The notes beneath the pieces are model-generated. The model had not been told where the DNA came from, ran no database searches, and saw nothing but the letters and a program-made list of their open reading frames with translations. This document shows, piece by piece, positions 1 to 64,000 of a DNA stretch of 64,000 bases. Source of the stretch: Cellulomonas sp. JZ18 (lineage in GTDB: Bacteria > Actinomycetota > Actinomycetes > Actinomycetales > Cellulomonadaceae); contig NZ_CP045245.1 in the NCBI RefSeq assembly GCF_009720485.1, positions 2,480,001 through 2,544,000 of the forward strand, given 5' to 3'. The position numbers were made by a program, and so were the translations under genes. Within the stretch, counting starts at the first letter, position 1. Each line of letters begins with the position of its first letter.

Positions 1-346
1 CGAGCGCGGCCTCCAGCAGCGCGACGACGCCCCCGCTGTCCAGCGTGGTCGTCGCCGTGGCCTTGGACGCACGCAGGTACGCGGTGCCGTACAGCGGCCC
101 GGCGGCGCCGCCCACCGTCGACATGAGCGTCGTCGCGACGAGCCGCAGCACGTCGCCGATCTGCGCCGGCGGCTCCTCGAGCGCGTCGAGCTTGGCCAGG
201 ACGGCGGCGAAGCCCCGGCGGAGGTTCTCCCCGTGGTCACCGTCGCCGATGAGCCGGTCGAGCTCGACGAGCTCGTCCCGGTGCTCCGTCACGGTGGCCG
301 CCGACCGGCGTACCCAGTCGACCGCCCACGCCACGTCCAGCGTCAT
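1..346 (-). CDS. dhaL: Dihydroxyacetone kinase subunit DhaL, 3' end missing (window edge)
   Basis: This is the ADP/ATP-binding subunit of dihydroxyacetone kinase, which phosphorylates dihydroxyacetone together with DhaK. The first ~115 residues are present. Asp30, Asp35 and Asp37 lie in the IGDGDHGENL motif, the same positions as the Mg-nucleotide-binding aspartates of the E. coli protein. The ATG at 346 follows a GAGGAGAGCC ribosome binding site. The gene lies 44 bp after dhaK on the same strand, so the pair is co-transcribed. The rest of the protein runs off the window. The edge does not show whether the partner is PEP-dependent (DhaM) or ATP is used directly. Confidence 0.92.
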   Translation of the reverse strand, partial: MTLDVAWAVDWVRRSAATVTEHRDELVELDRLIGDGDHGENLRRGFAAVLAKLDALEEPPAQIGDVLRLVATTLMSTVGGAAGPLYGTAYLRASKATATTTLDSGGVVALLEAAL

Positions 347-390
347 CGGCTCTCCTCCTCAGGCGTCCGCGCCCACGGCGCCGCTCGCCG

Positions 391-1386
391 TCACCAGCGC
401 AGTGCGGCGGTGTGCACGGGGGCGTCCCAGAGCGCGGTCAGCTCGTCGTCCAGACGCAGGACGGTGACCGACGCACCCTGCATCTCCAGCGAAGTCACGT
501 AGTTGCCGACGAGCGAGCGGGTCACCTCGACCCCGCGCTCGGAGAGCAACGCGCGTGCCCGACGATAGACGACGTACAGCTCCGAGGCGGGCGTGCCGCC
601 CATGCCGTTCACGAGCAGCAGCACCTGCTCGCCCCCGCGCAGGCCCAGGTCCTCGACGACGGGGGTGAGCAGCATCTCGGTGATCTCGTCCGCGCTCGCC
701 AGGGGGACCCGCCGGCGCCCCGGCTCGCCGTGGATGCCGATGCCGACCTCGATCTCGTCCTCGGGCAGGTCGAAGCTCGGGCGGCCCGCGTGCGGGACCG
801 TGCACGCCGTGAGCGCGACCCCCATGGACCGCACGTTCGCCACGACGCGCTCGGCCACGGCCGCGACCGCGTCGAGGTCGTCGCCGCGCTCGGCGGCGGC
901 GCCGGCGATCTTCTCCACCGCCACGGTTCCGGCGACGCCGCGGCGGCCGGCCGTGTACAGGGAGTCCTCGACGGCGACGTCGTCGTTCACGAGCACCGAG
1001 CGGACCGTGATGCCGTCGGCCTCCGCCAGCTCGGCCGCGGTCTCGAAGTTGAGGACGTCCCCGGTGTAGTTCTTCACGATCGTCAGGACGCCCGCACCAC
1101 CGTCCGCCGCCGCGATCGCGGGCGCGACCTGGTCCGGGGTCGGCGACGTGAACATCGCGCCGGGCACGGCCGCGTCGAGCATCCCGACGCCGACGAAGCC
1201 GCCGTGCAGCGGCTCGTGCCCGCTGCCCCCGCCGCTGACCAGCCCGACCTTGCCGGGGACGGCGCCGCCGGTGCGCGTGAGGAACAGCGGGTCGCGGTGC
1301 ACCCGCACGAGGTCGGCGTGTGCGAGGCCGAAGCCCTCGACCGACTCGACGACGACGTCCTGCGGGTCGTTGATGAGCTTCTTCAC
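391..1386 (-). CDS. dhaK: Dihydroxyacetone kinase subunit DhaK
   Basis: DhaK is the substrate-binding subunit and holds dihydroxyacetone as a covalent hemiaminal on a histidine. The 331-residue protein has the GGGSGHEP motif at ~52-59 and the catalytic histidine at ~219 in GIHGEPG, close to H218 of E. coli. I start it at the GTG at 1386 (MKKLINDP..., the usual family N-terminus) behind AGGAGG. A longer open frame to 1446 lacks family similarity. Start and length are typical for DhaK. It is the first gene of a dhaK-dhaL unit. It lies downstream of folC but is separated from it by ~180 bp with a hairpin, so it probably has its own promoter. Confidence 0.95.
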
Positions 1387-1522
1387 TCGCGTCCTCCTGG
1401 CTCGGGCCGCCGCACACGACGTGCGGGGGCGGCGTCGTCCCCGCACAGCCCACCTTCGGTGGCACCCCGTCGCCGGTCAAGACGACGCGGCGGGACGGGG
1501 CGCGCCTCCTGCGCGTCGCCGC

Positions 1523-1549
1523 ACCGGCGCGGCGGTGTCCCGCGCCGGT
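1523..1549 (-). terminator. Putative hairpin terminator after folC
   Basis: A 10 bp perfect inverted repeat (ACCGGCGCGG / CCGCGCCGGT) with a 7-base loop lies just beyond the folC stop. There is no T-run, as is common in high-GC actinobacteria. It could end the ileS-folC transcript. The rest of the 1387-1567 gap shows only the dhaK ribosome binding site. Confidence 0.5.
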
Positions 1550-1567
1550 ACGGTGCGCCCACGCCCG

Positions 1568-2952
1568 TCAGTCGCGGCCGAGCAGGACGCGCGCCTCCGC
1601 GACGAGCAGGATCGAGCCGGTGACCAGCACGCCGGCGCCGCGCTCCACCTCCCCCTCGGCCCGCTGCACCGCGATGTCGACCGCGTCGGGCAGGCGCGGC
1701 GCGACGTGCACGCGGTCCTCCCCGAACACCTCGACGGCGATCTCCGCGAGGTCGTCCACGTCGAGGGCCCGCTCGGACGTCGCCTGCGTGACGACGACCT
1801 CGTCGAGGACCGGCTCGAGGATCGACAGCATCGCCTCCGGGTCCTTGTCCGCCATGACGCCGACGACGCCGACGAGCCGCTGGAACGCGAACGCCTCCTC
1901 GACGGCCGCGACGAGCGCCTCGGTGCCCGCGGGGTTGTGCGCGCCGTCGACGAGCACGGTCGGGCTCGACCGGACGACCTCGAGCCGGCCCGGCGACGAG
2001 ACGTCGGCGAACGCGGTGCCCACGACGTCGCCGTCGAGCGCGGCGCCGCCGGTGAGCAGCGCCTCGGTCGCGACCAGTGCGAGCAGCGCGTTGTGCGCCT
2101 GGTGCTCGCCGTGCAGCGGCACGAACACGTCCGTGTAGACGCCGCCCATGCCGCGCAGCGCCACGAGCTGCCCACCGACGGCGACCTGCCGCTCGACGAC
2201 CGCGACGTCGACGTTCTCGCGCACGACGCGGGCACCGCGCTCGGCGGCCGCCGCGAGGACGACGCCCTCGACGTCCTCCTGCTGCTGCGCGAGCACGAGC
2301 GTCGCGCCGTCCTTGACGATGCCAACCTTCTCCGACGCGATCTCCACCAGGGAGTGCCCGAGGTAGCGCTCGTGGTCCATCGCGACGGGCGTGATGACCG
2401 CGACCTCGGCGTCGAGCACGTTGGTCGCGTCCCAGCGCCCGCCCATGCCGACCTCGACGACCGCGACGTCGACCGGCGCGTCCGCGAACGCGGCGTAGGC
2501 CATGACGACGAACACCTCGAAGAACGACAGGCGGGGCTCGCCGCGCTCGGCCGACTGCGTGTCGACCATGTGCACGTACGGCGCGACGTCCTGCCACACC
2601 TCCACGAAGCGCTCGTCGCTGATCGGCTCGCCGTCGATCGCGATGCGCTCGGTCACGCGGGTCAGGTGCGGGCTGGTGAAGCGGCCCGTGCGCAGGCCGT
2701 GCTCGCGCAGCAGCCGCTCGACCATGCGCGCGGTCGACGTCTTGCCGTTCGTGCCGGTCAGGTGCACGGACCGGAACGCGCGCTGCGGGTCGCCCAGCAG
2801 CTCGAGCACGGCCCGGACGCGGCCCAGCTCGGGGTCGATGTCGTGCTCGGGCGCCCGGGACAGGATCGCCCGGTAGACCTCGTCCGCGGCCTCGCGGGCC
2901 GCGCGCGCCTGCTCGTCGCGGCGGTGGTCGGCCCCGCCGGGGCGTGCCGCGC

Positions 2953-2956
<4 letters not shown>
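1568..2956 (-). CDS. folC: Bifunctional folylpolyglutamate/dihydrofolate synthase
   Basis: FolC is an ATP-dependent Mur-ligase-family enzyme that adds glutamate to dihydropteroate and tetrahydrofolates. It is 462 residues long. The P-loop GTNGKTS is at ~68-74, followed by the conserved TSPHL segment, [13 protein letters not shown] (~155-170) and the GAHNPAG motif of the C-terminal domain. I chose the GTG at 2956 because it overlaps the ileS stop as GTGA, implying translational coupling. The ileS-folC order is typical of actinobacteria. Length and motifs are complete, with no sign of damage. Confidence 0.95.
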
Positions 2957-6201
<3,245 letters not shown>

Positions 6202-6446
6202 GGGCGGTGCTCCTGGTCTCGCGCACGACGGTGCGGAACTGACGGACCACGAGGACGACGACACCCGGACGACCCGGACGGCACCGCGGTACCACCTCGC
6301 TTGCCCGGGCGCCGAGACCCCCGGACCACTCTCCCTGCGGCTGTGACGGGCCTGCCCCGTCCGGTTCTACTGAGGACCGCTCCCGAGCTGGGTGCGTGTC
6401 CCGTTCTTCCGGAGGCTCACCGGTGATGGCCGGGTCGACGCCTGTG
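6202..6446 (-). promoter_or_regulatory. ileS translational T-box riboswitch leader
   Basis: On the minus strand the T-box core GAGGTGGTACCGCGG lies at 6298-6284. An ATC triplet at 6427-6425 sits in the expected stem I region and fits an isoleucine specifier. Instead of a terminator, the segment complementary to 6245-6253 (CTCGTGGTC) can pair with the ribosome-binding segment GACCAGGAG (6218-6210) with one mismatch. This fits the translation-controlling ileS T-boxes known from actinobacteria: uncharged tRNA-Ile should free the ribosome binding site. The exact 5' end is a guess from a possible -10 element. Confidence 0.88.
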
Positions 6447-6452
6447 CGGTCC

Positions 6453-6458
6453 ATCGTA
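6453..6458 (-). promoter_or_regulatory. Possible -10 element for ileS
   Basis: The minus strand reads TACGAT here, a reasonable TANNNT -10 box, just upstream of the T-box leader. No convincing -35 hexamer is seen at 17-18 bp. Confidence 0.3.
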
Positions 6459-6498
6459 GCCACCGTGCGGTCACGTCCGTCCACGACAATGGGACGCG

Positions 6499-7227
6499 AT
6501 GACCAGCCAGCCCCGCCCCACGCCCGTCCCCCGCTCCCGTCCGCTCGTCCTGCTCGACCTCGACGGCACCCTCATGAACTCGGCACCCGGCGTGCTGTCG
6601 TCGGTGCGCGCGGCGTACGCGCACCTCGGCATGCCGGCGCCCACCGAGGCCGCGATGCGCACCTTCATCGGCCCGCCGATCGGGCACTCGTTCCCCGCGC
6701 ACGGCGTCGCCGCCGAGAACCTCGCGGACGCGATCGCCGTCTACAACGAGCACTTCGGCCGTGTCGGCGTGTGGGACACGACCGTCTTCGACGGCATCCC
6801 GGAGGCGCTGCGCACGCTGCGGGAGGCCGGCGCGCTGCTCGTCGTCGCCACCGCGAAGCCGGCCACGTGGGCGCTGCCCATCTGCGCGGAGGTCGGCCTG
6901 ACCCCGCTGCTCGACGCGGTCGTCGGGGCCCCCGACGACGAGTCGGAGTCGAAGGGGCAGATCATGGGCCGCGCGCTGGCGTGGGTGCGCGAGCACACCG
7001 GCGTCGCGCACGACCCCGCACGCACCGTCATGGTCGGGGACCGCGAGCACGACGTCGAGGGCGCGCACGAGCACGGCATCGCCTGCGTCGGCGTCGCCTG
7101 GGGCTACGGCGGCGAGGACGAGCTGCGCCGGACCGGGGCCGCGGAGGTCGTGCACGACGTCGCCGACCTCGCGCCGCGGCTGCTCGACCGGCTCGGGCTC
7201 ACGGACGCCGGCCGGCGCACCGCGTGA
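6499..7227 (+). CDS. HAD-family phosphatase (phosphoglycolate-phosphatase-like), copy 1
   Basis: This 242-residue haloacid-dehalogenase-superfamily hydrolase has motif I DLDGTLMNS near the N-terminus (nucleophile Asp and acid/base Asp), a threonine/serine motif II around VVATAKP, and motif III/IV MVGDREHDVEGA. It resembles Gph/PpaX-type phosphatases with a helical cap, acting on small phosphate monoesters in the cytosol. The substrate is unknown. The stop overlaps the next gene's GTG. The two genes are tandem paralogues whose last ~117 bp of shared sequence differ at one base, while their 5' parts are much more diverged. Confidence 0.88.
   Translation: MTSQPRPTPVPRSRPLVLLDLDGTLMNSAPGVLSSVRAAYAHLGMPAPTEAAMRTFIGPPIGHSFPAHGVAAENLADAIAVYNEHFGRVGVWDTTVFDGIPEALRTLREAGALLVVATAKPATWALPICAEVGLTPLLDAVVGAPDDESESKGQIMGRALAWVREHTGVAHDPARTVMVGDREHDVEGAHEHGIACVGVAWGYGGEDELRRTGAAEVVHDVADLAPRLLDRLGLTDAGRRTA
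7084..7200 (+). repeat. 117 bp near-identical direct repeat, copy A (3' end of HAD copy 1)
   Basis: The segment matches 7782-7898 base for base except for position 7132 (a versus g). It encodes the last ~39 shared residues of both HAD proteins. Confidence 0.95.
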
Positions 7228-7919
7228 CCGCGTCCCCCGCGCGGCCCGTCGTCCTGCTCGACCTCGACGGGACGCTCACCGACTCCTACCCCGGCATCGC
7301 GGCCTCCGTGCGCGCCGCGTACGCGGCGCTCGGACTGCCGGCGCCCGACGGGGCCGCGCTGCGCCGGTTCGTCGGGCCGCCCCTCGGCGACTCGTTCGCG
7401 GCGCACGGCGTGCCGGCGGACCGCGTGCCGGACGCCGTCGCGGCCTACCGCACCGCGTACCGCGGCGGCCTGATGTGGGAGAACCACGTGTACGACGGTG
7501 TGCCGGAGCAGCTCGCCCTGCTCTCCGCCGCGGGCGTCCGCCTCGCGGTCGCGACGAGCAAGCCGGAGCCGTTCGCCGTCCCCATCTGCGCGCGCCTCGA
7601 CCTCGACACGCACCTCGAGGTCGTGGCCGGCGCACCGCTGGACTCCCCGTCGACCAAGGCCGACGTCGTGGCGCACGCGCTCGCCGCGCTGGCCGCGACC
7701 GCACCGGTCGACCCGGCACGCACCCTCATGGTCGGCGACCGCGAGCACGACGTCGTCGGTGCCGCCGCCCACGGCGTCGCGTGCGTCGGCGTCGCCTGGG
7801 GCTACGGCGGCGAGGACGAGCTGCGCCGGGCCGGGGCCGCGGAGGTCGTGCACGACGTCGCCGACCTCGCGCCGCGGCTGCTCGACCGGCTCGGGCTCGC
7901 CGCACCCGTCCACGGCTGA
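7224..7919 (+). CDS. HAD-family phosphatase, copy 2
   Basis: This is the second tandem HAD hydrolase, 231 residues, starting at a GTG that overlaps the stop of copy 1 (GTGA). Motif I is DLDGTLTDS, motif II VATSKPEP, and motif III/IV VGDREHDVVGA. The cap region differs clearly from copy 1, but the C-terminal stretch from GVAWGYGGEDELRR onward is almost identical in protein and DNA. Likely a phosphoglycolate-phosphatase-like enzyme of unknown substrate. An FNT channel gene follows after 62 bp and could be co-transcribed. Confidence 0.86.
   Translation: MTASPARPVVLLDLDGTLTDSYPGIAASVRAAYAALGLPAPDGAALRRFVGPPLGDSFAAHGVPADRVPDAVAAYRTAYRGGLMWENHVYDGVPEQLALLSAAGVRLAVATSKPEPFAVPICARLDLDTHLEVVAGAPLDSPSTKADVVAHALAALAATAPVDPARTLMVGDREHDVVGAAAHGVACVGVAWGYGGEDELRRAGAAEVVHDVADLAPRLLDRLGLAAPVHG
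7782..7898 (+). repeat. 117 bp near-identical direct repeat, copy B (3' end of HAD copy 2)
   Basis: Partner of 7084-7200 at a spacing of 698 bp, with one mismatch at 7830. Confidence 0.95.
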
Positions 7920-7981
7920 GGGCCGTCGCAACGGCGGGAGGTCCGCTGCGGGCCCCCACCGGCTGTGGAAGCCTGACCAGC

Positions 7982-8845
7982 GTGAACGCCCCCGCGCCCG
8001 ACCCGCTCGCCGGGCTCTTCCCCGGCCGGTACTTCATCAGCACCGTCCTGGAGGCCCTCGAGGCCAAGACGACGATGTCGGGCCGGCTCACGCGCCGGTA
8101 CCTGCAGCGTGCCGCGATGGCGGGCGTCATCATCGGGCTCCTGTACGCCACGTACTACGCGGTGGTCGCCGCGTTCGCGTCGGTCGAGGCGGCCGGGACG
8201 TCGCTGCAGCCGCTCGGCCGGATGGCCGGCGCCGTCGCGTTCGGGTGGGCGCTCGTCTTCATCTACTACTCGCGGTCCGAGCTGCTGACCTCGAACATGA
8301 TGATCGTCTCCATCGGCGCGTACCACCGGCGCACGACCTGGCGGCGCGCGGTGCGGCTGCTCGGGCTGTGCTACCTGGGCAACCTCGTCGGCGGGCTGTT
8401 CGTGGCCCTGCTGGTGCGGTTCTCCACACTCGTCGACGGGGCCGCGCTCGACCAGATGCTCGCGTCGGTCGACCACAAGCTCGCGTACGTGTCGGCCGGG
8501 CCGGTCGGCTGGGGTGACCTGCTCGTGCGCGCCGTGCTGTGCAACTTCTGCATCAACCTCGCGATGCTGCTCGTCTACAACGGGCTCATCAAGGACGACC
8601 TGACGAAGTCGCTGGTCATGATCGTGTCCGTCTTCATCTTCGCGTTCCTCGGCCTCGAGCACTCGGTCGCCAACACCGTGCTGTTCTCGATCGTCGGGCT
8701 GCGCGAGGGCCTCGACCTCGGGCTCGCCGCCGGCAACGTCGCGCTCGCGCTCGTCGGCAACTTCGTCGGCGGCGGCCTGCTCATCGGCCTGTACTACGCG
8801 TGGGTCAACGACGACTCGCGCTGGCGTCCGACGACGCCGGCGTGA
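7982..8845 (+). CDS. Formate/nitrite transporter (FNT) family channel
   Basis: This 287-residue inner-membrane protein has about six hydrophobic helices. The FNT signature is visible as GLEHSVANTVLF in the middle third, matching the FEHxxANM-type loop of FocA/NirC. The usual cargo of the family is formate, nitrite, hydrosulfide or acetate. The sequence does not show which. The start is the GTG at 7982, where similarity begins. The gene follows the HAD pair on the same strand. Its 3' end overlaps the convergent phosphoribosyltransferase by 41 bp. Confidence 0.85.
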   Translation: MNAPAPDPLAGLFPGRYFISTVLEALEAKTTMSGRLTRRYLQRAAMAGVIIGLLYATYYAVVAAFASVEAAGTSLQPLGRMAGAVAFGWALVFIYYSRSELLTSNMMIVSIGAYHRRTTWRRAVRLLGLCYLGNLVGGLFVALLVRFSTLVDGAALDQMLASVDHKLAYVSAGPVGWGDLLVRAVLCNFCINLAMLLVYNGLIKDDLTKSLVMIVSVFIFAFLGLEHSVANTVLFSIVGLREGLDLGLAAGNVALALVGNFVGGGLLIGLYYAWVNDDSRWRPTTPA

Positions 8846-9377
8846 CCGGGGGCAGCGCCGACCACGGGAACGTGATCCACCGGTCGGTGCGACGCCACAC
8901 GTAGTCGGGGTCGATGACCGAGCGCGGCTTGGCGTACAGCACCGCGGAACGCGCCTCGGCGCAGTGCTGCGCGACCAGCCGCTGGACGAGCGCGAGCGTC
9001 TCGCCGGTGTCCGCGACGTCGTCGACCACCAGGGCGCGCATGCCGTGCAGCGCGTCGACGTCGAGCAGCGGCGGCAGCACCTGCGGCTCCGGCAGGCGCG
9101 AGTCGACGCCGGTGTAGAACTCGACGTTGAGCGTCCCGACGCCCTTCGTGCCGAGCGCGTACGCGAGCGACCCGCCCGGCAGCAGCCCGCCCCGCGCGAC
9201 CGCGACGACGACGTCCGGCACGAAGCCGGAGTCCACGACGGCCTGCGCGAGCTCCCGGGACGCCTCGCCGAACAGCGCCCAGTCCAGCACCTCGCGGTCC
9301 GGCGGGAGCTCCTGCCCGTCCGCCTGCTCCCCCGTCGCCGGCGTCGCCGCAACGCCCGCCCCACCCGTCGTCGTCAT
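8805..9377 (-). CDS. Phosphoribosyltransferase-domain protein
   Basis: This 190-residue protein has a type I phosphoribosyltransferase fold. The PRPP-binding signature VVDDVADTGETL lies near the middle and is preceded by VAVARGGLLPGG. It resembles xanthine/guanine or hypoxanthine phosphoribosyltransferases, which join a purine base to PRPP, but the base specificity is not readable. It starts at the ATG at 9377. It is downstream of the PaaK-like gene on the same strand (71 bp gap), so it may be the last gene of the pnuC-nadR-moxR operon, which would fit a nucleotide-salvage theme. It overlaps the FNT gene tail to tail. Confidence 0.85.
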   Translation of the reverse strand: MTTTGGAGVAATPATGEQADGQELPPDREVLDWALFGEASRELAQAVVDSGFVPDVVVAVARGGLLPGGSLAYALGTKGVGTLNVEFYTGVDSRLPEPQVLPPLLDVDALHGMRALVVDDVADTGETLALVQRLVAQHCAEARSAVLYAKPRSVIDPDYVWRRTDRWITFPWSALPPVTPASSDASASRR

Positions 9378-9447
9378 GCTCCGAGTCTCCCCCGGAGGCG
9401 GTGCCGGCGCCGTCGCCGGCGCATGACCGGCGCGGTCACCGGCGCCG

Positions 9448-10964
9448 TCAGGGTGCGCGGGTGGCGGCGTCGAGGTCGGTCGTGAAGCGGTGCGGCTTGC
9501 CGTCCGCGCGCTCGGGTCGGTCCCGGACGTCGAGCTCGACCGGGCGGCCGAGCCAGTCCCGGACCGCACGCGCCGCCTCGTCCGCCGCACCCGCACCCCG
9601 GGCACGGCCACGAGCCGGACGGTGCCGTCGGCGGCCTGGTGCAGGTGCCACGCCAGCAGGCCCGCCGCCTGCAGCACCTGCGTCGCGTCCACCGACGGCC
9701 GCCACCGCCCCGACGCGTCGGCGAACCGCACGGGTGCGCGGCCCTCGAGGCCGACCAGCACCGTGCCGCGCGCGTCCCGGCGCAGGGCGGCGTGGTCGCC
9801 GGTCCGGTACCGCAGCAGCGGCAGGTACGGGTTCTCGTCCACCGTGACGACGACCTCACCGCGCACCCCGTCGGGCACCGGACGGCCGTCGGCGCCGAGC
9901 ACCTCGACGTGCACGCGCCGGTCGACGACCACGTGGTCGCCGTCGTCGAGCGCCGCGGCCACCGGGCCCGTCTCGCGCAGGCCGTACAGGTCCACGAGGG
10001 GCGCGTCCCACGTGGCGCGGACCGCCGCCCGCACGGCCGGCGTGACGTGGGTGGCGCCGTTGACGACCGCGACGGGGTGCAGGTCGAGACCCGCCGCCGC
10101 GAGCTCCAGCAGGTGCAGCAGCGGCAGCGCGCTCGTGCTCACCACCTGCGGGTCGACGTCGGCGAGCCACCGCTCGCGGTCGCCCGGCGCCCGCCACGCC
10201 GACGGGTCGAGGTTTGCCCGCGCCATGAGGGGCACCGGGGTGCCGGCCGGCCGCGGGAACGCCGACATCGCGGAGACGTACGTGAAGGCCGTCCGCTGGT
10301 CGACGAGGTTGAGCAGGCCGAGCCGGTCCGCGTCCGCCTCCCAGCGGGCGCCCGCCGCGGTGACGAGCCCGTGCAGCAGCAGCAGGTCCGAGGCGACCGC
10401 GCGCGGGTGCAGCGGCACGCGCAGCGCCGCGCCCGTGCTGCCCGAGCTCGTGCCCTCCAGCACCCGGTCCAGCGGCACGTCGACGGGCACGTGCGCCGCG
10501 AGGTCCGCGACGAGGTCGGCGCGCGTCACCCGGGGCAGGTCGGCCAGCGGTGTCGTGGGCCCGCTCGTGCCCGCGCGCGCCGCCCGGCGGTACCGCGGCA
10601 CGACGGCGTGGGCGCGCGCGACGAGGTCGGCGACCCAGGCGGGCGGGTCGTCCCGCGCCGCGGTGCGTCCGCTCCCGGCGTCGGTCGGCGCTGCGTGGCG
10701 GCCGCCGAGGGCGCGCAGGTCCGCCTCGTCCAGGCGGTCGCCCGTCTCGTGCACCCACACCGGGGCAGCCGGGTGCGCCCGGGCCCGCGCGACACGCGCC
10801 AGGTCGGACGCGGGCAGGCTCGGCCACCGCTCGGCGTCGGCGAGCGTCGCCGCACCCATCGGCGCGTACTCCGCCAGCAGGCCGTCCGGTGCGGTCAGGT
10901 CGAGCGCGGGGTCGGCGCCCCCGGCACCGACGGCGTCCCGCGCGTCGCCGTCAGTAGTTCGCAT
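9448..10964 (-). pseudogene. PaaK-like adenylate-forming (acyl-CoA ligase-type) protein, frameshifted near 9596-9599
   Basis: The protein resembles phenylacetate-CoA-ligase/CapK-type adenylating enzymes: SSGSTGAAL phosphate-binding loop at ~190, LYGLRETG around 340, and the YLPLLRYRTGDH motif. The ATG at 10964 has a strong GGAGG site and overlaps the upstream gene by 14 bp. The frame breaks after VRLVAVPG. The natural C-terminus (DEAARAVRDWLG... to the stop at 9448) continues in another frame, and one extra base at the CCCC run 9596-9599 restores it. Without repair the frame reads through into the phosphoribosyltransferase gene. This is either a sequencing indel or a recent mutation. The substrate is unknown; it sits in the NAD-salvage/MoxR operon. 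Confidence 0.75.
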
Positions 10965-11616
10965 ACTGCGCCGCCGCCTCCTTCGCCCGCTGCTCCGCCA
11001 GCCGCGCGGCGAGCTCCCGGGCACGCTCCTGCTCCTGCGCCATCTGCGCCGTCAGGACGCGCTGGTGCGCCGTGCTGACCGCGGCCCAGGCGTCCGCCGC
11101 GAGGTCGTCGTCCTCACCCGCCGGCCGCAGCCCGGCGACGGCGAGGAACGCGCGAGCGAGCTCCTCACGCGGGCCGTCCTGCGCCAGCCACGCGGGTCCC
11201 GCGCGCAGGCCGGCGAGCGCACGCGGGAGCGCGGCGACGACCCGCAGGAGCCAGCTGCCGGTGCCGCCCGCCCGTGCCGCGGCGTCCTGCGCTCCCGGTG
11301 CGCCGCGCAGGGCGGGGTCCGCGACCAGCCACGAGGCGAGCAGCGCCAGGGCGGCCGCGTCCCGGCCCTCGGGGGTGCCGGCGGCGAGCCGCTCGTCCAG
11401 GTGGCGCAGCCAGGCGGGGTCGAGCACCGTGCCGTCCAGCGCGACGGCGAGGTCGGCGACCGCGGCGGTCGCGTGCACCTGCGGGTCCAGGAGGTCGGCC
11501 GGGCACGCGGTCAGCCGGTGCAGCAGCACCGCGAGCGGCGGGCCGTCCGTCCGCTCGCCGGGGACGGCGCTCGACGGGAGGCGCCCCGTGGGCTCGTCCG
11601 GGGTGACGTCGCTCAT
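10951..11616 (-). CDS. Unrecognised cytosolic protein in MoxR-VWA operon
   Basis: This 221-residue Ala/Leu-rich, mostly helical protein has no membrane segment or signal peptide. The C-terminal ~35 residues form a charged helix rich in Gln, Glu, Arg and Ala (TAQMAQEQERARELAARL...) that may form a coiled coil. I do not recognise the family. The ATG at 11616 overlaps the end of the VWA gene as ATGA. The 3' end overlaps the start of the PaaK-like gene by 14 bp. Tight coupling suggests it works with the MoxR ATPase and VWA protein, perhaps as an adaptor. That role is inference from position only. Confidence 0.7.
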   Translation of the reverse strand: MSDVTPDEPTGRLPSSAVPGERTDGPPLAVLLHRLTACPADLLDPQVHATAAVADLAVALDGTVLDPAWLRHLDERLAAGTPEGRDAAALALLASWLVADPALRGAPGAQDAAARAGGTGSWLLRVVAALPRALAGLRAGPAWLAQDGPREELARAFLAVAGLRPAGEDDDLAADAWAAVSTAHQRVLTAQMAQEQERARELAARLAEQRAKEAAAQYANY

Positions 11617-13449
11617 CGTGTCCCTCCCGTCGCGCCGGCCGACCGCGGCCCGGGCGTCCTCGCGTACGTGCGCCGCGCGAAGTCGCGCGCGAAGTCCACC
11701 AGGTCCGTGTCCGCCCCGACCCAGTAGACGTCGTAGCCGGCGGGCAGCCCCGCCTCCGTCCGCGAGCGCCATCCCTCGGGCACGTCGAGCAGGAGCGAGC
11801 CGCCCCGCCGGCGCGCTCGAGCGCCTGCACCGCCAGCGGGGTCGGGCCGTCGCCGTCGGGGGACGCGTCGGCGAGCATCGTGCGCGCCCCGTCGTCCGAC
11901 ACCACCGCGATGTGCGTGGGCCGCGTCGCGGCCGGCGGACGGCCGTCCTCGCCCAGGTAGGTGCGCCGCAGGACGCCCAGCGGGAACGCGGTGGCGCCGC
12001 CGAAGTGCGCCACGACCGCTCGCAGCACCGCCTCGGGGTCCCGCGTGAACCCGTCCGTCCCGCCACCTGGTGCCGGCCGCTCCACGTCGTGGCCTGCACG
12101 CGCGCCCCGACGCGCAGCGCGGACAGGGCGAGCACCGCGCCCGCGAGCGCGATGGCGGAGAACCGCTTCGGGTCCGGCATCGAGCCGGACGAGTCGAGGT
12201 AGAGGTCGAGGTCGACGGGCGTCTCGTGCGCGAGCGCGGGCGCGTCGTCGAGCACCTCGCGGCGGACGGTCGTCACACCCGGCAGGACCACCGGCGACGC
12301 CGTGACCGTGCCGGTCCAGTCCACGTCGGCCAGGTCGTCGCCGACCTCCCAGGTGTCGTAGCCGCCGATCAGGTCCTCGGGGACGCCGGGTGTCCGCTCC
12401 ACCGGGAACGGCACGAGGTACGCGGCCGCGCGGTCGCGGTACCAGGCGATGGCGACGTCCTCGAGCGAGGTGGTGTCGCCGAGGGCCCGGAGCACGGCGT
12501 GCAGGTCACCCGGCAGGAGCGTGTTGCCGAGGGTGCCGTGCGCGGAGCCGGGCGCGGACGCGTCGGCCACGGGGGGCTGCACGTCCTCGTCGGCCGTGCC
12601 GGCGGCATCGCCGGTCACGTCGCCCACCACGGCCGGGTCGAGCGACGGGTGCAGCACGGGTGCCGCGAGGGACGGGTCGCCGGCGAGCCCGGCGGGCAGG
12701 CCGGTGCCCTCGTCCGCGTCCCCGCACACCACGAGGCGCAGGCGGCGCACGTCCAGGTCGCGCAGCGCGTCCTCCGGCAGCGCCGTGCGCACGAGGCTCG
12801 CGAACCCCGCCGCACCGCCGACGGGGTCGCGCGCGTAGGCGCGCACGAGGCGCGCGCACAGCCACGCCGCGCCCTCGTCGACGTCGACGCCGGGGCCGGT
12901 GAGCGAGCCGCGCGGCTGGTGCCACAGGATCTCGTCCGCGCGCAGGACGAGCGCCATGAGCGGGTCCGCCGCGGGGGCGAGCGCCCGCCACACGGCCGCC
13001 AGGTCGGCCGCGCCCGTGCGCTGCAGCCGGTCGTTGACGAGCAGGTCGGACCACAGGTTCGCGACGACGGCGACCAGGTGGTCCTGGTCCACGAGGCCGG
13101 CCCGCACGCGTGCGGCCGTGCGCAGGGCGGTGCGTCGGTCCACGGGCGCGAGCAGGTGGTGCCCGACCTCGTGGGCGAGCACGGCGAGCGCGTGGTCGCC
13201 GATGCCGCGGGCGACGGCGTGGCGGAGATCGACATGCACCTCGACGCGCTGCGAGTCGTACCAGGCGAACGAGCGGGCGCCGCGCACCGGCCTCGTGTGC
13301 AGCACGGGCGGGTGCATGCGGGAGACGCGCCCCCAGGCGGCCAGCGCGTCCGGCCAGCGGGCGCGCCAGGCCTCCGCGAGCGCGTCGAGCTCCGCCTGCG
13401 TCAGGCGCACCCCCGGTGCGGGGGCACCGCCGGGGCCGGCCGCGCTCAC
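11613..13449 (-). pseudogene. Zincin-like metallopeptidase + VWA domain protein, two frameshifts (11803-11806 and 12059-12061)
   Basis: The N-terminal part carries HEVGHHLLAP, a zinc-metallopeptidase HExxH motif at ~105. The C-terminal part is a von Willebrand A domain with an intact MIDAS start, DLYLDSSGSMPDPKRFSA. The frame breaks after TWSGRHQVAG, continues in a second frame through THIAVVSDDG, then in a third through DVYWVGADTDLVDFA to the stop at 11613. One added base at each of two short G runs gives a continuous ~610-residue protein. Starts at a GTG overlapping the previous stop (GTGA); the end overlaps the next gene (ATGA). VWA proteins encoded beside MoxR ATPases usually act with them in a chaperone- or protease-like way. 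The sequence was probably intact in the living cell. Confidence 0.78.
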
Positions 13450-14435
13450 GCCGCCCCGTCCGCGGCGGCGAGCCGCACGACGTCGAGCGCGTACGAGTGG
13501 ACCCGGCTGACGAGCACGAGCGCGGGGTCGTCCGGGTCCGGTGCGGCGCCCGTGACCTCGTCCGTCCAGGGCACGGGCAGCGCAGCCGGCGCGGCGGGCT
13601 GCGGGCCGGCTCCCCACGGCTCGTCCGTGTCGGGTGCCAGGCGCACGACGGCGGATCCGTGGACGTCGGCCAGCACCGACCACCGGTACCCGTCCGCGAC
13701 GGCTCCCCACCCGGTGGGGCCGGCGGCCACGGCCCGGGGCGGCGTCAGCCATGGGCCGCCCCACACGGTGAACCCGCCGGCACGCGACACCACGCCCGCA
13801 CCGGTGGACGTGCCCGGCCACCACCAGCGATCGGCACGGTTCCGGTCCAGCACGGCCGCGACGTCCGCGTCCGCGGGCAGCGCGAGCAGCGCGCGCACGA
13901 CGTCGGCGGGCAGCCCGGCGGCGGCGTCGAGCGCGGCGTCCCGGTACCGGACGAGACCGCACCGCCACGCCGCGAGCAGCAGCGCGGGACGGACGAGCGC
14001 CGCGGACGGCGGCGGCGGGGCCGCGGCGAGCAGAGCGGCCCAGCGGTCGAGCGCACCGCGGCGGCCGACGACCGCGGCGGCGGCGACGACCGGTGCGACG
14101 ACGGCACCGCCGAGCGCGCGGCACCAGGGCGTGAGCGCGGGCAGGACCTCCAGGACCGCGGCCCGCTGCGGGTGGCCGGCGTGCCACCGGCCGCGGGCCA
14201 CGAGGTCGAGCGTCACGCGCACGACATCCAGCAGGGCGGACGTCGCCGGCTCGGCGTCGTCGCCGGCGTCCACGAGGCCCGGCGTGACGGGCTCGAGGTC
14301 GGCCAGCGCGGCGCGCACGTCGTCCGCCCGGGCGCCGGCGGCCGCCGCGGCGCGCAGCCACGGGTCGGCGGACGCGGCGTGCACGCGCAGCGCCCGTCCC
14401 AGCGGACCGTCGCGCCGCAGGGCCGCTGCGCTCAC
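13446..14435 (-). CDS. Unrecognised protein between MoxR ATPase and zincin-VWA genes
   Basis: This 329-residue soluble protein has an Ala-rich helical N-terminal ~180 residues and a C-terminal half rich in Trp and Gly (WWWPGTSTG, FTVWGGPWL, ADGYRWSVL) that looks like beta-sheet. There is no signal peptide or clear catalytic motif. The GTG at 14435 overlaps the MoxR stop and its own stop overlaps the VWA start, both as GTGA. Position suggests it is the middle member of a three-part MoxR/X/VWA machine, where the third protein may recognise substrate or trigger. I cannot name a family. Confidence 0.75.
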   Translation of the reverse strand: MSAAALRRDGPLGRALRVHAASADPWLRAAAAAGARADDVRAALADLEPVTPGLVDAGDDAEPATSALLDVVRVTLDLVARGRWHAGHPQRAAVLEVLPALTPWCRALGGAVVAPVVAAAAVVGRRGALDRWAALLAAAPPPPSAALVRPALLLAAWRCGLVRYRDAALDAAAGLPADVVRALLALPADADVAAVLDRNRADRWWWPGTSTGAGVVSRAGGFTVWGGPWLTPPRAVAAGPTGWGAVADGYRWSVLADVHGSAVVRLAPDTDEPWGAGPQPAAPAALPVPWTDEVTGAAPDPDDPALVLVSRVHSYALDVVRLAAADGAA

Positions 14436-16041
14436 GCGCCGCTCCAGCGCAGCCACTCCAGGTAGGACGAGTAGCGCTGGTGGGCGTACTTGAGCGCGAG
14501 GGCGTCCTCGTAGACGTCGCCGTGCAGCTTGGCGGTCCTGCCCCAGCGGCCCAGGAGGCCCTCGATCCGGGCGAGGCGCTCGCGCACGGTCCGCTCGTCG
14601 ACGCCGTCCAGGCCGCGGGCCAGCTCGGCGAGCACGTCGCCCACCGGGTCGTCGTCGTCGAGCCCGGCGGCGTCGTACTGGCGGCAGGCGGTGTCGAACA
14701 GGTCCCGGATCCACGAGACGCGGTCGGTGCGCAGCGCCTCGCGCTCCGGGTCGTCGAACGCGGGCGCCTGCAGGTCCGGCTGCAGCTTGTCGTGCAGGAC
14801 GAACGGCAGCACGGCGCGCAGGTCGTCGAGCGTCACCTCGGCGTTGCCGCGGAAGTACGCCATGGCCTTCGCGTAGGAGATGAGCGACTGCAGCGCGCGC
14901 ACCGACAGGCCCGTCAGGGTCTGCGCGCCGACGTCCTCGCGGCGGTCGCGGCCGTCGTCCGCGACCGCGAGCAGGTGCGGGTCGACCCCGGCCAGGCGGG
15001 CGGTGTCCTTGGTGCGGTACTCGAGCTGCCACGCGGCCTTCTCCAGCAGCTCGAGCTGGGCCGCGAAGTGCTCCAGGCGCCGGCGGACCGGCACCGGGAA
15101 CGGCACGCGCAGCACCTCGGCGTGCAGGCGGTCGTGCTCGTCGGCGTCGAAGACGATGCCCGGGGCACGTTCTCCTCCGGGCGCAGCCGGCGCTCGGCCC
15201 GCGTGACGAGGTCGCCGAGGAAGCGGTGGTTGAAGGCCAGCGCCTTGACGACGACGTCGATGCGGTCGCGCAGCGCGTCGACCACCTGGAACGTGCCGCC
15301 GCCCGCGTCGTCGTTCGCCGTGAGGTACCAGGCGGACGCACCGGTCTCGTAGACCTGGTCGAACACCTCGACGTACCCGTCCGCGAGCACCGTGAGCAGG
15401 GCGGACTGCGTGCGGGTGGGGATGCGGTTGTACTCGTCGACGATCTTCACGCGCATGCCCAGCCACGAGCGCCACGCGACGTCGATGTCCGACAGCCGCT
15501 CGGCGCCGATGAGGTCGCGCGGCAGCGGCGTGCCGAACATGTCCTGCACCGTCAGCTGCGGGTGCCCGTGCTGCATCGCCCGGCGGACGTCCCGCAGCGG
15601 GTAGCCCGCGATCACGCCCATGAGCACCGCGGACGCGGTCTTGCCGCGGCCCGGACCGCCGACGAGCAGGCACCGGCCGCGCACGGCGAACGTCAGCAGC
15701 GGCAGCAGGACGAACGAGGAGTACGACTGGTCGGTCGGCAGCTCGACCGCGGCGCGCGAGTCGCCGACGTGGAACGTCGTGCGCGGCCGCTGCGGGTCGT
15801 GGAACTCCAGGTCGTAGTGCGGGCTGATGATCGCGTGGTTGACCATCCAGAAGTACGCCTGGCGCAGCTTCTCGTCGAGCGGCGCACCGGCGGGCGCACC
15901 CCCGGCGGCCGTCTCGTCGGCGAACAGGTGGGCGACGTCGAGGGCGACGCCGTCACCGCCGCGCGGCTGCACCCCCGCGCGGGTGGGGGCGGCCGAGACG
16001 TGGGCGAGGCCGGCGTCGCCGGCGGGTCCGGGTGCGCTCAC
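14432..16041 (-). pseudogene. MoxR-family AAA+ ATPase, frameshifted near 15159-15165
   Basis: The AAA+ core shows Walker A GGPGRGKTASA around residue 125, Walker B VKIVDEYNR, and a sensor 1-like YLTANDD, the MoxR/RavA pattern. The frame breaks after RRLRPEENVP and resumes in another frame at GIVFDADEHDRL, running to YLEWLRWSGA at 14434. One added base at the adjoining CCC/GGGG runs (15159-15165) joins them into ~535 residues. Starts at the GTG at 16041, overlapping the nadR stop as GTGA. MoxR ATPases usually remodel proteins with a VWA partner, here the zincin-VWA two genes downstream. A homopolymer error is the simplest explanation for the break. Confidence 0.82.
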
Positions 16042-17183
16042 GCCGGGGAGTCTGGCACGGCGGCCGGCACGGGCACGCGACCGTCACCCGGGCGGTCGGC
16101 GGTCGCGGCGCCGTGCGCGGCGGCCAGGTCGACGAGGTCGCCGTTCGCCTGGGGCAGCGGGTCGGCGAGCGTGCGCGGCGTCGTCAGCAGCGGGCGGACG
16201 AGCGCCTCGGCCGCGGCGAGCCGGGTCGCGCGGTCGCCGCGCACCTCCACCCAGGGCGCTCCCCCGGCCGCCTCCTGCCGCGCCAGGACCTCGCGGAACC
16301 GGTCCTGCATCGCGTGCCGCACGTGCTCGCCGTCGCGCAGGCCGTCCTGCACGAACGGGATCTCGTCGCCCGTCAGCAGGTACAGGTCCGGCACGCGGGA
16401 CGCCGCGAGCGCCTCCACGGTCGGCGACGACGTGCCGACGTACCGCTCGTGCCACACCGTCGTGGCGAGCACGTCCGTGTCGCACACGAGCAGCGGGACC
16501 GGGGTGCGGCGGGCGGCGTCGTCCTCGCGGCGGGCCTGCTCGCGCGCGACGAGGTCGAACTCGCTCGTGTGCCAGGGCGCGTCCAGCCCACCCGGGCGCT
16601 GCTCGGACCACTCGCGCCCGAACTCGGCGACCGTCGGCAGGCCGAACAGCGCCGTCAGGTCCTCGGCGAGGGTCGTCGTGCCGGTCGACTCCGCGCCGAG
16701 GACGACGACGCGCCGCACGTACCAGGCGCGCACCGGCGCGGGCAGGGCCCACCAGTGCCCGGCGGGGTCGGCGCGCACCGCGGTGCCGGACACGGGCACC
16801 CCGCGGCGGCCCGGGTCGGCCCGCAGCCACGTCGCACCGAGGCGGCGGGCGAGCTCGGCTCCGTACGCGTCCGAGGTGGCGACGGCGTCGACCGGCGCGT
16901 CGAGCAGGCTCTGCATGACGGCGACGTGCGCGTCCCACGCGGCGGGGTCGGCGTAGTCGACCGGGGCGTCGTCCACCGCGTGCACGACGCGGGCGGTCGG
17001 CAGCTCCTCTGCGAGCCACGCCGCGCGCGTCGCCGCGGGCAGGGACTCGACCGACGACGCCAGGACCTGCACCGTCACCCGTTCGCAGCGGGCCAGCGCG
17101 TGCCGCACGAGCGCGAGGTGGCCCGCGTGCGGCGGGTAGAACTTGCCGATGACGAGACCGTGGCGGAAGCGGGCGCGGGTCAC
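16038..17183 (-). CDS. nadR: NadR-like bifunctional NMN adenylyltransferase / ribosylnicotinamide kinase
   Basis: NadR-type enzymes phosphorylate nicotinamide riboside and adenylate NMN to NAD. The 381-residue protein starts with a nucleotidyltransferase domain, GKFYPPHAGHLALV (HxGH motif) at ~12-25, then a kinase domain whose P-loop reads GAESTGTTTLAED near 175. The normally conserved Walker A lysine is replaced by Thr. No N-terminal helix-turn-helix repressor domain is present, unlike enterobacterial NadR. It starts at a GTG overlapping pnuC's stop and ends overlapping the MoxR start, so transport (PnuC), salvage (NadR) and the MoxR module are translationally coupled. The Lys-to-Thr change could reduce the kinase half or be normal for this subgroup. 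Confidence 0.88.
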   Translation of the reverse strand: MTRARFRHGLVIGKFYPPHAGHLALVRHALARCERVTVQVLASSVESLPAATRAAWLAEELPTARVVHAVDDAPVDYADPAAWDAHVAVMQSLLDAPVDAVATSDAYGAELARRLGATWLRADPGRRGVPVSGTAVRADPAGHWWALPAPVRAWYVRRVVVLGAESTGTTTLAEDLTALFGLPTVAEFGREWSEQRPGGLDAPWHTSEFDLVAREQARREDDAARRTPVPLLVCDTDVLATTVWHERYVGTSSPTVEALAASRVPDLYLLTGDEIPFVQDGLRDGEHVRHAMQDRFREVLARQEAAGGAPWVEVRGDRATRLAAAEALVRPLLTTPRTLADPLPQANGDLVDLAAAHGAATADRPGDGRVPVPAAVPDSPA

Positions 17184-17791
17184 GCGGGGGCGCCCGGGGT
17201 CGCGACGGCCGGGGCGGGCACCTCGTCGTCGGGGTCCGCGCGCAGGTCGCGTGCCCACGACCGCCACCCCTGCACGCACAGCGCGATGAGCAGCACGTAG
17301 AGCGCGGCGGTCAGGTACAGGCCGAGGCTGAGGTACAGCCCGACGAGCAGCACGTCGGTGACGATCCACACCGCCCAGCTGCCGACCCACTTGCGTCCGA
17401 GCATCACCTGCGCGACGAGGCTCAGCGCGGTCGTCCCGCCGTCCCACAGCGGCTGGACGGACGCGCCCGTCGCGTCGAGCACGCGCGCGAGCGCGACCGT
17501 GCCGAGCACCACCGCCAGGGCGGCCACGGGCCAGACGAGGCGCGGCGTCCGGCGCACGGGCAGCGTCGAGCGGTCGGGACCGCCGCGCACCCACCAGTAC
17601 CAGCCGAGCGCGCCCAGCACGAGGTACACGACCTGCAGCGCCGCGTTGGCGCCGATGCCCGCCTGCCAGAACAGCACGGCGAACACCACGGTGTTGGCGA
17701 TGCCCACCGGGAAGTTCGCCACGTGCTGGCGCGCCGCGAGCCACACGCACGCCGCACCGGTGACGAACCCGACCACCTCGACCCATGTCAC
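17180..17791 (-). CDS. pnuC: PnuC-type nicotinamide riboside transporter
   Basis: PnuC proteins move nicotinamide riboside across the membrane; trapping depends on the NadR kinase encoded next. The 203-residue protein has about seven hydrophobic helices and family features such as NFPVGIANTVVF, LGALGWYWW and KWVGSWAVWI. I use the GTG at 1-VTWVEVVG (17791); a start at 17824 is possible, and no good ribosome binding site decides it. It is the first gene of the minus-strand operon reaching at least to ~9.4 kb. The divergent MerR promoter lies only ~60 bp upstream, so the regulator might also affect pnuC. Confidence 0.88.
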   Translation of the reverse strand: MTWVEVVGFVTGAACVWLAARQHVANFPVGIANTVVFAVLFWQAGIGANAALQVVYLVLGALGWYWWVRGGPDRSTLPVRRTPRLVWPVAALAVVLGTVALARVLDATGASVQPLWDGGTTALSLVAQVMLGRKWVGSWAVWIVTDVLLVGLYLSLGLYLTAALYVLLIALCVQGWRSWARDLRADPDDEVPAPAVATPGAPA

Positions 17792-17852
17792 GGAGCGTGA
17801 GGCTAACCCGCCGGCGCGGCGCAACCGGTCGACGCTCGCCCGTCCGGTGCCC

Positions 17853-17883
17853 TTGACCTTGACGTCGCGTCAACTCCTACCGT
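17853..17883 (+). promoter_or_regulatory. MerR-type promoter with 19 bp spacer and palindromic operator
   Basis: TTGACC (17853-17858) and TACCGT (17878-17883) are separated by exactly 19 bp. The spacer contains the inverted repeat TTGACG-TCG-CGTCAA (17859-17873). Overlong spacers with a central palindrome are the hallmark of MerR-activated promoters. It lies ~47 bp before the merR start, so the regulator probably controls itself. Confidence 0.75.
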
Positions 17884-17929
17884 GGAGCAGGTCCGCACGA
17901 CGGCGGGCACGGACACGGGAGGAGGAGGC

Positions 17930-18685
17930 GTGGAGGCGTCCATCCAGGAGGTGGCCCGGCTGACCGGCACGACCAGCCGCACGCTGCGCCACTACGACGC
18001 GATCGGGCTGCTCGCGCCCTCCCGCGTCGGCGAGAACGGGTACCGCTGGTACGACGACGACGCGCTCGTGCGCCTCCAGCGCATCCTCCTGCTGCGCGAC
18101 CTGGGGCTCGGGCTCACCGAGATCCGCCGGGTCCTCGACCGCGAGACCGACGAGGCGACGGCCCTGCGCCGGCACCTCACGTGGCTGCGCGCCGAGCAGG
18201 ACCGCCTGGCCCGCCAGGCGGCGTCCGTGCACCGCACGCTCACCGCACGCGAGAAGGGAGACCGGCTGATGGCCGACGAGATGTTCGACGGGTTCGACCA
18301 CACGCAGTACAAGGAGGAGGTGGAGCAGCGCTGGGGCGCCGACGCGTACGCCGCGTCCGACGCCTGGTGGCGCGGCCTGTCCGACGAGGACCGCGCGTCC
18401 TGGAAGGCCGCGTCCGAGCGCCTCGGCGCCGACTGGGCCGCCGCGGCGCAGGCGGGCACCGACCCGACGTCCGACGCGGCGCAGGAGCTCGCGCGACGCC
18501 ACGTGGAGTGGCTCGGCGGCATCCCCGGCACGCCCGGGTACGGCTCGACGCCCGACGCCGGGTACGTGACGGGCCTCGCCGACATGTACGTCGCCGACCC
18601 GAGGTTCGCGGCGGCCTACGGCGGCACGGCAGGGGCGACCTTCGTGCGCGAGGCCCTGCACGCGTACGCCGCGCGCGCCCTCTGA
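17930..18685 (+). CDS. MerR-family regulator with TipAS antibiotic-recognition domain
   Basis: This 251-residue protein has an N-terminal MerR winged helix (IQEVARLTGTTSRTLRHYDAIGLLAPSR at ~4-31), then the dimerisation helix, and from ~110 a TipAS domain ending in YVADPRFAAAYGG...FVREAL. TipAL-type proteins bind thiopeptide or related ligands and activate their own promoter. The GTG at 17930 follows GGGAGGAGGAGG and is preferred over the GTG at 17882, which would overlap the -10 box. An upstream 19 bp-spacer promoter supports autoregulation. A short copy of part of its TipAS region occurs at 19752. Confidence 0.9.
   Translation: MEASIQEVARLTGTTSRTLRHYDAIGLLAPSRVGENGYRWYDDDALVRLQRILLLRDLGLGLTEIRRVLDRETDEATALRRHLTWLRAEQDRLARQAASVHRTLTAREKGDRLMADEMFDGFDHTQYKEEVEQRWGADAYAASDAWWRGLSDEDRASWKAASERLGADWAAAAQAGTDPTSDAAQELARRHVEWLGGIPGTPGYGSTPDAGYVTGLADMYVADPRFAAAYGGTAGATFVREALHAYAARAL
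18481..18523 (+). repeat. Short direct repeat, copy A (inside TipAS gene)
   Basis: The 43-base segment encoding QELARRHVEWLGGI recurs at 19752-19794 with four mismatches, only one of them in the first 31 bases. Confidence 0.8.
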
Positions 18686-18734
18686 CGCGTGTGCGCACCC
18701 GCGCCGCGACGCGGGTGCGCACACGCAGGTGGCG

Positions 18735-19685
18735 TCAGTCCAGGGACCGCACGAACGCACCGTCGTGCTCGGCCCGGCTGCCTCCCGTGGCCACCTCGCC
18801 CCAGGGGTCCCCGGACTGCTCGGGACCCGTGCCGTACCCCGGGCGGTCGACCTGCAGCCGCCGCAGCAGGGCCAGCAGGTCCGCCTGCTCCTCGGCCCCG
18901 CTCCCCGCGCCCCGGCACCAGGCCGGGACCTGCGCGAACAGCACCGCCCACGGCAGCAGGGCGGCGTGCGCCGCGGTGCCGGACCGCGTGTCCTCCCGGT
19001 CGCCCAGCCGCAGGTGGTCACGCAGGCCGTGCAGGTGGTCGCGCAGGACGACGCCCCGGTCGCTGAGCACGTGCGGCAGGCGCGGCGGCAGCAGCGTGAG
19101 CACCGCCATGAACGCGATCGTCATGGTCGCCCATCCGGTCAGCCACCCGCCGCGCAGCAGCGGGACCGAGAGCAGGACGACGACGACCATCGCGACGCGC
19201 CGCGCGACCCGCCCGGTCGGCGGAGAGGGCACCCTGCGCCACCCCTCGCGCACGACCAGCGTGTTCACGGCCGCCTGCAGCTCGCGCAGCCGCTCGTCGC
19301 GACCGTGGTCGGACCCGGACAGCACCGCGCGGTCCCCCGCGCGCGGCTCGCCGTGGCCGACGAGCGCGGCGACGAACCCGCGCTCGACGGGCGCCAGCCC
19401 CGTGAGGTCGACGACCTCGACCTGTGCCACGTCGCCCGGGACGACCCGCAGGGCACCACGGACCACGAGGTCGGCGACCTGCGCGGACGTGCTCCGACGC
19501 CGCCACCCGACCACGTGCGCGCCCACCAGGACCGGGACGTCGCGGGGCGGGTCGGACCGCCGGGCGGGCCACGTGGGCACGGACGGGTCGGACGGCGGCC
19601 GCTCCGCCACGAAGGCCCACAGGGTGACCGCGAGGGCGGCGGCCAGCAGCAGCAGGGCGAGGGGCAGGAGTTCCTCTCCGGTCAC
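18735..19685 (-). CDS. Membrane protein of unknown function
   Basis: This 316-residue protein has one N-terminal hydrophobic helix (LLPLALLLLAAALAVTLWAFV), a ~150-residue soluble region, two closely spaced helices around VAMVVVVLLSVPLL and WATMTIAFMAVLTLLPP, and a C-terminal tail. The central part (QVADLVVRGALRV...) faintly recalls the C-terminal region of DUF2207-type membrane proteins. I do not assign it. The GTG at 19685 begins at the hydrophobic segment, behind a weak GGGGTGG. It is a single gene between the TipAS regulator and a remnant of the TipAS sequence. Confidence 0.65.
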   Translation of the reverse strand: MTGEELLPLALLLLAAALAVTLWAFVAERPPSDPSVPTWPARRSDPPRDVPVLVGAHVVGWRRRSTSAQVADLVVRGALRVVPGDVAQVEVVDLTGLAPVERGFVAALVGHGEPRAGDRAVLSGSDHGRDERLRELQAAVNTLVVREGWRRVPSPPTGRVARRVAMVVVVLLSVPLLRGGWLTGWATMTIAFMAVLTLLPPRLPHVLSDRGVVLRDHLHGLRDHLRLGDREDTRSGTAAHAALLPWAVLFAQVPAWCRGAGSGAEEQADLLALLRRLQVDRPGYGTGPEQSGDPWGEVATGGSRAEHDGAFVRSLD

Positions 19686-19751
19686 GTGGCCACCCCAGCA
19701 GGTACGGGTGAACAGGGGGTGACGCGTGCCCGACCACGGGTCGCGACGGGC

Positions 19752-19794
19752 GCAGGAGCCCGCGCGACGCCACGTGGAGTGGTCGGGCGGCATC
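19752..19794 (+). repeat. Degenerate TipAS fragment (direct repeat, copy B)
   Basis: The bases match 18481-18523 of the merR/TipAS gene (39 of 43) and in translation read QEPARRHVEWSGGI. It lies in the 235 bp gap before the membrane protein at 19921. It is a remnant of a second TipAS gene or a small duplication. The remainder of the 19686-19920 gap shows no gene. Confidence 0.75.
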
Positions 19795-19920
19795 TCGGCG
19801 CGCCCGGGGCAACCGCCCGAGAGGACGGGCGCCGCGCCCTGGTGCCCGGGACGGCGCCCGGACCAGCGTGGTCCGCACACCCACCCCGCCGCACCGCGGC
19901 ACGACACGAGGAGCCGGTCC

Positions 19921-20604
19921 ATGCACGCCGCCCCCACCCACTCCCCCACCTCCGCGCCCGCCCCCGCGGCCGCCGCCCCCTCCCGCGCCTGGGCCTGGGT
20001 CGGCGTGGCCGCCGGCGCCCTCGGCGTCGCGACGATCCAGACGTCCATGGCCGCGTCGGTGGACTGGGAGGCGACCGCCGGCGACGCGGTCGCCATGCTC
20101 GAGGACGCCTCGACCAAGCAGGGCACGTACCTGACGTTCCACGTGCTCGCCGTGCTCACCGCGCTCGCGCTGCCGGTCTTCGGCGCAGGGCTGCGCAGGC
20201 GCCTGGACCAGCAGGGCCCGGCCGGTGCCCTGCACGGTCAGGTCGCGCTGGCGGGCCTGCTGCTGACCGCCACGGCGCTGCTGCTCGGCAGCGGCCTCGA
20301 CACGCAGTTCGCGCTCGGCCTGTCGGACACCGCCGCGTTCGTGCCCGAGTCCGCCGCCTTCTACACCGACTGGGTCGCCACCATCCCGTGGCTGTGGGTC
20401 GGCGCGGGCCTGTCGGCCCTCGCGCTCGCCGTCACGGCGCTGCGGCACGGCGCCGCGCCGCGCTGGATCGGCGTCGTCTCCGCCGTGCTCGGAGCGCTGA
20501 CCGTCGTCGCGGGCGTCTCGCCGTTCCAGTACATGGCGGGCTTCACCGGCCCGCTCTGGGTCCTCCTCGTGGCGCTCGGCTTCGCGCTCGGCGACCGGCG
20601 CTGA
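19921..20604 (+). CDS. Multi-pass membrane protein, unknown function
   Basis: This 227-residue protein starts with a Pro/Ala-rich 25-residue tail followed by about six hydrophobic segments (for example WVGVAAGALGVA, FHVLAVLTALALPVF, LAGLLLTATALLLG, WVGAGLSALALAV, GVVSAVLGALTVVAGV, LWVLLVALGFALG). The pattern is that of small DUF4386-like integral membrane proteins, but I cannot assign the family firmly. The ATG at 19921 follows GAGGAGC at 7 bases; a longer in-frame ORF starting at 19726 runs through a repeat remnant and is rejected. A clean terminator hairpin follows at 20625. Confidence 0.7.
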   Translation: MHAAPTHSPTSAPAPAAAAPSRAWAWVGVAAGALGVATIQTSMAASVDWEATAGDAVAMLEDASTKQGTYLTFHVLAVLTALALPVFGAGLRRRLDQQGPAGALHGQVALAGLLLTATALLLGSGLDTQFALGLSDTAAFVPESAAFYTDWVATIPWLWVGAGLSALALAVTALRHGAAPRWIGVVSAVLGALTVVAGVSPFQYMAGFTGPLWVLLVALGFALGDRR

Positions 20605-20624
20605 CACCCGGCACGACCGCAGGA

Positions 20625-20653
20625 CGCCCGCACCGGATCACCCGGTGCGGGCG
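20625..20653 (+). terminator. Hairpin terminator after membrane protein
   Basis: CGCCCGCACCGG / CCGGTGCGGGCG form a perfect 12 bp stem with loop ATCAC, 20 bases after the stop. No strong T-run follows. Confidence 0.7.
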
Positions 20654-20689
20654 TTCCGCCCGTCCACGCCGGACAATACGGTGCAGGGC

Positions 20690-22662
20690 GTGACACACCC
20701 GACGTCCGCACCCGGGCGCCCCCGCACCGCCGTCGCGGTGGCCGTGGCGGCCGTGACGCCGGCCGTCGCCGGTGCCGTGCTCCTCGTCGCCGCCCGGGTG
20801 CCCGTCACCGCCGACCTGCTGTTCCTCCTCGTCGACGTGACCGTGGCCGTCGTCTACGGCACGGTCGCGGCCGTGATCCTGTCGCGGCGCGTGCACGCCG
20901 TGGCCTGGCTCGTGGCACTGGCAGCGGTGGGCGGGGCGTGTCCGCGCTGGGCGGCGGGTGGGGCGCGTGGGGCGCCGCGCACCCGGGCACGGCGCCGCCC
21001 GAGGGCCTCGCCATGACGTTCGGGTGGGCGTGGGTGCCCGGCACGCTCGCGCTCTTCCTCGTCGTGCCGTGGCTGGTGCGCGAGGAGCCTCCCGGACGCC
21101 TGGAGCGGGCCGGCCTCGCGCTCGGCGTCGTGGTGACCGCGTCCCTCGCACTCCAGCGCCTGCTGCTGCCGATGTCGGACACGAGCGCGCTCCTCCTCGC
21201 CGTCGTGCTGACCGGGCTGCTCACGGCCGCGGCCACGGCGTGGCGCCGGTGGCGCGGGCCCCTGCGCGAGCGCCCCGGGCTCGGTCTCCTCGCCCTCGGC
21301 ACCGCGCTCATGGCGCTGTCGTTCCTGCCCCTGGTCCGGTCGACGACGCCGGACGACCTGCTGCTCGCGGTGCCGCTCACCCACCTGGTGTGCCAGGCGC
21401 TGTTCCCCGGTGCCCTCCTCGTCACGGTCCTGCGCAACCGGCTGTGGGGCATCGACCTCGTCGTCAGCCGTGCCGTGCTGCTCGGACTGCTCACCGTCGG
21501 GCTCGTCGCCGTCTACGCGGGCCTGGTGTGGGCCACCACGGCACTCGCCGGCAGCTCCGCCGTGGCGCAGGTCGTCGGCGCCGTCGGCGTGGTCCTGGCC
21601 GTGCAGCCGGTGCGCTCCCGGCTCGACGTGCGGGTACGCCGCCTCGTGTACGGCGACGCCACGACGCCCGGGCGCGCCGCGCTGCGCCTGGGCGCCCGGC
21701 TGTCCGACGCCGGTGCCGACGACCTGCTGTCGTCGCTCGCCGCCGGCGTGGGCGAGGCGCTGCACCTGGAGTCGGTCACCCTGACCCTCGCCGACGACCC
21801 GGCGGCACGAGGCACCTGGGGCGACGCCACGGCCGAGCCCGTCACGCGGACGGTGCACCGGGCGGGGCGCCCCGCCGGGACCGTCGCGTTCACCGCACGT
21901 CCCGGGGAGCGGCTCGACGCGCGCACGCACCAGGCCCTCGACGCCCTGCTGCCCGTCGTCGGCGCCGGCCTCGACCTCGTGCAGGGCGCACGCGCGCTCG
22001 CCCGCGCCCGGGACGCGGCGACGCGCGCGCGGCTCGCCGAGCGCCGGGTCATCCGGCGCGAGCTGCACGACGGGATCGGCCCGTGGCTGACCGGTCTGCG
22101 GCTCGGGCTGCAGGGGGCGCGCAACGCCCTGCCCGCGGACCCGGCGACCGCCGACTCGGTGCTCGCGACGCTCCAGGCGCAGGTGGTGCAGCGCATCGAG
22201 GACGTGCGGACCCTGTCCCGCACCCTGCTCCCGCCTGCCCTCGACCAGGAGGGCCTCGCCGCTGCCGTCGGGGAGCTCGTGCGGAACGCGGCCGCGGACG
22301 GCTTCGTCGTCGAGCCGGCGGGCGCACTGACGGGGCAGGGCGCCGCGCTCCGGGACGTCGGGCCCCACGTCGCCGCCGCCGCGTACGCGATCGCCGCCGA
22401 GGCGGTCACGAACGCGGCACGGCACAGCGGTGCCCCCGGCTGCCGGCTGGAGGTGCACCGTGAGGACGGGACGCTCGTCGTGGTGTGCACCGACGCCGGC
22501 CGGGGCCGCGCACCCGGGACGCCGGACGGGGTCGGCACCCGGTCGATGCGCGAACGCGCGGAGGAGCTGGGCGGCACGGTGTCCATCACCTCCGGCCCCG
22601 CCGGCACGGGCACGCGGGTGACCGCCCGCCTGCCGCTCGCGCGAGCGGCGGTGCCGGCATGA
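20690..22662 (+). pseudogene. Sensor histidine kinase (NarL-type partner), frameshifted near 20933-20936
   Basis: The N-terminal half has about ten membrane helices. The cytosolic part has a GAF-like linker, the phospho-acceptor box RRVIRRELHDGIGPWLTGLRL (HPK7/HisKA_3 type) and an HATPase region with EAVTNAARHS and GVGTRSMRERAEELGG. The GTG at 20690 opens a frame that breaks after AALAAVGG. The continuation (VSALGGGWGAWGA...) is in another frame, and one extra G at the GGGG run 20933-20936 repairs it into ~657 residues. The stop overlaps the response-regulator ATG (ATGA), so the pair forms a two-component system. The signal is unknown. Confidence 0.85.
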
Positions 22663-23303
22663 CGGTGCGCGTCGCCGTCGTCGACGACCACCCGGTGTTC
22701 CGCCTCGGCATGGTCGCGCTGCTCGACTCGCTGCCCGGCGTGCGGGTCGTCGCGCAGGCCGACGGGGCGGCGGCCGCGCGCGAGGTCCTGCTGCAGTCCC
22801 CGGGCCCGGACGTCGTGCTGATGGACCTCGACCTCGGCGACGGCTCCGGGGTCGACGTCACCCGCGACGTCGTGCGCGCGCGGCCGGACCTGCGGGTCCT
22901 GGTCGTCACGATGCACGAGGACGACGACGCCGTGGTGGCGTCGGTGCGCGCCGGCGCCCGCGGGTACCTGCTGAAGTCCGCCGCCCCCGACGCGGTGGAG
23001 CGGGCGGTGCGCGCCGTGGCCGCCGGGGAGATGATCCTCTCGCCGGCGGTGGCGGAGCGGGCGATGTCCTACGTCCTCGCCGGTCGGACGTCGACGCGGG
23101 TGCCGTTCCCCCAGCTGACGGACCGCGAGCGCGAGGTGCTGGACCTCGTCGCCCGCGGCCTGGACAACGTCGCCGTGGCCCGGCGCCTGGGCGTGAGCCC
23201 GAAGACCGTGCGCAACGCCGTCGGCTCGGTCCTGGCGAAGCTCGCCGTCAGCGACCGGGCGGCGGCGGTGGTGCGGGCCCGCGCCGAGGGCCTCGGGACC
23301 TGA
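22659..23303 (+). CDS. LuxR/NarL-family response regulator
   Basis: This 214-residue regulator has an N-terminal receiver domain with the acidic pair VVDDHP, phospho-acceptor Asp in VLMDLDLGDGSG, and the switch lysine in YLLKS, followed by a LuxR-type helix-turn-helix (LTDREREVLDLVARGLDNVAVARRL, residues ~150-175). It overlaps its kinase gene by 4 bases. It should be phosphorylated by the upstream kinase and then bind promoter DNA. The targets are not known; the ABC exporter genes downstream are convergent and could only be regulated at their own distant promoter. Confidence 0.93.
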   Translation: MTVRVAVVDDHPVFRLGMVALLDSLPGVRVVAQADGAAAAREVLLQSPGPDVVLMDLDLGDGSGVDVTRDVVRARPDLRVLVVTMHEDDDAVVASVRAGARGYLLKSAAPDAVERAVRAVAAGEMILSPAVAERAMSYVLAGRTSTRVPFPQLTDREREVLDLVARGLDNVAVARRLGVSPKTVRNAVGSVLAKLAVSDRAAAVVRARAEGLGT

Positions 23304-23315
23304 GCCGTCAGGTCC
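23296..23315. terminator. Stop-codon-embedded hairpin between convergent genes
   Basis: GGACCTGA-GCCG-TCAGGTCC is a perfect 8 bp stem. It contains the TGA of the response regulator and the opposing stop of the ABC gene, which lie only 4 bases apart. It could act on both transcripts, though it is short. Confidence 0.4.
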
Positions 23316-25158
23316 GCAGCAACGACTCCTGCCACTGCGCGTGCAGGGCGGCGAACCGGCCGCCGGCGGCGACCAGCTCCTGCGGGCTGCCGTCCTCGAC
23401 GACGCGCCCGCCGTCGACCACCAGCACGCGGTCGGCGTGCATGACGGTCGACAGGCGGTGCGCGATCACGACGGCGGTGCGGCCGGTCAGGAGGGTGCGC
23501 AGCCCGTCCTGGACGAGCTGCTCCCCGGGGATGTCGAGCGAGCTCGTCGCCTCGTCGAGCACGAGCACCGCCGGGTCGGCGAGGAACGCGCGCGCGAACG
23601 ACACGAGCTGGCGCTGCCCTGCCGACAGGCGGACGCCGCGCGTGTCGACGCCCGTCTCGTACCCCTCGGGCAGAGCCGTGATGAGCTCGTGCACGCCGAC
23701 CGCACGCGCGGCCGCCTCGATCTCCGCGGGCGTCGCGTCCGGCCGGCCGAGCGCGATGTTGGCACCGACGGAGCCCGAGAACAGGTACGCCTCCTGCGTC
23801 ACCATGACGACGGACCGGCGCAGGTCGGCGGGGTCGAGGTCGCGCAGGTCGACGCCGTCGAGTCGCACGGCGCCCTCGCGCGGGTCGTAGAACCGGGCGA
23901 GCAGCTTGGCGACGGTCGACTTGCCGGCGCCGGTCTCCCCGACGAGCGCGACGGTCTGCCCGGCGGGCACGTGCAGGTCGAGGCGCGGCAGCACCGACGG
24001 CCCCGCGCCGTACCCGAACTCGACGCCGTCGAACCGCACGTCCCCGGTCGTGCGCGCGAGCCGCACGGGCCGCTCCGGGTCGGGCACCGTCGGCTCCTCC
24101 GCCAGCAGCGCCGAGAGCTTCTCGAGGGCGGCCGTCGCGGACTGGAAGCTGTTGTAGAACATGCCGATCTGCGCGAGCGGCGCGAAGAAGCGCCGCGCGT
24201 ACAGCACGGCGGCGACGAGGACGCCGACCGCCAGGCCGCCGTCGAGCACGCGCAGACCCCCGACCAGAAGCACCGCGGCCACGGTGACGTTGCCGATGAG
24301 CACGAGCCCGGTGTCGAAGACGCCGTTGACGCGGATCGCCTCCGCGTTCGCCGCGCGGTACTCCTCCGTCAGGTCGTCGTAGACCTCGGCGACCTGCCGC
24401 TCACGGCGGAACGCCTGCACCGCGCGGATCCCGGTCATCGTCTCGACGAACCGGACGATCACCCGGGCCACGGCGGTGCGGCTGCGCCGGTACTGCGCCT
24501 GCGAGCGCACCTGGAACCACCGCGTGAGCAGCACGCCGGGCACGACGGCGACGAGCAGCACGAGCCCGCTGCGCCAGTCGAGCACGACGAGGCTGACCGC
24601 GGTGAACACCATCGCGAGCCCGCTCGCGGCGAGCGTCGTGACCCCGCCGTCGAGCAGCTCGCGCAGCGCCTCCACGTCCGAGGTCTGCCGGGAGATGACG
24701 CGGCCGGACGTGTACCGCTCGTGGAACTCCAGGCTCAGGCGCTGCGTGTGCCGGAAGACGCGACGGCGCAGGTCGAGGAGCACGCCCTGGCTCACGCGGG
24801 CGGCGAGGCGCACCGTCGCTGCGGTGAGGACGCCCGCGACGAGCGCGGCGACCGCGTACGTCCCGGCCACGGCGAGCAGCGGTCCCGCGTCCCCGTCGCG
24901 CAGCGCGGGCAGCCCGCGGTCGATGCCGAGGGCCACGAGGGCGGGACCGGCCACGAGCGCGAGCTGCGCGCCGACGACGACCAGCGCGGTCGCCCAGACC
25001 CGCCCCGCGACGGGGCGGAGCAGGGAGCCGAGCAGCGCGAGCGACCGCCGGCGGACCGCGGCCGGGTGCAGCGCGAGGTCGCCGTCCTCGTCGTGCCCGG
25101 GCGACGGCGCCGCGGGCGGCTGCGGAGGTGCGGGGGGCCGCCGTTCCGTGGTGCTCAT
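23308..25158 (-). CDS. ABC exporter, fused TMD-NBD, subunit with consensus Walker B
   Basis: This 616-residue half-transporter has six transmembrane helices in the first ~340 residues, then a nucleotide-binding domain with Walker A GETGAGKS, signature LSAGQRQ (Ala for Gly), Walker B VLVLDEATSSLD with the catalytic Glu, and H-loop IAHRLST. It starts at an ATG overlapping the upstream partner's stop (ATGA). Together they should form a heterodimeric exporter of the LmrCD/TM287-288 type: this half keeps the hydrolysing site Glu, the other has Asp. The substrate could be a drug or lipid. No regulator is adjacent on the same strand. Confidence 0.93.
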   Translation of the reverse strand: MSTTERRPPAPPQPPAAPSPGHDEDGDLALHPAAVRRRSLALLGSLLRPVAGRVWATALVVVGAQLALVAGPALVALGIDRGLPALRDGDAGPLLAVAGTYAVAALVAGVLTAATVRLAARVSQGVLLDLRRRVFRHTQRLSLEFHERYTSGRVISRQTSDVEALRELLDGGVTTLAASGLAMVFTAVSLVVLDWRSGLVLLVAVVPGVLLTRWFQVRSQAQYRRSRTAVARVIVRFVETMTGIRAVQAFRRERQVAEVYDDLTEEYRAANAEAIRVNGVFDTGLVLIGNVTVAAVLLVGGLRVLDGGLAVGVLVAAVLYARRFFAPLAQIGMFYNSFQSATAALEKLSALLAEEPTVPDPERPVRLARTTGDVRFDGVEFGYGAGPSVLPRLDLHVPAGQTVALVGETGAGKSTVAKLLARFYDPREGAVRLDGVDLRDLDPADLRRSVVMVTQEAYLFSGSVGANIALGRPDATPAEIEAAARAVGVHELITALPEGYETGVDTRGVRLSAGQRQLVSFARAFLADPAVLVLDEATSSLDIPGEQLVQDGLRTLLTGRTAVVIAHRLSTVMHADRVLVVDGGRVVEDGSPQELVAAGGRFAALHAQWQESLLRT

Positions 25159-26972
25159 CGGGCCACCTCCGTGCGGTCGTCGGACTCGGCGGTGAGCACG
25201 AAGCGGTAGTGCGGGTGCGTGGCGAGCAGGTCGGCGTGCCGCCCCACCCCGGTGACGCGGCCGTCCTCCAGCACCGCGACGCGGTCCGCGAGCGCGACCG
25301 TCGACGTGCGGTGCGCGACGACGAGCGTGGTGGTCCCGGTGAGCATGCGGCGCAGCCCCTCCGTCACCTCCGCCTCGGTCGCGACGTCGAGCGCCGACAG
25401 CGGGTCGTCGAGGACGAGGACGCGGGGGCGTCCGGCGATCGCGCGGGCGAGCGCGACGCGCTGGCGCTGCCCGCCCGACAGCGACAGCCCCTCCTCGCCG
25501 ATGACCGTGTCGAGGCCGTGCGGCAGCCGGTGCACGAAGCCCGCCCGGGCCACGTCGAGGGCCTCGTGCACGAGCGCGTCGACCTCGGCCTCGTCCATGC
25601 GCGCGAGCTGCTCCTCGGGGACCCCCATGAGGACGTTGTCGCGCACCGACGCCGAGAACAGGATCGGGTCCTCGAACGCGACCGACACCGCGCTGCGCAG
25701 GTCGCGCCGCGTGAGGTCGCGCACGTCGACGCCGTCGAGCCGGACCGCGCCGCCGGTGACGTCGTACAGCCGCGGCACGAGCTGCAGCAGGGTCGTCTTG
25801 CCGCTGCCGGTCAACCCCACGAGGGCCGTCGTGCGGCCCGGCTCGAGCACGAGGTCCAGCCCCGACAGCACCTCCTCGCCGCCGTGCGCGAACCGCACGC
25901 CGTCGAGCTCGACACGCGACCCGCCCGCCGGCGCCGGGGGCAGCGCGACCGGGCGCTCGGGGTCGCGGACGGCGGGCGCGGTGTCCATGACCTCGAAGAA
26001 CCGGTCGGTCCCCGCACGGGCGTCGAGCGTCATGGCGAGCAGCTGCCCGAGGCTCTCCACCGGCCGGTTCATCACGGCGGCGGTGGCGAAGAACGCGACG
26101 AGCGCGCCGACGCTCACGCGGTCGGACGCGGCGAGCCAGACCCCGAGGCCGAGCGCGACCGCGAGCGTCGTCTCGGGGATCCACGCGAGCGCGAACGACA
26201 TGCGCGACTGCGCGCGCGCCTTGTCGATCTCGGTCTCCCGCAGGCCGTCGGCCTGCCGCACGAAGTCCTCGAGCGCGTCCTCGCCGCGGCCGAACGCCTT
26301 GAGGACGCGAATGCCGTGCACCGACTCCTCGACGGACGTCGCGAGGTCGCCGGCCTGGTCCCGCGCGCGGCGCGCCACGACCTTGTAGTCCTGCCGGAAG
26401 GAGAAGCCGAGCCACACCACGGGGACGGCGCCGGCCAGGTACACGAGCCCGAGCAGCGGCGTCGTGGCGATGAGCAGGCCGGCGCCCACCAGCACGGTGG
26501 TGGCGGACACGACCAGCTGGACGAGCCCGAACACCATCCACCGCCGCACGGTGTGCAGGTCGCCCATCGAGCGCTGCAGCAGCTGCCCGCCGGACCACCG
26601 GTCGTGGAACGCGACGGGCAGGTCGAGCAGGTGCCGGAACAGGTCGGTGCGCATGTGCCGCTCGACGCCCGTGCCGGGCGTCGCGATGAGCGCGCGGCGG
26701 CACCAGACGAGGAAGGCCTCGAGCACGCCGAGCAGGAGCACGAGCAGGGCCGCCTGGACGACGGCCGTGCGGTCGCCGTCCGTCAGGAGCGGACCGTTGA
26801 CGACCTCCCGCAGCACCTGCGGCACCGCGAGCGCGAGCAGGCTGGCCGCGAGGGTCGCCGTGCCGCCCGCGACGACCCGGGGCACGGCCGGCCGCGCCCA
26901 GCGGATCAGACGGGCGAGCGCCCGCGTCGTGGACACGGACGGGCCGGCCGGGGCGGACGCGGAGGGGGGCAC
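25155..26972 (-). CDS. ABC exporter, fused TMD-NBD, subunit with degenerate Walker B
   Basis: This is the partner half-transporter, ~605 residues, with a six-helix TMD then an NBD: Walker A GLTGSGKT, canonical signature LSGGQRQR, Walker B VLVLDDPLSALD with Asp where the catalytic Glu should be, H-loop VAHRTST. This is the classical non-catalytic site of heterodimeric exporters. The start is uncertain: I use the GTG at 26972 (PPSASAPAG...), which sits right after a TACGCT and may be leaderless. A GTG at 27038 would add 22 residues. It is the first gene of a two-gene unit. Confidence 0.9.
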   Translation of the reverse strand: MPPSASAPAGPSVSTTRALARLIRWARPAVPRVVAGGTATLAASLLALAVPQVLREVVNGPLLTDGDRTAVVQAALLVLLLGVLEAFLVWCRRALIATPGTGVERHMRTDLFRHLLDLPVAFHDRWSGGQLLQRSMGDLHTVRRWMVFGLVQLVVSATTVLVGAGLLIATTPLLGLVYLAGAVPVVWLGFSFRQDYKVVARRARDQAGDLATSVEESVHGIRVLKAFGRGEDALEDFVRQADGLRETEIDKARAQSRMSFALAWIPETTLAVALGLGVWLAASDRVSVGALVAFFATAAVMNRPVESLGQLLAMTLDARAGTDRFFEVMDTAPAVRDPERPVALPPAPAGGSRVELDGVRFAHGGEEVLSGLDLVLEPGRTTALVGLTGSGKTTLLQLVPRLYDVTGGAVRLDGVDVRDLTRRDLRSAVSVAFEDPILFSASVRDNVLMGVPEEQLARMDEAEVDALVHEALDVARAGFVHRLPHGLDTVIGEEGLSLSGGQRQRVALARAIAGRPRVLVLDDPLSALDVATEAEVTEGLRRMLTGTTTLVVAHRTSTVALADRVAVLEDGRVTGVGRHADLLATHPHYRFVLTAESDDRTEVAR

Positions 26973-27075
26973 CGGTGCAGCGTAGGCACGGGCGCCGACA
27001 CCGCACCCGGCGACGTCCGGATGCTGAGCCGACCTCACCTGTCGACGTCGTGCCCGCCGCCCGGGGGAGGCCGGA

Positions 27076-27840
27076 TCAGCCCGGCGAGCGCGCGATCGTC
27101 GTGTTGTTCGCCTGCGCGCGGGGCCGCACCACGAGGAGGTCGACGTTGACGTGCGCAGGCCGGGTGAGCGTCCAGACGATCGCGTCCGCGACGTCCTCGG
27201 CGACGAGCGGCTCGTAGCCCGCGTACACCTGCGCGGCGCGCTCGGCGTCCCCGTCGAACCGCACGAGCGAGAACTCCTCGGTCGCGACGGCGCCGGGTGC
27301 GATCTCGATGACCCGCACCGGCTCGCCGACGATCTCCCAGCGCAGCGTCTCGCTGAGCATCCGCTCGCCGTGCTTCGCCGCCGTGTAGCCGGCCCCGCCG
27401 GGGTAGGCGCCGTGCGCGGCGGTGGACGTCACGACGACGACGTCGCCCCCGCCGCGCTCGCGCAGCAGCGGCAGCACGCCCTGCGTCACCCGCAGCGTGC
27501 CGAGCACGTTGAGCTCGTACATCGCCCGCCACTGCTCGACGTCCGCGTGCTCCACCGGGTCGAGCCCGAAGGCGCCCCCGGCGTTGTTGACGACCGCGTC
27601 GAGGCCGCCCGAGTCGCGCACGTGCGCCACCAGCGCGTCGACGTCCGCGGCGCTCGTGACGTCGGCGACGACCGCGGACGCCCCGGTCTCGGCCGCGAGC
27701 GCGTCCAGCCGGTCCGCCCGGCGCGCGGTGGCGACGACGTCCCAGCCCTCGGCGCGCAGCCGCCGCACGGTCGCGGCGCCGATGCCGGAGGACGCCCCCG
27801 TGACGAGGGCGCGGCGGGGACGGTCGGTGGGCGTGGACAT
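27076..27840 (-). CDS. Short-chain dehydrogenase/reductase (SDR)
   Basis: This 254-residue classical SDR has the cofactor motif TGASSGIG at 14-21, the NNAG motif at ~85, a catalytic Ser in the STAAHGAY segment, and YTAAK with the active Tyr and Lys. The basic residue after strand 2 (TARRADRL) suggests NADP(H). It uses small alcohols or ketones; the substrate is unknown. The ATG at 27840 is behind GAGGGAG. It is upstream of and on the same strand as the ABC exporter, with a ~100 bp gap. It is divergent from the F420 transporter genes. Confidence 0.92.
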   Translation of the reverse strand: MSTPTDRPRRALVTGASSGIGAATVRRLRAEGWDVVATARRADRLDALAAETGASAVVADVTSAADVDALVAHVRDSGGLDAVVNNAGGAFGLDPVEHADVEQWRAMYELNVLGTLRVTQGVLPLLRERGGGDVVVVTSTAAHGAYPGGAGYTAAKHGERMLSETLRWEIVGEPVRVIEIAPGAVATEEFSLVRFDGDAERAAQVYAGYEPLVAEDVADAIVWTLTRPAHVNVDLLVVRPRAQANNTTIARSPG

Positions 27841-27895
27841 GCGATCTCCCTCGTGACGGCGTCACCGGCGAGCATGGCACGCCGGGCAGGGCCGG

Positions 27896-27926
27896 TTGCG
27901 CGCACCCCCCGTCCGGTGCCTAGGGT
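27896..27926 (+). promoter_or_regulatory. Possible promoter of the F420 transporter operon
   Basis: TTGCGC (27896-27901), 19 bp, TAGGGT (27921-27926). The 140-base leader that follows is GC-rich and contains the stem CCCGGCC/GGCCGGG. I looked for a cobalamin riboswitch and did not find a convincing core. Confidence 0.3.
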
Positions 27927-28063
27927 GGCGCCTCGGAACCCGGCCGCGCGTGGCCGGGTCGCGCCGCCCCCGGCTGGGACGGTCCTCCACGACGCGACGT
28001 GCGCCGACTCCCACTCACCCCGCGCCCGACGGCGTGCGCGGCGCCCCGTCACCCGGAGACCTG

Positions 28064-29068
28064 ATGCCCTCGCGCGCCCGTGCCCTCGTCGTCACCGCCC
28101 TGCTCCCCGTCGTCGCGCTCGCCGCGTGCGCGTCGGGCGGCGCGGGCTCCCCCGCCACGTCGTCCCCGAGCGCCACCGCGGCGGCCGCCGGCTTCCCCGT
28201 CACGGTCGACAACTGCGGCACCGAGGTCACGGTCGAGCAGGCGCCCGAGCGGATCGTCACGATCAAGTCCTCGACCACGGAGATGGTCGCGGCCCTCGGC
28301 CTGGCCGACCGGCTCGTCGGCACCGCGTTCAGCGACGGCCCGCCGCCGCAGGAGTGGGCGGACGATCTCGCCGACGTGCCGGTCCTGTCGGACAAGGTGC
28401 CGGGGCAGGAGGCGCTGCTCGAGGTCGAGCCCGACCTCGTGTACGGCGGCTGGGAGTCGAACTTCTCCGCGGACGGCGCCGGCGAGCGCGACGTGCTCGC
28501 CCAGCTCGGCATCGCCACGTACGTCTCGCCGTCGGCGTGCAAGGCGGAGGGCTACCAGCCCGACCCGCTGACGTTCGACCTGGTCTTCGACGAGATCCGC
28601 CAGGCGGGCGCCCTGCTCGGTGCGCCGGACGCCGCGGAGGAGGTCGTCGCGGACCAGGAGGCGACGCTCGAGGCCGTCGAGCCGCTCGACGGGCCGACCG
28701 CGGTGTGGTGGTCGTCGGGCACGGACACCCCGTACGTCGGCGCGGGCATCGGCGCCCCGCAGATGGTCCTCGGTGCCGCGGGCATCGAGAACGTGTTCGC
28801 CGACGTGCACGACACGTGGACGTCGGTGGGCTGGGAGCAGGTCGTCGCCGCGGACCCGGACGTGCTCGTCCTCGTCGACTCCGCGTGGAACACCGCGGAG
28901 AGCAAGCAGGCGTTCCTCGAGTCCCACCCGGCGACGTCCCAGCTGGCCGCCGTGCGCGAGCGGCGGTACGTGGTGGTGCCGTTCGCCGCGACCGAGGCGG
29001 GCGTGCGCAACGCCGACACGGTGGCCGACCTCGTCGAGCAGGTCGGCGCGCTGGGCCTCGGGGGCTGA
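28064..29068 (+). CDS. ABC substrate-binding lipoprotein, putative F420-0 importer
   Basis: This 334-residue periplasmic-type binding protein of the BtuF/FhuD class has a lipobox LAAC at ~20, a Ser/Ala-rich linker, then the TroA-like fold with TVEQAPERIVTIKSS and ends like vitamin B12 or siderophore binders. The ATG at 28064 follows GGAG. It is the first of three transporter genes that run directly into cofD and cofC. A BtuF-like actinobacterial cassette has been proposed to import F420-0 because it occurs with cofE and F420 enzymes. The gene order here supports an F420-linked role. Iron-siderophore or cobalamin uptake remain alternatives. Confidence 0.82.
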   Translation: MPSRARALVVTALLPVVALAACASGGAGSPATSSPSATAAAAGFPVTVDNCGTEVTVEQAPERIVTIKSSTTEMVAALGLADRLVGTAFSDGPPPQEWADDLADVPVLSDKVPGQEALLEVEPDLVYGGWESNFSADGAGERDVLAQLGIATYVSPSACKAEGYQPDPLTFDLVFDEIRQAGALLGAPDAAEEVVADQEATLEAVEPLDGPTAVWWSSGTDTPYVGAGIGAPQMVLGAAGIENVFADVHDTWTSVGWEQVVAADPDVLVLVDSAWNTAESKQAFLESHPATSQLAAVRERRYVVVPFAATEAGVRNADTVADLVEQVGALGLGG

Positions 29069-29078
29069 CGCTCCCGTC

Positions 29079-30116
29079 ATGGCGCCCACGGACCGTCCAC
29101 CCCTGCGCCCGCCGCTGCCGCTGCTGCTCGCGGTCGGCGCAGCGCTGCTGGTGCTCAGCGTGCTGGTCACCGTGACGATCGGCCCCGCCGACCTGTCCGT
29201 GGCCGAGGTCGCGCGCTCGGTCGCCGGGCACCTGGGCCTGCCGGTGGCCGACGTCGCGCGGCTGCACGACGCGATCGTGTGGGACCTGCGCCTGCCGCGC
29301 GTGCTCACCGCCGCCGCGGTGGGGGCGGGCCTGGCGGTCGCGGGTGCGGTCATGCAGTCGCTCACGCGCAACCCGCTCGCGGACCCGTACCTGCTGGGCC
29401 TGTCGTCCGGCGCGTCGCTGGGCGCGGTCGCGGTACTGGTGCTCGGCGTGGCGGTGCTGCTGCCGGTCGCGGCGTTCGCGGGTGCGCTGGCGGCGCTCGT
29501 CACGACCCTGGCGCTGGCGCGCACGAGCGGCACGCTCACCCCGGCCCGGGCGGTCCTCGCCGGGCTCGCGGTGTCGCAGCTCGCGGCGGCCGGGACGTCC
29601 TTCGTCATCTTCTGGACCGCGACGGGCGACTCCTACCGGGAGATCCTGTCCTGGCTCATGGGCTCCCTCGCGGGTGCGACGTGGACGTCGGTGGCGATCT
29701 CGGGCCTCGCGCTGCTGCTGGTCGGCACCGTGCTGGTCGCGGCGGCCACGCGGCTCGACGCGTTCGCGTTCGGCGACACGTCGGCGGCGGCGCTCGGCAT
29801 CGCCGTCGACCGCACCCGGTGGACCCTCATGACGCTCGTCGCGCTGCTCACGGGCGCGATGGTGGCGGTCAGCGGCGCCATCGGGTTCGTCGGGCTGGTG
29901 CTCCCGCACGCGGTGTCGGTCGTGACCGGCCCGGCGCACCGCCGCCTGCTGCCGGTCGCGGGCGTCACGGGCGCGGTGTTCCTCGTCTGGGCGGACACGC
30001 TCGCGCGCACCGTGTTCGACCCGCGCGAGCTGCCGGTCGGCATCGTCACCGCCCTCATCGGCGTACCGGTCTTCGCGGTGCTGCTGCGCCGGGGACGGGG
30101 GACGGCGTGGAGCTGA
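29079..30116 (+). CDS. ABC permease (BtuC/FecCD family), putative F420-0 importer
   Basis: This 345-residue integral membrane protein has about nine to ten helices and FecCD-family landmarks: DLRLPRVLTAAAVGAGLAVAG, QSLTRNPLADPYLLGLSSGAS and GAIGFVGLVLPHAV. It should form the homodimeric channel of the importer. The ATG is 10 bases after the substrate-binding gene; the 3' end overlaps the ATPase GTG by 10 bases. Family membership is clear. The cargo assignment (F420-0) is inferred from the neighbouring cofD and cofC. Confidence 0.85.
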   Translation: MAPTDRPPLRPPLPLLLAVGAALLVLSVLVTVTIGPADLSVAEVARSVAGHLGLPVADVARLHDAIVWDLRLPRVLTAAAVGAGLAVAGAVMQSLTRNPLADPYLLGLSSGASLGAVAVLVLGVAVLLPVAAFAGALAALVTTLALARTSGTLTPARAVLAGLAVSQLAAAGTSFVIFWTATGDSYREILSWLMGSLAGATWTSVAISGLALLLVGTVLVAAATRLDAFAFGDTSAAALGIAVDRTRWTLMTLVALLTGAMVAVSGAIGFVGLVLPHAVSVVTGPAHRRLLPVAGVTGAVFLVWADTLARTVFDPRELPVGIVTALIGVPVFAVLLRRGRGTAWS

Positions 30117-30910
30117 GGATCGACGGCGTCGGGACGCGCCTGGGGGGACGCTGGGTCGTCGACGGCGTCGACGCCACTCCCCCGGACGGTGCGCTCACCG
30201 GTCTGCTCGGCCCGAACGGCGCCGGCAAGACGACCCTGCTGCGCCTGGTCGCCGGGCTGCTGCCACCCGAGCGGGGCGCCGTGCTCGTCTCCGACCCCGA
30301 CGCGTCCTCGGCCGGCCCGGCCGTGCCGGTGCACACCCTGCCCCGGCGGCGGCGCGCCCGGCACGTCGCGCTGCTCGAGCAGGAGTCGAACGCGACCGTG
30401 CCGCTGAGCGTGCGCGAGGTCGTCGGGCTCGGCCGGATCCCCTACCGGTCCCTGTGGGGCACGGACAGCGACGACGGCGCCGTCGACCGCGCCCTCGCGG
30501 CGGCCTCCGCCGCGCACCTCGCCGACCGCGCCTGGTCGACGCTGTCCGGGGGCGAGCGCCAGCGGGTGCAGGTCGCCCGGGCGCTCGCGCAGGAGCCCGA
30601 CCTGCTGCTGCTCGACGAGCCGACGAACCACCTCGACGTCAGCGCCCAGCTCTCCCTGCTGGCGTTCGTCCGCGACCTCGGCGTCACCACCGTCGCCGCG
30701 CTGCACGACCTCAACCTCGCGGCGGCGTTCTGCACGCACGTCCTCGTCCTGCACCGCGGCCGGCTGGCGGCGGCCGGCGCGCCCGCGGACGTCCTCACAC
30801 CCGCGCTGCTGCGCGAGGTCTACCGCGTCGAGGCCGAGGTCCTCGCGCACCCGACGACCGGCCGTCCGGTGATCGCGCTGACCGGCGGCGCACCCGAGGA
30901 GGGCGCATGA
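30107..30910 (+). CDS. ABC ATPase (FecE/BtuD family), putative F420-0 importer
   Basis: This 267-residue ATP-binding subunit has Walker A GPNGAGKTT near residue 36, signature LSGGERQRVQVARAL, Walker B LLLLDEPTNHLD and the switch His in AALHDLNLA. It starts at a GTG inside the permease end, and its stop overlaps the ATG of cofD (ATGA). The coupling of an importer ATPase straight into cofD is the best evidence that the transporter works with coenzyme F420. It energises uptake of the substrate delivered by the lipoprotein encoded at 28064. Confidence 0.88.
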   Translation: MELRIDGVGTRLGGRWVVDGVDATPPDGALTGLLGPNGAGKTTLLRLVAGLLPPERGAVLVSDPDASSAGPAVPVHTLPRRRRARHVALLEQESNATVPLSVREVVGLGRIPYRSLWGTDSDDGAVDRALAAASAAHLADRAWSTLSGGERQRVQVARALAQEPDLLLLDEPTNHLDVSAQLSLLAFVRDLGVTTVAALHDLNLAAAFCTHVLVLHRGRLAAAGAPADVLTPALLREVYRVEAEVLAHPTTGRPVIALTGGAPEEGA

Positions 30911-31890
30911 GGATCACCGTGCTGTCCGGCGGCGTCGGCGGGGCGCGCTTCACCCGAGGACTGCTCGCCCTGCTGCGCGACCGCCTCCCCGACGGCGCCG
31001 GCGGGACGACCGCCGACGTCACGGTCGTCGCCAACACCGGCGACGACCTGTGGCTGCACGGCGTGCGGGTCTGCCCGGACCTCGACACGCTGATGTACAC
31101 CCTCGGCGGCGCGGTCCACGAGGACCAGGGCTGGGGCCGGCGCGACGAGTCGACGCGCGTGGCCGCGGACCTCGCCGCCTACGGGCTCGGCTGGGAGTGG
31201 TTCACGCTCGGCGACCTCGACCTCGCGACGCACCTCGCGCGCACCGAGCTGCTGCGCCGCGGGCTGCCGCTGTCCGCGGTCACCGCGCGCCTCGCCGAGC
31301 GCTGGCAGCCGGGCGTGACGCTGCTGCCGATGAGCGACGAGGAGGTCGAGACCCACGTCGTCACCGACGCGGGGACGATCCACTTCGAGGAGTGGTGGGT
31401 GCGGCACCGGGCCGCGGTGCCCGCGCGGGGCTTCGTGCAGGCGGGCGTCGAGCGCGCCAGGCCCGCGCCGGGGGTGCTCGACGCGCTCGCGACGGCGGAC
31501 GTCGTCGTCGTACCGCCGTCGAACCCGGTCGTGTCCGTCGGCACGGTCCTCGGCGTGCCGGGCGTGCGGGACGCGCTGCGCGCGACCGCCGCGCCCGTCG
31601 TCGCGGTCTCCCCCGTGGTCGGCGGGGCGCCCGTGCGCGGTATGGCGGACGCGTGCCTCGCGGCGATCGGCGTCGCGACGGACGCCGTGGCGGTCGCCCG
31701 CCACTACGGCCGGCGCGCCGACGGCGGCGTGCTCGACGCCTGGCTCGTCGACGACGCCGACGCGGCCGCCGTGCCCGCCCTGGCCGCCGAGGGCTGGGCC
31801 GTCGCGTCCGCGCCGACCCTCATGACGGACGTGCCCGCGACGGCCGCGATCGCCGCCCGCGCCCTGGCGCTCGTGGACCGGCTGCCGTGA
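30907..31890 (+). CDS. cofD: 2-phospho-L-lactate transferase CofD (FbiA)
   Basis: CofD transfers the activated phospho-lactate (or phosphoenolpyruvate) moiety to Fo, giving F420-0 or its dehydro form. The 327-residue protein begins with the family N-terminus ITVLSGGVGGARFTRGL, followed by NTGDDLWLHG and PDLDTLMYTLGG. The conserved VVVPPSNPVVSVGT and SPVVGGAPVRGMAD segments occur in the C-terminal half. It overlaps the transporter ATPase upstream and cofC downstream, each by 4 bases. In most described actinobacteria fbiA is next to fbiB. Here the CofE enzyme is ~9 kb away. Confidence 0.95.
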   Translation: MRITVLSGGVGGARFTRGLLALLRDRLPDGAGGTTADVTVVANTGDDLWLHGVRVCPDLDTLMYTLGGAVHEDQGWGRRDESTRVAADLAAYGLGWEWFTLGDLDLATHLARTELLRRGLPLSAVTARLAERWQPGVTLLPMSDEEVETHVVTDAGTIHFEEWWVRHRAAVPARGFVQAGVERARPAPGVLDALATADVVVVPPSNPVVSVGTVLGVPGVRDALRATAAPVVAVSPVVGGAPVRGMADACLAAIGVATDAVAVARHYGRRADGGVLDAWLVDDADAAAVPALAAEGWAVASAPTLMTDVPATAAIAARALALVDRLP

Positions 31891-32492
31891 CGGGCGGCTG
31901 GTGGGTCGTCGTCCCCGTCAAGGACGCGCACCGGGGCAAGTCCCGCCTGGCGGGCGTGCTCGACGACACCGCCCGCGCGGCGCTCGTCCGGTCGATGGCG
32001 CTCGACACGCTGACGGCGGTGCGGGCCGCACGCTCCGTCGCCGGTGTCGTCCTCGTGACGCCGGACGCCGACCTGGCCGCCGCGGCCGACGCGCTCGGGG
32101 TGCTGGTCGTCGACGAGCCGACGTCGACGCCGGCGGCCGGCGGCCCCGAGCCCGGGCTGGACGCCGCCGCCGTCGCCGGTGCCGCCCACGTCCGCGCCCG
32201 CACCCCCGGCGCCCCGGTCGCCGTCGTCCCGGGGGACCTGCCGCGCCTCGACCCGGCCGACCTGGACGTCGCGCTCGCCCTCGCCGCGGCGCACGACCAC
32301 GCCCACGTCCCCGACGCCGCGGGCACGGGCACGACGCTGCTCACCGCGACGCGCGGGCACCGCCTGCGGCCCCGGTTCGGCGCCGGGTCGTCAGGGCGGC
32401 ACGCCGACGCGGGGCACGTGCGTCTCGACGTGCCGGTCACGTCCACGCTGCGGCACGACGTCGACGAGGCGCGCGACCTGCAGGAGGCCTGA
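31887..32492 (+). CDS. cofC: 2-phospholactate/PEP guanylyltransferase CofC (FbiD)
   Basis: CofC/FbiD activates 2-phospholactate or phosphoenolpyruvate with GTP for CofD. The 201-residue nucleotidyltransferase has the family start WWVVVPVKDAHRGKSRLAG, then GVLVVDEP and VVPGDLPRLDPADL, all typical. It starts at a GTG overlapping the cofD stop (GTGA). It is the last gene of the operon; 95 bp separate it from a convergent gene. No fbiC (Fo synthase) is in the window, so Fo must be made elsewhere in the genome or imported. Confidence 0.93.
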   Translation: MTGGWWVVVPVKDAHRGKSRLAGVLDDTARAALVRSMALDTLTAVRAARSVAGVVLVTPDADLAAAADALGVLVVDEPTSTPAAGGPEPGLDAAAVAGAAHVRARTPGAPVAVVPGDLPRLDPADLDVALALAAAHDHAHVPDAAGTGTTLLTATRGHRLRPRFGAGSSGRHADAGHVRLDVPVTSTLRHDVDEARDLQEA

Positions 32493-32586
32493 GCGGCGTC
32501 GGGAGGACCACGAGGACGCGGATCGCCCGGTCACGGCGCACCCGGGGTGGACCCCCACGGGAACCGGTGTCTCCGCCCGCGTCCGG

Positions 32587-33393
32587 TCACCGGACCAGCA
32601 GCGTGCTCACGAGGACCGAGGCGGCGAGCAGGACCAGCTCGGCGGGCCACCCGGCCACCACCCGTGCCGCCGCGGCCCGTGCGGGACCGACGGCCAGCGA
32701 CCGTCCCAGGTGCAGCGCAGCGGACAGCAGGGCGACGAGCGCGACGGTGAGGTAGTGCCGCGGGTCCGCCCGGCCCGGCCACCGCTCGTCGACCAGCCAC
32801 AGCACGCCGGCCGTCAGGGCGAGCAGCGGGTACCCCGCCCGCAGCCACGCGGCGAAGGCGCGGGAGTGGACCTCGTGCGGGTCGAGGCGCGGGTCCGCCG
32901 ACCAGAAGGAGAACCAGTCCGCCAGCCACGCGGCCCTCCTCCCCCGCGGTGCCTCGAGGGGCGCCAGGAGGACGACGAGGGCGGAGGCCCAGACGCTCGT
33001 CAGCAGGCGGGGCGGCGGGACCCACCGGCCTGGTCCCGGCACGCCGCGGGACCTGCGACGGCGGGGCGCGCCGAGCTCGCCGACGACCGCGACCCACGCC
33101 TCGGGTCCGTCGTCCGGCGACGGCAGGTCGACGCCGGCGGCGGACGGGTTGGCGGCGAACCGCCGGACGGCGCGTTGCAGCCCGGCCCTGTCCGCGCGGG
33201 CCACCCGGGCGACGACGTGACCCCGTGCGTCCGCCACGAGCGTGAGGGCGCGACCGCGGGAGTCGAACGCGGCGACCAGGTCGTCCACGTCGCCCTCGGC
33301 GAGGGCGTCGAGAGCCACCGGGACGGCGCACAGGTACCCGTACGCGTCGTCGTCGAAGACGGCCACCGGCCACACGACCTCCCGCCGCTTCAC
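32587..33393 (-). CDS. Membrane protein of unknown function with soluble N-terminal domain
   Basis: This 268-residue protein starts at a GTG behind GGGAGGAG. Residues ~1-105 form a soluble alpha/beta region (REVVWPVAVFDDDAYGY..., AGLQRAVRRFAANP). The C-terminal ~150 residues contain about four hydrophobic helices (for example LLTSVWASALVVLLAPL, YPLLALTAGVLWLV, YLTVALVALLSAAL, ELVLLAASVLVSTLLV). I do not recognise the family. It is convergent with the cofC operon and not obviously linked to it. Confidence 0.7.
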   Translation of the reverse strand: MKRREVVWPVAVFDDDAYGYLCAVPVALDALAEGDVDDLVAAFDSRGRALTLVADARGHVVARVARADRAGLQRAVRRFAANPSAAGVDLPSPDDGPEAWVAVVGELGAPRRRRSRGVPGPGRWVPPPRLLTSVWASALVVLLAPLEAPRGRRAAWLADWFSFWSADPRLDPHEVHSRAFAAWLRAGYPLLALTAGVLWLVDERWPGRADPRHYLTVALVALLSAALHLGRSLAVGPARAAAARVVAGWPAELVLLAASVLVSTLLVR

Positions 33394-33538
33394 CCGCGCT
33401 CCTCCCGGCGACGTCCCGACGGAGCAGGAGTCTGCCCGCCGGTGCCGCCGGGGTGCACCCGTGCTCGGGCGCGCGTCCCGGCGGGGCCCCGTGCGCACGA
33501 CCGAGCAGGCGGCGGCCGGCGCCGCCGCCCGCTCGTCG

Positions 33539-33895
33539 TCAGCCCGCTCCTGCCGCCGCGCGCGCCAGCGCCGCCACCAGCTCGTCCGGCTCGCACTCGC
33601 CGCCCCCGGACCGCACGCCCGTCCAGTCGACGCCGACGCGGGTCGCGTCGCGCGCGAGGCCGGGAAGCCACCGTGACGTGAACGCCTCGAGGTCGACGGG
33701 CTCGGGGACGAGGTCACGCGCGGCGGGCGCCCGGCGTGTCACCGTGGCCGCTCCCGCCCTGCTCGACCAGAACGGCATGACGGTGCGCGTCGCGTCGGCC
33801 GAGCCCACGGTCACGTACCCGTCGGCGTCGCGCAGCACCCAGACGCACCCGGCGGCCGTGGCGGCGACGCAGAACCCCTCCACCGCGCCCCTCAT
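33539..33895 (-). CDS. DUF2750-family protein
   Basis: This 118-residue small cytosolic protein has the layout of DUF2750: VWVLRDADGYVTVG, the LPvW-like MPFWSSRAGA, then a C-terminal FTSRWLPGLARDATRVGVDWTG. Members are often encoded near polymorphic toxin immunity genes, but the function is not known. The ATG at 33895 overlaps the upstream gene's stop (ATGA), so the two form a two-gene unit. Confidence 0.7.
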   Translation of the reverse strand: MRGAVEGFCVAATAAGCVWVLRDADGYVTVGSADATRTVMPFWSSRAGAATVTRRAPAARDLVPEPVDLEAFTSRWLPGLARDATRVGVDWTGVRSGGGECEPDELVAALARAAAGAG

Positions 33896-34371
33896 GCCGG
33901 GTCCCCCTGGTCCGCCGGCAGCGGCACGCGCGTGCGGCGGTAGCCGGGCACGGACGCGGCGACGCGGTCGAGCCAGCTGCCCCCCGGCCCGCCCGTGAAG
34001 CCGACACCCTCGCCGTCCTCCAGCCACGAGCCGGCCGCCAGCCGGCCGATGCGCCACCGCACCACCCACAGCTCGCCCCGCACGGCGGCGTCCACGAGGC
34101 GCACCAGGGTGCCGACGGTCGCGTCGTGCGTCTCGAACGCGTGCCCCGCCGGGCCGACGAGCACCGACCAGTACCCCTCGAGGTCCTCCGCCTCGATCGT
34201 CAGGCCCCGGGCCGGGACGGCGACGCGCCACAGCGTCCGGTCCCAGAGCCGCTCCTGCACCTCCTCGGGCCAGCGTCGCAGCACCTGCTCGCGCAGGGCC
34301 GCGACGCGGGCCGAGGTCAGGTGCTCCACCGTCGGCCGCGCCGCCGCGACGTCGCCGCGCCAGCCGTCCAC
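33892..34371 (-). CDS. Hypothetical protein paired with DUF2750 gene
   Basis: This 159-residue soluble protein begins at a GTG (34371) and ends overlapping the DUF2750 gene by four bases. It is rich in Trp and Val, with segments such as DLEGYWSVLVGPAGHAFETHDATVG and RGELWVVRWRIGRLAAGSWLEDGEG. There is no signal peptide or membrane helix. I cannot assign a family. The small size and pairing with DUF2750 would fit an immunity-type role, which is speculation. Confidence 0.6.
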   Translation of the reverse strand: MDGWRGDVAAARPTVEHLTSARVAALREQVLRRWPEEVQERLWDRTLWRVAVPARGLTIEAEDLEGYWSVLVGPAGHAFETHDATVGTLVRLVDAAVRGELWVVRWRIGRLAAGSWLEDGEGVGFTGGPGGSWLDRVAASVPGYRRTRVPLPADQGDPA

Positions 34372-34803
34372 CGCACCATGTCGGTCATATCGCCCCCTGA
34401 CTCAGTACAGGCCCACCACGACGGGGACCGTGGTCAGTGTGGCGGCAGGCCCGGGCGCGCGTCGCGCGAACCGACGAGGATGACCCGTACGGCTCTCGCG
34501 CCGAGGGTGACGGCGTGCGGCGACCGGGCGACGACGACCCCCGAGGACGTGCGCGAGGATGGCACGCACCGCCACTACCACCGGCCGCTCGCCTGTACGT
34601 CCAGCGCCTGCGCGACGCCGGCATGGTCGTCGTCGACATGGAGGAGCCGCCGTCGCTCCCGTGACACCGGGCACCCGAGCACGAGTGGACCGCGGACGAG
34701 CGCTGGTTCGCGACGATCCCCCACCATGCTGTCGTTCGCCGCACGGCGGGGACGACCTCGCCACCGGCCCCGCCCGCGTGCCGCCCTGCGTCAGAATGGC
34801 GCC
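34372..34803 (+). other. 432 bp gap with possible degraded coding remnant
   Basis: No intact gene is seen. On the plus strand, fragments in different frames look protein-like: LYVQRLRDAGMVVVDMEEPP ending at 34664, then PEHEWTADERWFATIPHH around 34675-34730. This could be the broken end of an unidentified gene with one or more indels. Base composition matches the surroundings. Confidence 0.3.
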
Positions 34804-35379
34804 ATGACGGCACCGCTGTGGATGACCGGGGACGAGGCGGCGGACCGCCTGCTCGACGAGGACCCCTTCGCCCTCCTGCTCGGCATGCTGCTCGACCAGC
34901 AGGTCGCGATGGAGACGGCGTTCGCCGGGCCGGCGAAGATCGCGGAGCGCATGGGCGGCCTCGACCCGCACCGCGTCGCCGGCGCCGACCCCGAGGAGTT
35001 CGCCGCGCTGTGCGCGACGCCGCCGGCGGTCCACCGCTACCCCGGCTCGATGGCGAGCCGCATCCAGGCGGTGGCGCGCGCGGTGGTGGACGAGTACGAC
35101 GGCGACGTCACGCGGCTGTGGACGGACGGCGACCCCGACGGCCCCACCGTCCTGAAGCGGCTCAAGGCTCTGCCCGGGTTCGGCGACCAGAAGGCGCGGA
35201 TCTTCCTCGCGCTGCTCGGCAAGCAGCGCGGCGTCACGCCCGCGGGCTGGCGCGAGGCCGCCGGTGCGTACGGCGACGAGGAGTTCCGGTCCATCGCCGA
35301 CGTGCGCGACCCGGTCTCGCTCGCCCGCGTCCGCGAGACGAAGAAGGCCGCGAAGGCGGCCGCCCGCGCGGCCCGCTGA
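34804..35379 (+). CDS. HhH-GPD-family DNA glycosylase-like protein
   Basis: This 191-residue protein belongs to the helix-hairpin-helix base-excision glycosylase superfamily. The N-terminal part carries LLGMLLDQQVAMETAFAGP, and the hairpin-helix LPGFGDQKARIFLALLGKQ lies at ~120-140. The C-terminus is a basic Lys/Arg/Ala tail (KKAAKAAARAAR) that may bind DNA. It is shorter than Nth or AlkA and lacks a [4Fe-4S] cysteine cluster. It matches an uncharacterised actinobacterial subgroup. The base specificity is unknown. Confidence 0.85.
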   Translation: MTAPLWMTGDEAADRLLDEDPFALLLGMLLDQQVAMETAFAGPAKIAERMGGLDPHRVAGADPEEFAALCATPPAVHRYPGSMASRIQAVARAVVDEYDGDVTRLWTDGDPDGPTVLKRLKALPGFGDQKARIFLALLGKQRGVTPAGWREAAGAYGDEEFRSIADVRDPVSLARVRETKKAAKAAARAAR

Positions 35380-35518
35380 CACCACGCCGCCGGGTCCACC
35401 GGTCCACCGACCGCCGCGTCGACCCGTGGACGGGCCCGGCGCTCGTCCTTCCGGCGGAGCGTCGCACCCACCTGGGGGACGAGGCGCCCGGACCCCCCGG
35501 TTCGCGAGGATGGTCCGC

Positions 35519-36778
35519 ATGAGCACGCCCACGCCGCCGGCGCCCACCCCGCACCCGCCCGCCCCGGGACCGTCCGCGTCCCCGCCCGCCGTCACGCCCG
35601 TGCCGGCCGCCGAGCGCGCGGTCGCGCCGGACGTCGCCCGCGGCCTCGCGCTGCTGGGCATCGCGATCGCCAACTCCGTGCTGCACCTGTGGGGCGTCGA
35701 GGTCGGCGTCGGCAGCCGCCCGGTCGACGGCTCACCCGTCGACCGGCTCGTCAACGGCGTCGTGTCGCTCTTCGTCGACCGCCGGACCATGCCGATGTTC
35801 GCGCTGCTCTACGGGTACGGCGTCGGGGTGGTCGTCCGGCGGCGTGCCGCCGCGTGGGTGCCGTGGCCCGACTGCCGCCGTGACCTGCTGCGACGCGCCG
35901 CGTGGCTCGTCGCGTTCGGCGTGGTGCACATCCTCCTGCTGTTCGCCGGCGACATCCTCGCGATCTACGGCGTGGCCGGCCTCGTCGCCGTCGCCTTCGT
36001 CCGCGCGCCCGGGCGACGGATCGCCGTCGTGGGCGTCGTGGCGCTCGTGCTGTCCGGTGTGCTCATGGGCGCGGTCCAGGCGCTGAGCGTGTGGGCGGCG
36101 GACCAGCCCGACCTCATGGGCCAGGGCGACGTGATGGGCGGGGCAGAGGGATCGGTCCTCGGCGCGATGCTGCTGCGCTCGTGGTCCGTGCTCATCGCGC
36201 CGTTCGGGGCGGTCGCGGCGCTGCCGCTCGTGCTCCTGGGCCTGTGGTTCGCCCGGCGCGGCGTCCTCGAGCAGCCCGCGGCGCACCTGCCGCTGCTGCG
36301 GCGCTGGGTCGTGGGCGGCCTGACGGCGAGCGTCCTCGGCGGCCTGCCGATGGCCCTGGCGGTGGCCGAGGTGTGGACGCCGACGGCCGGTCAGCTGTTC
36401 GGCGTCGCCGCCCTGCACGAGGTCAGCGGGACCGCCGGTGGCGTCGCGTTCGCCGCCGGCGTGGCCTGGCTCGTGGCCGCCCGCGGCACGACGGTCGCGA
36501 CGCTCGGACCGGTCGGGCGCGCGCTGCGCGCCGTCGGCACGCGGTCGCTGACCTGCTATCTGCTCCAGTCGGTGCTGTTCGTGCTGCCGCTCGCCGCGTG
36601 GGCGGGCGGGCTCGGGGAGCGCCTGTCCTCGGCCGGCGTGGTCGCGTGGGCCGTCGGCGTGTGGCTCGTCACCGTGGCGGTCGCCGTCGCGCTCGAGCGC
36701 GTCGGACGCCGCGGCCCGGCCGAGGCGCTCTACCGCCGTCTGGTCTACCGCCCGGGCGCACTCGTCGCCGCCCGCTGA
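35519..36778 (+). CDS. DUF418 family membrane protein (YeiB-like), copy 1
   Basis: This 419-residue integral membrane protein has a Pro-rich ~40-residue N-terminus and about ten helices. YeiB/DUF418 marks are visible: DVARGLALLGIAIANSVLH near the start, FVDRRTMPMFALLYGYG, and the C-terminal RSLTCYLLQSV and RRGPAEALYRRLVY. The role of the family is not established; a transporter has been suggested. The last 34 bp overlap the convergent CPBP gene. A second DUF418 gene lies at 40447, and the two bracket the peptide/ABC/CPBP set. Confidence 0.88.
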   Translation: MSTPTPPAPTPHPPAPGPSASPPAVTPVPAAERAVAPDVARGLALLGIAIANSVLHLWGVEVGVGSRPVDGSPVDRLVNGVVSLFVDRRTMPMFALLYGYGVGVVVRRRAAAWVPWPDCRRDLLRRAAWLVAFGVVHILLLFAGDILAIYGVAGLVAVAFVRAPGRRIAVVGVVALVLSGVLMGAVQALSVWAADQPDLMGQGDVMGGAEGSVLGAMLLRSWSVLIAPFGAVAALPLVLLGLWFARRGVLEQPAAHLPLLRRWVVGGLTASVLGGLPMALAVAEVWTPTAGQLFGVAALHEVSGTAGGVAFAAGVAWLVAARGTTVATLGPVGRALRAVGTRSLTCYLLQSVLFVLPLAAWAGGLGERLSSAGVVAWAVGVWLVTVAVAVALERVGRRGPAEALYRRLVYRPGALVAAR

Positions 36779-37530
36779 GGTGCAGTCGCCTCGGGCGGCG
36801 TGCCCGTGCCCGACGCGGGCCGTGCCGTCGGGAGGTCGGCCCGTCGTCGTGCGACGAGGAGGGCGAGCGTCACCGCCGCGGCCAGCAGGACGGCGTCGAG
36901 GGTGTGCGCGACGGCCAGGGGCACCTCGGCCGGCAGCGCCCCCCACAGGGTGTTGGACGCCAGGTGCACCACGACGGGGGCGAGCAGGCTCCGCGCGCAC
37001 CACGCGAGCACGAACAGGCCCACCCCGTAGCCCAACCTGTTCGCGGCGACGGCGGCGGACTGCTCGCCGTGGGCGAGCGCGAACGCGACGGCGGTCGCGC
37101 CACCGGTGAGGACGAGCGCGCGCCGGCTGCCCGCGAACCTCGACGCCGCCAGCAGGGCCACGGGCGCGCCGCGGAACAGCACCTCCTCCAGGGCGACGGC
37201 GGCGGCGGCACCCGCGGTGGTGAGGCCGTGCGCGACCGCCGGCAGCACGACGACGGGCAGCGCGAGCCACGCCACGCGGCCGGCGGGCCCGCCGTACGCG
37301 GGCCGCCGGTCGAGGACGTCCCCGGGGCGGCCGGTGACGACGTACACGACCGCGAGGACGAGCAGCACCACGCCGAGGGCGCCGACCACTCCCGGCAGCC
37401 CCTCCCCGCCGGCCGGCAGCACCATGACCCACCAGCCGGCGACGAGCAGGAAGCCGAGGGCTGCGCCGGTGGTCGTGACGGCGGACCACGCCACGGTGCC
37501 ACGCGCCCGCGGGAGCTCGGGGACGCTCAC
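36745..37530 (-). CDS. CPBP-family intramembrane metalloprotease
   Basis: This 261-residue multi-pass protein of the CAAX protease/bacteriocin-immunity (Abi, CPBP) family has motif 1 ALEEVLFRGAPVALL with the Glu pair and Arg, motif 2 FALAHGEQS with His, and motif 3 VVVHLASNTLWG with His and Asn. These residues place the likely active site in the membrane. The GTG at 37530 overlaps the ABC-2 permease stop (GTGA). In Gram-positive bacteria such proteins confer self-immunity to bacteriocins or process prenylated/peptide substrates. Here it ends an operon that includes an ABC transporter and lies downstream of a Trp-rich secreted peptide gene. Confidence 0.88.
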   Translation of the reverse strand: MSVPELPRARGTVAWSAVTTTGAALGFLLVAGWWVMVLPAGGEGLPGVVGALGVVLLVLAVVYVVTGRPGDVLDRRPAYGGPAGRVAWLALPVVVLPAVAHGLTTAGAAAAVALEEVLFRGAPVALLAASRFAGSRRALVLTGGATAVAFALAHGEQSAAVAANRLGYGVGLFVLAWCARSLLAPVVVHLASNTLWGALPAEVPLAVAHTLDAVLLAAAVTLALLVARRRADLPTARPASGTGTPPEATAPQRAATSAPGR

Positions 37531-38288
37531 CGCGCCTCCCGGCGCAGCTGCACCCACCACCCGGCGGCGAGGGGCAGCACGTACCAGAGCGTGAGCGACG
37601 ACAGCAGCGCCGGGACCGGGGTGGACCCGCCCAGGAGCGCGTCCTGGACCGCGCCCGACGAGAACCACGTCGCGCGGTCCCCGAGGGCGACGGCGAGGAG
37701 GGGGTCGACCGCGAGCGGCACGAGCACCACGACGAGCACCGCGACCGGTGTCCAGGGCAGCAGCGCACCCCACGCGAGCCCGAACACCACGCCCGTCATG
37801 CCGGCGGCGAGGAGCGGCGCGAGCCCGGAGCCCGCGTCCTGCAGCCGCAGGGGCTCGCCCCGGACGGCCAGGACGAGCACGGACACGAGGAGGAACACGA
37901 CCACGGTCACGGCGAGCAGGGCGGCCCCGGTCAGGAGCGTCGCGACCACCTTCGCGCCGAGCACGCGGGAGCGCCGCGGCACGAGCCAGAACGTGACCAG
38001 CGCGGTCCGCTGGCTCCACTCGGACGTCATGACGAGCACGCCGAGCAGCGGCAGCGCCACCGCCAGGAGCGCGGCGGGCAGCGCGGCGAGCGCCAGCGTC
38101 GGCTCCGGGGACGCCACGAGGACGAGGACCAGCGCGATGGTGCCCACCGCGAGGAACGACGCGATGAGCGTCAGCGCGGCTCGCGTGTCGAGGCACTTGC
38201 GGATCTCGACCCGTACCAGGCGGGCGAACGGCACCGGCGTGTGCTCGCCCACGGCCGACGGCTGGGTGACGACTGCGGCGCGGTTCAT
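37527..38288 (-). CDS. ABC-2 type permease
   Basis: This 253-residue membrane subunit has about six helices and starts RLVRVEIRKCLDTRAALTLI, which is typical for ABC-2 permeases that pair with a separate ATPase. MTSEWSQRTALVTFWLVPRR is another family-like segment. The ATG at 38288 overlaps the ATPase stop (ATGA) and its own stop overlaps the CPBP start (GTGA). It likely forms an exporter or immunity pump with the ATPase. Confidence 0.85.
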   Translation of the reverse strand: MNRAAVVTQPSAVGEHTPVPFARLVRVEIRKCLDTRAALTLIASFLAVGTIALVLVLVASPEPTLALAALPAALLAVALPLLGVLVMTSEWSQRTALVTFWLVPRRSRVLGAKVVATLLTGAALLAVTVVVFLLVSVLVLAVRGEPLRLQDAGSGLAPLLAAGMTGVVFGLAWGALLPWTPVAVLVVVLVPLAVDPLLAVALGDRATWFSSGAVQDALLGGSTPVPALLSSLTLWYVLPLAAGWWVQLRREAR

Positions 38289-39246
38289 CCCGCCCTCCCC
38301 TCGTCGGCCGGGGTGAGCCGGACGGCGCGCTTGCCGGCCCGGAACTCCCCGCGGGTCCGTTCCAGGACGAAGTCGGCCAGCTCCCGCACGACGGGGCGGA
38401 GCTCGACGAGGACGACCCCCTCCGCGGCGGCCACCCGGCCGACGTCGACGGGGTCGCAGCGGCACACCAGACCCGCGGTGTCCGGGACGGCGTGCACGCC
38501 GGCACGCGCGAGCGCGCCCGCGAGCCGCACGTCGTCGAGGCTGCGGCAGAGCGTCAGTCCGTCCTCGCGCAGCACCTCGTCCAGCGGCCGGTCCTCGACG
38601 ACGCGTCCGCGGTCGATCAGCACGACCCGGTCGACCAGCCCGGCCACCTCTGCCATGAGGTGGCTCGAGAGCAGGACCCCGCCGCCGCGCGCGGCGAAGT
38701 CGGTCACGACGCCGCGCACCCAGCCCACGCCCTCGGTGTCGAGGCCGTTGAGCGGCTCGTCGAGGACGAGGTAGCGCGGATCCCCCAGGAGGGCGATGGC
38801 GAGCGCGAGCCGCTGTCGCATTCCGAGCGACAGAGCCCCGCCCGCCGGCGGCCCACCCGGCCGAGGCCGACCGCCTCGAGCATCCGGTCGGCGCGTTCGG
38901 GCGGCTCGCCGATCGTGGCCGCGACGAGCGCGACGGTCTCACGGACCGTGCGGCCCGCGTGCACGGCGGACGCGTCGAGCAGCACCCCGACCGCGCGCCC
39001 GGCGTTGGGCAGCCGGGCCACGGGCACGCCGTCGAGCAGCGCGGTGCCGGCGTCCGGACGCGAGAGCCCGCACAGCATGCGCAGCGTGGTCGACTTCCCG
39101 GCGCCGTTCGGCCCGAGGAAGCCGACGACCTGGCCAGGACGGACCTCGAAGGAGACGTCGTCCACGACGGTGCGGCGCCCGTACCTGCGGGTGAGACCGA
39201 CGGCACGCAGCCCTTCCGCGGGCCGGCGGGGTGGTGCGGACGTCAT
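38285..39246 (-). pseudogene. ABC transporter ATPase, frameshifted near 38836-38839
   Basis: Walker A GPNGAGKSTTLRML lies around residue 45. The frame then breaks after GRVGRRRAG. The continuation in another frame holds ALSLGMRQRLALAIALLGDP (signature region), Walker B YLVLDEPLNGLD and the H-loop SSHLMAEV. One added base at the CCCC run 38836-38839 (G on the coding strand) gives ~321 residues. The ATG at 39246 overlaps the upstream small membrane gene, and the stop overlaps the permease start. The C-terminal part resembles BcrA/antibiotic-type ATPases. The break is probably a sequence error. Confidence 0.82.
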
Positions 39247-39545
39247 GCCGACCGGCCCTCGAGCACGAAGCGCACGGCGGTGACGACGTAGACACCGCCC
39301 CAGACCACGAACGCCACGGACGCGCGCGGCCACCGCTTCATCAGGGGGTCGACGGACGCCACCCCCGCGAAGAGGAGGACCCACTTCAGCGCTCCCGCCG
39401 GCAGGTCCCAGCTCGCGTCGACGAACAGCGCCGCCGGGTAGGCGAGAACCGTGACCAGAACGGCCACGAGAACCGTCGCCCGCCGCGGGCGCGGTCGCGG
39501 CCTGTCGGGTGCCGCATCGTCACGCCTGTCGTTCACCGTCGTCAT
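39243..39545 (-). CDS. Small membrane protein preceding ABC transporter
   Basis: This 100-residue protein has an Arg/Pro-rich N-terminus (~22 residues) and three hydrophobic segments (ATVLVAVLVTVLAYPAALFV, ALKWVLLFAGVASVDPLM, ASVAFVVWGGVYVVTAV). It overlaps the ATPase gene as ATGA and starts just after a strong hairpin, so it heads the transporter unit. No family is recognised. It might be an accessory or immunity protein, by context only. Confidence 0.72.
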   Translation of the reverse strand: MTTVNDRRDDAAPDRPRPRPRRATVLVAVLVTVLAYPAALFVDASWDLPAGALKWVLLFAGVASVDPLMKRWPRASVAFVVWGGVYVVTAVRFVLEGRSA

Positions 39546-39560
39546 TCCACCCTCCGTGTG

Positions 39561-39599
39561 GAATGCACCCCGGGCGCGTCGAGCGCCCGGGGTGCATTC
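39561..39599. terminator. Strong 17 bp hairpin terminator between peptide gene and transporter unit
   Basis: GAATGCACCCCGGGCGC / GCGCCCGGGGTGCATTC is a perfect 17 bp stem with loop GTCGA. It lies 44 bases after the peptide gene stop and 16 bases before the small membrane gene start. It should end or attenuate the peptide transcript and limit read-through. Confidence 0.8.
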
Positions 39600-39643
39600 T
39601 TGTCAGTCGTCCTGGAAGAACGTCTGCGGTGTCAGGGAGACGA

Positions 39644-40099
39644 TCAGAAGATCGCGTCCCAGATCGCGCGCACCAGCTCCTCGATGGAGAAGGACGCGAG
39701 CGTCTGCAGGAGCCACCGGACCGCGCTGTTCAGGTCGTTCCACCACGACACCACGGCATTCCGCAGCGCGTTGTAGCTGCGCTTGGCCTGCTGCACGAAC
39801 CAGTTCCACGCGGCGCTCGCGTTGTTCTTGATCCAGTTGATGATCGGACGCAGCCGCTTCTCGGACGTCTGCCCCGCGGCGGACGCCTCACCGACGGTGC
39901 CGGCGCCCTGCGAGAGCGCACCCACCGACGAGGACGTCAGCGAGGACGCGGGAGCCGACGCCCCCGCCACCACGACGACCCCCTGCGACGACTGCGCCGT
40001 CACGGCCGTGCTCGCGGCACCCGCACCCGAGAACGCAGCGGCGCCGAGAGCGACGACCGCCGTTGCCCGCCACAGACGTGCCCTGTAACCTCGATCCAT
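39644..40099 (-). CDS. Secreted Trp-rich amphipathic peptide precursor
   Basis: This 151-residue protein starts at the ATG at 40099 (GTG at 40102 also possible) behind GAAGGGA. Residues ~1-30 form a signal peptide (RARLWRATAVVALGAAAFSGAGAA). About 50 residues of Ser/Ala/Gly/Val linker follow. The C-terminal ~70 residues from KRLRP onward are clearly different: seven Trp, nine Lys/Arg against four Asp/Glu, with helical amphipathic segments such as IINWIKNNASAAWNWFV, NAVVSWWNDLNSAVRWLL and IEELVRAIWDAIF. No cysteine is present. I know no family. Size, charge and context (ABC transporter plus CPBP downstream) resemble a membrane-active peptide precursor. Activity is inference. Confidence 0.75.
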   Translation of the reverse strand: MDRGYRARLWRATAVVALGAAAFSGAGAASTAVTAQSSQGVVVVAGASAPASSLTSSSVGALSQGAGTVGEASAAGQTSEKRLRPIINWIKNNASAAWNWFVQQAKRSYNALRNAVVSWWNDLNSAVRWLLQTLASFSIEELVRAIWDAIF

Positions 40100-40128
40100 C
40101 ACACTTCCCTTCGCGAATGTGTGAGCCC

Positions 40129-40181
40129 GCCAGCCACTGCCATGGCTGGCACGTCACGCCGGGCGCATCGCGCTCGGCGTG
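40129..40181 (-). promoter_or_regulatory. Structured leader of the Trp-rich peptide gene: two adjacent hairpins
   Basis: GCCAGCCA-CTGCCA-TGGCTGGC (40129-40150) and CACGCCGGGCGC-ATC-GCGCTCGGCGTG (40155-40181) are back-to-back stems in the presumed 5' untranslated region, ending 30 bases before the start codon. The remaining gap to 40446 has an unusually AT-rich stretch (40286-40330) that probably holds the promoters. Confidence 0.5.
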
Positions 40182-40380
40182 ACTTGTGTCAGGAAGGGTC
40201 CGGAGGCCGGCGACGACGCCGGCAACCTGCAGCCCCCCTGGTGGCCTGTCGGCCGAGGAGATCGTGTCGGGGCCGGCACAGCACCGTCTAGTTTTGTCTC
40301 ATATGCTGGCAATCGGCTGGAAATCACGCGTCATGGGCGCTCGTCCAGCTTTCCCGCCACGACGTCGGCTGTCAGGACGG

Positions 40381-40410
40381 TTGCCCGCCGCTGCACATTG
40401 TCGATAACGT
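40381..40410 (+). promoter_or_regulatory. Possible promoter of DUF418 copy 2
   Basis: TTGCCC (40381-40386), 18 bp, TAACGT (40405-40410), 36 bases before the GTG start. Confidence 0.4.
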
Positions 40411-40446
40411 CCCACGTCGCAGCCTGACACTTCTCGACGGGGGAAC

Positions 40447-41652
40447 GTGAACGCTCAGATTGCCGGCGCAACGGCGCCGCGGGCGGCCGACGCACCGGTT
40501 CCGGTGGCCCTCGCAGAACGCGACCTCGCCGTCGACGTCGCACGTGGCGGCGCGCTGCTCGGAATTGCGCTCGCCAACGTCGTCGCCCATGTCGGTGCCG
40601 CGGCCGTCGGGCTGGGCCTCTACCCCGACCCGGCGTCCGTCACCGCGCTCGACCGGCTCGCGGCGGCCGTCGTCGTGCTCACCGTGGACCGCACCACCCT
40701 GCCCGTCTTCGCCCTCCTCCTCGGCTGGGGCCTGGCGCGGGTCGTCGCGACGATGCGCGCCCGCCACGCTCCGGACGCGGAGGTGCGCCGCCACGTCCGC
40801 CGCCGGTGCGCCGCGCTCGCCGCGCTCGGCGTCGCGCACGGCGTCCTGCTCTTCGACGGGGACGTGCTGCTGCTCCTCGGCCTCACCCTGCTCGTCGCGC
40901 TCGCCCTCGTGCGTGCGTCGCCGCGGGTCCTGGTGTGGACGGGCGTGACGACGTGGCTCGCCGGCGCCCTGCTGCTCGGCGGCCTGGACGCGCTCCTCCT
41001 CGCGGACGCGTCAGCGGGCGCAGCGGCCCCGGCGACCAGCGGGGGCGAGGCGCTGGCCGAGCGTGCGGCGTCCTTCGCCGCCTCGGCGCTGGTCGCGCCG
41101 GTCCACCTCACGACCGTCCTCCCGGCGGCGCTCCTCGGTGTGTGGTGGGCGCGGACCGGTCGCCTCGATTCCGCCACGCCCGTGGGTCCCGCGCGCACGC
41201 GGGTCGTCGCGCTCGTCCTGGCCCTGGCCGCCGGCGCCCCGATGGCGGCCGCTGTCGGAGGGCTGTGGTCGCCCGGCCCGGTCGGCGCGCTCGTCGCCTC
41301 GTCGGCCCAGCTGCTCGCCGCGCCCGTCGCCGCGGGGACCTCGGTGCTGCTGGTCGTGGCCGCGGTGCGGGCCGGGGCCGTGCCGCGGCCCGCCGTCACC
41401 GCGGCCGCCGCCCTCGGTGCCCGCTCGCTCACGGTCTACCTCGCGCAGTCCGCGCTCTTCCTCGTGCTGCTGACGCCGCCGACGGGTGTGCTGGGCAGCG
41501 TGGGCATGGCCGCGGGCGTGGTCGTCGGGGTGGGCGTGGCCGCGGCCACCACCGCCCTGGCGGTCGGGCTCGAGCGCGCGGGGGTGCGGGGCCCGGCCGA
41601 GTGGTTCCTCCGGCGGGTCGCCTACGGCCGCGGCCGGCACGACCGGACCTGA
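40447..41652 (+). CDS. DUF418 family membrane protein, copy 2
   Basis: This 401-residue multi-pass membrane protein is paralogous in layout to the gene at 35519: DVARGGALLGIALANVVAH at the first helix, TVDRTTLPVFALLLGWG, ARSLTVYLAQSALF, and the ending RGPAEWFLRRVAYGRG. It starts at a GTG behind GGGGGAA. It is transcribed divergently from the secreted Trp-rich peptide, and its leader region is shared with it. The function of DUF418 proteins is unsettled. Confidence 0.88.
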   Translation: MNAQIAGATAPRAADAPVPVALAERDLAVDVARGGALLGIALANVVAHVGAAAVGLGLYPDPASVTALDRLAAAVVVLTVDRTTLPVFALLLGWGLARVVATMRARHAPDAEVRRHVRRRCAALAALGVAHGVLLFDGDVLLLLGLTLLVALALVRASPRVLVWTGVTTWLAGALLLGGLDALLLADASAGAAAPATSGGEALAERAASFAASALVAPVHLTTVLPAALLGVWWARTGRLDSATPVGPARTRVVALVLALAAGAPMAAAVGGLWSPGPVGALVASSAQLLAAPVAAGTSVLLVVAAVRAGAVPRPAVTAAAALGARSLTVYLAQSALFLVLLTPPTGVLGSVGMAAGVVVGVGVAAATTALAVGLERAGVRGPAEWFLRRVAYGRGRHDRT

Positions 41653-41660
41653 GGCCGCGG

Positions 41661-42443
41661 TCAGCGCTCCTCGGAGGCCAGCGCGTCCTTCCACCCCTGC
41701 GCGTAGGCCTCGGCCGACCCCTGGTGGAACATGTCGTCCGGTCCGGTGCGCACGAGCACGCGCGCACCGGGCCCGTCGTCCTCGCTCACCAGGTGCGCCG
41801 CTCCGCGCACGACCGCGACGGGACGACCCGCGGCCTTGCCCTTGACGAGCTCGGCGGCGCTCGCGAGCTCGTCGGCGACCGCGGCCACCGTCATCGTCAG
41901 CGGACGCCCGAACGTGTCGAGCTGACCGCGCAGGTCGTCGAGCACCTGGACGCCCGCGGCGCCGATCGCGAGGTCGGTGACCCCCTGGCGCCAGGGCCGC
42001 CCCGCGGTGTCGGTCACGACGACGCCGAGCCGCACGCCGAACGCGTCCTGCAGCCCCGCGCGCAGCGCGCGGGCCGACGCGTCGGGGTCGTGGGGCAGCA
42101 GCAGCACGGTGCCCTCGGGCGTGTTGGACGCGTCGACGCCGGCCGCGGCCATGACCAGCCCGAGGCGGTTCTCGACGATCCGCGTGACGCCACCAGCGTG
42201 CTCACGGGTCGCCACGACCCGCACGGTCTCGTCGGTGATCGCCTGCTCGCGGTCGTCGGCGGCCACGACGCGCCCCTCGGCCTTGGAGACCACCTTGCTC
42301 GTCACGACGAGGACGTCACCGTCCGCGAGCGCGTGCGCGGGGTCGGGGTCGGCACGCAGCGCCGCCGCCAGCAGCGCGACGAGGTCGTCCCCCGGGACGA
42401 CCTCGGGCACGCCGTCGGGCGCCCACAGCCGCAGCTCGCCCAC
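41661..42443 (-). CDS. cofE: Coenzyme F420-0:L-glutamate ligase CofE (single-domain FbiB N-terminal part)
   Basis: CofE adds the poly-gamma-glutamate tail to F420-0 using GTP. The 260-residue protein has the family pattern [38 protein letters not shown] and [24 protein letters not shown]. It ends after the CofE domain and lacks the C-terminal flavin-reductase-like domain of mycobacterial FbiB, so the dehydro-F420 reductase step must be done elsewhere if the PEP route is used. It starts at a GTG one base after the stop of the upstream F420-dependent oxidoreductase, so the two are co-transcribed. Confidence 0.94.
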
Positions 42444-42444
42444 G

Positions 42445-43446
42445 TCAGCGCACCAGCTTCGGCAGCACGTCGCGGCCGAAGACCTCGATCCACTCGCGCT
42501 GGTTGCGGCCGACGTTGTGCAGGTAGATGCGGTCGAAGCCCAGGTCGACGTACTTCTGGATCTCCGCGCGGTGCGCGTCGGGGTCCGCGGAGATCACCAT
42601 GCGGCCCTGGAAGTCCTCGGGGCGCACGAGCCTGGCCATCTGCTCGAAGTCGAACGGCGAGCGGATGTCCGCCTTGGGGAACTTCATGCCGCCGTTGGGC
42701 CACTCGTGCATCGCGTTCGCCAGCGCCTGCTCGTCCGTCTCCGCCCACGACAGGTGCAGCTGCAGCACCTTGGGCATCGCGTCCGGGTCCTTGCCCGCCT
42801 CGCGCGCGCCCTCGGCGAACTTGCCGAACAGCCCGGAGATCTTCTCCAGGGGGGCACCGACCGTGATGATGCCGTCCGCGTGCTTGCCGGTGCGCTTGGC
42901 CGTGACCGGACCGGCCGTGGCCACGAGGATCTCGGGCGCCTCCTCCGGCATGGTCCACAGGCGCGTCGACTCGAGCTTGTAGAACTGCCCGGCGTGCTTG
43001 ACGTCCTTGCCCGCGAGCGACGACGTGAACAGCTTCTTGATGATCTCGATCGCCTCGAACATGCGGTTGATCCGCTCGGGCGCCTCCGGCCAGTACCCGG
43101 CGACGACGTGCTCGTTGAGCGCCTCGCCGGACCCGAGGCCGAGCCAGTGCCGGCCCGGGTACATGGCCGCGAGCGTCGCGGACGCCTGCGCGACCATCGC
43201 CGGGTGCCAGCGGAACGTCGGCGCGGTGACACCGGGGCCCAGGTCGCCGGTGGTGCGCTCCCCCACGGCGGTGAGCACGTTCCAGACGAAGGACGACTGG
43301 CCCTGCGCCGGGACCCACGGCTGGAAGTGGTCGGCGGCCATGACGCCGGAGAAGCCGTGCTCCTCGGCGTACGCGGACAGCTCGACCGCCTCGCGCGGGT
43401 GGAACTGCTCGAGCATCGCCGCGTACCCGACCGTCAGCCCAGCCAT
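42445..43446 (-). CDS. LLM-class F420-dependent oxidoreductase (glucose-6-phosphate dehydrogenase-like subfamily)
   Basis: This 333-residue luciferase-like TIM-barrel enzyme has [10 protein letters not shown] near the N-terminus, [20 protein letters not shown] (~105-125) and [22 protein letters not shown] at the end, the pattern of the Fgd-related TIGR03557 subfamily. Such enzymes use F420 as hydride carrier, often with sugar phosphates. The substrate is not proven here. The ATG is at 43446. It is directly upstream of cofE in the same unit, a link between making and using F420. Confidence 0.9.
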
Positions 43447-43526
43447 CCGTCGTCCTCCCCGTGGTGCCTCGTCGCGGCGCCCGGGCGCCGCCCCGTCGTG
43501 ACGATACGCGCTCGTCGGGCCGGGGC

Positions 43527-44543
43527 TCACGGCAGGAGCAGCACCGCGCCCGCCTTGTGGCCGGCGTCGACGTAGGCGTGCGCAGCGGCGGCCTCCTCCA
43601 GCGGCCACGTGCGGTCGACGACGCCGCGGACCGCACCGTCCGCGGCCAGGCCGAGCAGGTGCACCGCGTCGGAGGCCTTGTCGGCGGCCGGTCGCAGACC
43701 GGTGAAGGCGATCGCAGCGGTCCGGCCCCGGGCGAGGGGGCGCAGCGCGGTGCGCACGAGGATCCCCGCGCTCGGCACCGTGGTGAGGTACAGGCCGCGC
43801 GGCGCGAGCAGGTGGCGGCAGCGGCGGAACGAGCTCGCGCCGACGGCGTCGAGGACGACGTCGAACGTCCCACGGACGCGCTCGACGGGTGTGACCGTGC
43901 GGTCGACCACGGTCGCGGCGCCGAGCGAGCGCACGAGCGCGACGTGGTCGGGGCCGCAGACGCCGGTCACGTCCGCGCCGAGGTGGGCCGCGAGCTGGAC
44001 GGCCGCGGCGCCGACGGCACCCGCGGCCCCATGCACGAGCAGGCGGGTGCCCGGCCGCACGTGCGCGTGGTCGCGCAGGAACGGCAGCGCGGTCGACCCG
44101 CCCTCGACGAGCGCGACGGCCTCGTGCGTGCCCACGCCGTCGGGCACGGGGACGACCGACGCCGCCGGCACGCGCACGTGGCGGGCGTACCCGCCCATGG
44201 CGATGCCGGTCTGGGCGACGACCCGGTCGCCTCGCTGCACGCGGATCACGCGTTCCCCCACCGCGACGACGCGTCCGCCGACGTCACCGCCCAGGACGCG
44301 GTTCCGCGGCCGCCGCAGGCCGGTGGCGAGCCGTGCGAGGGGCGGGTCGCCGGCGCGGAAGGCCGTCTCCGCGCGGCTGACGGCGACGGCCTCGACGGCC
44401 AGGACGACGTCGTCGGGCCCGGGGACGGGCATCGGCACCTGCGTGACGGCGAGCACGTCCGGCGGGCCGTACCGGTCGTAGGCGACGGCGGTCGTGGTGG
44501 TCGCCGCCGGCGTGGCGGGGCGGGGACGGGCGGGAGCGGGCAC
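43527..44543 (-). CDS. Medium-chain dehydrogenase/reductase (quinone-oxidoreductase-like)
   Basis: This 338-residue MDR-superfamily protein has an N-terminal GroES-like domain (YDRYGPPDVLAV, RVLGGDVGGRVVAVGERV), then the NAD(P)-binding motif LVHGAAGAVGAAAVQLAAHLG at ~165-185. It lacks the zinc-ligand cysteines, as in quinone oxidoreductases. The start is a GTG behind AGGAGGCCGCC, 5 bases from the site. The first ~15 residues are a Pro/Ala/Thr-rich tail. A 12 bp tandem repeat occupies the DNA just upstream. Confidence 0.88.
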   Translation of the reverse strand: MPAPARPRPATPAATTTTAVAYDRYGPPDVLAVTQVPMPVPGPDDVVLAVEAVAVSRAETAFRAGDPPLARLATGLRRPRNRVLGGDVGGRVVAVGERVIRVQRGDRVVAQTGIAMGGYARHVRVPAASVVPVPDGVGTHEAVALVEGGSTALPFLRDHAHVRPGTRLLVHGAAGAVGAAAVQLAAHLGADVTGVCGPDHVALVRSLGAATVVDRTVTPVERVRGTFDVVLDAVGASSFRRCRHLLAPRGLYLTTVPSAGILVRTALRPLARGRTAAIAFTGLRPAADKASDAVHLLGLAADGAVRGVVDRTWPLEEAAAAHAYVDAGHKAGAVLLLP

Positions 44544-44569
44544 GGCGGCCTCCTGGGCGGCGGTCGGAC

Positions 44570-44665
44570 GACGGGCTGGGCGACGGGCTGGGCGACGGAC
44601 TGGACGACGGGCTGGGCGACGGGCGGGGCGACGGGCGGGACCACGGGCGGGACCACGGGCGGGCG
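44570..44665. repeat. 12 bp tandem repeat, 8 units
   Basis: Eight consecutive 12-mers related to GACGGGCTGGGC occur, the first two identical and later ones drifting to GACGGGCGGGAC and CACGGGCGGGAC. They lie between the XRE gene stop (44707) and the MDR start (44543). Because the unit is a multiple of three, read on the minus strand it would encode a PVAQ/PVV four-residue repeat, but it is not part of a convincing gene. Confidence 0.93.
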
Positions 44666-44706
44666 GTGCCGGCGGCGGCTGCGGCGCGGGGGTCGCGGCG
44701 CCCGGG

Positions 44707-44940
44707 TCAGTCGGCGTCGTCGGGGTAGGCGAACGCCTCGTCGATGCGGACGTCGAGGGCGCGCGCGATCTGGAACGCGGTCTCGAGCGAGGGCGAGTAC
44801 CGGCCCTGCTCGATGGCGATGACGGTCTGGCGCGTCACGCCGATGCGGCGGGCGAGCTCGGCCTGGGTCATGTCGCCGCGCGCGGCCCGCAGCGCCCGGA
44901 TGGCGTTCGTGACGCGGGTCGGCTTCGGGCTCGGACCCAC
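44707..44940 (-). CDS. XRE-family transcriptional regulator
   Basis: This 77-residue single-domain helix-turn-helix protein of the Cro/C1 type has MTQAELARRIGVTRQTVIAIEQGRYSPSLETAFQIARAL at ~24-62. It starts at a GTG one base after the stop of the membrane protein gene, so both are made from one transcript. Small XRE regulators paired with membrane proteins in this way usually repress their own operon. Two 16 bp operator-like palindromes at the operon start support that. Confidence 0.92.
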   Translation of the reverse strand: MGPSPKPTRVTNAIRALRAARGDMTQAELARRIGVTRQTVIAIEQGRYSPSLETAFQIARALDVRIDEAFAYPDDAD

Positions 44941-44941
44941 G

Positions 44942-45394
44942 TCACAGCCCCCGGCGGTAGGCGACGACCTTGACGAGCGACCCGACGACGGCCGCGACGA
45001 CGAACGCGGTGTACATGGCGTTGGCGATCCAGAAGCTGTCGGCGTCGAGGAGGGCGAGCGCGAACGGCCCGACCATCCCGACGCCGAGCACGATGCCGCC
45101 GACGTACTCGCCGCGGCGGTCGATCTCGCGGTCGCGGACGTCGGGACGGTGCGTCTCGCTCGGTCGGACCACCTCCACGAGCAGACGTCCGACGACGGGG
45201 GCGAACGCCGAGATCCCGATGGTCCACAGCAGCGTCGGCACGTACGGCGAGTCGGCCAGGGCGGCCCCGTCGGCCCGGACCAGGAGCACCAGGACGTACG
45301 TCACCCAGCCGGCGAGGGCGACGAGCCCGTAGACCCAGGCGCCCTTCTCCTCGTACGACACGTCCGCCTCCTCGATGTCATGAATCTTTGACAT
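44942..45394 (-). CDS. Membrane protein co-transcribed with XRE regulator
   Basis: This 150-residue protein has four hydrophobic helices (around VYGLVALAGWVTYVLVLL, TLLWTIGISAFAPVVG, GGIVLGVGMVGPFALAL, YTAFVVAAVVGSLVKVV) and a charged cytosolic loop with VRDREIDRRGEYVG. The ATG at 45394 lies at the end of an operator-like palindrome and near the predicted transcription start, so it may be leaderless. The function is unknown; XRE/membrane pairs of this kind are common in actinobacteria. Confidence 0.78.
   Translation of the reverse strand: MSKIHDIEEADVSYEEKGAWVYGLVALAGWVTYVLVLLVRADGAALADSPYVPTLLWTIGISAFAPVVGRLLVEVVRPSETHRPDVRDREIDRRGEYVGGIVLGVGMVGPFALALLDADSFWIANAMYTAFVVAAVVGSLVKVVAYRRGL
45377..45392. 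promoter_or_regulatory. Operator-like palindrome, proximal copy
   Basis: GTCATGAATCTTTGAC is an imperfect 16 bp inverted repeat that overlaps the ATG of the membrane-protein/XRE operon. It differs from the distal copy at one base. Confidence 0.75.
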
Positions 45395-45398
45395 CACG

Positions 45399-45427
45399 AG
45401 GATGCCCGCACAACGGGAGCGTGTCAA
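45399..45427 (-). promoter_or_regulatory. Promoter of the membrane protein-XRE operon
   Basis: On the minus strand a perfect TTGACA (45427-45422), 17 bp spacer, and CATCCT (45404-45399). The -35 lies inside the distal operator palindrome. The likely transcription start falls at or next to the ATG at 45394. Confidence 0.65.
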
Positions 45428-45438
45428 GAATCTTTGAC
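45423..45438. promoter_or_regulatory. Operator-like palindrome, distal copy
   Basis: GTCAAGAATCTTTGAC is a 16 bp inverted repeat covering the -35 element. It lies 46 bp centre to centre from the proximal copy. Probable binding site of the XRE regulator. Confidence 0.75.
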
Positions 45439-45533
45439 TCGGGTCGCCCCGAAGCGATTCGGACCCGGCCCGGGGTTGTCCGTCCCGGCGCACGGGCGCA
45501 TCGTCGGGTGCACCTGCGCGAAGGGACCGAGCG

Positions 45534-47713
45534 ATGACGTCCGAGACCCCGGCACCGCACCACCACGCCGCACGCCGGCAGCGGCCCGTCCAGCACGGGC
45601 GAGCGGCACGGCGCCGCCGGGCGGGCGCCCGCGCGCTCGTCGGCGCCCTCGTGGCGGCGCTCGCCGTCCTGCTCGTCCCGGTCGCGGCCGCGCCCGCGAG
45701 CGCGGCGACGGTCGACCCGGGCCGCTGGTACGTGCTCGTCAACCGGCACAGCGGCAAGGCGCTCGACGTCGCGGGGGCCTCCACGGCCGACGGTGCCGCG
45801 CTCGTCCAGACCACCCGCGACGACCGCGCCTCCCAGCAGTGGCGGTTCGTCGACGCCGGGGGCGGCTGGTACTCCCTGCGGGCACGCCACTCCGGCAAGG
45901 CGCTCGAGGTCGCCGACGGGTCCCGCACCCGCGGGGCCGCCGTGACGCAGCGCACGGCCGGGACCGCGACGCACCAGCAGGTCCGGCTCCTCGACTCCCC
46001 CGAGGGCACGTGCGCCTGCAGCTGCGGCACAGCGCGATGGTCCTCGACGTGCGCGACGCCTCCCGCGCCGACGGCGCGCGCATCATCCAGTGGCGGGACC
46101 ACGGCGGGCCCAACGAGCAGTGGCGGCTCGTGCCGCTCGGCACGACGGCGGACTCGACGCCGCCGACGGCGCCGGGCGGGCTGCGCGTCTCGGGGCTCAC
46201 GTGCACGGCCGCGACGCTGACGTGGACGGCGTCGACCGACGACGTCGGGGTCACCGCGTACGACGTCTACCACGACGGCCAGCACATGCTCACGGTCCCG
46301 GCGTCCCCGACGTCGGCCCGGCTGACGCTCGTCCCGGGCGTCACGTGGGGCCTGTACGTCAACGCGCGCGACGCCGCGGGCAACGTCTCGCAGGCCAGCC
46401 CGACGCTGGAGCTCACCGTCCCGCCGTGCCAGACGGACACGACGGCGCCGACCACGCCCACCGGCGTCGCGGCGAGCGCGTCCGGCACCGCCGTGACGGT
46501 CAGCTGGCGCGCGTCCACCGACGACGTCGGCGTGACGGGGTACGAGGTGCTGCGCGACGGCACGGTCGTCGGCTCGGTCCCCGGGTCGGCCACGTCCTTC
46601 GTCGACTCCGGCCTCGCACCGCGCACGGCCTACTCCTACGCCGTCCGCGCGCGCGACCAGGCGGGCAACCGGTCGCCGGCGTCCGCGGCGGTCGCCGTGA
46701 CGACGGGCGCGGGGTGCAGCAGCGCGATCTGCTCCGTGCGCCAGGTCGCCACGGACCGCGACCTGCCGTGGGGGCTCGTGGAGCTGCCCGACGGCTCCGT
46801 CCTCTACGGGCGCCGGGACGCGGGCCAGGTCGTGCGCCTCGACCCGGCCACGGGTGCGACGCGTGTCGTCGGCACCCTGCCGGGACTCGTCGGCACGGAC
46901 GGCGAGGGCGGCCTGCTCGGCCTGGCGGTGGCCGCGGACTTCGCGACCGACCCCTGGCTGTACGTCATGCACACCACCGCGACGGACAACCGCGTGGTGC
47001 GCGTGCGGTACGTCGACGGTGCCCTGTCCGGCGCGCCGCAGGTGCTCGTCCAGGGGATCCCGCGCAACAAGTACCACAACGGCGGCCGGCTGCGGTTCGG
47101 CCCGGACGGCATGCTCTACGTCGCGACCGGCGACGGGCAGAACCCCGCCTGGGCGCAGGACACCGCGAACCTCGCCGGCAAGGTGCTGCGGGTGCGTCCC
47201 GACGGCGGCATCCCGGCGGACAACCCGTTCGGCAACGCCGTGTGGAGCTACGGCCACCGCAACCCGCAGGGGCTCGCGTTCGACGCGCGCGGGCGCCTGT
47301 GGCAGCAGGAGTTCGGCAACTCCGTGATGGACGAGACGAACCTGGTGGTGCGCGGCGGCAACTACGGCTGGCCGCAGTGCGAGGGCACGACCGGCCAGTG
47401 CTCGGGTCCGGGCCTGGTCGCCCCGCGGCTGACGCTGCCCGTCGCGGCGGCGTCGTGCAGCGGCATCGCGGTCGTGGGCGACGACCTGTGGATCGCGTGC
47501 CTGCGCGGCACCCGCCTGTACCGCGCCACGATCACCGCGGACGGCGCGCTGACCGACGTGCAGTCGCTGCTGCAGGGCACGTACGGGCGGCTGCGCACGG
47601 TCGAGCCGAGCGCCGACGGCGGCCTGTGGGTCACGACGAGCACGCGCGGCGACAAGGACTCGGTCGCGAACAACAGCGACGAGCGGGTCCTGAAGGTCAC
47701 GCTCGGGGGCTGA
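45534..47713 (+). pseudogene. Secreted ricin-B lectin / FnIII x2 / sorbosone-dehydrogenase-like PQQ enzyme, frameshifted near 45997-46006
   Basis: The ATG at 45534 opens a ~57-residue region ending in a signal segment (ALVGALVAALAVLLVPVAAAPASA). A ricin-B-like lectin domain follows (NRHSGKALDVAG, SQQWRFVDAG). The frame breaks after RLLDSPEG. The continuation in another frame (RLQLRHSAMVLDVRDAS) finishes the lectin, then come two fibronectin III domains (each with WTASTDDVGVT or WRASTDDVGVT) and a glucose/sorbosone-dehydrogenase-type beta propeller (DLPWGLVELPDGSV, DGEGGLLGLAV, YGHRNPQGLAFD). One extra base at CCCCC or GGG (45997-46006) gives ~726 residues. Likely a secreted carbohydrate-active oxidoreductase; the break is probably a sequence error. 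Confidence 0.82.
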
Positions 47714-48728
47714 CGGTCGTCGCGCGCCCGGCCGGGGGGTCGAGGTCCTGGTCGGGCGCCGGGGCGAGGACGTCCGCGGGCGGCGGTGCGGCGCCGGAGA
47801 CGACGTCCCGGTCCGCGCCGCGCCGCACGGTCGCGACCCCGGCCACGACGAGCGCCGCACCGAGGACCTGCACGCCGCGCGGCGCCTCGCCGAGCAGCAC
47901 CCACGCCAGCAGCACGGCGAACAGCACCTCGGACAGCGCGAGGAAGGACGCGACGCGCTCGCCGAGCAGGCGCACCGACACGGCGGACACCCCGTACGCG
48001 ACCGCCGTCGGCACCACGCCGACGACGGCGAGCGGCACCGCCCAGTGCACGCGCGCGCCGAGCACGTCCACCCGCACGTCGGGCGCCTCCAGCGGCAGGA
48101 CCCGCACGAGCGCGAGGAGCGCCACCGTGGCCGCGCCCACGACCATCGCCGCACCGGCCAGCGTCACGGCCGGCAGCGCGATCGGCCGCGCGGTGAGCGC
48201 GAAGTAGGCGGCGTTGCCCACGGCGGCGGCGAGCGCGAACACCAGGCCGAGCGGGTCCAGCCGCAGCGAGCCCGTCACGTCCAGCACGAGCACGAGGCCG
48301 CCCATGGCGAGCGCGGCCCCGGCGAGCGTCGTGCGGGACGGCGCCTGCCGCGTGCGCAGCCAGGACCAGAGCACGAGCAGCAGCGGGCCCGTGTACTCGA
48401 CGAGGAGGGCGACGGCGACGGGCAGCCGGTCGACGGCCAGGAAGTAGGACGTCGAGGCGCCCGCGACGCCGAGGAGCCCGAGCCCGACGACCGTGGCGGC
48501 GTCGGCGCGCAGCACCGACCACCGCCCGCGCAGGGCCAGCACCGCCGGGCCGGCGAGGAGCACCGCCCCGAGCGTGAGCCGCACGAGGATCGCCGCGCCC
48601 GGCGACCAGCCGGCGGCGAGCAGCGGCTTGACGACCGGACCGCTCGTCGCGAACGCCAGCGCGGCCGCGAGACCGGCGACGACCCCCGCGCTGCGCGCAC
48701 CCGTCCCCTGCACGTGCACCCCCGACAC
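47697..48728 (-). CDS. EamA/DMT-family transporter
   Basis: This ~343-residue protein has ten helices in two EamA repeats, such as GLAAALAFATSGPVVKPLLAAGWSP (repeat 1) and LGLVFALAAAVGNAAYFALTARP (repeat 2), and LLGEAPRGVQVLGAALVVAGV near the end. The C-terminal ~40 residues are a Pro-rich soluble tail. Such carriers export small metabolites; the cargo is unknown. GTGs at 48728, 48719 and 48713 are all possible starts, and no ribosome binding site is decisive. The 3' end overlaps the convergent dehydrogenase gene by 17 bp. Divergent from the CGNR regulator. Confidence 0.88.
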   Translation of the reverse strand: MSGVHVQGTGARSAGVVAGLAAALAFATSGPVVKPLLAAGWSPGAAILVRLTLGAVLLAGPAVLALRGRWSVLRADAATVVGLGLLGVAGASTSYFLAVDRLPVAVALLVEYTGPLLLVLWSWLRTRQAPSRTTLAGAALAMGGLVLVLDVTGSLRLDPLGLVFALAAAVGNAAYFALTARPIALPAVTLAGAAMVVGAATVALLALVRVLPLEAPDVRVDVLGARVHWAVPLAVVGVVPTAVAYGVSAVSVRLLGERVASFLALSEVLFAVLLAWVLLGEAPRGVQVLGAALVVAGVATVRRGADRDVVSGAAPPPADVLAPAPDQDLDPPAGRATTVSPRA

Positions 48729-48895
48729 CCCGGCCCGCCGTGCGGGCGACGGACGCCGCCCGCGGCGCGGACGGCCGGCGTCGCGGCCGGTGACCGCGAC
48801 GACGAGGAGCCGGTGCACGCGCCGGCGTCGCCGGTGTCAGGTGCGAAGCGCTCCTATGCTCATGACGCTACGGTGCCGTCGCGACAGGGGTCAAC

Positions 48896-49468
48896 ATGCT
48901 TTTCGCCCATGACACGGAGGCGAACCTGCGCGCCGCCGCCGACCTCGTGAACACGGAGCGCCGACGCGACGGGACGGACGCGCTCGCGTCGGTCGCCGAC
49001 CTCGCGGCGTTCCGCGCCCGGTGGGGCTACACCGGCCGGCACGACGGGGACGCGGCCGAGCTCGCGGCCGTCCGCGACGCCCGCACCCGGGTCGCCGCCC
49101 TCTGGGCGCTCGACCGCGACGCGGCGGCGGGTGCGGTCAACGCCATGCTGCAGGACGCCGAGGCGGTCCCCTCGCTCGTGCGGCACGACGCGATGGACTG
49201 GCACCTGCACGCCACCGCGCCGGACGCCCCTCCCGCCGCGGTCGTGCTCGCCGAGTCGGCGCTCGCAGCCGCGGACCTCGTGCGCGCGGACGAGTGGGAC
49301 CGCCTGGGCACGTGCGCGGCCGACGACTGCGACGCCGTGCTCGTCGACCTCTCGCGCAACCGCTCGCGCCGGTTCTGCGACGTCAACGGCTGCGCCAACC
49401 GGGTGCACGTGGCCGCCTACCGGGCCCGGCGCGGCGCCGCACCGACGCGGGACCGCGGGGACGGTTGA
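48896..49468 (+). CDS. CGNR zinc-finger regulator (ABATE domain)
   Basis: This 190-residue protein has an N-terminal ABATE-type domain (NTERRRDGTDALASVADLAAF) and a C-terminal CGNR zinc finger with cysteine pairs in LGTCAADDCDAVLVDLS and RFCDVNGCANRVHVAAYRARR. Such proteins are predicted stress-responsive regulators. It is divergent from the EamA exporter gene, which is a frequent arrangement for a regulator and its target. Regulation of that exporter is inferred, not seen. Confidence 0.92.
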   Translation: MLFAHDTEANLRAAADLVNTERRRDGTDALASVADLAAFRARWGYTGRHDGDAAELAAVRDARTRVAALWALDRDAAAGAVNAMLQDAEAVPSLVRHDAMDWHLHATAPDAPPAAVVLAESALAAADLVRADEWDRLGTCAADDCDAVLVDLSRNRSRRFCDVNGCANRVHVAAYRARRGAAPTRDRGDG

Positions 49469-49528
49469 ACCTTCACCTATCCTGACCGTCCGCGCGGCGC
49501 CCGTGCCGCGCTCGACGACGGGACGGAC

Positions 49529-50170
49529 ATGAGCACGAGGCCCCGCACGAGGGACGAGCGCGCCGCGACGGTGGCGCGCCTGCGCAAGGAGCAGGCACGC
49601 GCCGAACGGCGCCGGATGCTGGTCGTGGCCGGCGTGGCGGGCACGCTGGTGCTCGGCCTCGTCGCCACGGCGACGGTCGTGCTCGTCGGGGAGGCGCGCC
49701 GCAGGTCCGCCCTCGAGGCGCAGGCGGCCGCCGACATCGAGGGCGTGGAGTCGTTCGACGGCCTCGTGTTCGACCACGTCGAGGGCAGCGTCGACTACGC
49801 CCAGAACCCGCCCGCGGGCGGGGCGCACAACGCGGTCTGGCAGAACTGCGGCGTCTACGACGCGCCCGTCGTCGACGAGCACGCGGTGCACTCCCTCGAG
49901 CACGGCGCGGTGTGGCTGACCTACGACCCCGACCTGCCCGCGGACCAGGTGGCCCTGCTCGAGCAGCACGCGGCGGACGAGTCCTACGTGCTCGTGAGCC
50001 CGTACGAGGGCCTGCCCTCCCCCGTCGTCGCCACGGCGTGGGGTCACCAGCTGCAGCTGCCGTCCGCGGACGACGAGCGGATCGACGTCTTCGTGCGCAA
50101 GTACCTGCTCAACCCCGAGCTCCCCGAGGCCGGTGCGCTCTGCAGCAACGGCATCGGGCAGCCCGCGTGA
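49529..50170 (+). CDS. DUF3105 membrane-anchored protein
   Basis: This 213-residue protein has a charged N-terminus (~28 residues), one transmembrane helix (MLVVAGVAGTLVLGLVATATVVLV) and an extracellular DUF3105 domain: NPPAGGAHNAVWQNCGVYD, HAVHSLEHGAVWLTYDPDLP and SPYEGLPSPVVATAWGHQL. The many His residues suggest metal binding. It overlaps the DUF305 gene (GTGA), a common pairing in actinobacteria. The function is unknown, perhaps copper handling. Confidence 0.92.
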   Translation: MSTRPRTRDERAATVARLRKEQARAERRRMLVVAGVAGTLVLGLVATATVVLVGEARRRSALEAQAAADIEGVESFDGLVFDHVEGSVDYAQNPPAGGAHNAVWQNCGVYDAPVVDEHAVHSLEHGAVWLTYDPDLPADQVALLEQHAADESYVLVSPYEGLPSPVVATAWGHQLQLPSADDERIDVFVRKYLLNPELPEAGALCSNGIGQPA

Positions 50171-50877
50171 CGGTGCGCGCGCCCGCCGCGCCGTCCTCCG
50201 CGGACGGCTCGGCGCTCGCCCGCGCCTGGCGGGCGCTCGACGGCTCCGCGCGGGCGGTCGTGGCGCTCGCCGTCGCGCTGGCCCTCGTCGCCGGGACGGC
50301 TCTCGGCGCGGCGCTCGTCGCACGGCCGGACCGGGCCGTCCCGACCGACACGTCGGTCGACGCCGGCTTCGCCCGGGACATGCAGGCGCACCACGCGCAG
50401 GCCGTGCAGATGTCCGTCCTGCTGCGCGACCGCGCGCAGGACCCGGCGCTGCGCGCGATCGCGCTCGACGTGCTCACCGCGCAGCAGCAGCAGATCGGTC
50501 AGTTCGTGGCGTGGCTGCGCCTGTGGGACCTGCCGGTCGCGGGGTCGCGTCCCGCGATGGCGTGGATGACGGACGAGCACGCGCACGCGGCGTCGACCCC
50601 GGGCGCATCCGGGCTCGCCGCGATGCCCGGGTGGGTGACGCCCGAGCGCATGGCGCTGCTGGAGGCCGCGGACGGCGTCGAGGCCGAGCGCGTCTACCTC
50701 GCGCTGATGATCGACCACCACGTCGGCGGCGTCGCGATGGCCCAGCAGGCCGCGCAGCGCGCCGGGCACCCCGAGGTGCGCCGGCTCGCGGGCGCGGTCA
50801 TCACGGCGCAGTCCCGCGAGGTCGACGTCCTGCGCGACCTCCTCGACGCGCGGGGCGGGCGCCCACCCGGTCTGTAA
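50167..50877 (+). CDS. DUF305 family protein (CopM-like)
   Basis: This 236-residue protein has an N-terminal signal anchor (AVVALAVALALVAGTALGAALVA) followed by a four-helix DUF305 fold with two copies of the metal-site pattern: FARDMQAHHAQAVQMS and LALMIDHHVGGVAMAQQA, plus a Met/His stretch MAWMTDEHAHA. Cyanobacterial relatives bind copper outside the membrane. It starts at a GTG overlapping the DUF3105 stop. The pair may protect against copper or other metals. Confidence 0.9.
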   Translation: MTVRAPAAPSSADGSALARAWRALDGSARAVVALAVALALVAGTALGAALVARPDRAVPTDTSVDAGFARDMQAHHAQAVQMSVLLRDRAQDPALRAIALDVLTAQQQQIGQFVAWLRLWDLPVAGSRPAMAWMTDEHAHAASTPGASGLAAMPGWVTPERMALLEAADGVEAERVYLALMIDHHVGGVAMAQQAAQRAGHPEVRRLAGAVITAQSREVDVLRDLLDARGGRPPGL

Positions 50878-50919
50878 GGGGTGCAGGGCCCACGCCGGGA
50901 TCTGGGAGGATGTGTGCTC

Positions 50920-53580
50920 ATGACCGACCTGACCTCACGTCCCGACGCCCCGACGAGCGCCCCCGCCCGCCAGGTACCGGACAAGGTCACGGTCGACGGC
51001 CTCGAGGAGCGCTGGGACGGCGCCTGGACCGCCGCCGGCGCGTACGCCTTCGACCGCTCGAAGGAGCGCGCGCAGGTCTACTCCATCGACACCCCGCCCC
51101 CCACGGTGTCCGGCTCGCTGCACGTCGGCCACGTCTTCTCGTTCACGCACACCGACGTCGTGGCGCGCTACCGCCGCATGCGCGGGTTCGAGGTCTTCTA
51201 CCCCATGGGCTGGGACGACAACGGCCTGCCGACCGAGCGGCGCGTGCAGAACTACTACGGCGTGCGCTGCGACCCGTCGCTCCCCTACGACCCCGACTTC
51301 ACGCCGCCGCACGAGGGCACCGACGGCAAGGCCGTGAAGCCGGCCGACCAGGTGCCGGTCTCGCGCCGCAACTTCATCGAGCTGTGCGAGCGCCTCACGG
51401 CGGACGACGAGCAGCAGTTCGAGGCGCTGTGGCGCCGGCTCGGCCTGTCGGTCGACTGGTCGCTGACCTACCAGACGATCGGCCGCAAGGCCCGAGCCGT
51501 GTCCCAGCGCGCGTTCCTGCGCAACCTCGAGCGCGGGGAGGCCTACCAGGCCGAGGCGCCGGGCCTGTGGGACGTGACGTTCCAGACGGCGGTCGCGCAG
51601 GCCGAGCTCGAGGCGCGCGACTACCCGGGTGCGTTCCACAAGGTCGCGTTCCACCGCCCGGGCGGTGAGCAGGTCGTCATCGAGACGACCCGCCCCGAGC
51701 TGCTGCCCGCGTGCGTCGCGCTCATCGCGCACCCGGACGACGAGCGGTACCAGCACCTGTTCGGCACGACCGTGACGAGCCCGCTCTTCGGCGTCGAGCT
51801 GCCCGTGCTCGCGCACCCGGCCGCCGAGCCGGACAAGGGCGCCGGCATCGCAATGTGCTGCACCTTCGGCGACCTGACCGACGTGCAGTGGTGGCGCGAG
51901 CTGCGCCTGCCGACGCGCTCGGTCGTCGGCCGCGACGGGCGCCTGCTGCGCGAGACCCCGGAGTGGATCGCCTCGCAGGACGGCCGCGCGCTCTACGGCG
52001 AGATCGCCGGGAAGACGACGTTCTCCGCGCGCGAGGCGCTGGTGTCCGCGCTGCGCGAGTCGGGCGACCTGCTGGGCGACCCGGTCCCCACGCAGCGCAA
52101 GGCGAACTTCTACGAGAAGGGCGACAAGCCCCTCGAGATCGTCACGAGCCGCCAGTGGTACATCCGCAACGGCGGTCGCGACGAGGACCTGCGCGAGGCG
52201 CTGCTCGCCCGCGGGACCGAGCTCGGCTTCCACCCCGACTTCATGCGCGTCCGGTACGAGAACTGGGTCGGCGGGCTCAACGGCGACTGGCTCGTCTCGC
52301 GCCAGCGCTTCTTCGGCGTGCCGTTCCCGGTCTGGTACCCGCTCGACGAGAACGGCGAGCCGCAGTACGACCGCCCGATCACGCCCGAGGAGGAGGCGCT
52401 CCCGGTCGACCCGACGAGCGACGTCCCCCCGGGCTACACCGCGCAGCAGCGCGGCGTCCCGGGCGGCTTCGTCGCCGACCCCGACGTCATGGACACGTGG
52501 GCGACCAGCTCGCTGACACCGCAGATCGTGTGCGGCTGGCTCGACGACCCCGACCTGTTCGCGCGCACCTTCCCCATGGACCTGCGCCCGCAGGGGCAGG
52601 ACATCATCCGCACCTGGCTGTTCTCGACCGTGGTCCGCGCGCACCTCGAGAACGGCTCGCTGCCGTGGACGGACGCCGCGATCAGCGGGTGGATCCTCGA
52701 CCCCGACCGCAAGAAGATGAGCAAGTCCAAGGGCAACGTCGTGACGCCGCTCGGCCTGCTCGAGGAGCACGGCTCCGACGCGGTGCGGTACTGGGCGGCC
52801 TCGGCCCGCCTCGGCACGGACGCGGCGTTCGAGGTCGGCCAGATGAAGATCGGCCGCCGCCTGGCGATCAAGGTGCTCAACGCCAGCAAGTTCGTGCTGT
52901 CGTTCGGCGACCCGTCGGAGCCCGTCCTCACCGACCCCGCCCTCGTCACCGAGACACTCGACCGCGCGATGCTCGCGGGCCTCGCGCAGGTCGTCGAGAC
53001 GGCGACGGCCGCGCTGGAGTCCTACGACCACACGCGCGCGCTGGAGACGACGGAGACGTTCTTCTGGACGTTCTGCGACGACTACCTGGAGCTCGTCAAG
53101 GACCGCGCGTACGGCGCGGGCGCCGCGGCCGGGGACGTGCCGGCGCAGACCGCGTCGGCGCGCGCGGCCCTCGGCATCGCGCTCGACACGCTGCTGCGCC
53201 TGTTCGCACCCGTGCTGCCGTTCGCGACCGAGGAGGTCTGGTCCTGGTGGCGCGAGGGCTCGGTGCACCGCGCCCCCTGGCCGACGGCCGAGCCGCTGCA
53301 CGCCGCGGCGGGCGACGCCGACCCCGGTGTCGTCGCCGCCGCCGGAGCCGCGCTCGCGGCCCTGCGCAAGGTGAAGTCCGAGGCGAAGGTCTCGATGCGC
53401 ACGCCGATCGAGCACGCCGTCCTCGCCGTGCCGGCCGCGCTGCGCCCGGCCGTCGAGGTGTCGCTCGACGACGTCCGGGCCGCGGGCCGCGCGACCGGGA
53501 CGCTGGAGCTCGTCGAGTCCGCCGACGAGTCCGTCGTCGCCCGCGACGCCCGCCTCGGCGAGGCCGTCGCCCGCTCCTGA
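50920..53580 (+). CDS. valS: Valyl-tRNA synthetase
   Basis: This 886-residue class I synthetase charges tRNA-Val. HIGH is HVGH in PPPTVSGSLHVGHVF (~48-62), and KMSKS is in DRKKMSKSKGN (~605). The editing domain lies between them, and the C-terminal anticodon domain ends at residue 886. The ATG at 50920 follows GGGAGGA at nine bases. A GTG at 50881 lies upstream of the Shine-Dalgarno and is not used. No T-box was found. A terminator hairpin follows 10 bases after the stop. Confidence 0.97.
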   Translation: MTDLTSRPDAPTSAPARQVPDKVTVDGLEERWDGAWTAAGAYAFDRSKERAQVYSIDTPPPTVSGSLHVGHVFSFTHTDVVARYRRMRGFEVFYPMGWDDNGLPTERRVQNYYGVRCDPSLPYDPDFTPPHEGTDGKAVKPADQVPVSRRNFIELCERLTADDEQQFEALWRRLGLSVDWSLTYQTIGRKARAVSQRAFLRNLERGEAYQAEAPGLWDVTFQTAVAQAELEARDYPGAFHKVAFHRPGGEQVVIETTRPELLPACVALIAHPDDERYQHLFGTTVTSPLFGVELPVLAHPAAEPDKGAGIAMCCTFGDLTDVQWWRELRLPTRSVVGRDGRLLRETPEWIASQDGRALYGEIAGKTTFSAREALVSALRESGDLLGDPVPTQRKANFYEKGDKPLEIVTSRQWYIRNGGRDEDLREALLARGTELGFHPDFMRVRYENWVGGLNGDWLVSRQRFFGVPFPVWYPLDENGEPQYDRPITPEEEALPVDPTSDVPPGYTAQQRGVPGGFVADPDVMDTWATSSLTPQIVCGWLDDPDLFARTFPMDLRPQGQDIIRTWLFSTVVRAHLENGSLPWTDAAISGWILDPDRKKMSKSKGNVVTPLGLLEEHGSDAVRYWAASARLGTDAAFEVGQMKIGRRLAIKVLNASKFVLSFGDPSEPVLTDPALVTETLDRAMLAGLAQVVETATAALESYDHTRALETTETFFWTFCDDYLELVKDRAYGAGAAAGDVPAQTASARAALGIALDTLLRLFAPVLPFATEEVWSWWREGSVHRAPWPTAEPLHAAAGDADPGVVAAAGAALAALRKVKSEAKVSMRTPIEHAVLAVPAALRPAVEVSLDDVRAAGRATGTLELVESADESVVARDARLGEAVARS

Positions 53581-53589
53581 GCCCGACGT

Positions 53590-53617
53590 CCGGGACGGTC
53601 CGCGAGGGCCGTCCCGG
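53590..53617 (+). terminator. Hairpin terminator after valS
   Basis: CCGGGACGG / CCGTCCCGG, 9 bp perfect stem with a 10-base loop, starting 10 bases past the stop. Confidence 0.7.
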
Positions 53618-53688
53618 TGGCGTCGTGCACCCGTGGTGGGACGCTGGTCCTGCCCCCGACCGATTCCGCATAGCCATGCTGGGCGACG

Positions 53689-53694
53689 TATAGT
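53689..53694 (+). promoter_or_regulatory. -10 element of the amino-acid ABC importer operon
   Basis: TATAGT lies 30 bases before the ATG. This is close to consensus and stands out in this GC-rich DNA. The -35 region (TTCCGC at 53664, 19 bp away) is weak. Confidence 0.5.
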
Positions 53695-53723
53695 CATCCG
53701 CGCTCCAGCACGGAAGGAACCTC

Positions 53724-54584
53724 ATGCGTCACCTGCTCCCCACCACCGCCCTCGTCGCGGGCGCCGTCCTCGCGCTCGGCGCCTGCTCCGGCGGGTCGGG
53801 CTCCGACGAGCCGACCGGCGGGTCCACCGACGCCTCCGGCGTCGAGCTCGTCTCCCCCGGCGCGCTGACGGTCTGCACCAACCCGCCGTACGAGCCGTTC
53901 GAGTTCGAGCAGGACGGCGAGATCGTCGGCCTGGACATCGCGCTCACGGGCGAGATCGCGAAGGACCTCGGCGTCGAGGTGCGCCCGCTCAACACCGGCT
54001 TCGACGCCATCGAGTCGGGCGCCGCGCTCAACGCGAAGCAGTGCGACATGGTCGCCTCGGCCATCACGATCACCGAGGGCCGCAAGCAGAACATCGACTT
54101 CACCGACCCGTACTTCGACGCCGACCAGGGCGTGCTCGTCGCGTCGGGCACGACGGTCGAGGGCGAGGACGACCTCGAGGGCCTGACGATCGGCGTCCAG
54201 CAGGCCACGACGGGCGCCGAGTGGGTCACCGAGGCGGGGCTGACCGGCACCGAGTTCGAGGACCTGGGCCTGCAGGTCCAGGCGCTGCGCAACGGCCAGG
54301 TCGACGCGGCCGTCAACGACGTCACCGTGCTCGAGCCGTTCGAGAGCGACGAGCTCACGGTCGCGTTCGTCATCAAGACGGGCGAGCAGTACGGCTTCGG
54401 CGTCCGCAAGGGCAACACCGCGCTCCTCGAGGCCGCGAACGCGACGCTCGCCCGCATCACCGAGGACGGCACCTACGACGCGCTCGTCGCGCAGTACTTC
54501 GGCACGGGTGGCACCACCGAGTCCGCCGCGCCGTCGGAGTCGGAGCCGGCCGAGCCCACCGAGTCGGCCGAGCCCACCGACTGA
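53724..54584 (+). CDS. Polar amino-acid ABC transporter, substrate-binding lipoprotein
   Basis: This 286-residue family-3 solute-binding protein has a lipobox LGAC at ~21, then the fold with [30 protein letters not shown] and [15 protein letters not shown], ending in a Glu/Ser/Pro-rich tail. It binds a polar or acidic amino acid outside the membrane; specificity is not visible. The ATG at 53724 follows GGAAGGAACC. It is the first gene of a three-gene importer unit with tight overlaps. Confidence 0.93.
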
Positions 54585-55405
54585 TGTCCGTCGACCTGTC
54601 CGCACCCGCCGGCCGGGCTCGCATGAGCCCGCGCCGGCGGGCGCGCGTCTCCCGGGGCGTGCAGTACGTCGTGCTGCTGGCCGTGCTGGCCCTGCTCCTC
54701 GCGACGGCGGACTGGAGCGCGGTCGGCCAGACGATCTTCAACCCCGCCGCGGCGGGCGAGATCGTCGACCGGCTGCCCCGCGCCTTCTACAACACGGTCC
54801 GGTACACGCTCGCCGCGTTCGCCGTCGGCCTCAGCCTCGGCACGCTGCTCGCTCTCATGCGCCTGTCGTCGGTCGCCCCCTACCGCTGGATCGCCACGAC
54901 GTACGTCGAGTTCTTCCGGGGCATCCCGGCGCTGCTCGTCGTCATCGCCGTCGCGTACGCGGTCCCGATCGCGTTCGGCGTCTCGTTCACCTCGATCGTC
55001 GCGATCGCGGCGATCGCGCTCGGGTCGGTGTCGGCCGCGTACATCTCCGAGACCGTCCGCGCCGGCATCGAGGCCGTGCCGAAGGGCCAGGTCGAGGCCG
55101 CCCGCTCCCTCGGCATGTCGCACACGCGCACCATGGTGCAGGTCGTCCTGCCCCAGGCGTTCCGCACCGTCCTGCCGCCGCTGACGAACGAGGTCCTGCT
55201 GCTGACGAAGGACACGTCGCTGCTGTTCATCATCGGTCAGACGCCGGAGTTCTTCGAGCTGACCAAGGTCGGCCGCGACGCGCTGTCGACCGCGTCGGGC
55301 GGCCTGACGGGCCTGTTCGTCATCGGCGCCTGCTACCTCGTCATCACCATCCCGCTCGGCCTGGTCGCACGCCGGCTCGAGCGGCGCACGGGAGGCCGCG
55401 CATGA
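54584..55405 (+). CDS. Polar amino-acid ABC transporter, permease
   Basis: This 273-residue HisM/GlnP-family permease has about five helices and the binding-protein-dependent loop [29 protein letters not shown] (EAA motif). The ATG overlaps the previous stop by one base (TGATG), and the stop overlaps the ATPase ATG by four. The first ~22 residues are a basic cytosolic tail. A single permease suggests a homodimeric channel. Confidence 0.93.
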
Positions 55406-56202
55406 GCGCCGACACGACGCGCCCGGTCGTCAGCATCCGCGACCTGCACAAGTCCTTCGGCGAGCGGGAGGTGCTGCGCGGCATCGACCTGGACGTGCAG
55501 GCGGGCGAGGTGGTCTGCGTGATCGGACCGTCGGGGTCCGGCAAGTCCACGCTGCTGCGCTGCGTCAACCTGCTCGAGCAGCCCACGTCGGGGACCGTCG
55601 AGCTCCTCGGCGCCGAGGTCACCGACCCGGACGTCGACATCGACCGCGTCCGCACCCACGTGGGCATGGTGTTCCAGCAGTTCAACCTGTTCAGCCACCG
55701 CACGGTCCTCGACAACTGCACCATGGCGCAGCGCACGGTGCTGCGCCGCGGCCGCGCGGAGGCGGAGCGGGTCGCCCTGGCCAACCTCGAGCGCGTCGGC
55801 CTGGCCGACCGCGCGAAGGCGATGCCGTCCCAGCTGTCCGGCGGGCAGCAGCAGCGCGTCGCCATCGCGCGCGCGCTGTCGATGGACCCGCAGCTCATGC
55901 TCTTCGACGAGCCGACCTCGGCGCTCGACCCCGAGCTCGTCGGCGACGTGCTCGGCGTCATGCGCGACCTCGCCGACGCCGGCATGACGATGCTCGTCGT
56001 CACGCACGAGATGGCGTTCGCGCGCGAGGTGGGCGACCGCGTCGTCTTCATGGACGACGGGCACGTCGTCGAGGACGGCCCGGCCTCGCAGGTCATCGGC
56101 GCCCCGCGCGAGGAGCGCACGCGCGCGTTCCTGCAGCGCGTGCTCGACCCGACGCACCGGCACGACACCGCCGGCGCGTCCGGCGCCGCCACCCAGGGCT
56201 AG
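55402..56202 (+). CDS. Polar amino-acid ABC transporter, ATPase
   Basis: This 266-residue GlnQ-type ATPase has Walker [14 protein letters not shown] at ~40, Q-loop VFQQFNLF, signature [15 protein letters not shown], Walker [13 protein letters not shown] and the switch His in VVTHEMAF. It is the last gene of the importer unit. Length and motifs are complete. A gene for acyl-CoA ligase follows after 36 bp, with its own ribosome binding site. Confidence 0.94.
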
Positions 56203-56238
56203 GGTCGAGCCGACCCCGTCGTCGTCCCGGAGCCCCCC

Positions 56239-58047
56239 ATGCGCGAGACCCACTCCCCCGCCCTCGTCCCCGCCGACCCGGCCGCGTCGATCCCGTCGAT
56301 GCTCGCCGACCGGCTCGCGCGCGACCCCCGGGGCACGTTCGCCGAGCGCCAGACCGCGCTCGGCGGCACCTGGCAGGCCGTGTCCGTCGAGGCGTTCGTC
56401 GCCGACGTGACGGCGGTGGCGAAGGGCCTCGTGGCGTCCGGCGTCGAGGCCGGCGACCGCGTCGCGATCATGTCCCGCACCCGCTACGAGTGGACGCTGC
56501 TCGACTTCGCCGTGTGGGCGGCGGGTGCGGTCGGGGTGCCGGTGTACGAGACCTCCTCGGCGGAGCAGGTCCGCTGGATCGCCTCCGACTCCGGCGTGCG
56601 CCTCGCGGTCGTCGAGACGCCCGCGCACGCGGCCGTCGTCGCCCAGGTGCGCGACGACCTGCCGGGCCTGCGCGAGGTCCTCGTCCTCGACGAGGGCGCC
56701 GTGACGACGCTCGTGCAGCGCGGCCGGGACGTGCCGGACGAGGACGTGACCGCCCGCTGGCGCCGCACCCGCGCCGACGACCTGGCCACGATCATCTACA
56801 CCTCCGGCACGACCGGGCGCCCGAAGGGCGTCGAGCTCACCCACGGCAACTTCGTCGAGCTCACCCGCAACGGCGTCGAGGGCCTCGGGGAGGTCTGCGC
56901 GCGTCCCGGCTCGCGCACGCTGCTGTTCATGCCGCTCGCGCACGTGTTCGCGCGGTTCATCCAGGTGCTGTGCGTGCCGTCGGGCGCCGTGCTCGGGCAC
57001 ACGCCCGACACCCGCAACCTGCTGCCGGACCTCGCGTCGTTCCAGCCGACGTTCGTCCTGGCCGTGCCGCGCGTGTTCGAGAAGGTCTACAACTCCGCGG
57101 AGCAGAAGGCGGGCACCGGGACGCGGCTGCGGCTGTTCCGGTGGGCCGCGAAGGTCGCGATCGCGTACTCCCGTGCGCTGGACACCCCGTCCGGTCCCGG
57201 CGCGGCCCTGACGGCGCAGCACCGCCTCGCCGGGCGCCTCGTGCACGCCCGCCTGCGCGCGGCGCTGGGCGGGCGCGCCGAGTGGGCCGTGTCGGGCGGC
57301 GCACCGCTGGGCGAGCGGCTCGGCCACTTCTACCGGGGCATCGGCGTGCGCGTCCTCGAGGGCTACGGGCTGACCGAGACCACCGCCCCCACGGCCGTCA
57401 ACCGGCCCGGCCTGACGAAGGTCGGCACCGTCGGTCCCGCGTTCCCCGGCACGTCCCTGCGGGTGGACGACGACGGAGCGATCTGGGTCAAGGGCCCGCA
57501 CGTGTTCCGCGGGTACCGGCACCAGCCCGAGGCGACCGCCGAGGTGCTCGTCGACGGCTGGTTCGCGACCGGCGACCTCGGCACCCTCGACGACGACGGC
57601 TACCTGCGCATCACGGGACGCAGCAAGGAGATCATCGTCACCGCCGGCGGCAAGAACGTCGCCCCCGCGGTGCTCGAGGACCGCCTGCGCGGTCACCCGA
57701 TCGTCAGCCAGGTCGTCGTGGTCGGCGACCAGCGCCCGTTCATCGGCGCCCTCGTCACCCTCGACGCGGAGATGCTGCCCGGGTGGCTGCGCACGCACGG
57801 GCTGCCCCCGCTCGACGTCGTCGCGGCCGCCACGCACCCGCAGGTGCTCGAGGCGCTGGACCGCGCCGTCGCGCGCGCGAACGAGGCGGTGTCACGCGCG
57901 GAGTCGATCCGCAAGATCCGCGTCCTCACGACCGACTTCACCGAGGCGAACGGCTACCTCACGCCCTCGCTCAAGGTGAAGCGGGCGAAGGTGCTCGCCG
58001 ACTTCGCCGCGCAGGTCGACGAGCTGTACGTCGACACACGGCACTGA
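56239..58047 (+). CDS. Long-chain fatty acyl-CoA synthetase (AMP-forming)
   Basis: This 602-residue ANL-superfamily enzyme has the P-loop IYTSGTTGRPKGVELTHGN at ~183-201, GYGLTETTAPT at ~375, and the C-terminal hinge/lysine region GRSKEIIVTAGGKNVAP (~460). Resembles mycobacterial FadD15-like long-chain acyl-CoA ligases that activate fatty acids with ATP and CoA. The ATG at 56239 follows CGGAG. It may be read through from the amino-acid importer, but a role link is not apparent. Confidence 0.93.
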   Translation: MRETHSPALVPADPAASIPSMLADRLARDPRGTFAERQTALGGTWQAVSVEAFVADVTAVAKGLVASGVEAGDRVAIMSRTRYEWTLLDFAVWAAGAVGVPVYETSSAEQVRWIASDSGVRLAVVETPAHAAVVAQVRDDLPGLREVLVLDEGAVTTLVQRGRDVPDEDVTARWRRTRADDLATIIYTSGTTGRPKGVELTHGNFVELTRNGVEGLGEVCARPGSRTLLFMPLAHVFARFIQVLCVPSGAVLGHTPDTRNLLPDLASFQPTFVLAVPRVFEKVYNSAEQKAGTGTRLRLFRWAAKVAIAYSRALDTPSGPGAALTAQHRLAGRLVHARLRAALGGRAEWAVSGGAPLGERLGHFYRGIGVRVLEGYGLTETTAPTAVNRPGLTKVGTVGPAFPGTSLRVDDDGAIWVKGPHVFRGYRHQPEATAEVLVDGWFATGDLGTLDDDGYLRITGRSKEIIVTAGGKNVAPAVLEDRLRGHPIVSQVVVVGDQRPFIGALVTLDAEMLPGWLRTHGLPPLDVVAAATHPQVLEALDRAVARANEAVSRAESIRKIRVLTTDFTEANGYLTPSLKVKRAKVLADFAAQVDELYVDTRH

Positions 58048-58081
58048 CGCGAGCCCGGGGGCAGCGCGCAGCCCCACGGCA

Positions 58082-58122
58082 CGACGACGGCGCCGACCCC
58101 GCGAGGGTCGGCGCCGTCGTCG
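58082..58122. terminator. Bidirectional hairpin terminator between convergent genes
   Basis: An 18 bp perfect stem (CGACGACGGCGCCGACCC and its complement) with loop CGCGA lies between the acyl-CoA ligase end and the Rv2629-like gene end. It can serve both strands. Confidence 0.85.
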
Positions 58123-58134
58123 CGCCCCGGTCGG

Positions 58135-59328
58135 TCAGACGTTGTGCACGCGGTGGGTGTCCGCCGACTGGCTGAGCACCGACTCCCGCGGCGTCGACTC
58201 GTCGCGCCAGCGCAGGAGCGCCCCCACGCCGTCGACGAGGTCGACCGCACCCTCGTCCGCGAAGGTCAGGCCCGCGTCCTGACCCACCGCGGCCCGCACG
58301 AGCGCGACGTCCGCCGGCATCTGCCGCACGTTCTCGGTCGTGCCGATCGCTGCGAGGTCGTCCTTCGTCAGGGCGAGCTCGAGCGGCCCGCTGCCGACCC
58401 ACAGCTGCCGGTCGGACAGCGGCGACGGCGCGCCGGCCGCCGGCTCACCGAGGATGAGCTCGGACACCTGGCCCCGCTGCAGCACCGCCACGACGTCCGC
58501 CAGGGACGTGACTGCCTCGTCGCCCCGGCCCTGCTCCTGCCGGAACCGGTCCAGCGCCTGCTCGCGCCGCCGCACCCGGTGCTCGGCGAGGACCGCGTCG
58601 ATCCGCTCCTGGAACGCCGCCTCGTTCACACCCTCGGCCCGCGACCCGCCCGGCACCTCGACGAGGACCTCGCGCACCTCCTGGCCGACGGCGTCCTTGA
58701 GCAGCGCCACCGCCCGCACGTCGCCCGTCAGGATCACGAGCTCCGGCTTGCGCTCGGTCACCTGGCGGTCGAGGTCGGCCGCGACCGTGTCGACGTTGCG
58801 CTCCCAGGAGTCCTGGACGCGCTGCTGCCAGCGTCGGTGCGCCCAGCCGCCGCCCTGCACCTTGTGCATCTCGTCGTGGTCGCCCTCGACCGTCTCGGTG
58901 CCCGTCGGCAGGAGCCCCGACCCGTCGGTCCAGGTGAGGTCCGCGCCCTGCCGGTTCACCTCCACGAGCAGGAAGGGCGTCGACTCGTCGGCTGCCCGCG
59001 CCGCCGGCAGCAGCAGCGGCGCCGGCCCGCACGCGGCCGTCGACTGCGCCGGCGGCTCGGTCAGGACGCGGTCGACGAGGACCTCCTGCGCGTCGGCCAC
59101 GAGCACGCGACCGTGCGGCCCGGGCACGTGCGTGGGCCGCGCCACGAGCTCGTCGATGGCGTCCAGGACCGACTCGGGCGACCCGTCGCGCTCGAGCTGG
59201 CGGCGCAGGGCCTTCCAGCGGGTCTGCACGTCCGCGGCGCCCGTCGCGTCGTCACGCGTCGAGTCCAGGTACACGGTCGTGAAGGGCGCCGGGCGCCCGA
59301 GCAGCGGCTTCAGCCAGTGCAGGTCCAT
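58135..59328 (-). CDS. Rv2629-like protein, bacterial eRF1/Vms1-fold family
   Basis: This 397-residue cytosolic protein starts MDLHWLKPLL and contains TTVYLDSTRD, a long central eRF1-like domain 2 region (VQGGGWAHRRWQQRVQDSWERNVD, resembling the GGQ-loop area of release-factor relatives) and an L7Ae-like C-terminal part. Related proteins (mycobacterial Rv2629, dormancy-associated) belong to the baeRF families thought to act on stalled ribosomes or tRNA. The ATG at 59328 is behind GAGGAG. It is on the same strand as, and downstream of, the clpX-chorismate mutase genes, after a 126 bp gap. Confidence 0.78.
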   Translation of the reverse strand: MDLHWLKPLLGRPAPFTTVYLDSTRDDATGAADVQTRWKALRRQLERDGSPESVLDAIDELVARPTHVPGPHGRVLVADAQEVLVDRVLTEPPAQSTAACGPAPLLLPAARAADESTPFLLVEVNRQGADLTWTDGSGLLPTGTETVEGDHDEMHKVQGGGWAHRRWQQRVQDSWERNVDTVAADLDRQVTERKPELVILTGDVRAVALLKDAVGQEVREVLVEVPGGSRAEGVNEAAFQERIDAVLAEHRVRRREQALDRFRQEQGRGDEAVTSLADVVAVLQRGQVSELILGEPAAGAPSPLSDRQLWVGSGPLELALTKDDLAAIGTTENVRQMPADVALVRAAVGQDAGLTFADEGAVDLVDGVGALLRWRDESTPRESVLSQSADTHRVHNV

Positions 59329-59454
59329 CAGGCAGGTCTCCTCGCGTCGGCGACTGATCCGCCGGGGCGTCGGTTGCCCGCCGCCCCCACGGGTCGGACC
59401 CCTCCACCATCCGCCAGGACGTGCGGACCCGCCACCGCGCGGCCCGCACCCGCG

Positions 59455-59811
59455 TCAGGCGTGCCCGACGCTCGCGTCCTGCGCGGTCTCCTGCGTGCTC
59501 GTGCCGTTGGCGTGGTCGAGCGCGATGGCCTCGTGGTGCCGGATGACCTCCTCGACGATGAACGCGAGGAACTTCTCCGCGAACACCGGGTCGAGGTCGG
59601 CCTCCTGCGCGAGCGCACGCAGGCGGGCGACCTGCGCCACCTCGCGGCCCGGGTCGGACGGCGGCAGGTCGAGCCGGGCCTTGAGCACGCCGACCTGCTG
59701 CGTGGCCTTGAAGCGCTCGGCCAGCAGGTGCACGAGCGCGGCGTCGATGTTGTCGATGCTGCTGCGCAGCCGGGCGAGCTCCGGCGGGACGGGCCCGGGC
59801 AGGTCGCTCAC
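59455..59811 (-). CDS. Chorismate mutase (AroQ class, monofunctional)
   Basis: Converts chorismate to prephenate in Phe/Tyr synthesis. The 118-residue all-helical protein has the AroQ pattern: [32 protein letters not shown] in helix 1, then [16 protein letters not shown], and [16 protein letters not shown]. The catalytic basic residues of helix 1 and the Lys near residue 44 are in place. It starts at a GTG overlapping the clpX stop (GTGA). It lacks a secretion signal, so it is the cytosolic form. Confidence 0.92.
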
Positions 59812-61085
59812 GCGCTCTTCTCGCGGGGCGTGCGCTTGTCCCGGCCCACCTCGCGCGGCACGAGCGTCGGGTTGACGTTGTCCAGGACGACGTCCCGGGT
59901 GATGACCACGCGGGCCACGTCGTCGCGCGACGGGACCTCGAACATGACCTGCTGGAGGACCTCCTCCATGATCGCCCGCAGGCCGCGCGCACCGGTGCCG
60001 CGCAGCAGCGCCTGGTCGGCGATCGCGGCGACCGCGTCCTCGTCGAACTCGAGCTCGACGCCGTCGATCGCGAACATGCGCTGGTACTGCTTGATCAGCG
60101 CGTTGCGGGGCTCGGTGAGGATGCGCACGAGGGCGGTGCGGTCGAGCGGCGACACGGTCGTGATGACCGGGACGCGGCCGATGAACTCGGGGATGAGCCC
60201 GAACTTCAGCAGGTCCTCGGGCATGACGTCGCCGTAGACGTCCTTGTCGTCGGCGGTGTGCAGCGGGGCGCCGAAGCCGATGCCGCGCCGGCCCGAGCGC
60301 GACGTGATGATCTCGTCGAGGCCCGCGAACGCGCCGGCGACGATGAACAGCACGTTCGTCGTGTCGATCTGGATGAACTCCTGGTGCGGGTGCTTGCGCC
60401 CGCCCTGCGGCGGCACCGAGGCCGTGGTGCCCTCGAGGATCTTCAGCAGCGCCTGCTGCACGCCCTCGCCGGACACGTCGCGGGTGATCGACGGGTTCTC
60501 GCTCTTGCGGGCGATCTTGTCGATCTCGTCGATGTAGATGATGCCCGTCTCGGCCTTCTTGACGTCGTAGTCCGCGGCCTGGATGAGCTTGAGGAGGATG
60601 TTCTCGACGTCCTCGCCGACGTAGCCCGCCTCGGTGAGGGCCGTGGCGTCCGCGATCGCGAACGGGACGTTGAGCATCTTCGCGAGCGTCTGCGCCAGGT
60701 ACGTCTTGCCGCAGCCCGTGGGGCCGATCAGCAGGATGTTCGACTTGGCGATCTCGACGTGCTCCTCGCCGGCGACGCGGGCGCCCTCGCCGGCCTGGAT
60801 GCGCTTGTAGTGGTTGTACACCGCCACGGCGAGGGACCGCTTGGCCGCCTCCTGCCCGACGATGTACTGCTCGAGGAACTCGAAGATCTCCTTCGGCTTC
60901 GGCAGCTCGACCATGCCGACCTCGGTCGCCTCGGCGAGCTCCTCCTCGATGATCTCGTTGCACAGCTCGATGCACTCGTCGCAGATGTAGACCCCGGGGC
61001 CCGCGATGAGCTTCTTGACCTGCTTCTGGGACTTGCCGCAGAAGGAGCACTTGAGGAGGTCCGCCCCGTCCCCGATCCTCGCCAC
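59808..61085 (-). CDS. clpX: ATP-dependent Clp protease ATP-binding subunit ClpX
   Basis: This 425-residue AAA+ unfoldase feeds substrates to ClpP. The N-terminal zinc domain has four cysteines (CSFCG at ~13 and CDECIELC at ~38). Walker A is GPTGCGKT at ~123, pore loop GYVG, Walker [13 protein letters not shown] loop GGRKHPHQE. The GTG at 61085 follows AGGAAGGGG. Downstream of clpP2 on the same strand, but separated by ~245 bp and a terminator-like hairpin, so it likely has its own promoter. The chorismate mutase gene is coupled to its end. Confidence 0.97.
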
Positions 61086-61286
61086 GTGCGTCCCCTTCCT
61101 CGTGCGGCCCCGCCACGCGGCGGGAGCCGTTGCTCGTGCGCACCCGCCCCGGGAGTCACGTTCCCCCATTGCACACCACGGGGGGCGCCGTGTCAGCCGA
61201 ACGGGGCGGGTAAGTCGCGGCGTGTCCCCTACGACACGCCGGGCTGACCGCGCCGTCACCGGGACGGCGCAGCCGTGGTGCGGGTG

Positions 61287-61324
61287 CGGCCCGGTCCCGG
61301 CGGCTGCGCGTCGGGACCGGGCCG
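61287..61324 (-). terminator. Hairpin terminator after the clpP pair
   Basis: CGGCCCGGTCCCG / CGGGACCGGGCCG, a 13 bp perfect stem with a 12-base loop, lies just past the stop of the second clpP gene. Confidence 0.75.
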
Positions 61325-61329
61325 CCGTG

Positions 61330-62028
61330 TCACTCGGCGGGCTGGACCACCGTCGGGTGCACGCCCTTGCGGCTCGCCAGCACCTGGTCGACGATCCCGT
61401 AGTCCTTCGCCTGCGCGGCGGTGAGGATCTTGTCGCGCTCGATGTCCTGCTGGACCTGCTCGACCGACCGGCCCGTGTGGTGCGACAGCGCCTGCTCGAG
61501 CCACTCGCGGATGCGGATGAGCTCGTTGGCGTGGATCTCGATGTCGGAGGCCTGCGCGTAGCCGCCGCCCTCCATCGCCGGCTGGTGGATCAGCACGCGC
61601 GCGTTCGGCAGGGCCAGCCGCTTGCCGGGCGAGCCCGCCGCGAGCAGCACGGCCGCGGCCGACGCCGCCTGCCCGAGGCAGACGGTCTGGATCTGCGGCT
61701 TGATGTACTGCATCGTGTCGTAGATCGCCGTCAGCGCCGTGAACGAGCCGCCGGGCGAGTTGATGTACAGCGTGATGTCGCGGTCCGGGTCGGTCGACTC
61801 CAGGACCAGCAGCTGCGCCATCACGTCGTCCGCCGAGGCGTCGTCCACCTGCACGCCGAGGAAGATGATGCGGTCCTCGAACAGCTTGGTGTACGGGTCC
61901 TGGCGCTTGAACCCGTAGGCCGTGCGCTCCTCGAACTGCGGCAGCACGTAGCGGCCGGTCGGGGACGCGGGCGCCGTGCCGCCGGCCAGACGCCCGGCGC
62001 GGGCGATGAACTGGGACTCCATGCTCAC
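61330..62028 (-). CDS. clpP2: ATP-dependent Clp protease proteolytic subunit (second paralogue)
   Basis: This 232-residue serine protease has a nucleophile Ser in [11 protein letters not shown] at ~120, His in [10 protein letters not shown] at ~145 and the acidic residue in the ERDKIL region. A longer N-terminal propeptide (~30 residues) resembles actinobacterial ClpP2. The GTG at 62028 follows GAGGAGAA. It lies 38 bp after the first clpP gene in the same operon. In actinobacteria the two ClpPs form a mixed barrel that docks ClpX or ClpC. Confidence 0.95.
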
Positions 62029-62066
62029 GAAGCTTCTCCTCGCTGGTTCTGTCGCTCGCCGGGCCG

Positions 62067-62708
62067 TCAGGCCGAGGCCCCGTTGCCGTTGGGGTCCGTG
62101 CCGCCGCCACCGGTGACGGAGCCGGCGCTGCTGACCACGTGGTCGATGAAGCCGTACTCCAGCGCCTCCGGTGCCGTGAACCAGCGGTCACGGTCGGAGT
62201 CGGCGTTGATCTGCTCGACGCTCTTGCCGGTCTGCTCGGCGATGAGCTCGGCGAGCACCTTCTTCATGTGCAGGATGAGCTGCGCGTTGATGCGCACGTC
62301 CGTCGCCGTGCCGCCGATGCCCCCCGAGGGCTGGTGCATCATGACGCGGGCGTGGGGCGTGGCGTACCGCTTGCCCTTGGCGCCCGAGGAGAGCAGGAAC
62401 TGCCCCATCGAGGCGGCCATGCCCATCGCGATCGTCGCGACGTCCGGCTTGATGTACTGCATCGTGTCGTAGATCGCCATGCCGGCCGTGATCGAGCCGC
62501 CGGGCGAGTTGATGTAGAGCCAGATGTCCTTGTCGGGGTCCTCCGCGGCCAGCAGCATCATCTGCGCGCAGATGGCGTTGGCGTTCTCGTCGCGGACCTC
62601 GGACCCGAGCCAGATGATCCGCTCGCGGAGCAGACGGTTGTAGATGCTGTCGTTGAGGCCGAGTCCGGCGGACTCCGCCCGGGCGATTGCCGGGACCTGC
62701 TCGTTCAC
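62067..62708 (-). CDS. clpP1: ATP-dependent Clp protease proteolytic subunit (first paralogue)
   Basis: This 213-residue protein has an active Ser in [12 protein letters not shown] at ~97 and His in [12 protein letters not shown] at ~122. The N-terminus is short ([14 protein letters not shown]). A Gly/Asn-rich C-terminal tail ([11 protein letters not shown]) extends past the core. The GTG at 62708 follows GAAGGAG. It is upstream of the second clpP gene. Promoter elements and a possible ClgR site lie 80-140 bp upstream. Confidence 0.95.
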
Positions 62709-62785
62709 GAAGGCTCCTTCGTCTGGCTGCGTCGTGCGGCGGGCCGGCGGGCGCTCGTGCACCTCACCGGCCGTGCGTTGCAGCG

Positions 62786-62847
62786 ACCCTAACGCCCGCG
62801 CCCGCCCCGGGACGTCCCGCGCTCGCCCCGTTTCGCTGTGGGCGCAG
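62786..62847 (-). promoter_or_regulatory. Possible clpP promoter with ClgR-like site
   Basis: Minus-strand TAGGGT (62791-62786) is a good -10 with no clear -35. Upstream, plus-strand TTTCGCTGTGGGCGCAG (62831-62847) has the CGCT-N4-GCG layout of ClgR boxes known at actinobacterial clp genes. A poor -35 fits an activated promoter. No experimental support can be drawn from sequence alone. Confidence 0.3.
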
Positions 62848-62935
62848 TCGGGGTGCCGCGGGCGGGTGCGGACGGGTGACGTGCACGGACGCGCGCCGCC
62901 CGGGGCGTGCCGGCCGCCCGCGTACCGGGTGCACG

Positions 62936-62967
62936 ACGGCCCCGCGACGCGGACGTCGCGGGGCCGT
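62936..62967 (-). terminator. Hairpin terminator after tig
   Basis: A 14 bp perfect stem (ACGGCCCCGCGACG and its complement) with a 4-base loop lies 15 bases after the tig stop, so tig and the clpP pair are probably separate transcripts. The remainder of the 62709-62981 gap holds the clpP promoter region. Confidence 0.8.
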
Positions 62968-62981
62968 GGGTGCGGGCGGCG

Positions 62982-64000
62982 TCAGGCCTTGGCCTGGTCC
63001 TCGTCCGCCACGGGCTGGGCCTGCGCGTCCTCGCCGGCGCCCGCCTCGGCCTCGGCCTGCTCGATCGCGGCGTCGTCCTCGTCCGAGCCGATGAACTCGG
63101 ACAGGTCGACCGTCGCGCCCGACTGCTCGGTGACGGTGATGCGGCGCAGCGCGACCGCGAGGGCCTTGGAGCGCGCGACCTCGGCGACCATGGCCGGGAT
63201 CTGGCCCTGCTCGTCGAGCGTGCGGATGAACGTGTTGGGGTCCATGCCGTACTGGCGGGACGCGTTCACGAGGTAGTCGATGAGCTCGCCCTGGGCGACC
63301 TTGACCTCGAGCTGCTCGGCGAGCGTGTCGAGCAGGATCTGGTTGCGCAGCGCGGTCTGCGCCTGCTCCGTCACCTCGGCACGGTGCTCGTCGTCCTCGA
63401 GACGGCCCTCGCCCTCGAGGTGGCGGTGCACCTCGGCCTCGACGACGCCCGACGGCACGGGGACCTCGGTCGCCTCGAGCAGCTGCTCGAGCAGCAGGTC
63501 GCGCGCCTGCACGGCCTGGTTCGACGCCTTGATGCGGGCGGCCTGCTCGCGCAGGTCGGCCGTGAGCTCCTCGAGGGTGTCGAACTCGCTCGCGAGCTGC
63601 GCGAACTCGTCGTCCGCCTCGGGCAGCTGACGCTCCTTGACGGCGGTCGCCGTGACGGACACCTGTGCCTGCTCGCCCGCGCGCTCGCCGCCGGCCAGCG
63701 CGGTCTCGAACGTCGTCGACTCGCCGGCCGACAGGCCCGTCAGCGCCTCGTCGAGACCCTCGAGCATGTTGCCCGAGCCGATCTGGTAGCTCACGCCGGA
63801 CACCTGGTCGACCTGCTCGTCGCCGATCGTCGCGGTGAGGTCGAGGACGACGTAGTCGCCCTCCTGCGCCGGGCGGTCGACGCCGACGAGCGAGCCGAAG
63901 CGCTCGCGCAGCGCGTCGAGGCGGCCCTGCACGTCCTCGTCGGTGACCTCGACGTCGTCCACCGTCACCGACAGGCCGTCGAGGGCCGGCACCGTGATCT
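62982..64000 (-). CDS. tig: Trigger factor, 5' end beyond window
   Basis: This is the ribosome-associated chaperone and peptidyl-prolyl isomerase. The visible ~339 residues cover the end of the N-terminal ribosome-binding part (VPALDGLSVTVDDVEVTDEDV), the FKBP-like PPIase domain (EGDYVVLDLTATIGDE, YQIGSGNMLEGLDEALTG) and the helical C-terminal chaperone domain (NASRQYGMDPNTFIRTLDEQGQIPAM). The end is an acidic Ala/Glu/Asp/Gln tail. About 120 N-terminal residues, including the ribosome-docking loop, are outside. The tig-clpP-clpP-clpX order is standard. Confidence 0.95.
   Translation of the reverse strand, partial: ITVPALDGLSVTVDDVEVTDEDVQGRLDALRERFGSLVGVDRPAQEGDYVVLDLTATIGDEQVDQVSGVSYQIGSGNMLEGLDEALTGLSAGESTTFETALAGGERAGEQAQVSVTATAVKERQLPEADDEFAQLASEFDTLEELTADLREQAARIKASNQAVQARDLLLEQLLEATEVPVPSGVVEAEVHRHLEGEGRLEDDEHRAEVTEQAQTALRNQILLDTLAEQLEVKVAQGELIDYLVNASRQYGMDPNTFIRTLDEQGQIPAMVAEVARSKALAVALRRITVTEQSGATVDLSEFIGSDEDDAAIEQAEAEAGAGEDAQAQPVADEDQAKA

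Follow-up and report, generated by a model that had tools for sequence, protein, structure and literature searches.

The gene series and its peptide precursor

The window, a 64,000-nucleotide stretch of the Cellulomonas sp. JZ18 genome, contains the minus-strand gene series that the first-pass annotation had described, at 36745-40102. Its features, from the peptide gene onwards, are as follows.

39644..40102, minus strand: secreted peptide precursor, 151-152 aa (ORF reading, codon GC and homologues)
About residues 1-30 of the precursor, minus strand: signal segment, Sec-type, read by eye
About residues 82-151 of the precursor, minus strand: C-terminal mature-type domain, the conserved part of the family alignments
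39647..39856, minus strand: proposed mature peptide, about 70 aa, seven Trp, net positive, with a putative boundary at E-K-R
39561..39599, no strand: perfect inverted repeat, 17-bp stem and 5-nt loop, separating the peptide gene from the genes that follow
39243..39545, minus strand: small membrane protein, 100 aa, candidate immunity protein (ORF and hydrophobicity)
38285..39246, minus strand: ABC ATPase, frameshifted in the assembly into two pieces (39246 to ~38842 and ~38833 to 38285)
37527..38288, minus strand: ABC-2-type permease, 253 aa (weak Pfam match; 31-47% identity to the permeases of loci L030, L033 and L128)
36745..37530, minus strand: CPBP (Rce1-like) intramembrane protease, 261 aa (Pfam and motifs)

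The precursor comprises 151 residues when read from the ATG at 40099 and 152 from the GTG at 40102. The GC content of this frame at codon positions 1/2/3 is 0.61/0.58/0.90, which indicates that it is coding. Between the signal segment and the E-K-R site lies a low-complexity linker rich in Ala, Ser, Thr and Val. The last 74 residues carry seven Trp and a net charge of +4, in agreement with the earlier description of a secreted 151-residue precursor ending in about 70 Trp-rich, positively charged residues, and their helix amphipathicity lies above that of shuffled versions (n = 500, p 0.002). For Trp in the last 75 residues, the precursor ranks first among the window's stop-to-stop frames of at least 60 aa, and the next frame has six.

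The peptide gene is unannotated, and its family has no Pfam or NCBIfam model. No family in these two collections covers the window peptide, and when the full-length precursor and its C-terminal part were compared with 5.8 billion proteins, the sole match was the precursor itself. The phage collection searched gave no match, a scan of the window for tRNA and Rfam elements gave none, and PADLOC matched the ATPase only. An RxLR effector and other weak Pfam matches were far below cut-off and were discarded, while the PDB matches of the peptide, FtbJ (E 6.5e-5) and a tail tape measure (E 0.018), were taken as putative convergent amphipathic repeats.

The strong hairpin noticed after the peptide gene was found again as the perfect 17-bp stem at 39599-39561, with no T run behind it. 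A perfect stem of at least 12 bp no further than 120 nt past the stop follows 13 of 27 peptide genes, the window's included, which is a raw count with no chance control. The peptide gene of G059, another species of the same genus, is also trailed by a perfect stem (14 bp, by eye). We propose that the hairpin acts as a leaky attenuator or as a stabiliser of the mRNA 3' end.

The last four genes overlap as described, meeting at ATGA/GTGA junctions. The small protein had been called a three-helix protein; its strong hydrophobic segments at residues 24-42 and 77-95 stand, while a third helix, in the weaker stretch between them, is plausible rather than certain. Pfam and NCBIfam searches returned no family for it. 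Among 118 relatives, ten genomes, its own included, matched it at E up to 0.01; one of these matches, in G006 (E 8.9e-6), is possibly a genuine relative, and the 12-kb region surrounding it yielded no peptide gene.

One correction concerns the ABC ATPase, which is not a single open frame: a frameshift splits this gene as assembled, and the ATPases of relatives align to 39210-38842 in one frame and to 38833-38321 in another. The best NCBIfam model of the second piece is the lantibiotic-protection model TIGR03740, whereas the first piece prefers drrA; the pieces score 78.3 and 70 bits against TIGR03740, both below its cut-off of 309.75. The single indel may stem from a sequencing error, given the high GC content of the genome, and the completeness of this assembly is 96.66% compared with 99-100% in most relatives listed. 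The permease matches only ABC2_membrane_4 in Pfam, and weakly (E 0.55), but its assignment is borne out by identities of 31%, 33% and 47.5% to the permeases of L030, L033 and G059, respectively. The CPBP protease was recovered with PF02517 (E 1.8e-8; 35.0 bits, above the cut-off of 22.4), and its EExxxR, FxxxH and HxxxN motifs are complete (EEVLFR, FALAH and HLASN).

Relatives of the peptide and their neighbourhoods

Profile searches revealed a peptide family that is patchy across actinobacteria. It occurs in Glutamicibacter, in Streptomyces-like genomes and on Streptomyces plasmids, and the window's genus contributes at least four species (its own, G015, G059 and G067). The Glutamicibacter homologue matches the window peptide with an E of 3e-9 and 35% identity over 92 aa. 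Two of 396 genomes in the order of the window organism hold convincing members, its own included, and the search across the phylum found one in 296, again its own. Among the 118 relatives, 34 genomes, including its own, matched the precursor at E up to 0.1. These weak matches had been ascribed to linker composition, a view overturned for G059 and G067 by locus inspection: they are the two real members among 11 fetched loci besides the window's own.

Profile-profile comparison of the window type, two Streptomyces types and the PadR-linked type gave scores of 51.6-79.8, against at most 21.1 in 60 column shuffles each. The membership of L096, L097, L104 and L108, which lie outside this comparison, comes from one HMM match each (E 4e-5 to 5e-7). 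Since the loci were picked by profile match, 28 of 29 hold a member by construction. Open frames of about 400 aa that matched profile positions ~7-56 were discarded as tape-measure-like (8 of 21 genomes in a match set checked apart from the G1086 locus; also L034, L036 and L038), as was the 902-aa frame of L095. The [EQ]KR site occurs in seven of eight window-type precursors. It is not general, because P0006, the 18 members of other types and the G059 peptide lack a K-R site.

Gene tables of relatives came from a simple frame-picking script, which missed the L099 permease that was found later. Most of the copies inspected have a gene for a small membrane protein, a pump or a membrane protease as a neighbour. 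Glutamicibacter has the order peptide, CPBP, PadR, small membrane protein, ATPase, permease, and a Micropruina MAG repeats it minus PadR. CPBP and ABC genes also stand beside the peptide in L086, L087 and L088, and the Streptomyces-like loci L048, L098 and L099 show the window's order of peptide, small membrane protein, ATPase and permease. The best NCBIfam model of the Glutamicibacter ATPase is TIGR03740 (E 6.8e-52).

The pairing of the peptide with ABC and CPBP genes, named in the first-pass annotation as support for a system, holds for the window type, where ABC genes are present at 7/7 fetched loci and a CPBP gene with full motifs at 6/7; these loci have peptides with [EQ]KR, except for L094, a damaged copy included for its closeness to L086, and the neighbourhoods of three more window-type proteins (P0004-P0006) are left out. 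It is less general in the wider family, in which ABC genes lie within 3 kb at 13 of 30 loci (12/28 plus L128, not L129) and at none of the other 17, a rate that is not unbiased, as the finding profiles were built largely from ABC-linked seeds. Judged from its density, a comparable ATPase would be met within 3 kb of a randomly chosen position with a chance of 2.6-5.2% (14 genomes chosen mostly for ABC neighbours, of which only the density figure is used).

A small membrane ORF with two or three helices follows the peptide gene at 15 of 27 loci, compared with 12 of 287 control genes taken from the same loci (Fisher p 1.2e-11; L088, L093, L094, L096 and L127-L129 are outside this set). ORFs of this kind were also seen by eye in L096, L097, L102 and L113, where the criterion missed them or was not applied. 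Some of a set of nine small proteins were trimmed to the start codon judged likeliest; the window protein showed no profile similarity to the Streptomyces-type proteins and no BLAST match to that of G059.

G059 (L128) offers a comparison at the same site, which lies between an HhH-GPD-type gene and an F420 gene. Between the window's own neighbours, which are 81.6% identical on one side and 80.8% and 91.8% on the other, it holds genes for a peptide, a membrane protein of 96 aa, an unbroken ATPase of 327 aa and a permease, and no CPBP gene. The peptides are 27% identical, the permeases 47.5% and the ATPase parts 60% and 54%. At this one site the peptide has changed more quickly than the genes beside it, as in what may be an arms race. 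With an E 3e-9 homologue in another family and this same-site copy, both accompanied by the same kinds of gene, the gene association is more than chance.

A proposed bacteriocin with dedicated immunity

We consider it likely that the locus encodes a membrane-active bacteriocin, secreted through Sec and set free by proteolysis, together with its dedicated immunity. The precursor would be exported by the Sec route and lose about 30 residues to signal peptidase, after which, in the window's branch, a protease would cut at [EQ]-K-R and free a cationic, Trp-rich, amphipathic helical peptide of ~65-70 residues. This peptide would insert into and permeabilise the membranes of competitors, which are probably related bacteria. 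Protection of the producer may have three layers: the small membrane protein encoded right after the peptide, a presumed immunity protein; the ABC pump, which would expel the peptide from the membrane; and the CPBP protease, which would degrade the peptide or, alternatively, serve its maturation. The hairpin would let the peptide be made in excess of the immunity genes. The Sec-type signal of the precursor itself makes protection a likelier role for the pump than export. The small downstream membrane protein (15/27) is at least as general as the ABC genes (13/30), and the small gene may therefore be the core immunity gene.

The recurrence and order of the partner genes, the fast divergence of the peptide and its loss before the pump support the bacteriocin reading. 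Such loss is observed in two relatives. In L088 an in-frame stop interrupts the peptide, and in L094 part of the peptide is gone along with most of CPBP, while both loci keep whole ATPase and permease frames. Recurrent membrane-protein neighbours, with a predicted immunity role, are also what would be expected beside a bacteriocin gene. Against it stand the 17 of 30 loci with no ABC gene, the limited spread of the K-R site, the lack of CPBP in G059 and the dissimilarity of the window's small protein to its putative counterparts in Streptomyces and G059. The split ATPase would be odd for a pump-dependent producer, unless it is a sequence error.

This last point leads to a possible, though tentatively held, variant that is compatible with the bacteriocin reading, namely a once functional locus now decaying, with its pump being lost through the ATPase frameshift. 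The ATPase is whole in the same-site G059 locus, and L088 and L094 show decay too, but of the peptide. In contrast, the peptide, small-protein, permease and CPBP frames of the window are open with strong codon bias, and the lone indel may be the sequencing error considered above.

It is improbable that the product is instead a secreted signal or a surface-active developmental peptide acting on kin (regulation, aerial growth, wetting), which CPBP and ABC proteins would process, clear or sense. A PadR gene does stand in the Glutamicibacter cluster and adjoins the peptide in the second copy within the window genome, L089, L127, L129 and L091; 8 of 13 fetched Streptomyces-like loci have no pump within 3 kb; and PMC9298176, in the part concerned with it, presents the CPBP protein SilX of Streptococcus as the presumed processing enzyme of a signal peptide. 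Divergent members, their patchy occurrence in the order and phylum, and a peptide that outpaces its neighbours argue against such a role.

A membrane-active peptide directed at eukaryotes (plant cells, protists or fungi), like the Bacillus elicitor AMEP412, seems very unlikely. Of the NCBIfam models, AMEP412 (NF040841) fits the window peptide best (E 0.002), and PMC6661057, in the sections relevant here, describes a protein purified from culture supernatant, predicted to be helical with one transmembrane stretch, that causes a hypersensitive response in tobacco. Despite this likeness as a small secreted helical protein, membership was rejected, since the score of 18.4 bits is far below the curated cut-off of 45 and only 1 of 23 family members matches; furthermore, the term 'signal peptide' is missing from the main text of PMC6661057, and the immunity-like genes argue for bacterial targets. 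Least probable of all is a hydrophobic envelope or stress protein beside an unrelated ABC/CPBP operon, the alternative named in the first-pass annotation: a strong hairpin sets the peptide gene apart and more than half of the loci are ABC-less, but the recurrence of like partner genes in different families and orders, together with the small-ORF enrichment, disfavours it.

We are evenly divided on a broader proposal drawn from these comparisons, that of an undescribed, actinobacteria-wide family of Sec-secreted pro-bacteriocins. It would combine a low-complexity pro-region, a kexin-like [EQ]KR site in one branch, a Trp-rich helical killing domain that diversifies faster than its neighbours and small membrane immunity proteins of two or three helices (those of Streptomyces forming a new family marked by three invariant Trp), with the ABC pump and CPBP added in some lineages. 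To our knowledge, few unmodified bacteriocins of Actinomycetota have been described. If the proposal is true, the family is a ready source of testable, synthesisable peptides of ~65 residues, each with a presumed antidote adjoining, and it provides the CPBP proteases found in bacteriocin operons, about whose role opinions differ, with a natural substrate that bears a conserved cleavage motif.

Comparison with known systems

TIGR03740 describes what we take to be LanFEG/BcrAB-type self-protection ABC transporters. The Glutamicibacter ATPase is nearest to this model and stands with an ABC-2-type permease beside the peptide gene; however, at 176.3 bits it remains, like the window pieces, below the cut-off, and no lanthipeptide genes were recognised. 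The full-motif CPBP gene inside a putative bacteriocin operon recalls the Abi/CPBP immunity or maturation proteases, although SilX, as presented in the relevant part of PMC9298176, illustrates that CPBP-type genes need not give immunity and can act in signalling.

The aureocin A53-like leaderless bacteriocins, which include arcanocin and arachnicin mined from Actinomycetota, are according to the portion of PMC11580447 describing them short, cationic, Trp-rich, helical and membrane-destabilising, with varied membrane-protein partners; the present peptides share these traits, helicity and membrane destabilisation being predictions here. The same account states that no leaderless bacteriocin had been characterised in Actinomycetota before that study. 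Those peptides are active on translation, whereas all 23 aligned precursors of the present family (starts chosen and signals read by eye) carry an N-terminal hydrophobic segment and a linker ahead of the conserved domain. No bacteriocin-named PDB chain matched at E up to 10, no bacteriocin family appeared among the Pfam matches of the 23 members at E up to 0.1, and the Pfam and NCBIfam searches of the window and these members matched the peptide to none.

Also alike in anatomy is the protease-activated antimicrobial peptide (PAMP) of Propionibacterium jensenii, likened here by description only. As outlined in PMC5756557, it has a signal peptide and a long pro-region, and its active portion is the C-terminal one, which is released extracellularly at a basic site; its precursor is longer (198 aa) and is activated by added proteases. 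Propionicin T1 (thoenicin 447) of Propionibacterium, treated in the same source, has a 96-aa prepeptide and an ABC transporter gene 68 nt downstream that is thought to give immunity. It differs in having no pro-region, so that no second cleavage is needed, and the passages of PMC5756557 on it mention neither a CPBP nor a small membrane gene. The likeness, again by description, lies in an actinobacterial, positively charged mature peptide of 65 residues, a Sec signal and a nearby ABC gene. By anatomy read by eye and by charge count, the window precursor joins a Sec-type signal to a C-terminal cationic peptide, as do the Sec-dependent propionibacterial pro-bacteriocins.

Gene cassette and precursor peptide

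The host genome (4.04 Mb, one contig, of which the window covers 2480001-2544000) carries the peptide gene at the head of a compact gene series, in which one gene is split as assembled:

40102-36745, minus strand: five-gene series (peptide, small membrane protein, ABC ATPase, ABC-2-type permease, CPBP protease)
38842-38833: frameshift that divides the ABC ATPase gene into two pieces

The precursor of 151 residues begins with a basic N-terminus and a hydrophobic segment that, by eye, closes with an A-x-A-like stretch near residue 30. Next come a linker of roughly 50 residues in which Ala, Ser, Thr, Val and Gly abound, the sequence S-E-K-R and finally a C-terminal domain that spans about 70 residues and contains seven Trp. 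The final 74 residues have a net charge of +4 and are more amphipathic than shuffled versions (p 0.002). GC at third codon positions is 0.90, which indicates that the frame is coding. The predicted secreted precursor with a Trp-rich, positive C-terminal part noted in the first-pass annotation was confirmed at the sequence level, as was the strong hairpin, a perfect 17-bp stem 3' of the peptide gene lacking a T run. In a raw count, 13 of 27 peptide genes have a perfect stem of at least 12 bp within 120 nt past the stop, the one in the window being among the longest.

The starts and stops of the genes for the 100-aa membrane protein, ATPase, permease and CPBP protease overlap as annotated, but the ATPase does not form a single intact frame. 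ATPases of relatives align with 39210-38842 in one frame and with 38833-38321 in another, and a whole-genome ATPase search also returned two pieces. The same gene in the sister species G059 is an unbroken 327-aa frame. This break is either decay or a sequencing error. Two plus-strand DUF418 paralogues, 43% identical to each other, flank the cassette (35363-36778 and 40447-41652), the former overlapping the end of the CPBP gene.

Extent and unity of the peptide family

Against 5.8 billion proteins, the window precursor retrieved only itself. The C-terminal part, searched against 396 genomes of the order, gave one convincing relative besides itself, in Glutamicibacter, a genus of the same order as Cellulomonas (G286; E 3e-9). 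With this sequence as query, three further proteins and a Micropruina metagenome-assembled genome were found, and profiles built from these members reached a Streptomyces-like genus and a second copy in the window genome itself. At E <= 0.001, 14 of 245 genomes matched in the Glutamicibacter family, one of which (G887) was dropped as an open frame of 926 aa; in the Streptomyces-like genus 21 of 199 matched, and eight were put aside as tape-measure-like. Repeats of tail tape-measure-like proteins, in the phage-like loci L034, L036 and L038 and in PDB 9j1k chain J, match the peptide profile weakly, probably through convergent amphipathic helices. Since the window genome was the sole match among 296 evenly sampled genomes of the phylum, the family is patchy. 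Within the genus, locus checks identified G059 and G067 as members among initially weak matches, and a relative of the second copy occurs in G015 (2/78 genomes matched, own included). Members on Streptomyces plasmids (L111-L113) are annotated as 'hypothetical protein'; the names of such plasmid records suggested the label Streptomyces for the genus mentioned above.

When profiles were compared with one another, the window type (A12) scored 51.6 and 64.2 with the Streptomyces types A9 and A10 and 79.8 with the PadR-linked type A13. The corresponding maxima over 60 column shuffles each were 20.0, 17.9 and 21.1, and reversed profiles scored 13.5, 11.6 and 19.7; four more distant loci (L096, L097, L104, L108) were left out of these tests. 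The match falls within the C-terminal domain. Pfam/NCBIfam matches of 23 aligned precursors were weak and single (best E 0.0077 and 0.002; at most two members per family), and the window member scored far under the cut-offs.

Partner genes and the corresponding site in a sister species

We scanned 29 loci selected through profile matches; 28 contain a member, the exception being L095. Of these 28, 12 carry an appropriate ATPase (gene-table E no higher than 1e-58) no more than 3 kb away, and the count becomes 13 of 30 after addition of L128, the G059 locus (present), and L129 (absent). The chance expectation is 2.6-5.2% per locus (density, 14 genomes); the profile seeds were largely ABC-linked, which biases the linkage rate upwards. 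A CPBP protease with all three motifs occurs in 6 of 32 loci, every one window-type, and in none of L128-L130; the seventh window-type locus, L094, has lost most of its CPBP gene. The pairing with ABC and CPBP genes seen in the window recurs among the window-type loci fetched (all seven ABC-linked, six with CPBP); elsewhere in the family some loci have the ABC genes.

ATPase-linked loci and gene orders
Window-type: window, L030 (Glutamicibacter), L033 (Micropruina), L086, L087, L088, L094
Streptomyces-like: L048, L098, L099, L100, L101
Order, window: peptide-small-ATPase-permease-CPBP
Order, Glutamicibacter: peptide-CPBP-PadR-small-ATPase-permease
Order, Micropruina: peptide-CPBP-small-ATPase-permease
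Order, L048, L098, L099: peptide-small-ATPase-permease

A small membrane ORF (60-150 aa, at least two hydrophobic segments, same strand, start within 260 nt downstream) follows 15 of 27 peptide loci against 12 of 287 control genes taken from these loci (Fisher p 1.2e-11). By eye, such an ORF is also present in three of the 12 negatives (L097, L102, L113) and in L096, outside the test; in the plasmid members it follows the peptide in L111 and L112 by criterion and in L113 by eye. In an alignment of nine of these proteins three Trp are invariant, each Trp lying at or near one hydrophobic segment. The window protein shares their position and a similar make-up, but no sequence kinship to the nine was detected. 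A possible relative of it lies in G006 (C1:3737302-3737553; L014, L130; E 8.9e-6), where no peptide gene was found in the surrounding 12 kb.

991794-992249 (L047:7795-8250): second peptide copy of the window genome, profile match at about 992046-992240

This copy sits between tuf and the ribosomal S10 operon and faces genes for PadR and a small membrane protein. In the second copy, L089, L127 and L129, PadR and a different small membrane protein replace the usual partner; L091 also has PadR. Relatives in G015 and G067 have this same pair of partners, and L090, at a contig end (G1004), holds two PadR-linked-type copies in tandem. Counting ABC genes, an adjacent downstream small membrane ORF (by criterion or eye) or PadR with a small membrane protein, we found a partner in 30 of 34 loci by our own count, L090, L091, L092 and L093 being without one or not judgeable.

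In G059, the peptide, a 96-aa membrane protein, the ATPase and the permease occur in the window's order, flanked on one side by a gene 81.6% identical to the window gene ending at 35376 and on the other by two genes with 80.8% and 91.8% identity to the window pair at 41661-43608. Identity is 47.5% for the permease, 60% and 54% for the ATPase parts and 27% for the peptide; the small proteins gave no BLAST match to each other. Because the cassette is shared at one site with conserved flanks, it probably dates back to the split of the two species, with the peptide apparently its fastest-changing part. No EExxxR motif of a CPBP gene was found in L128, and its peptide lacks the K-R site; in this comparison protease and site thus go together, which would suit a link between the two but is no proof of one. 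Neither DUF418 gene was matched in L128 at E 1e-20, so these genes were gained, or lost there, separately from the cassette.

Proposed function and known systems

In 7 of 8 window-type precursors, and in none of 18 other members compared, E/Q-K-R stands immediately ahead of the conserved domain, making it a candidate cleavage site for the window-type branch only. A precursor that carries a signal of its own is unlikely to depend on the ABC genes for export, and among the roles first proposed we favour self-protection over export for the pump. Together with this signal, the closest likeness of the Glutamicibacter ATPase to lantibiotic-protection ATPases and the precedents below point to a peptide that would leave by the Sec route as a pro-bacteriocin, with layers of self-protection encoded beside it; judged from sequence, we consider this reading likely. 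In L088 the peptide is interrupted by an in-frame stop, and in L094 it is partly lost, yet both keep whole ATPase and permease frames, as would be expected under selection for immunity. The opposite holds in the window, where the peptide is intact and the ATPase split; this weighs against the simple model, unless protection by the small protein and CPBP is enough or the frameshift is erroneous.

No prior description of the family turned up in the literature searched; most subscription journals lay outside its scope, and an earlier description is possible. The main text of a Streptomyces orphan-protein synteny study does not contain the term bacteriocin (PMC13118837). Propionicin T1 is described as a Sec-secreted actinobacterial bacteriocin of 65 residues with an ABC gene 68 nt downstream, assigned to immunity through the same reasoning as here, and PAMP as a C-terminal peptide activated outside the cell (PMC5756557). 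CPBP proteases in bacteriocin clusters are given roles in immunity, maturation or signalling (PMC9298176). Actifensin loci of Actinomyces resemble the window cassette in pairing a peptide with ABC genes (PMC6989792). The nearest peptides in the literature searched are the leaderless aureocin A53-like ones of Actinomycetota (PMC11580447), which, unlike the present precursors, are made without a leader.
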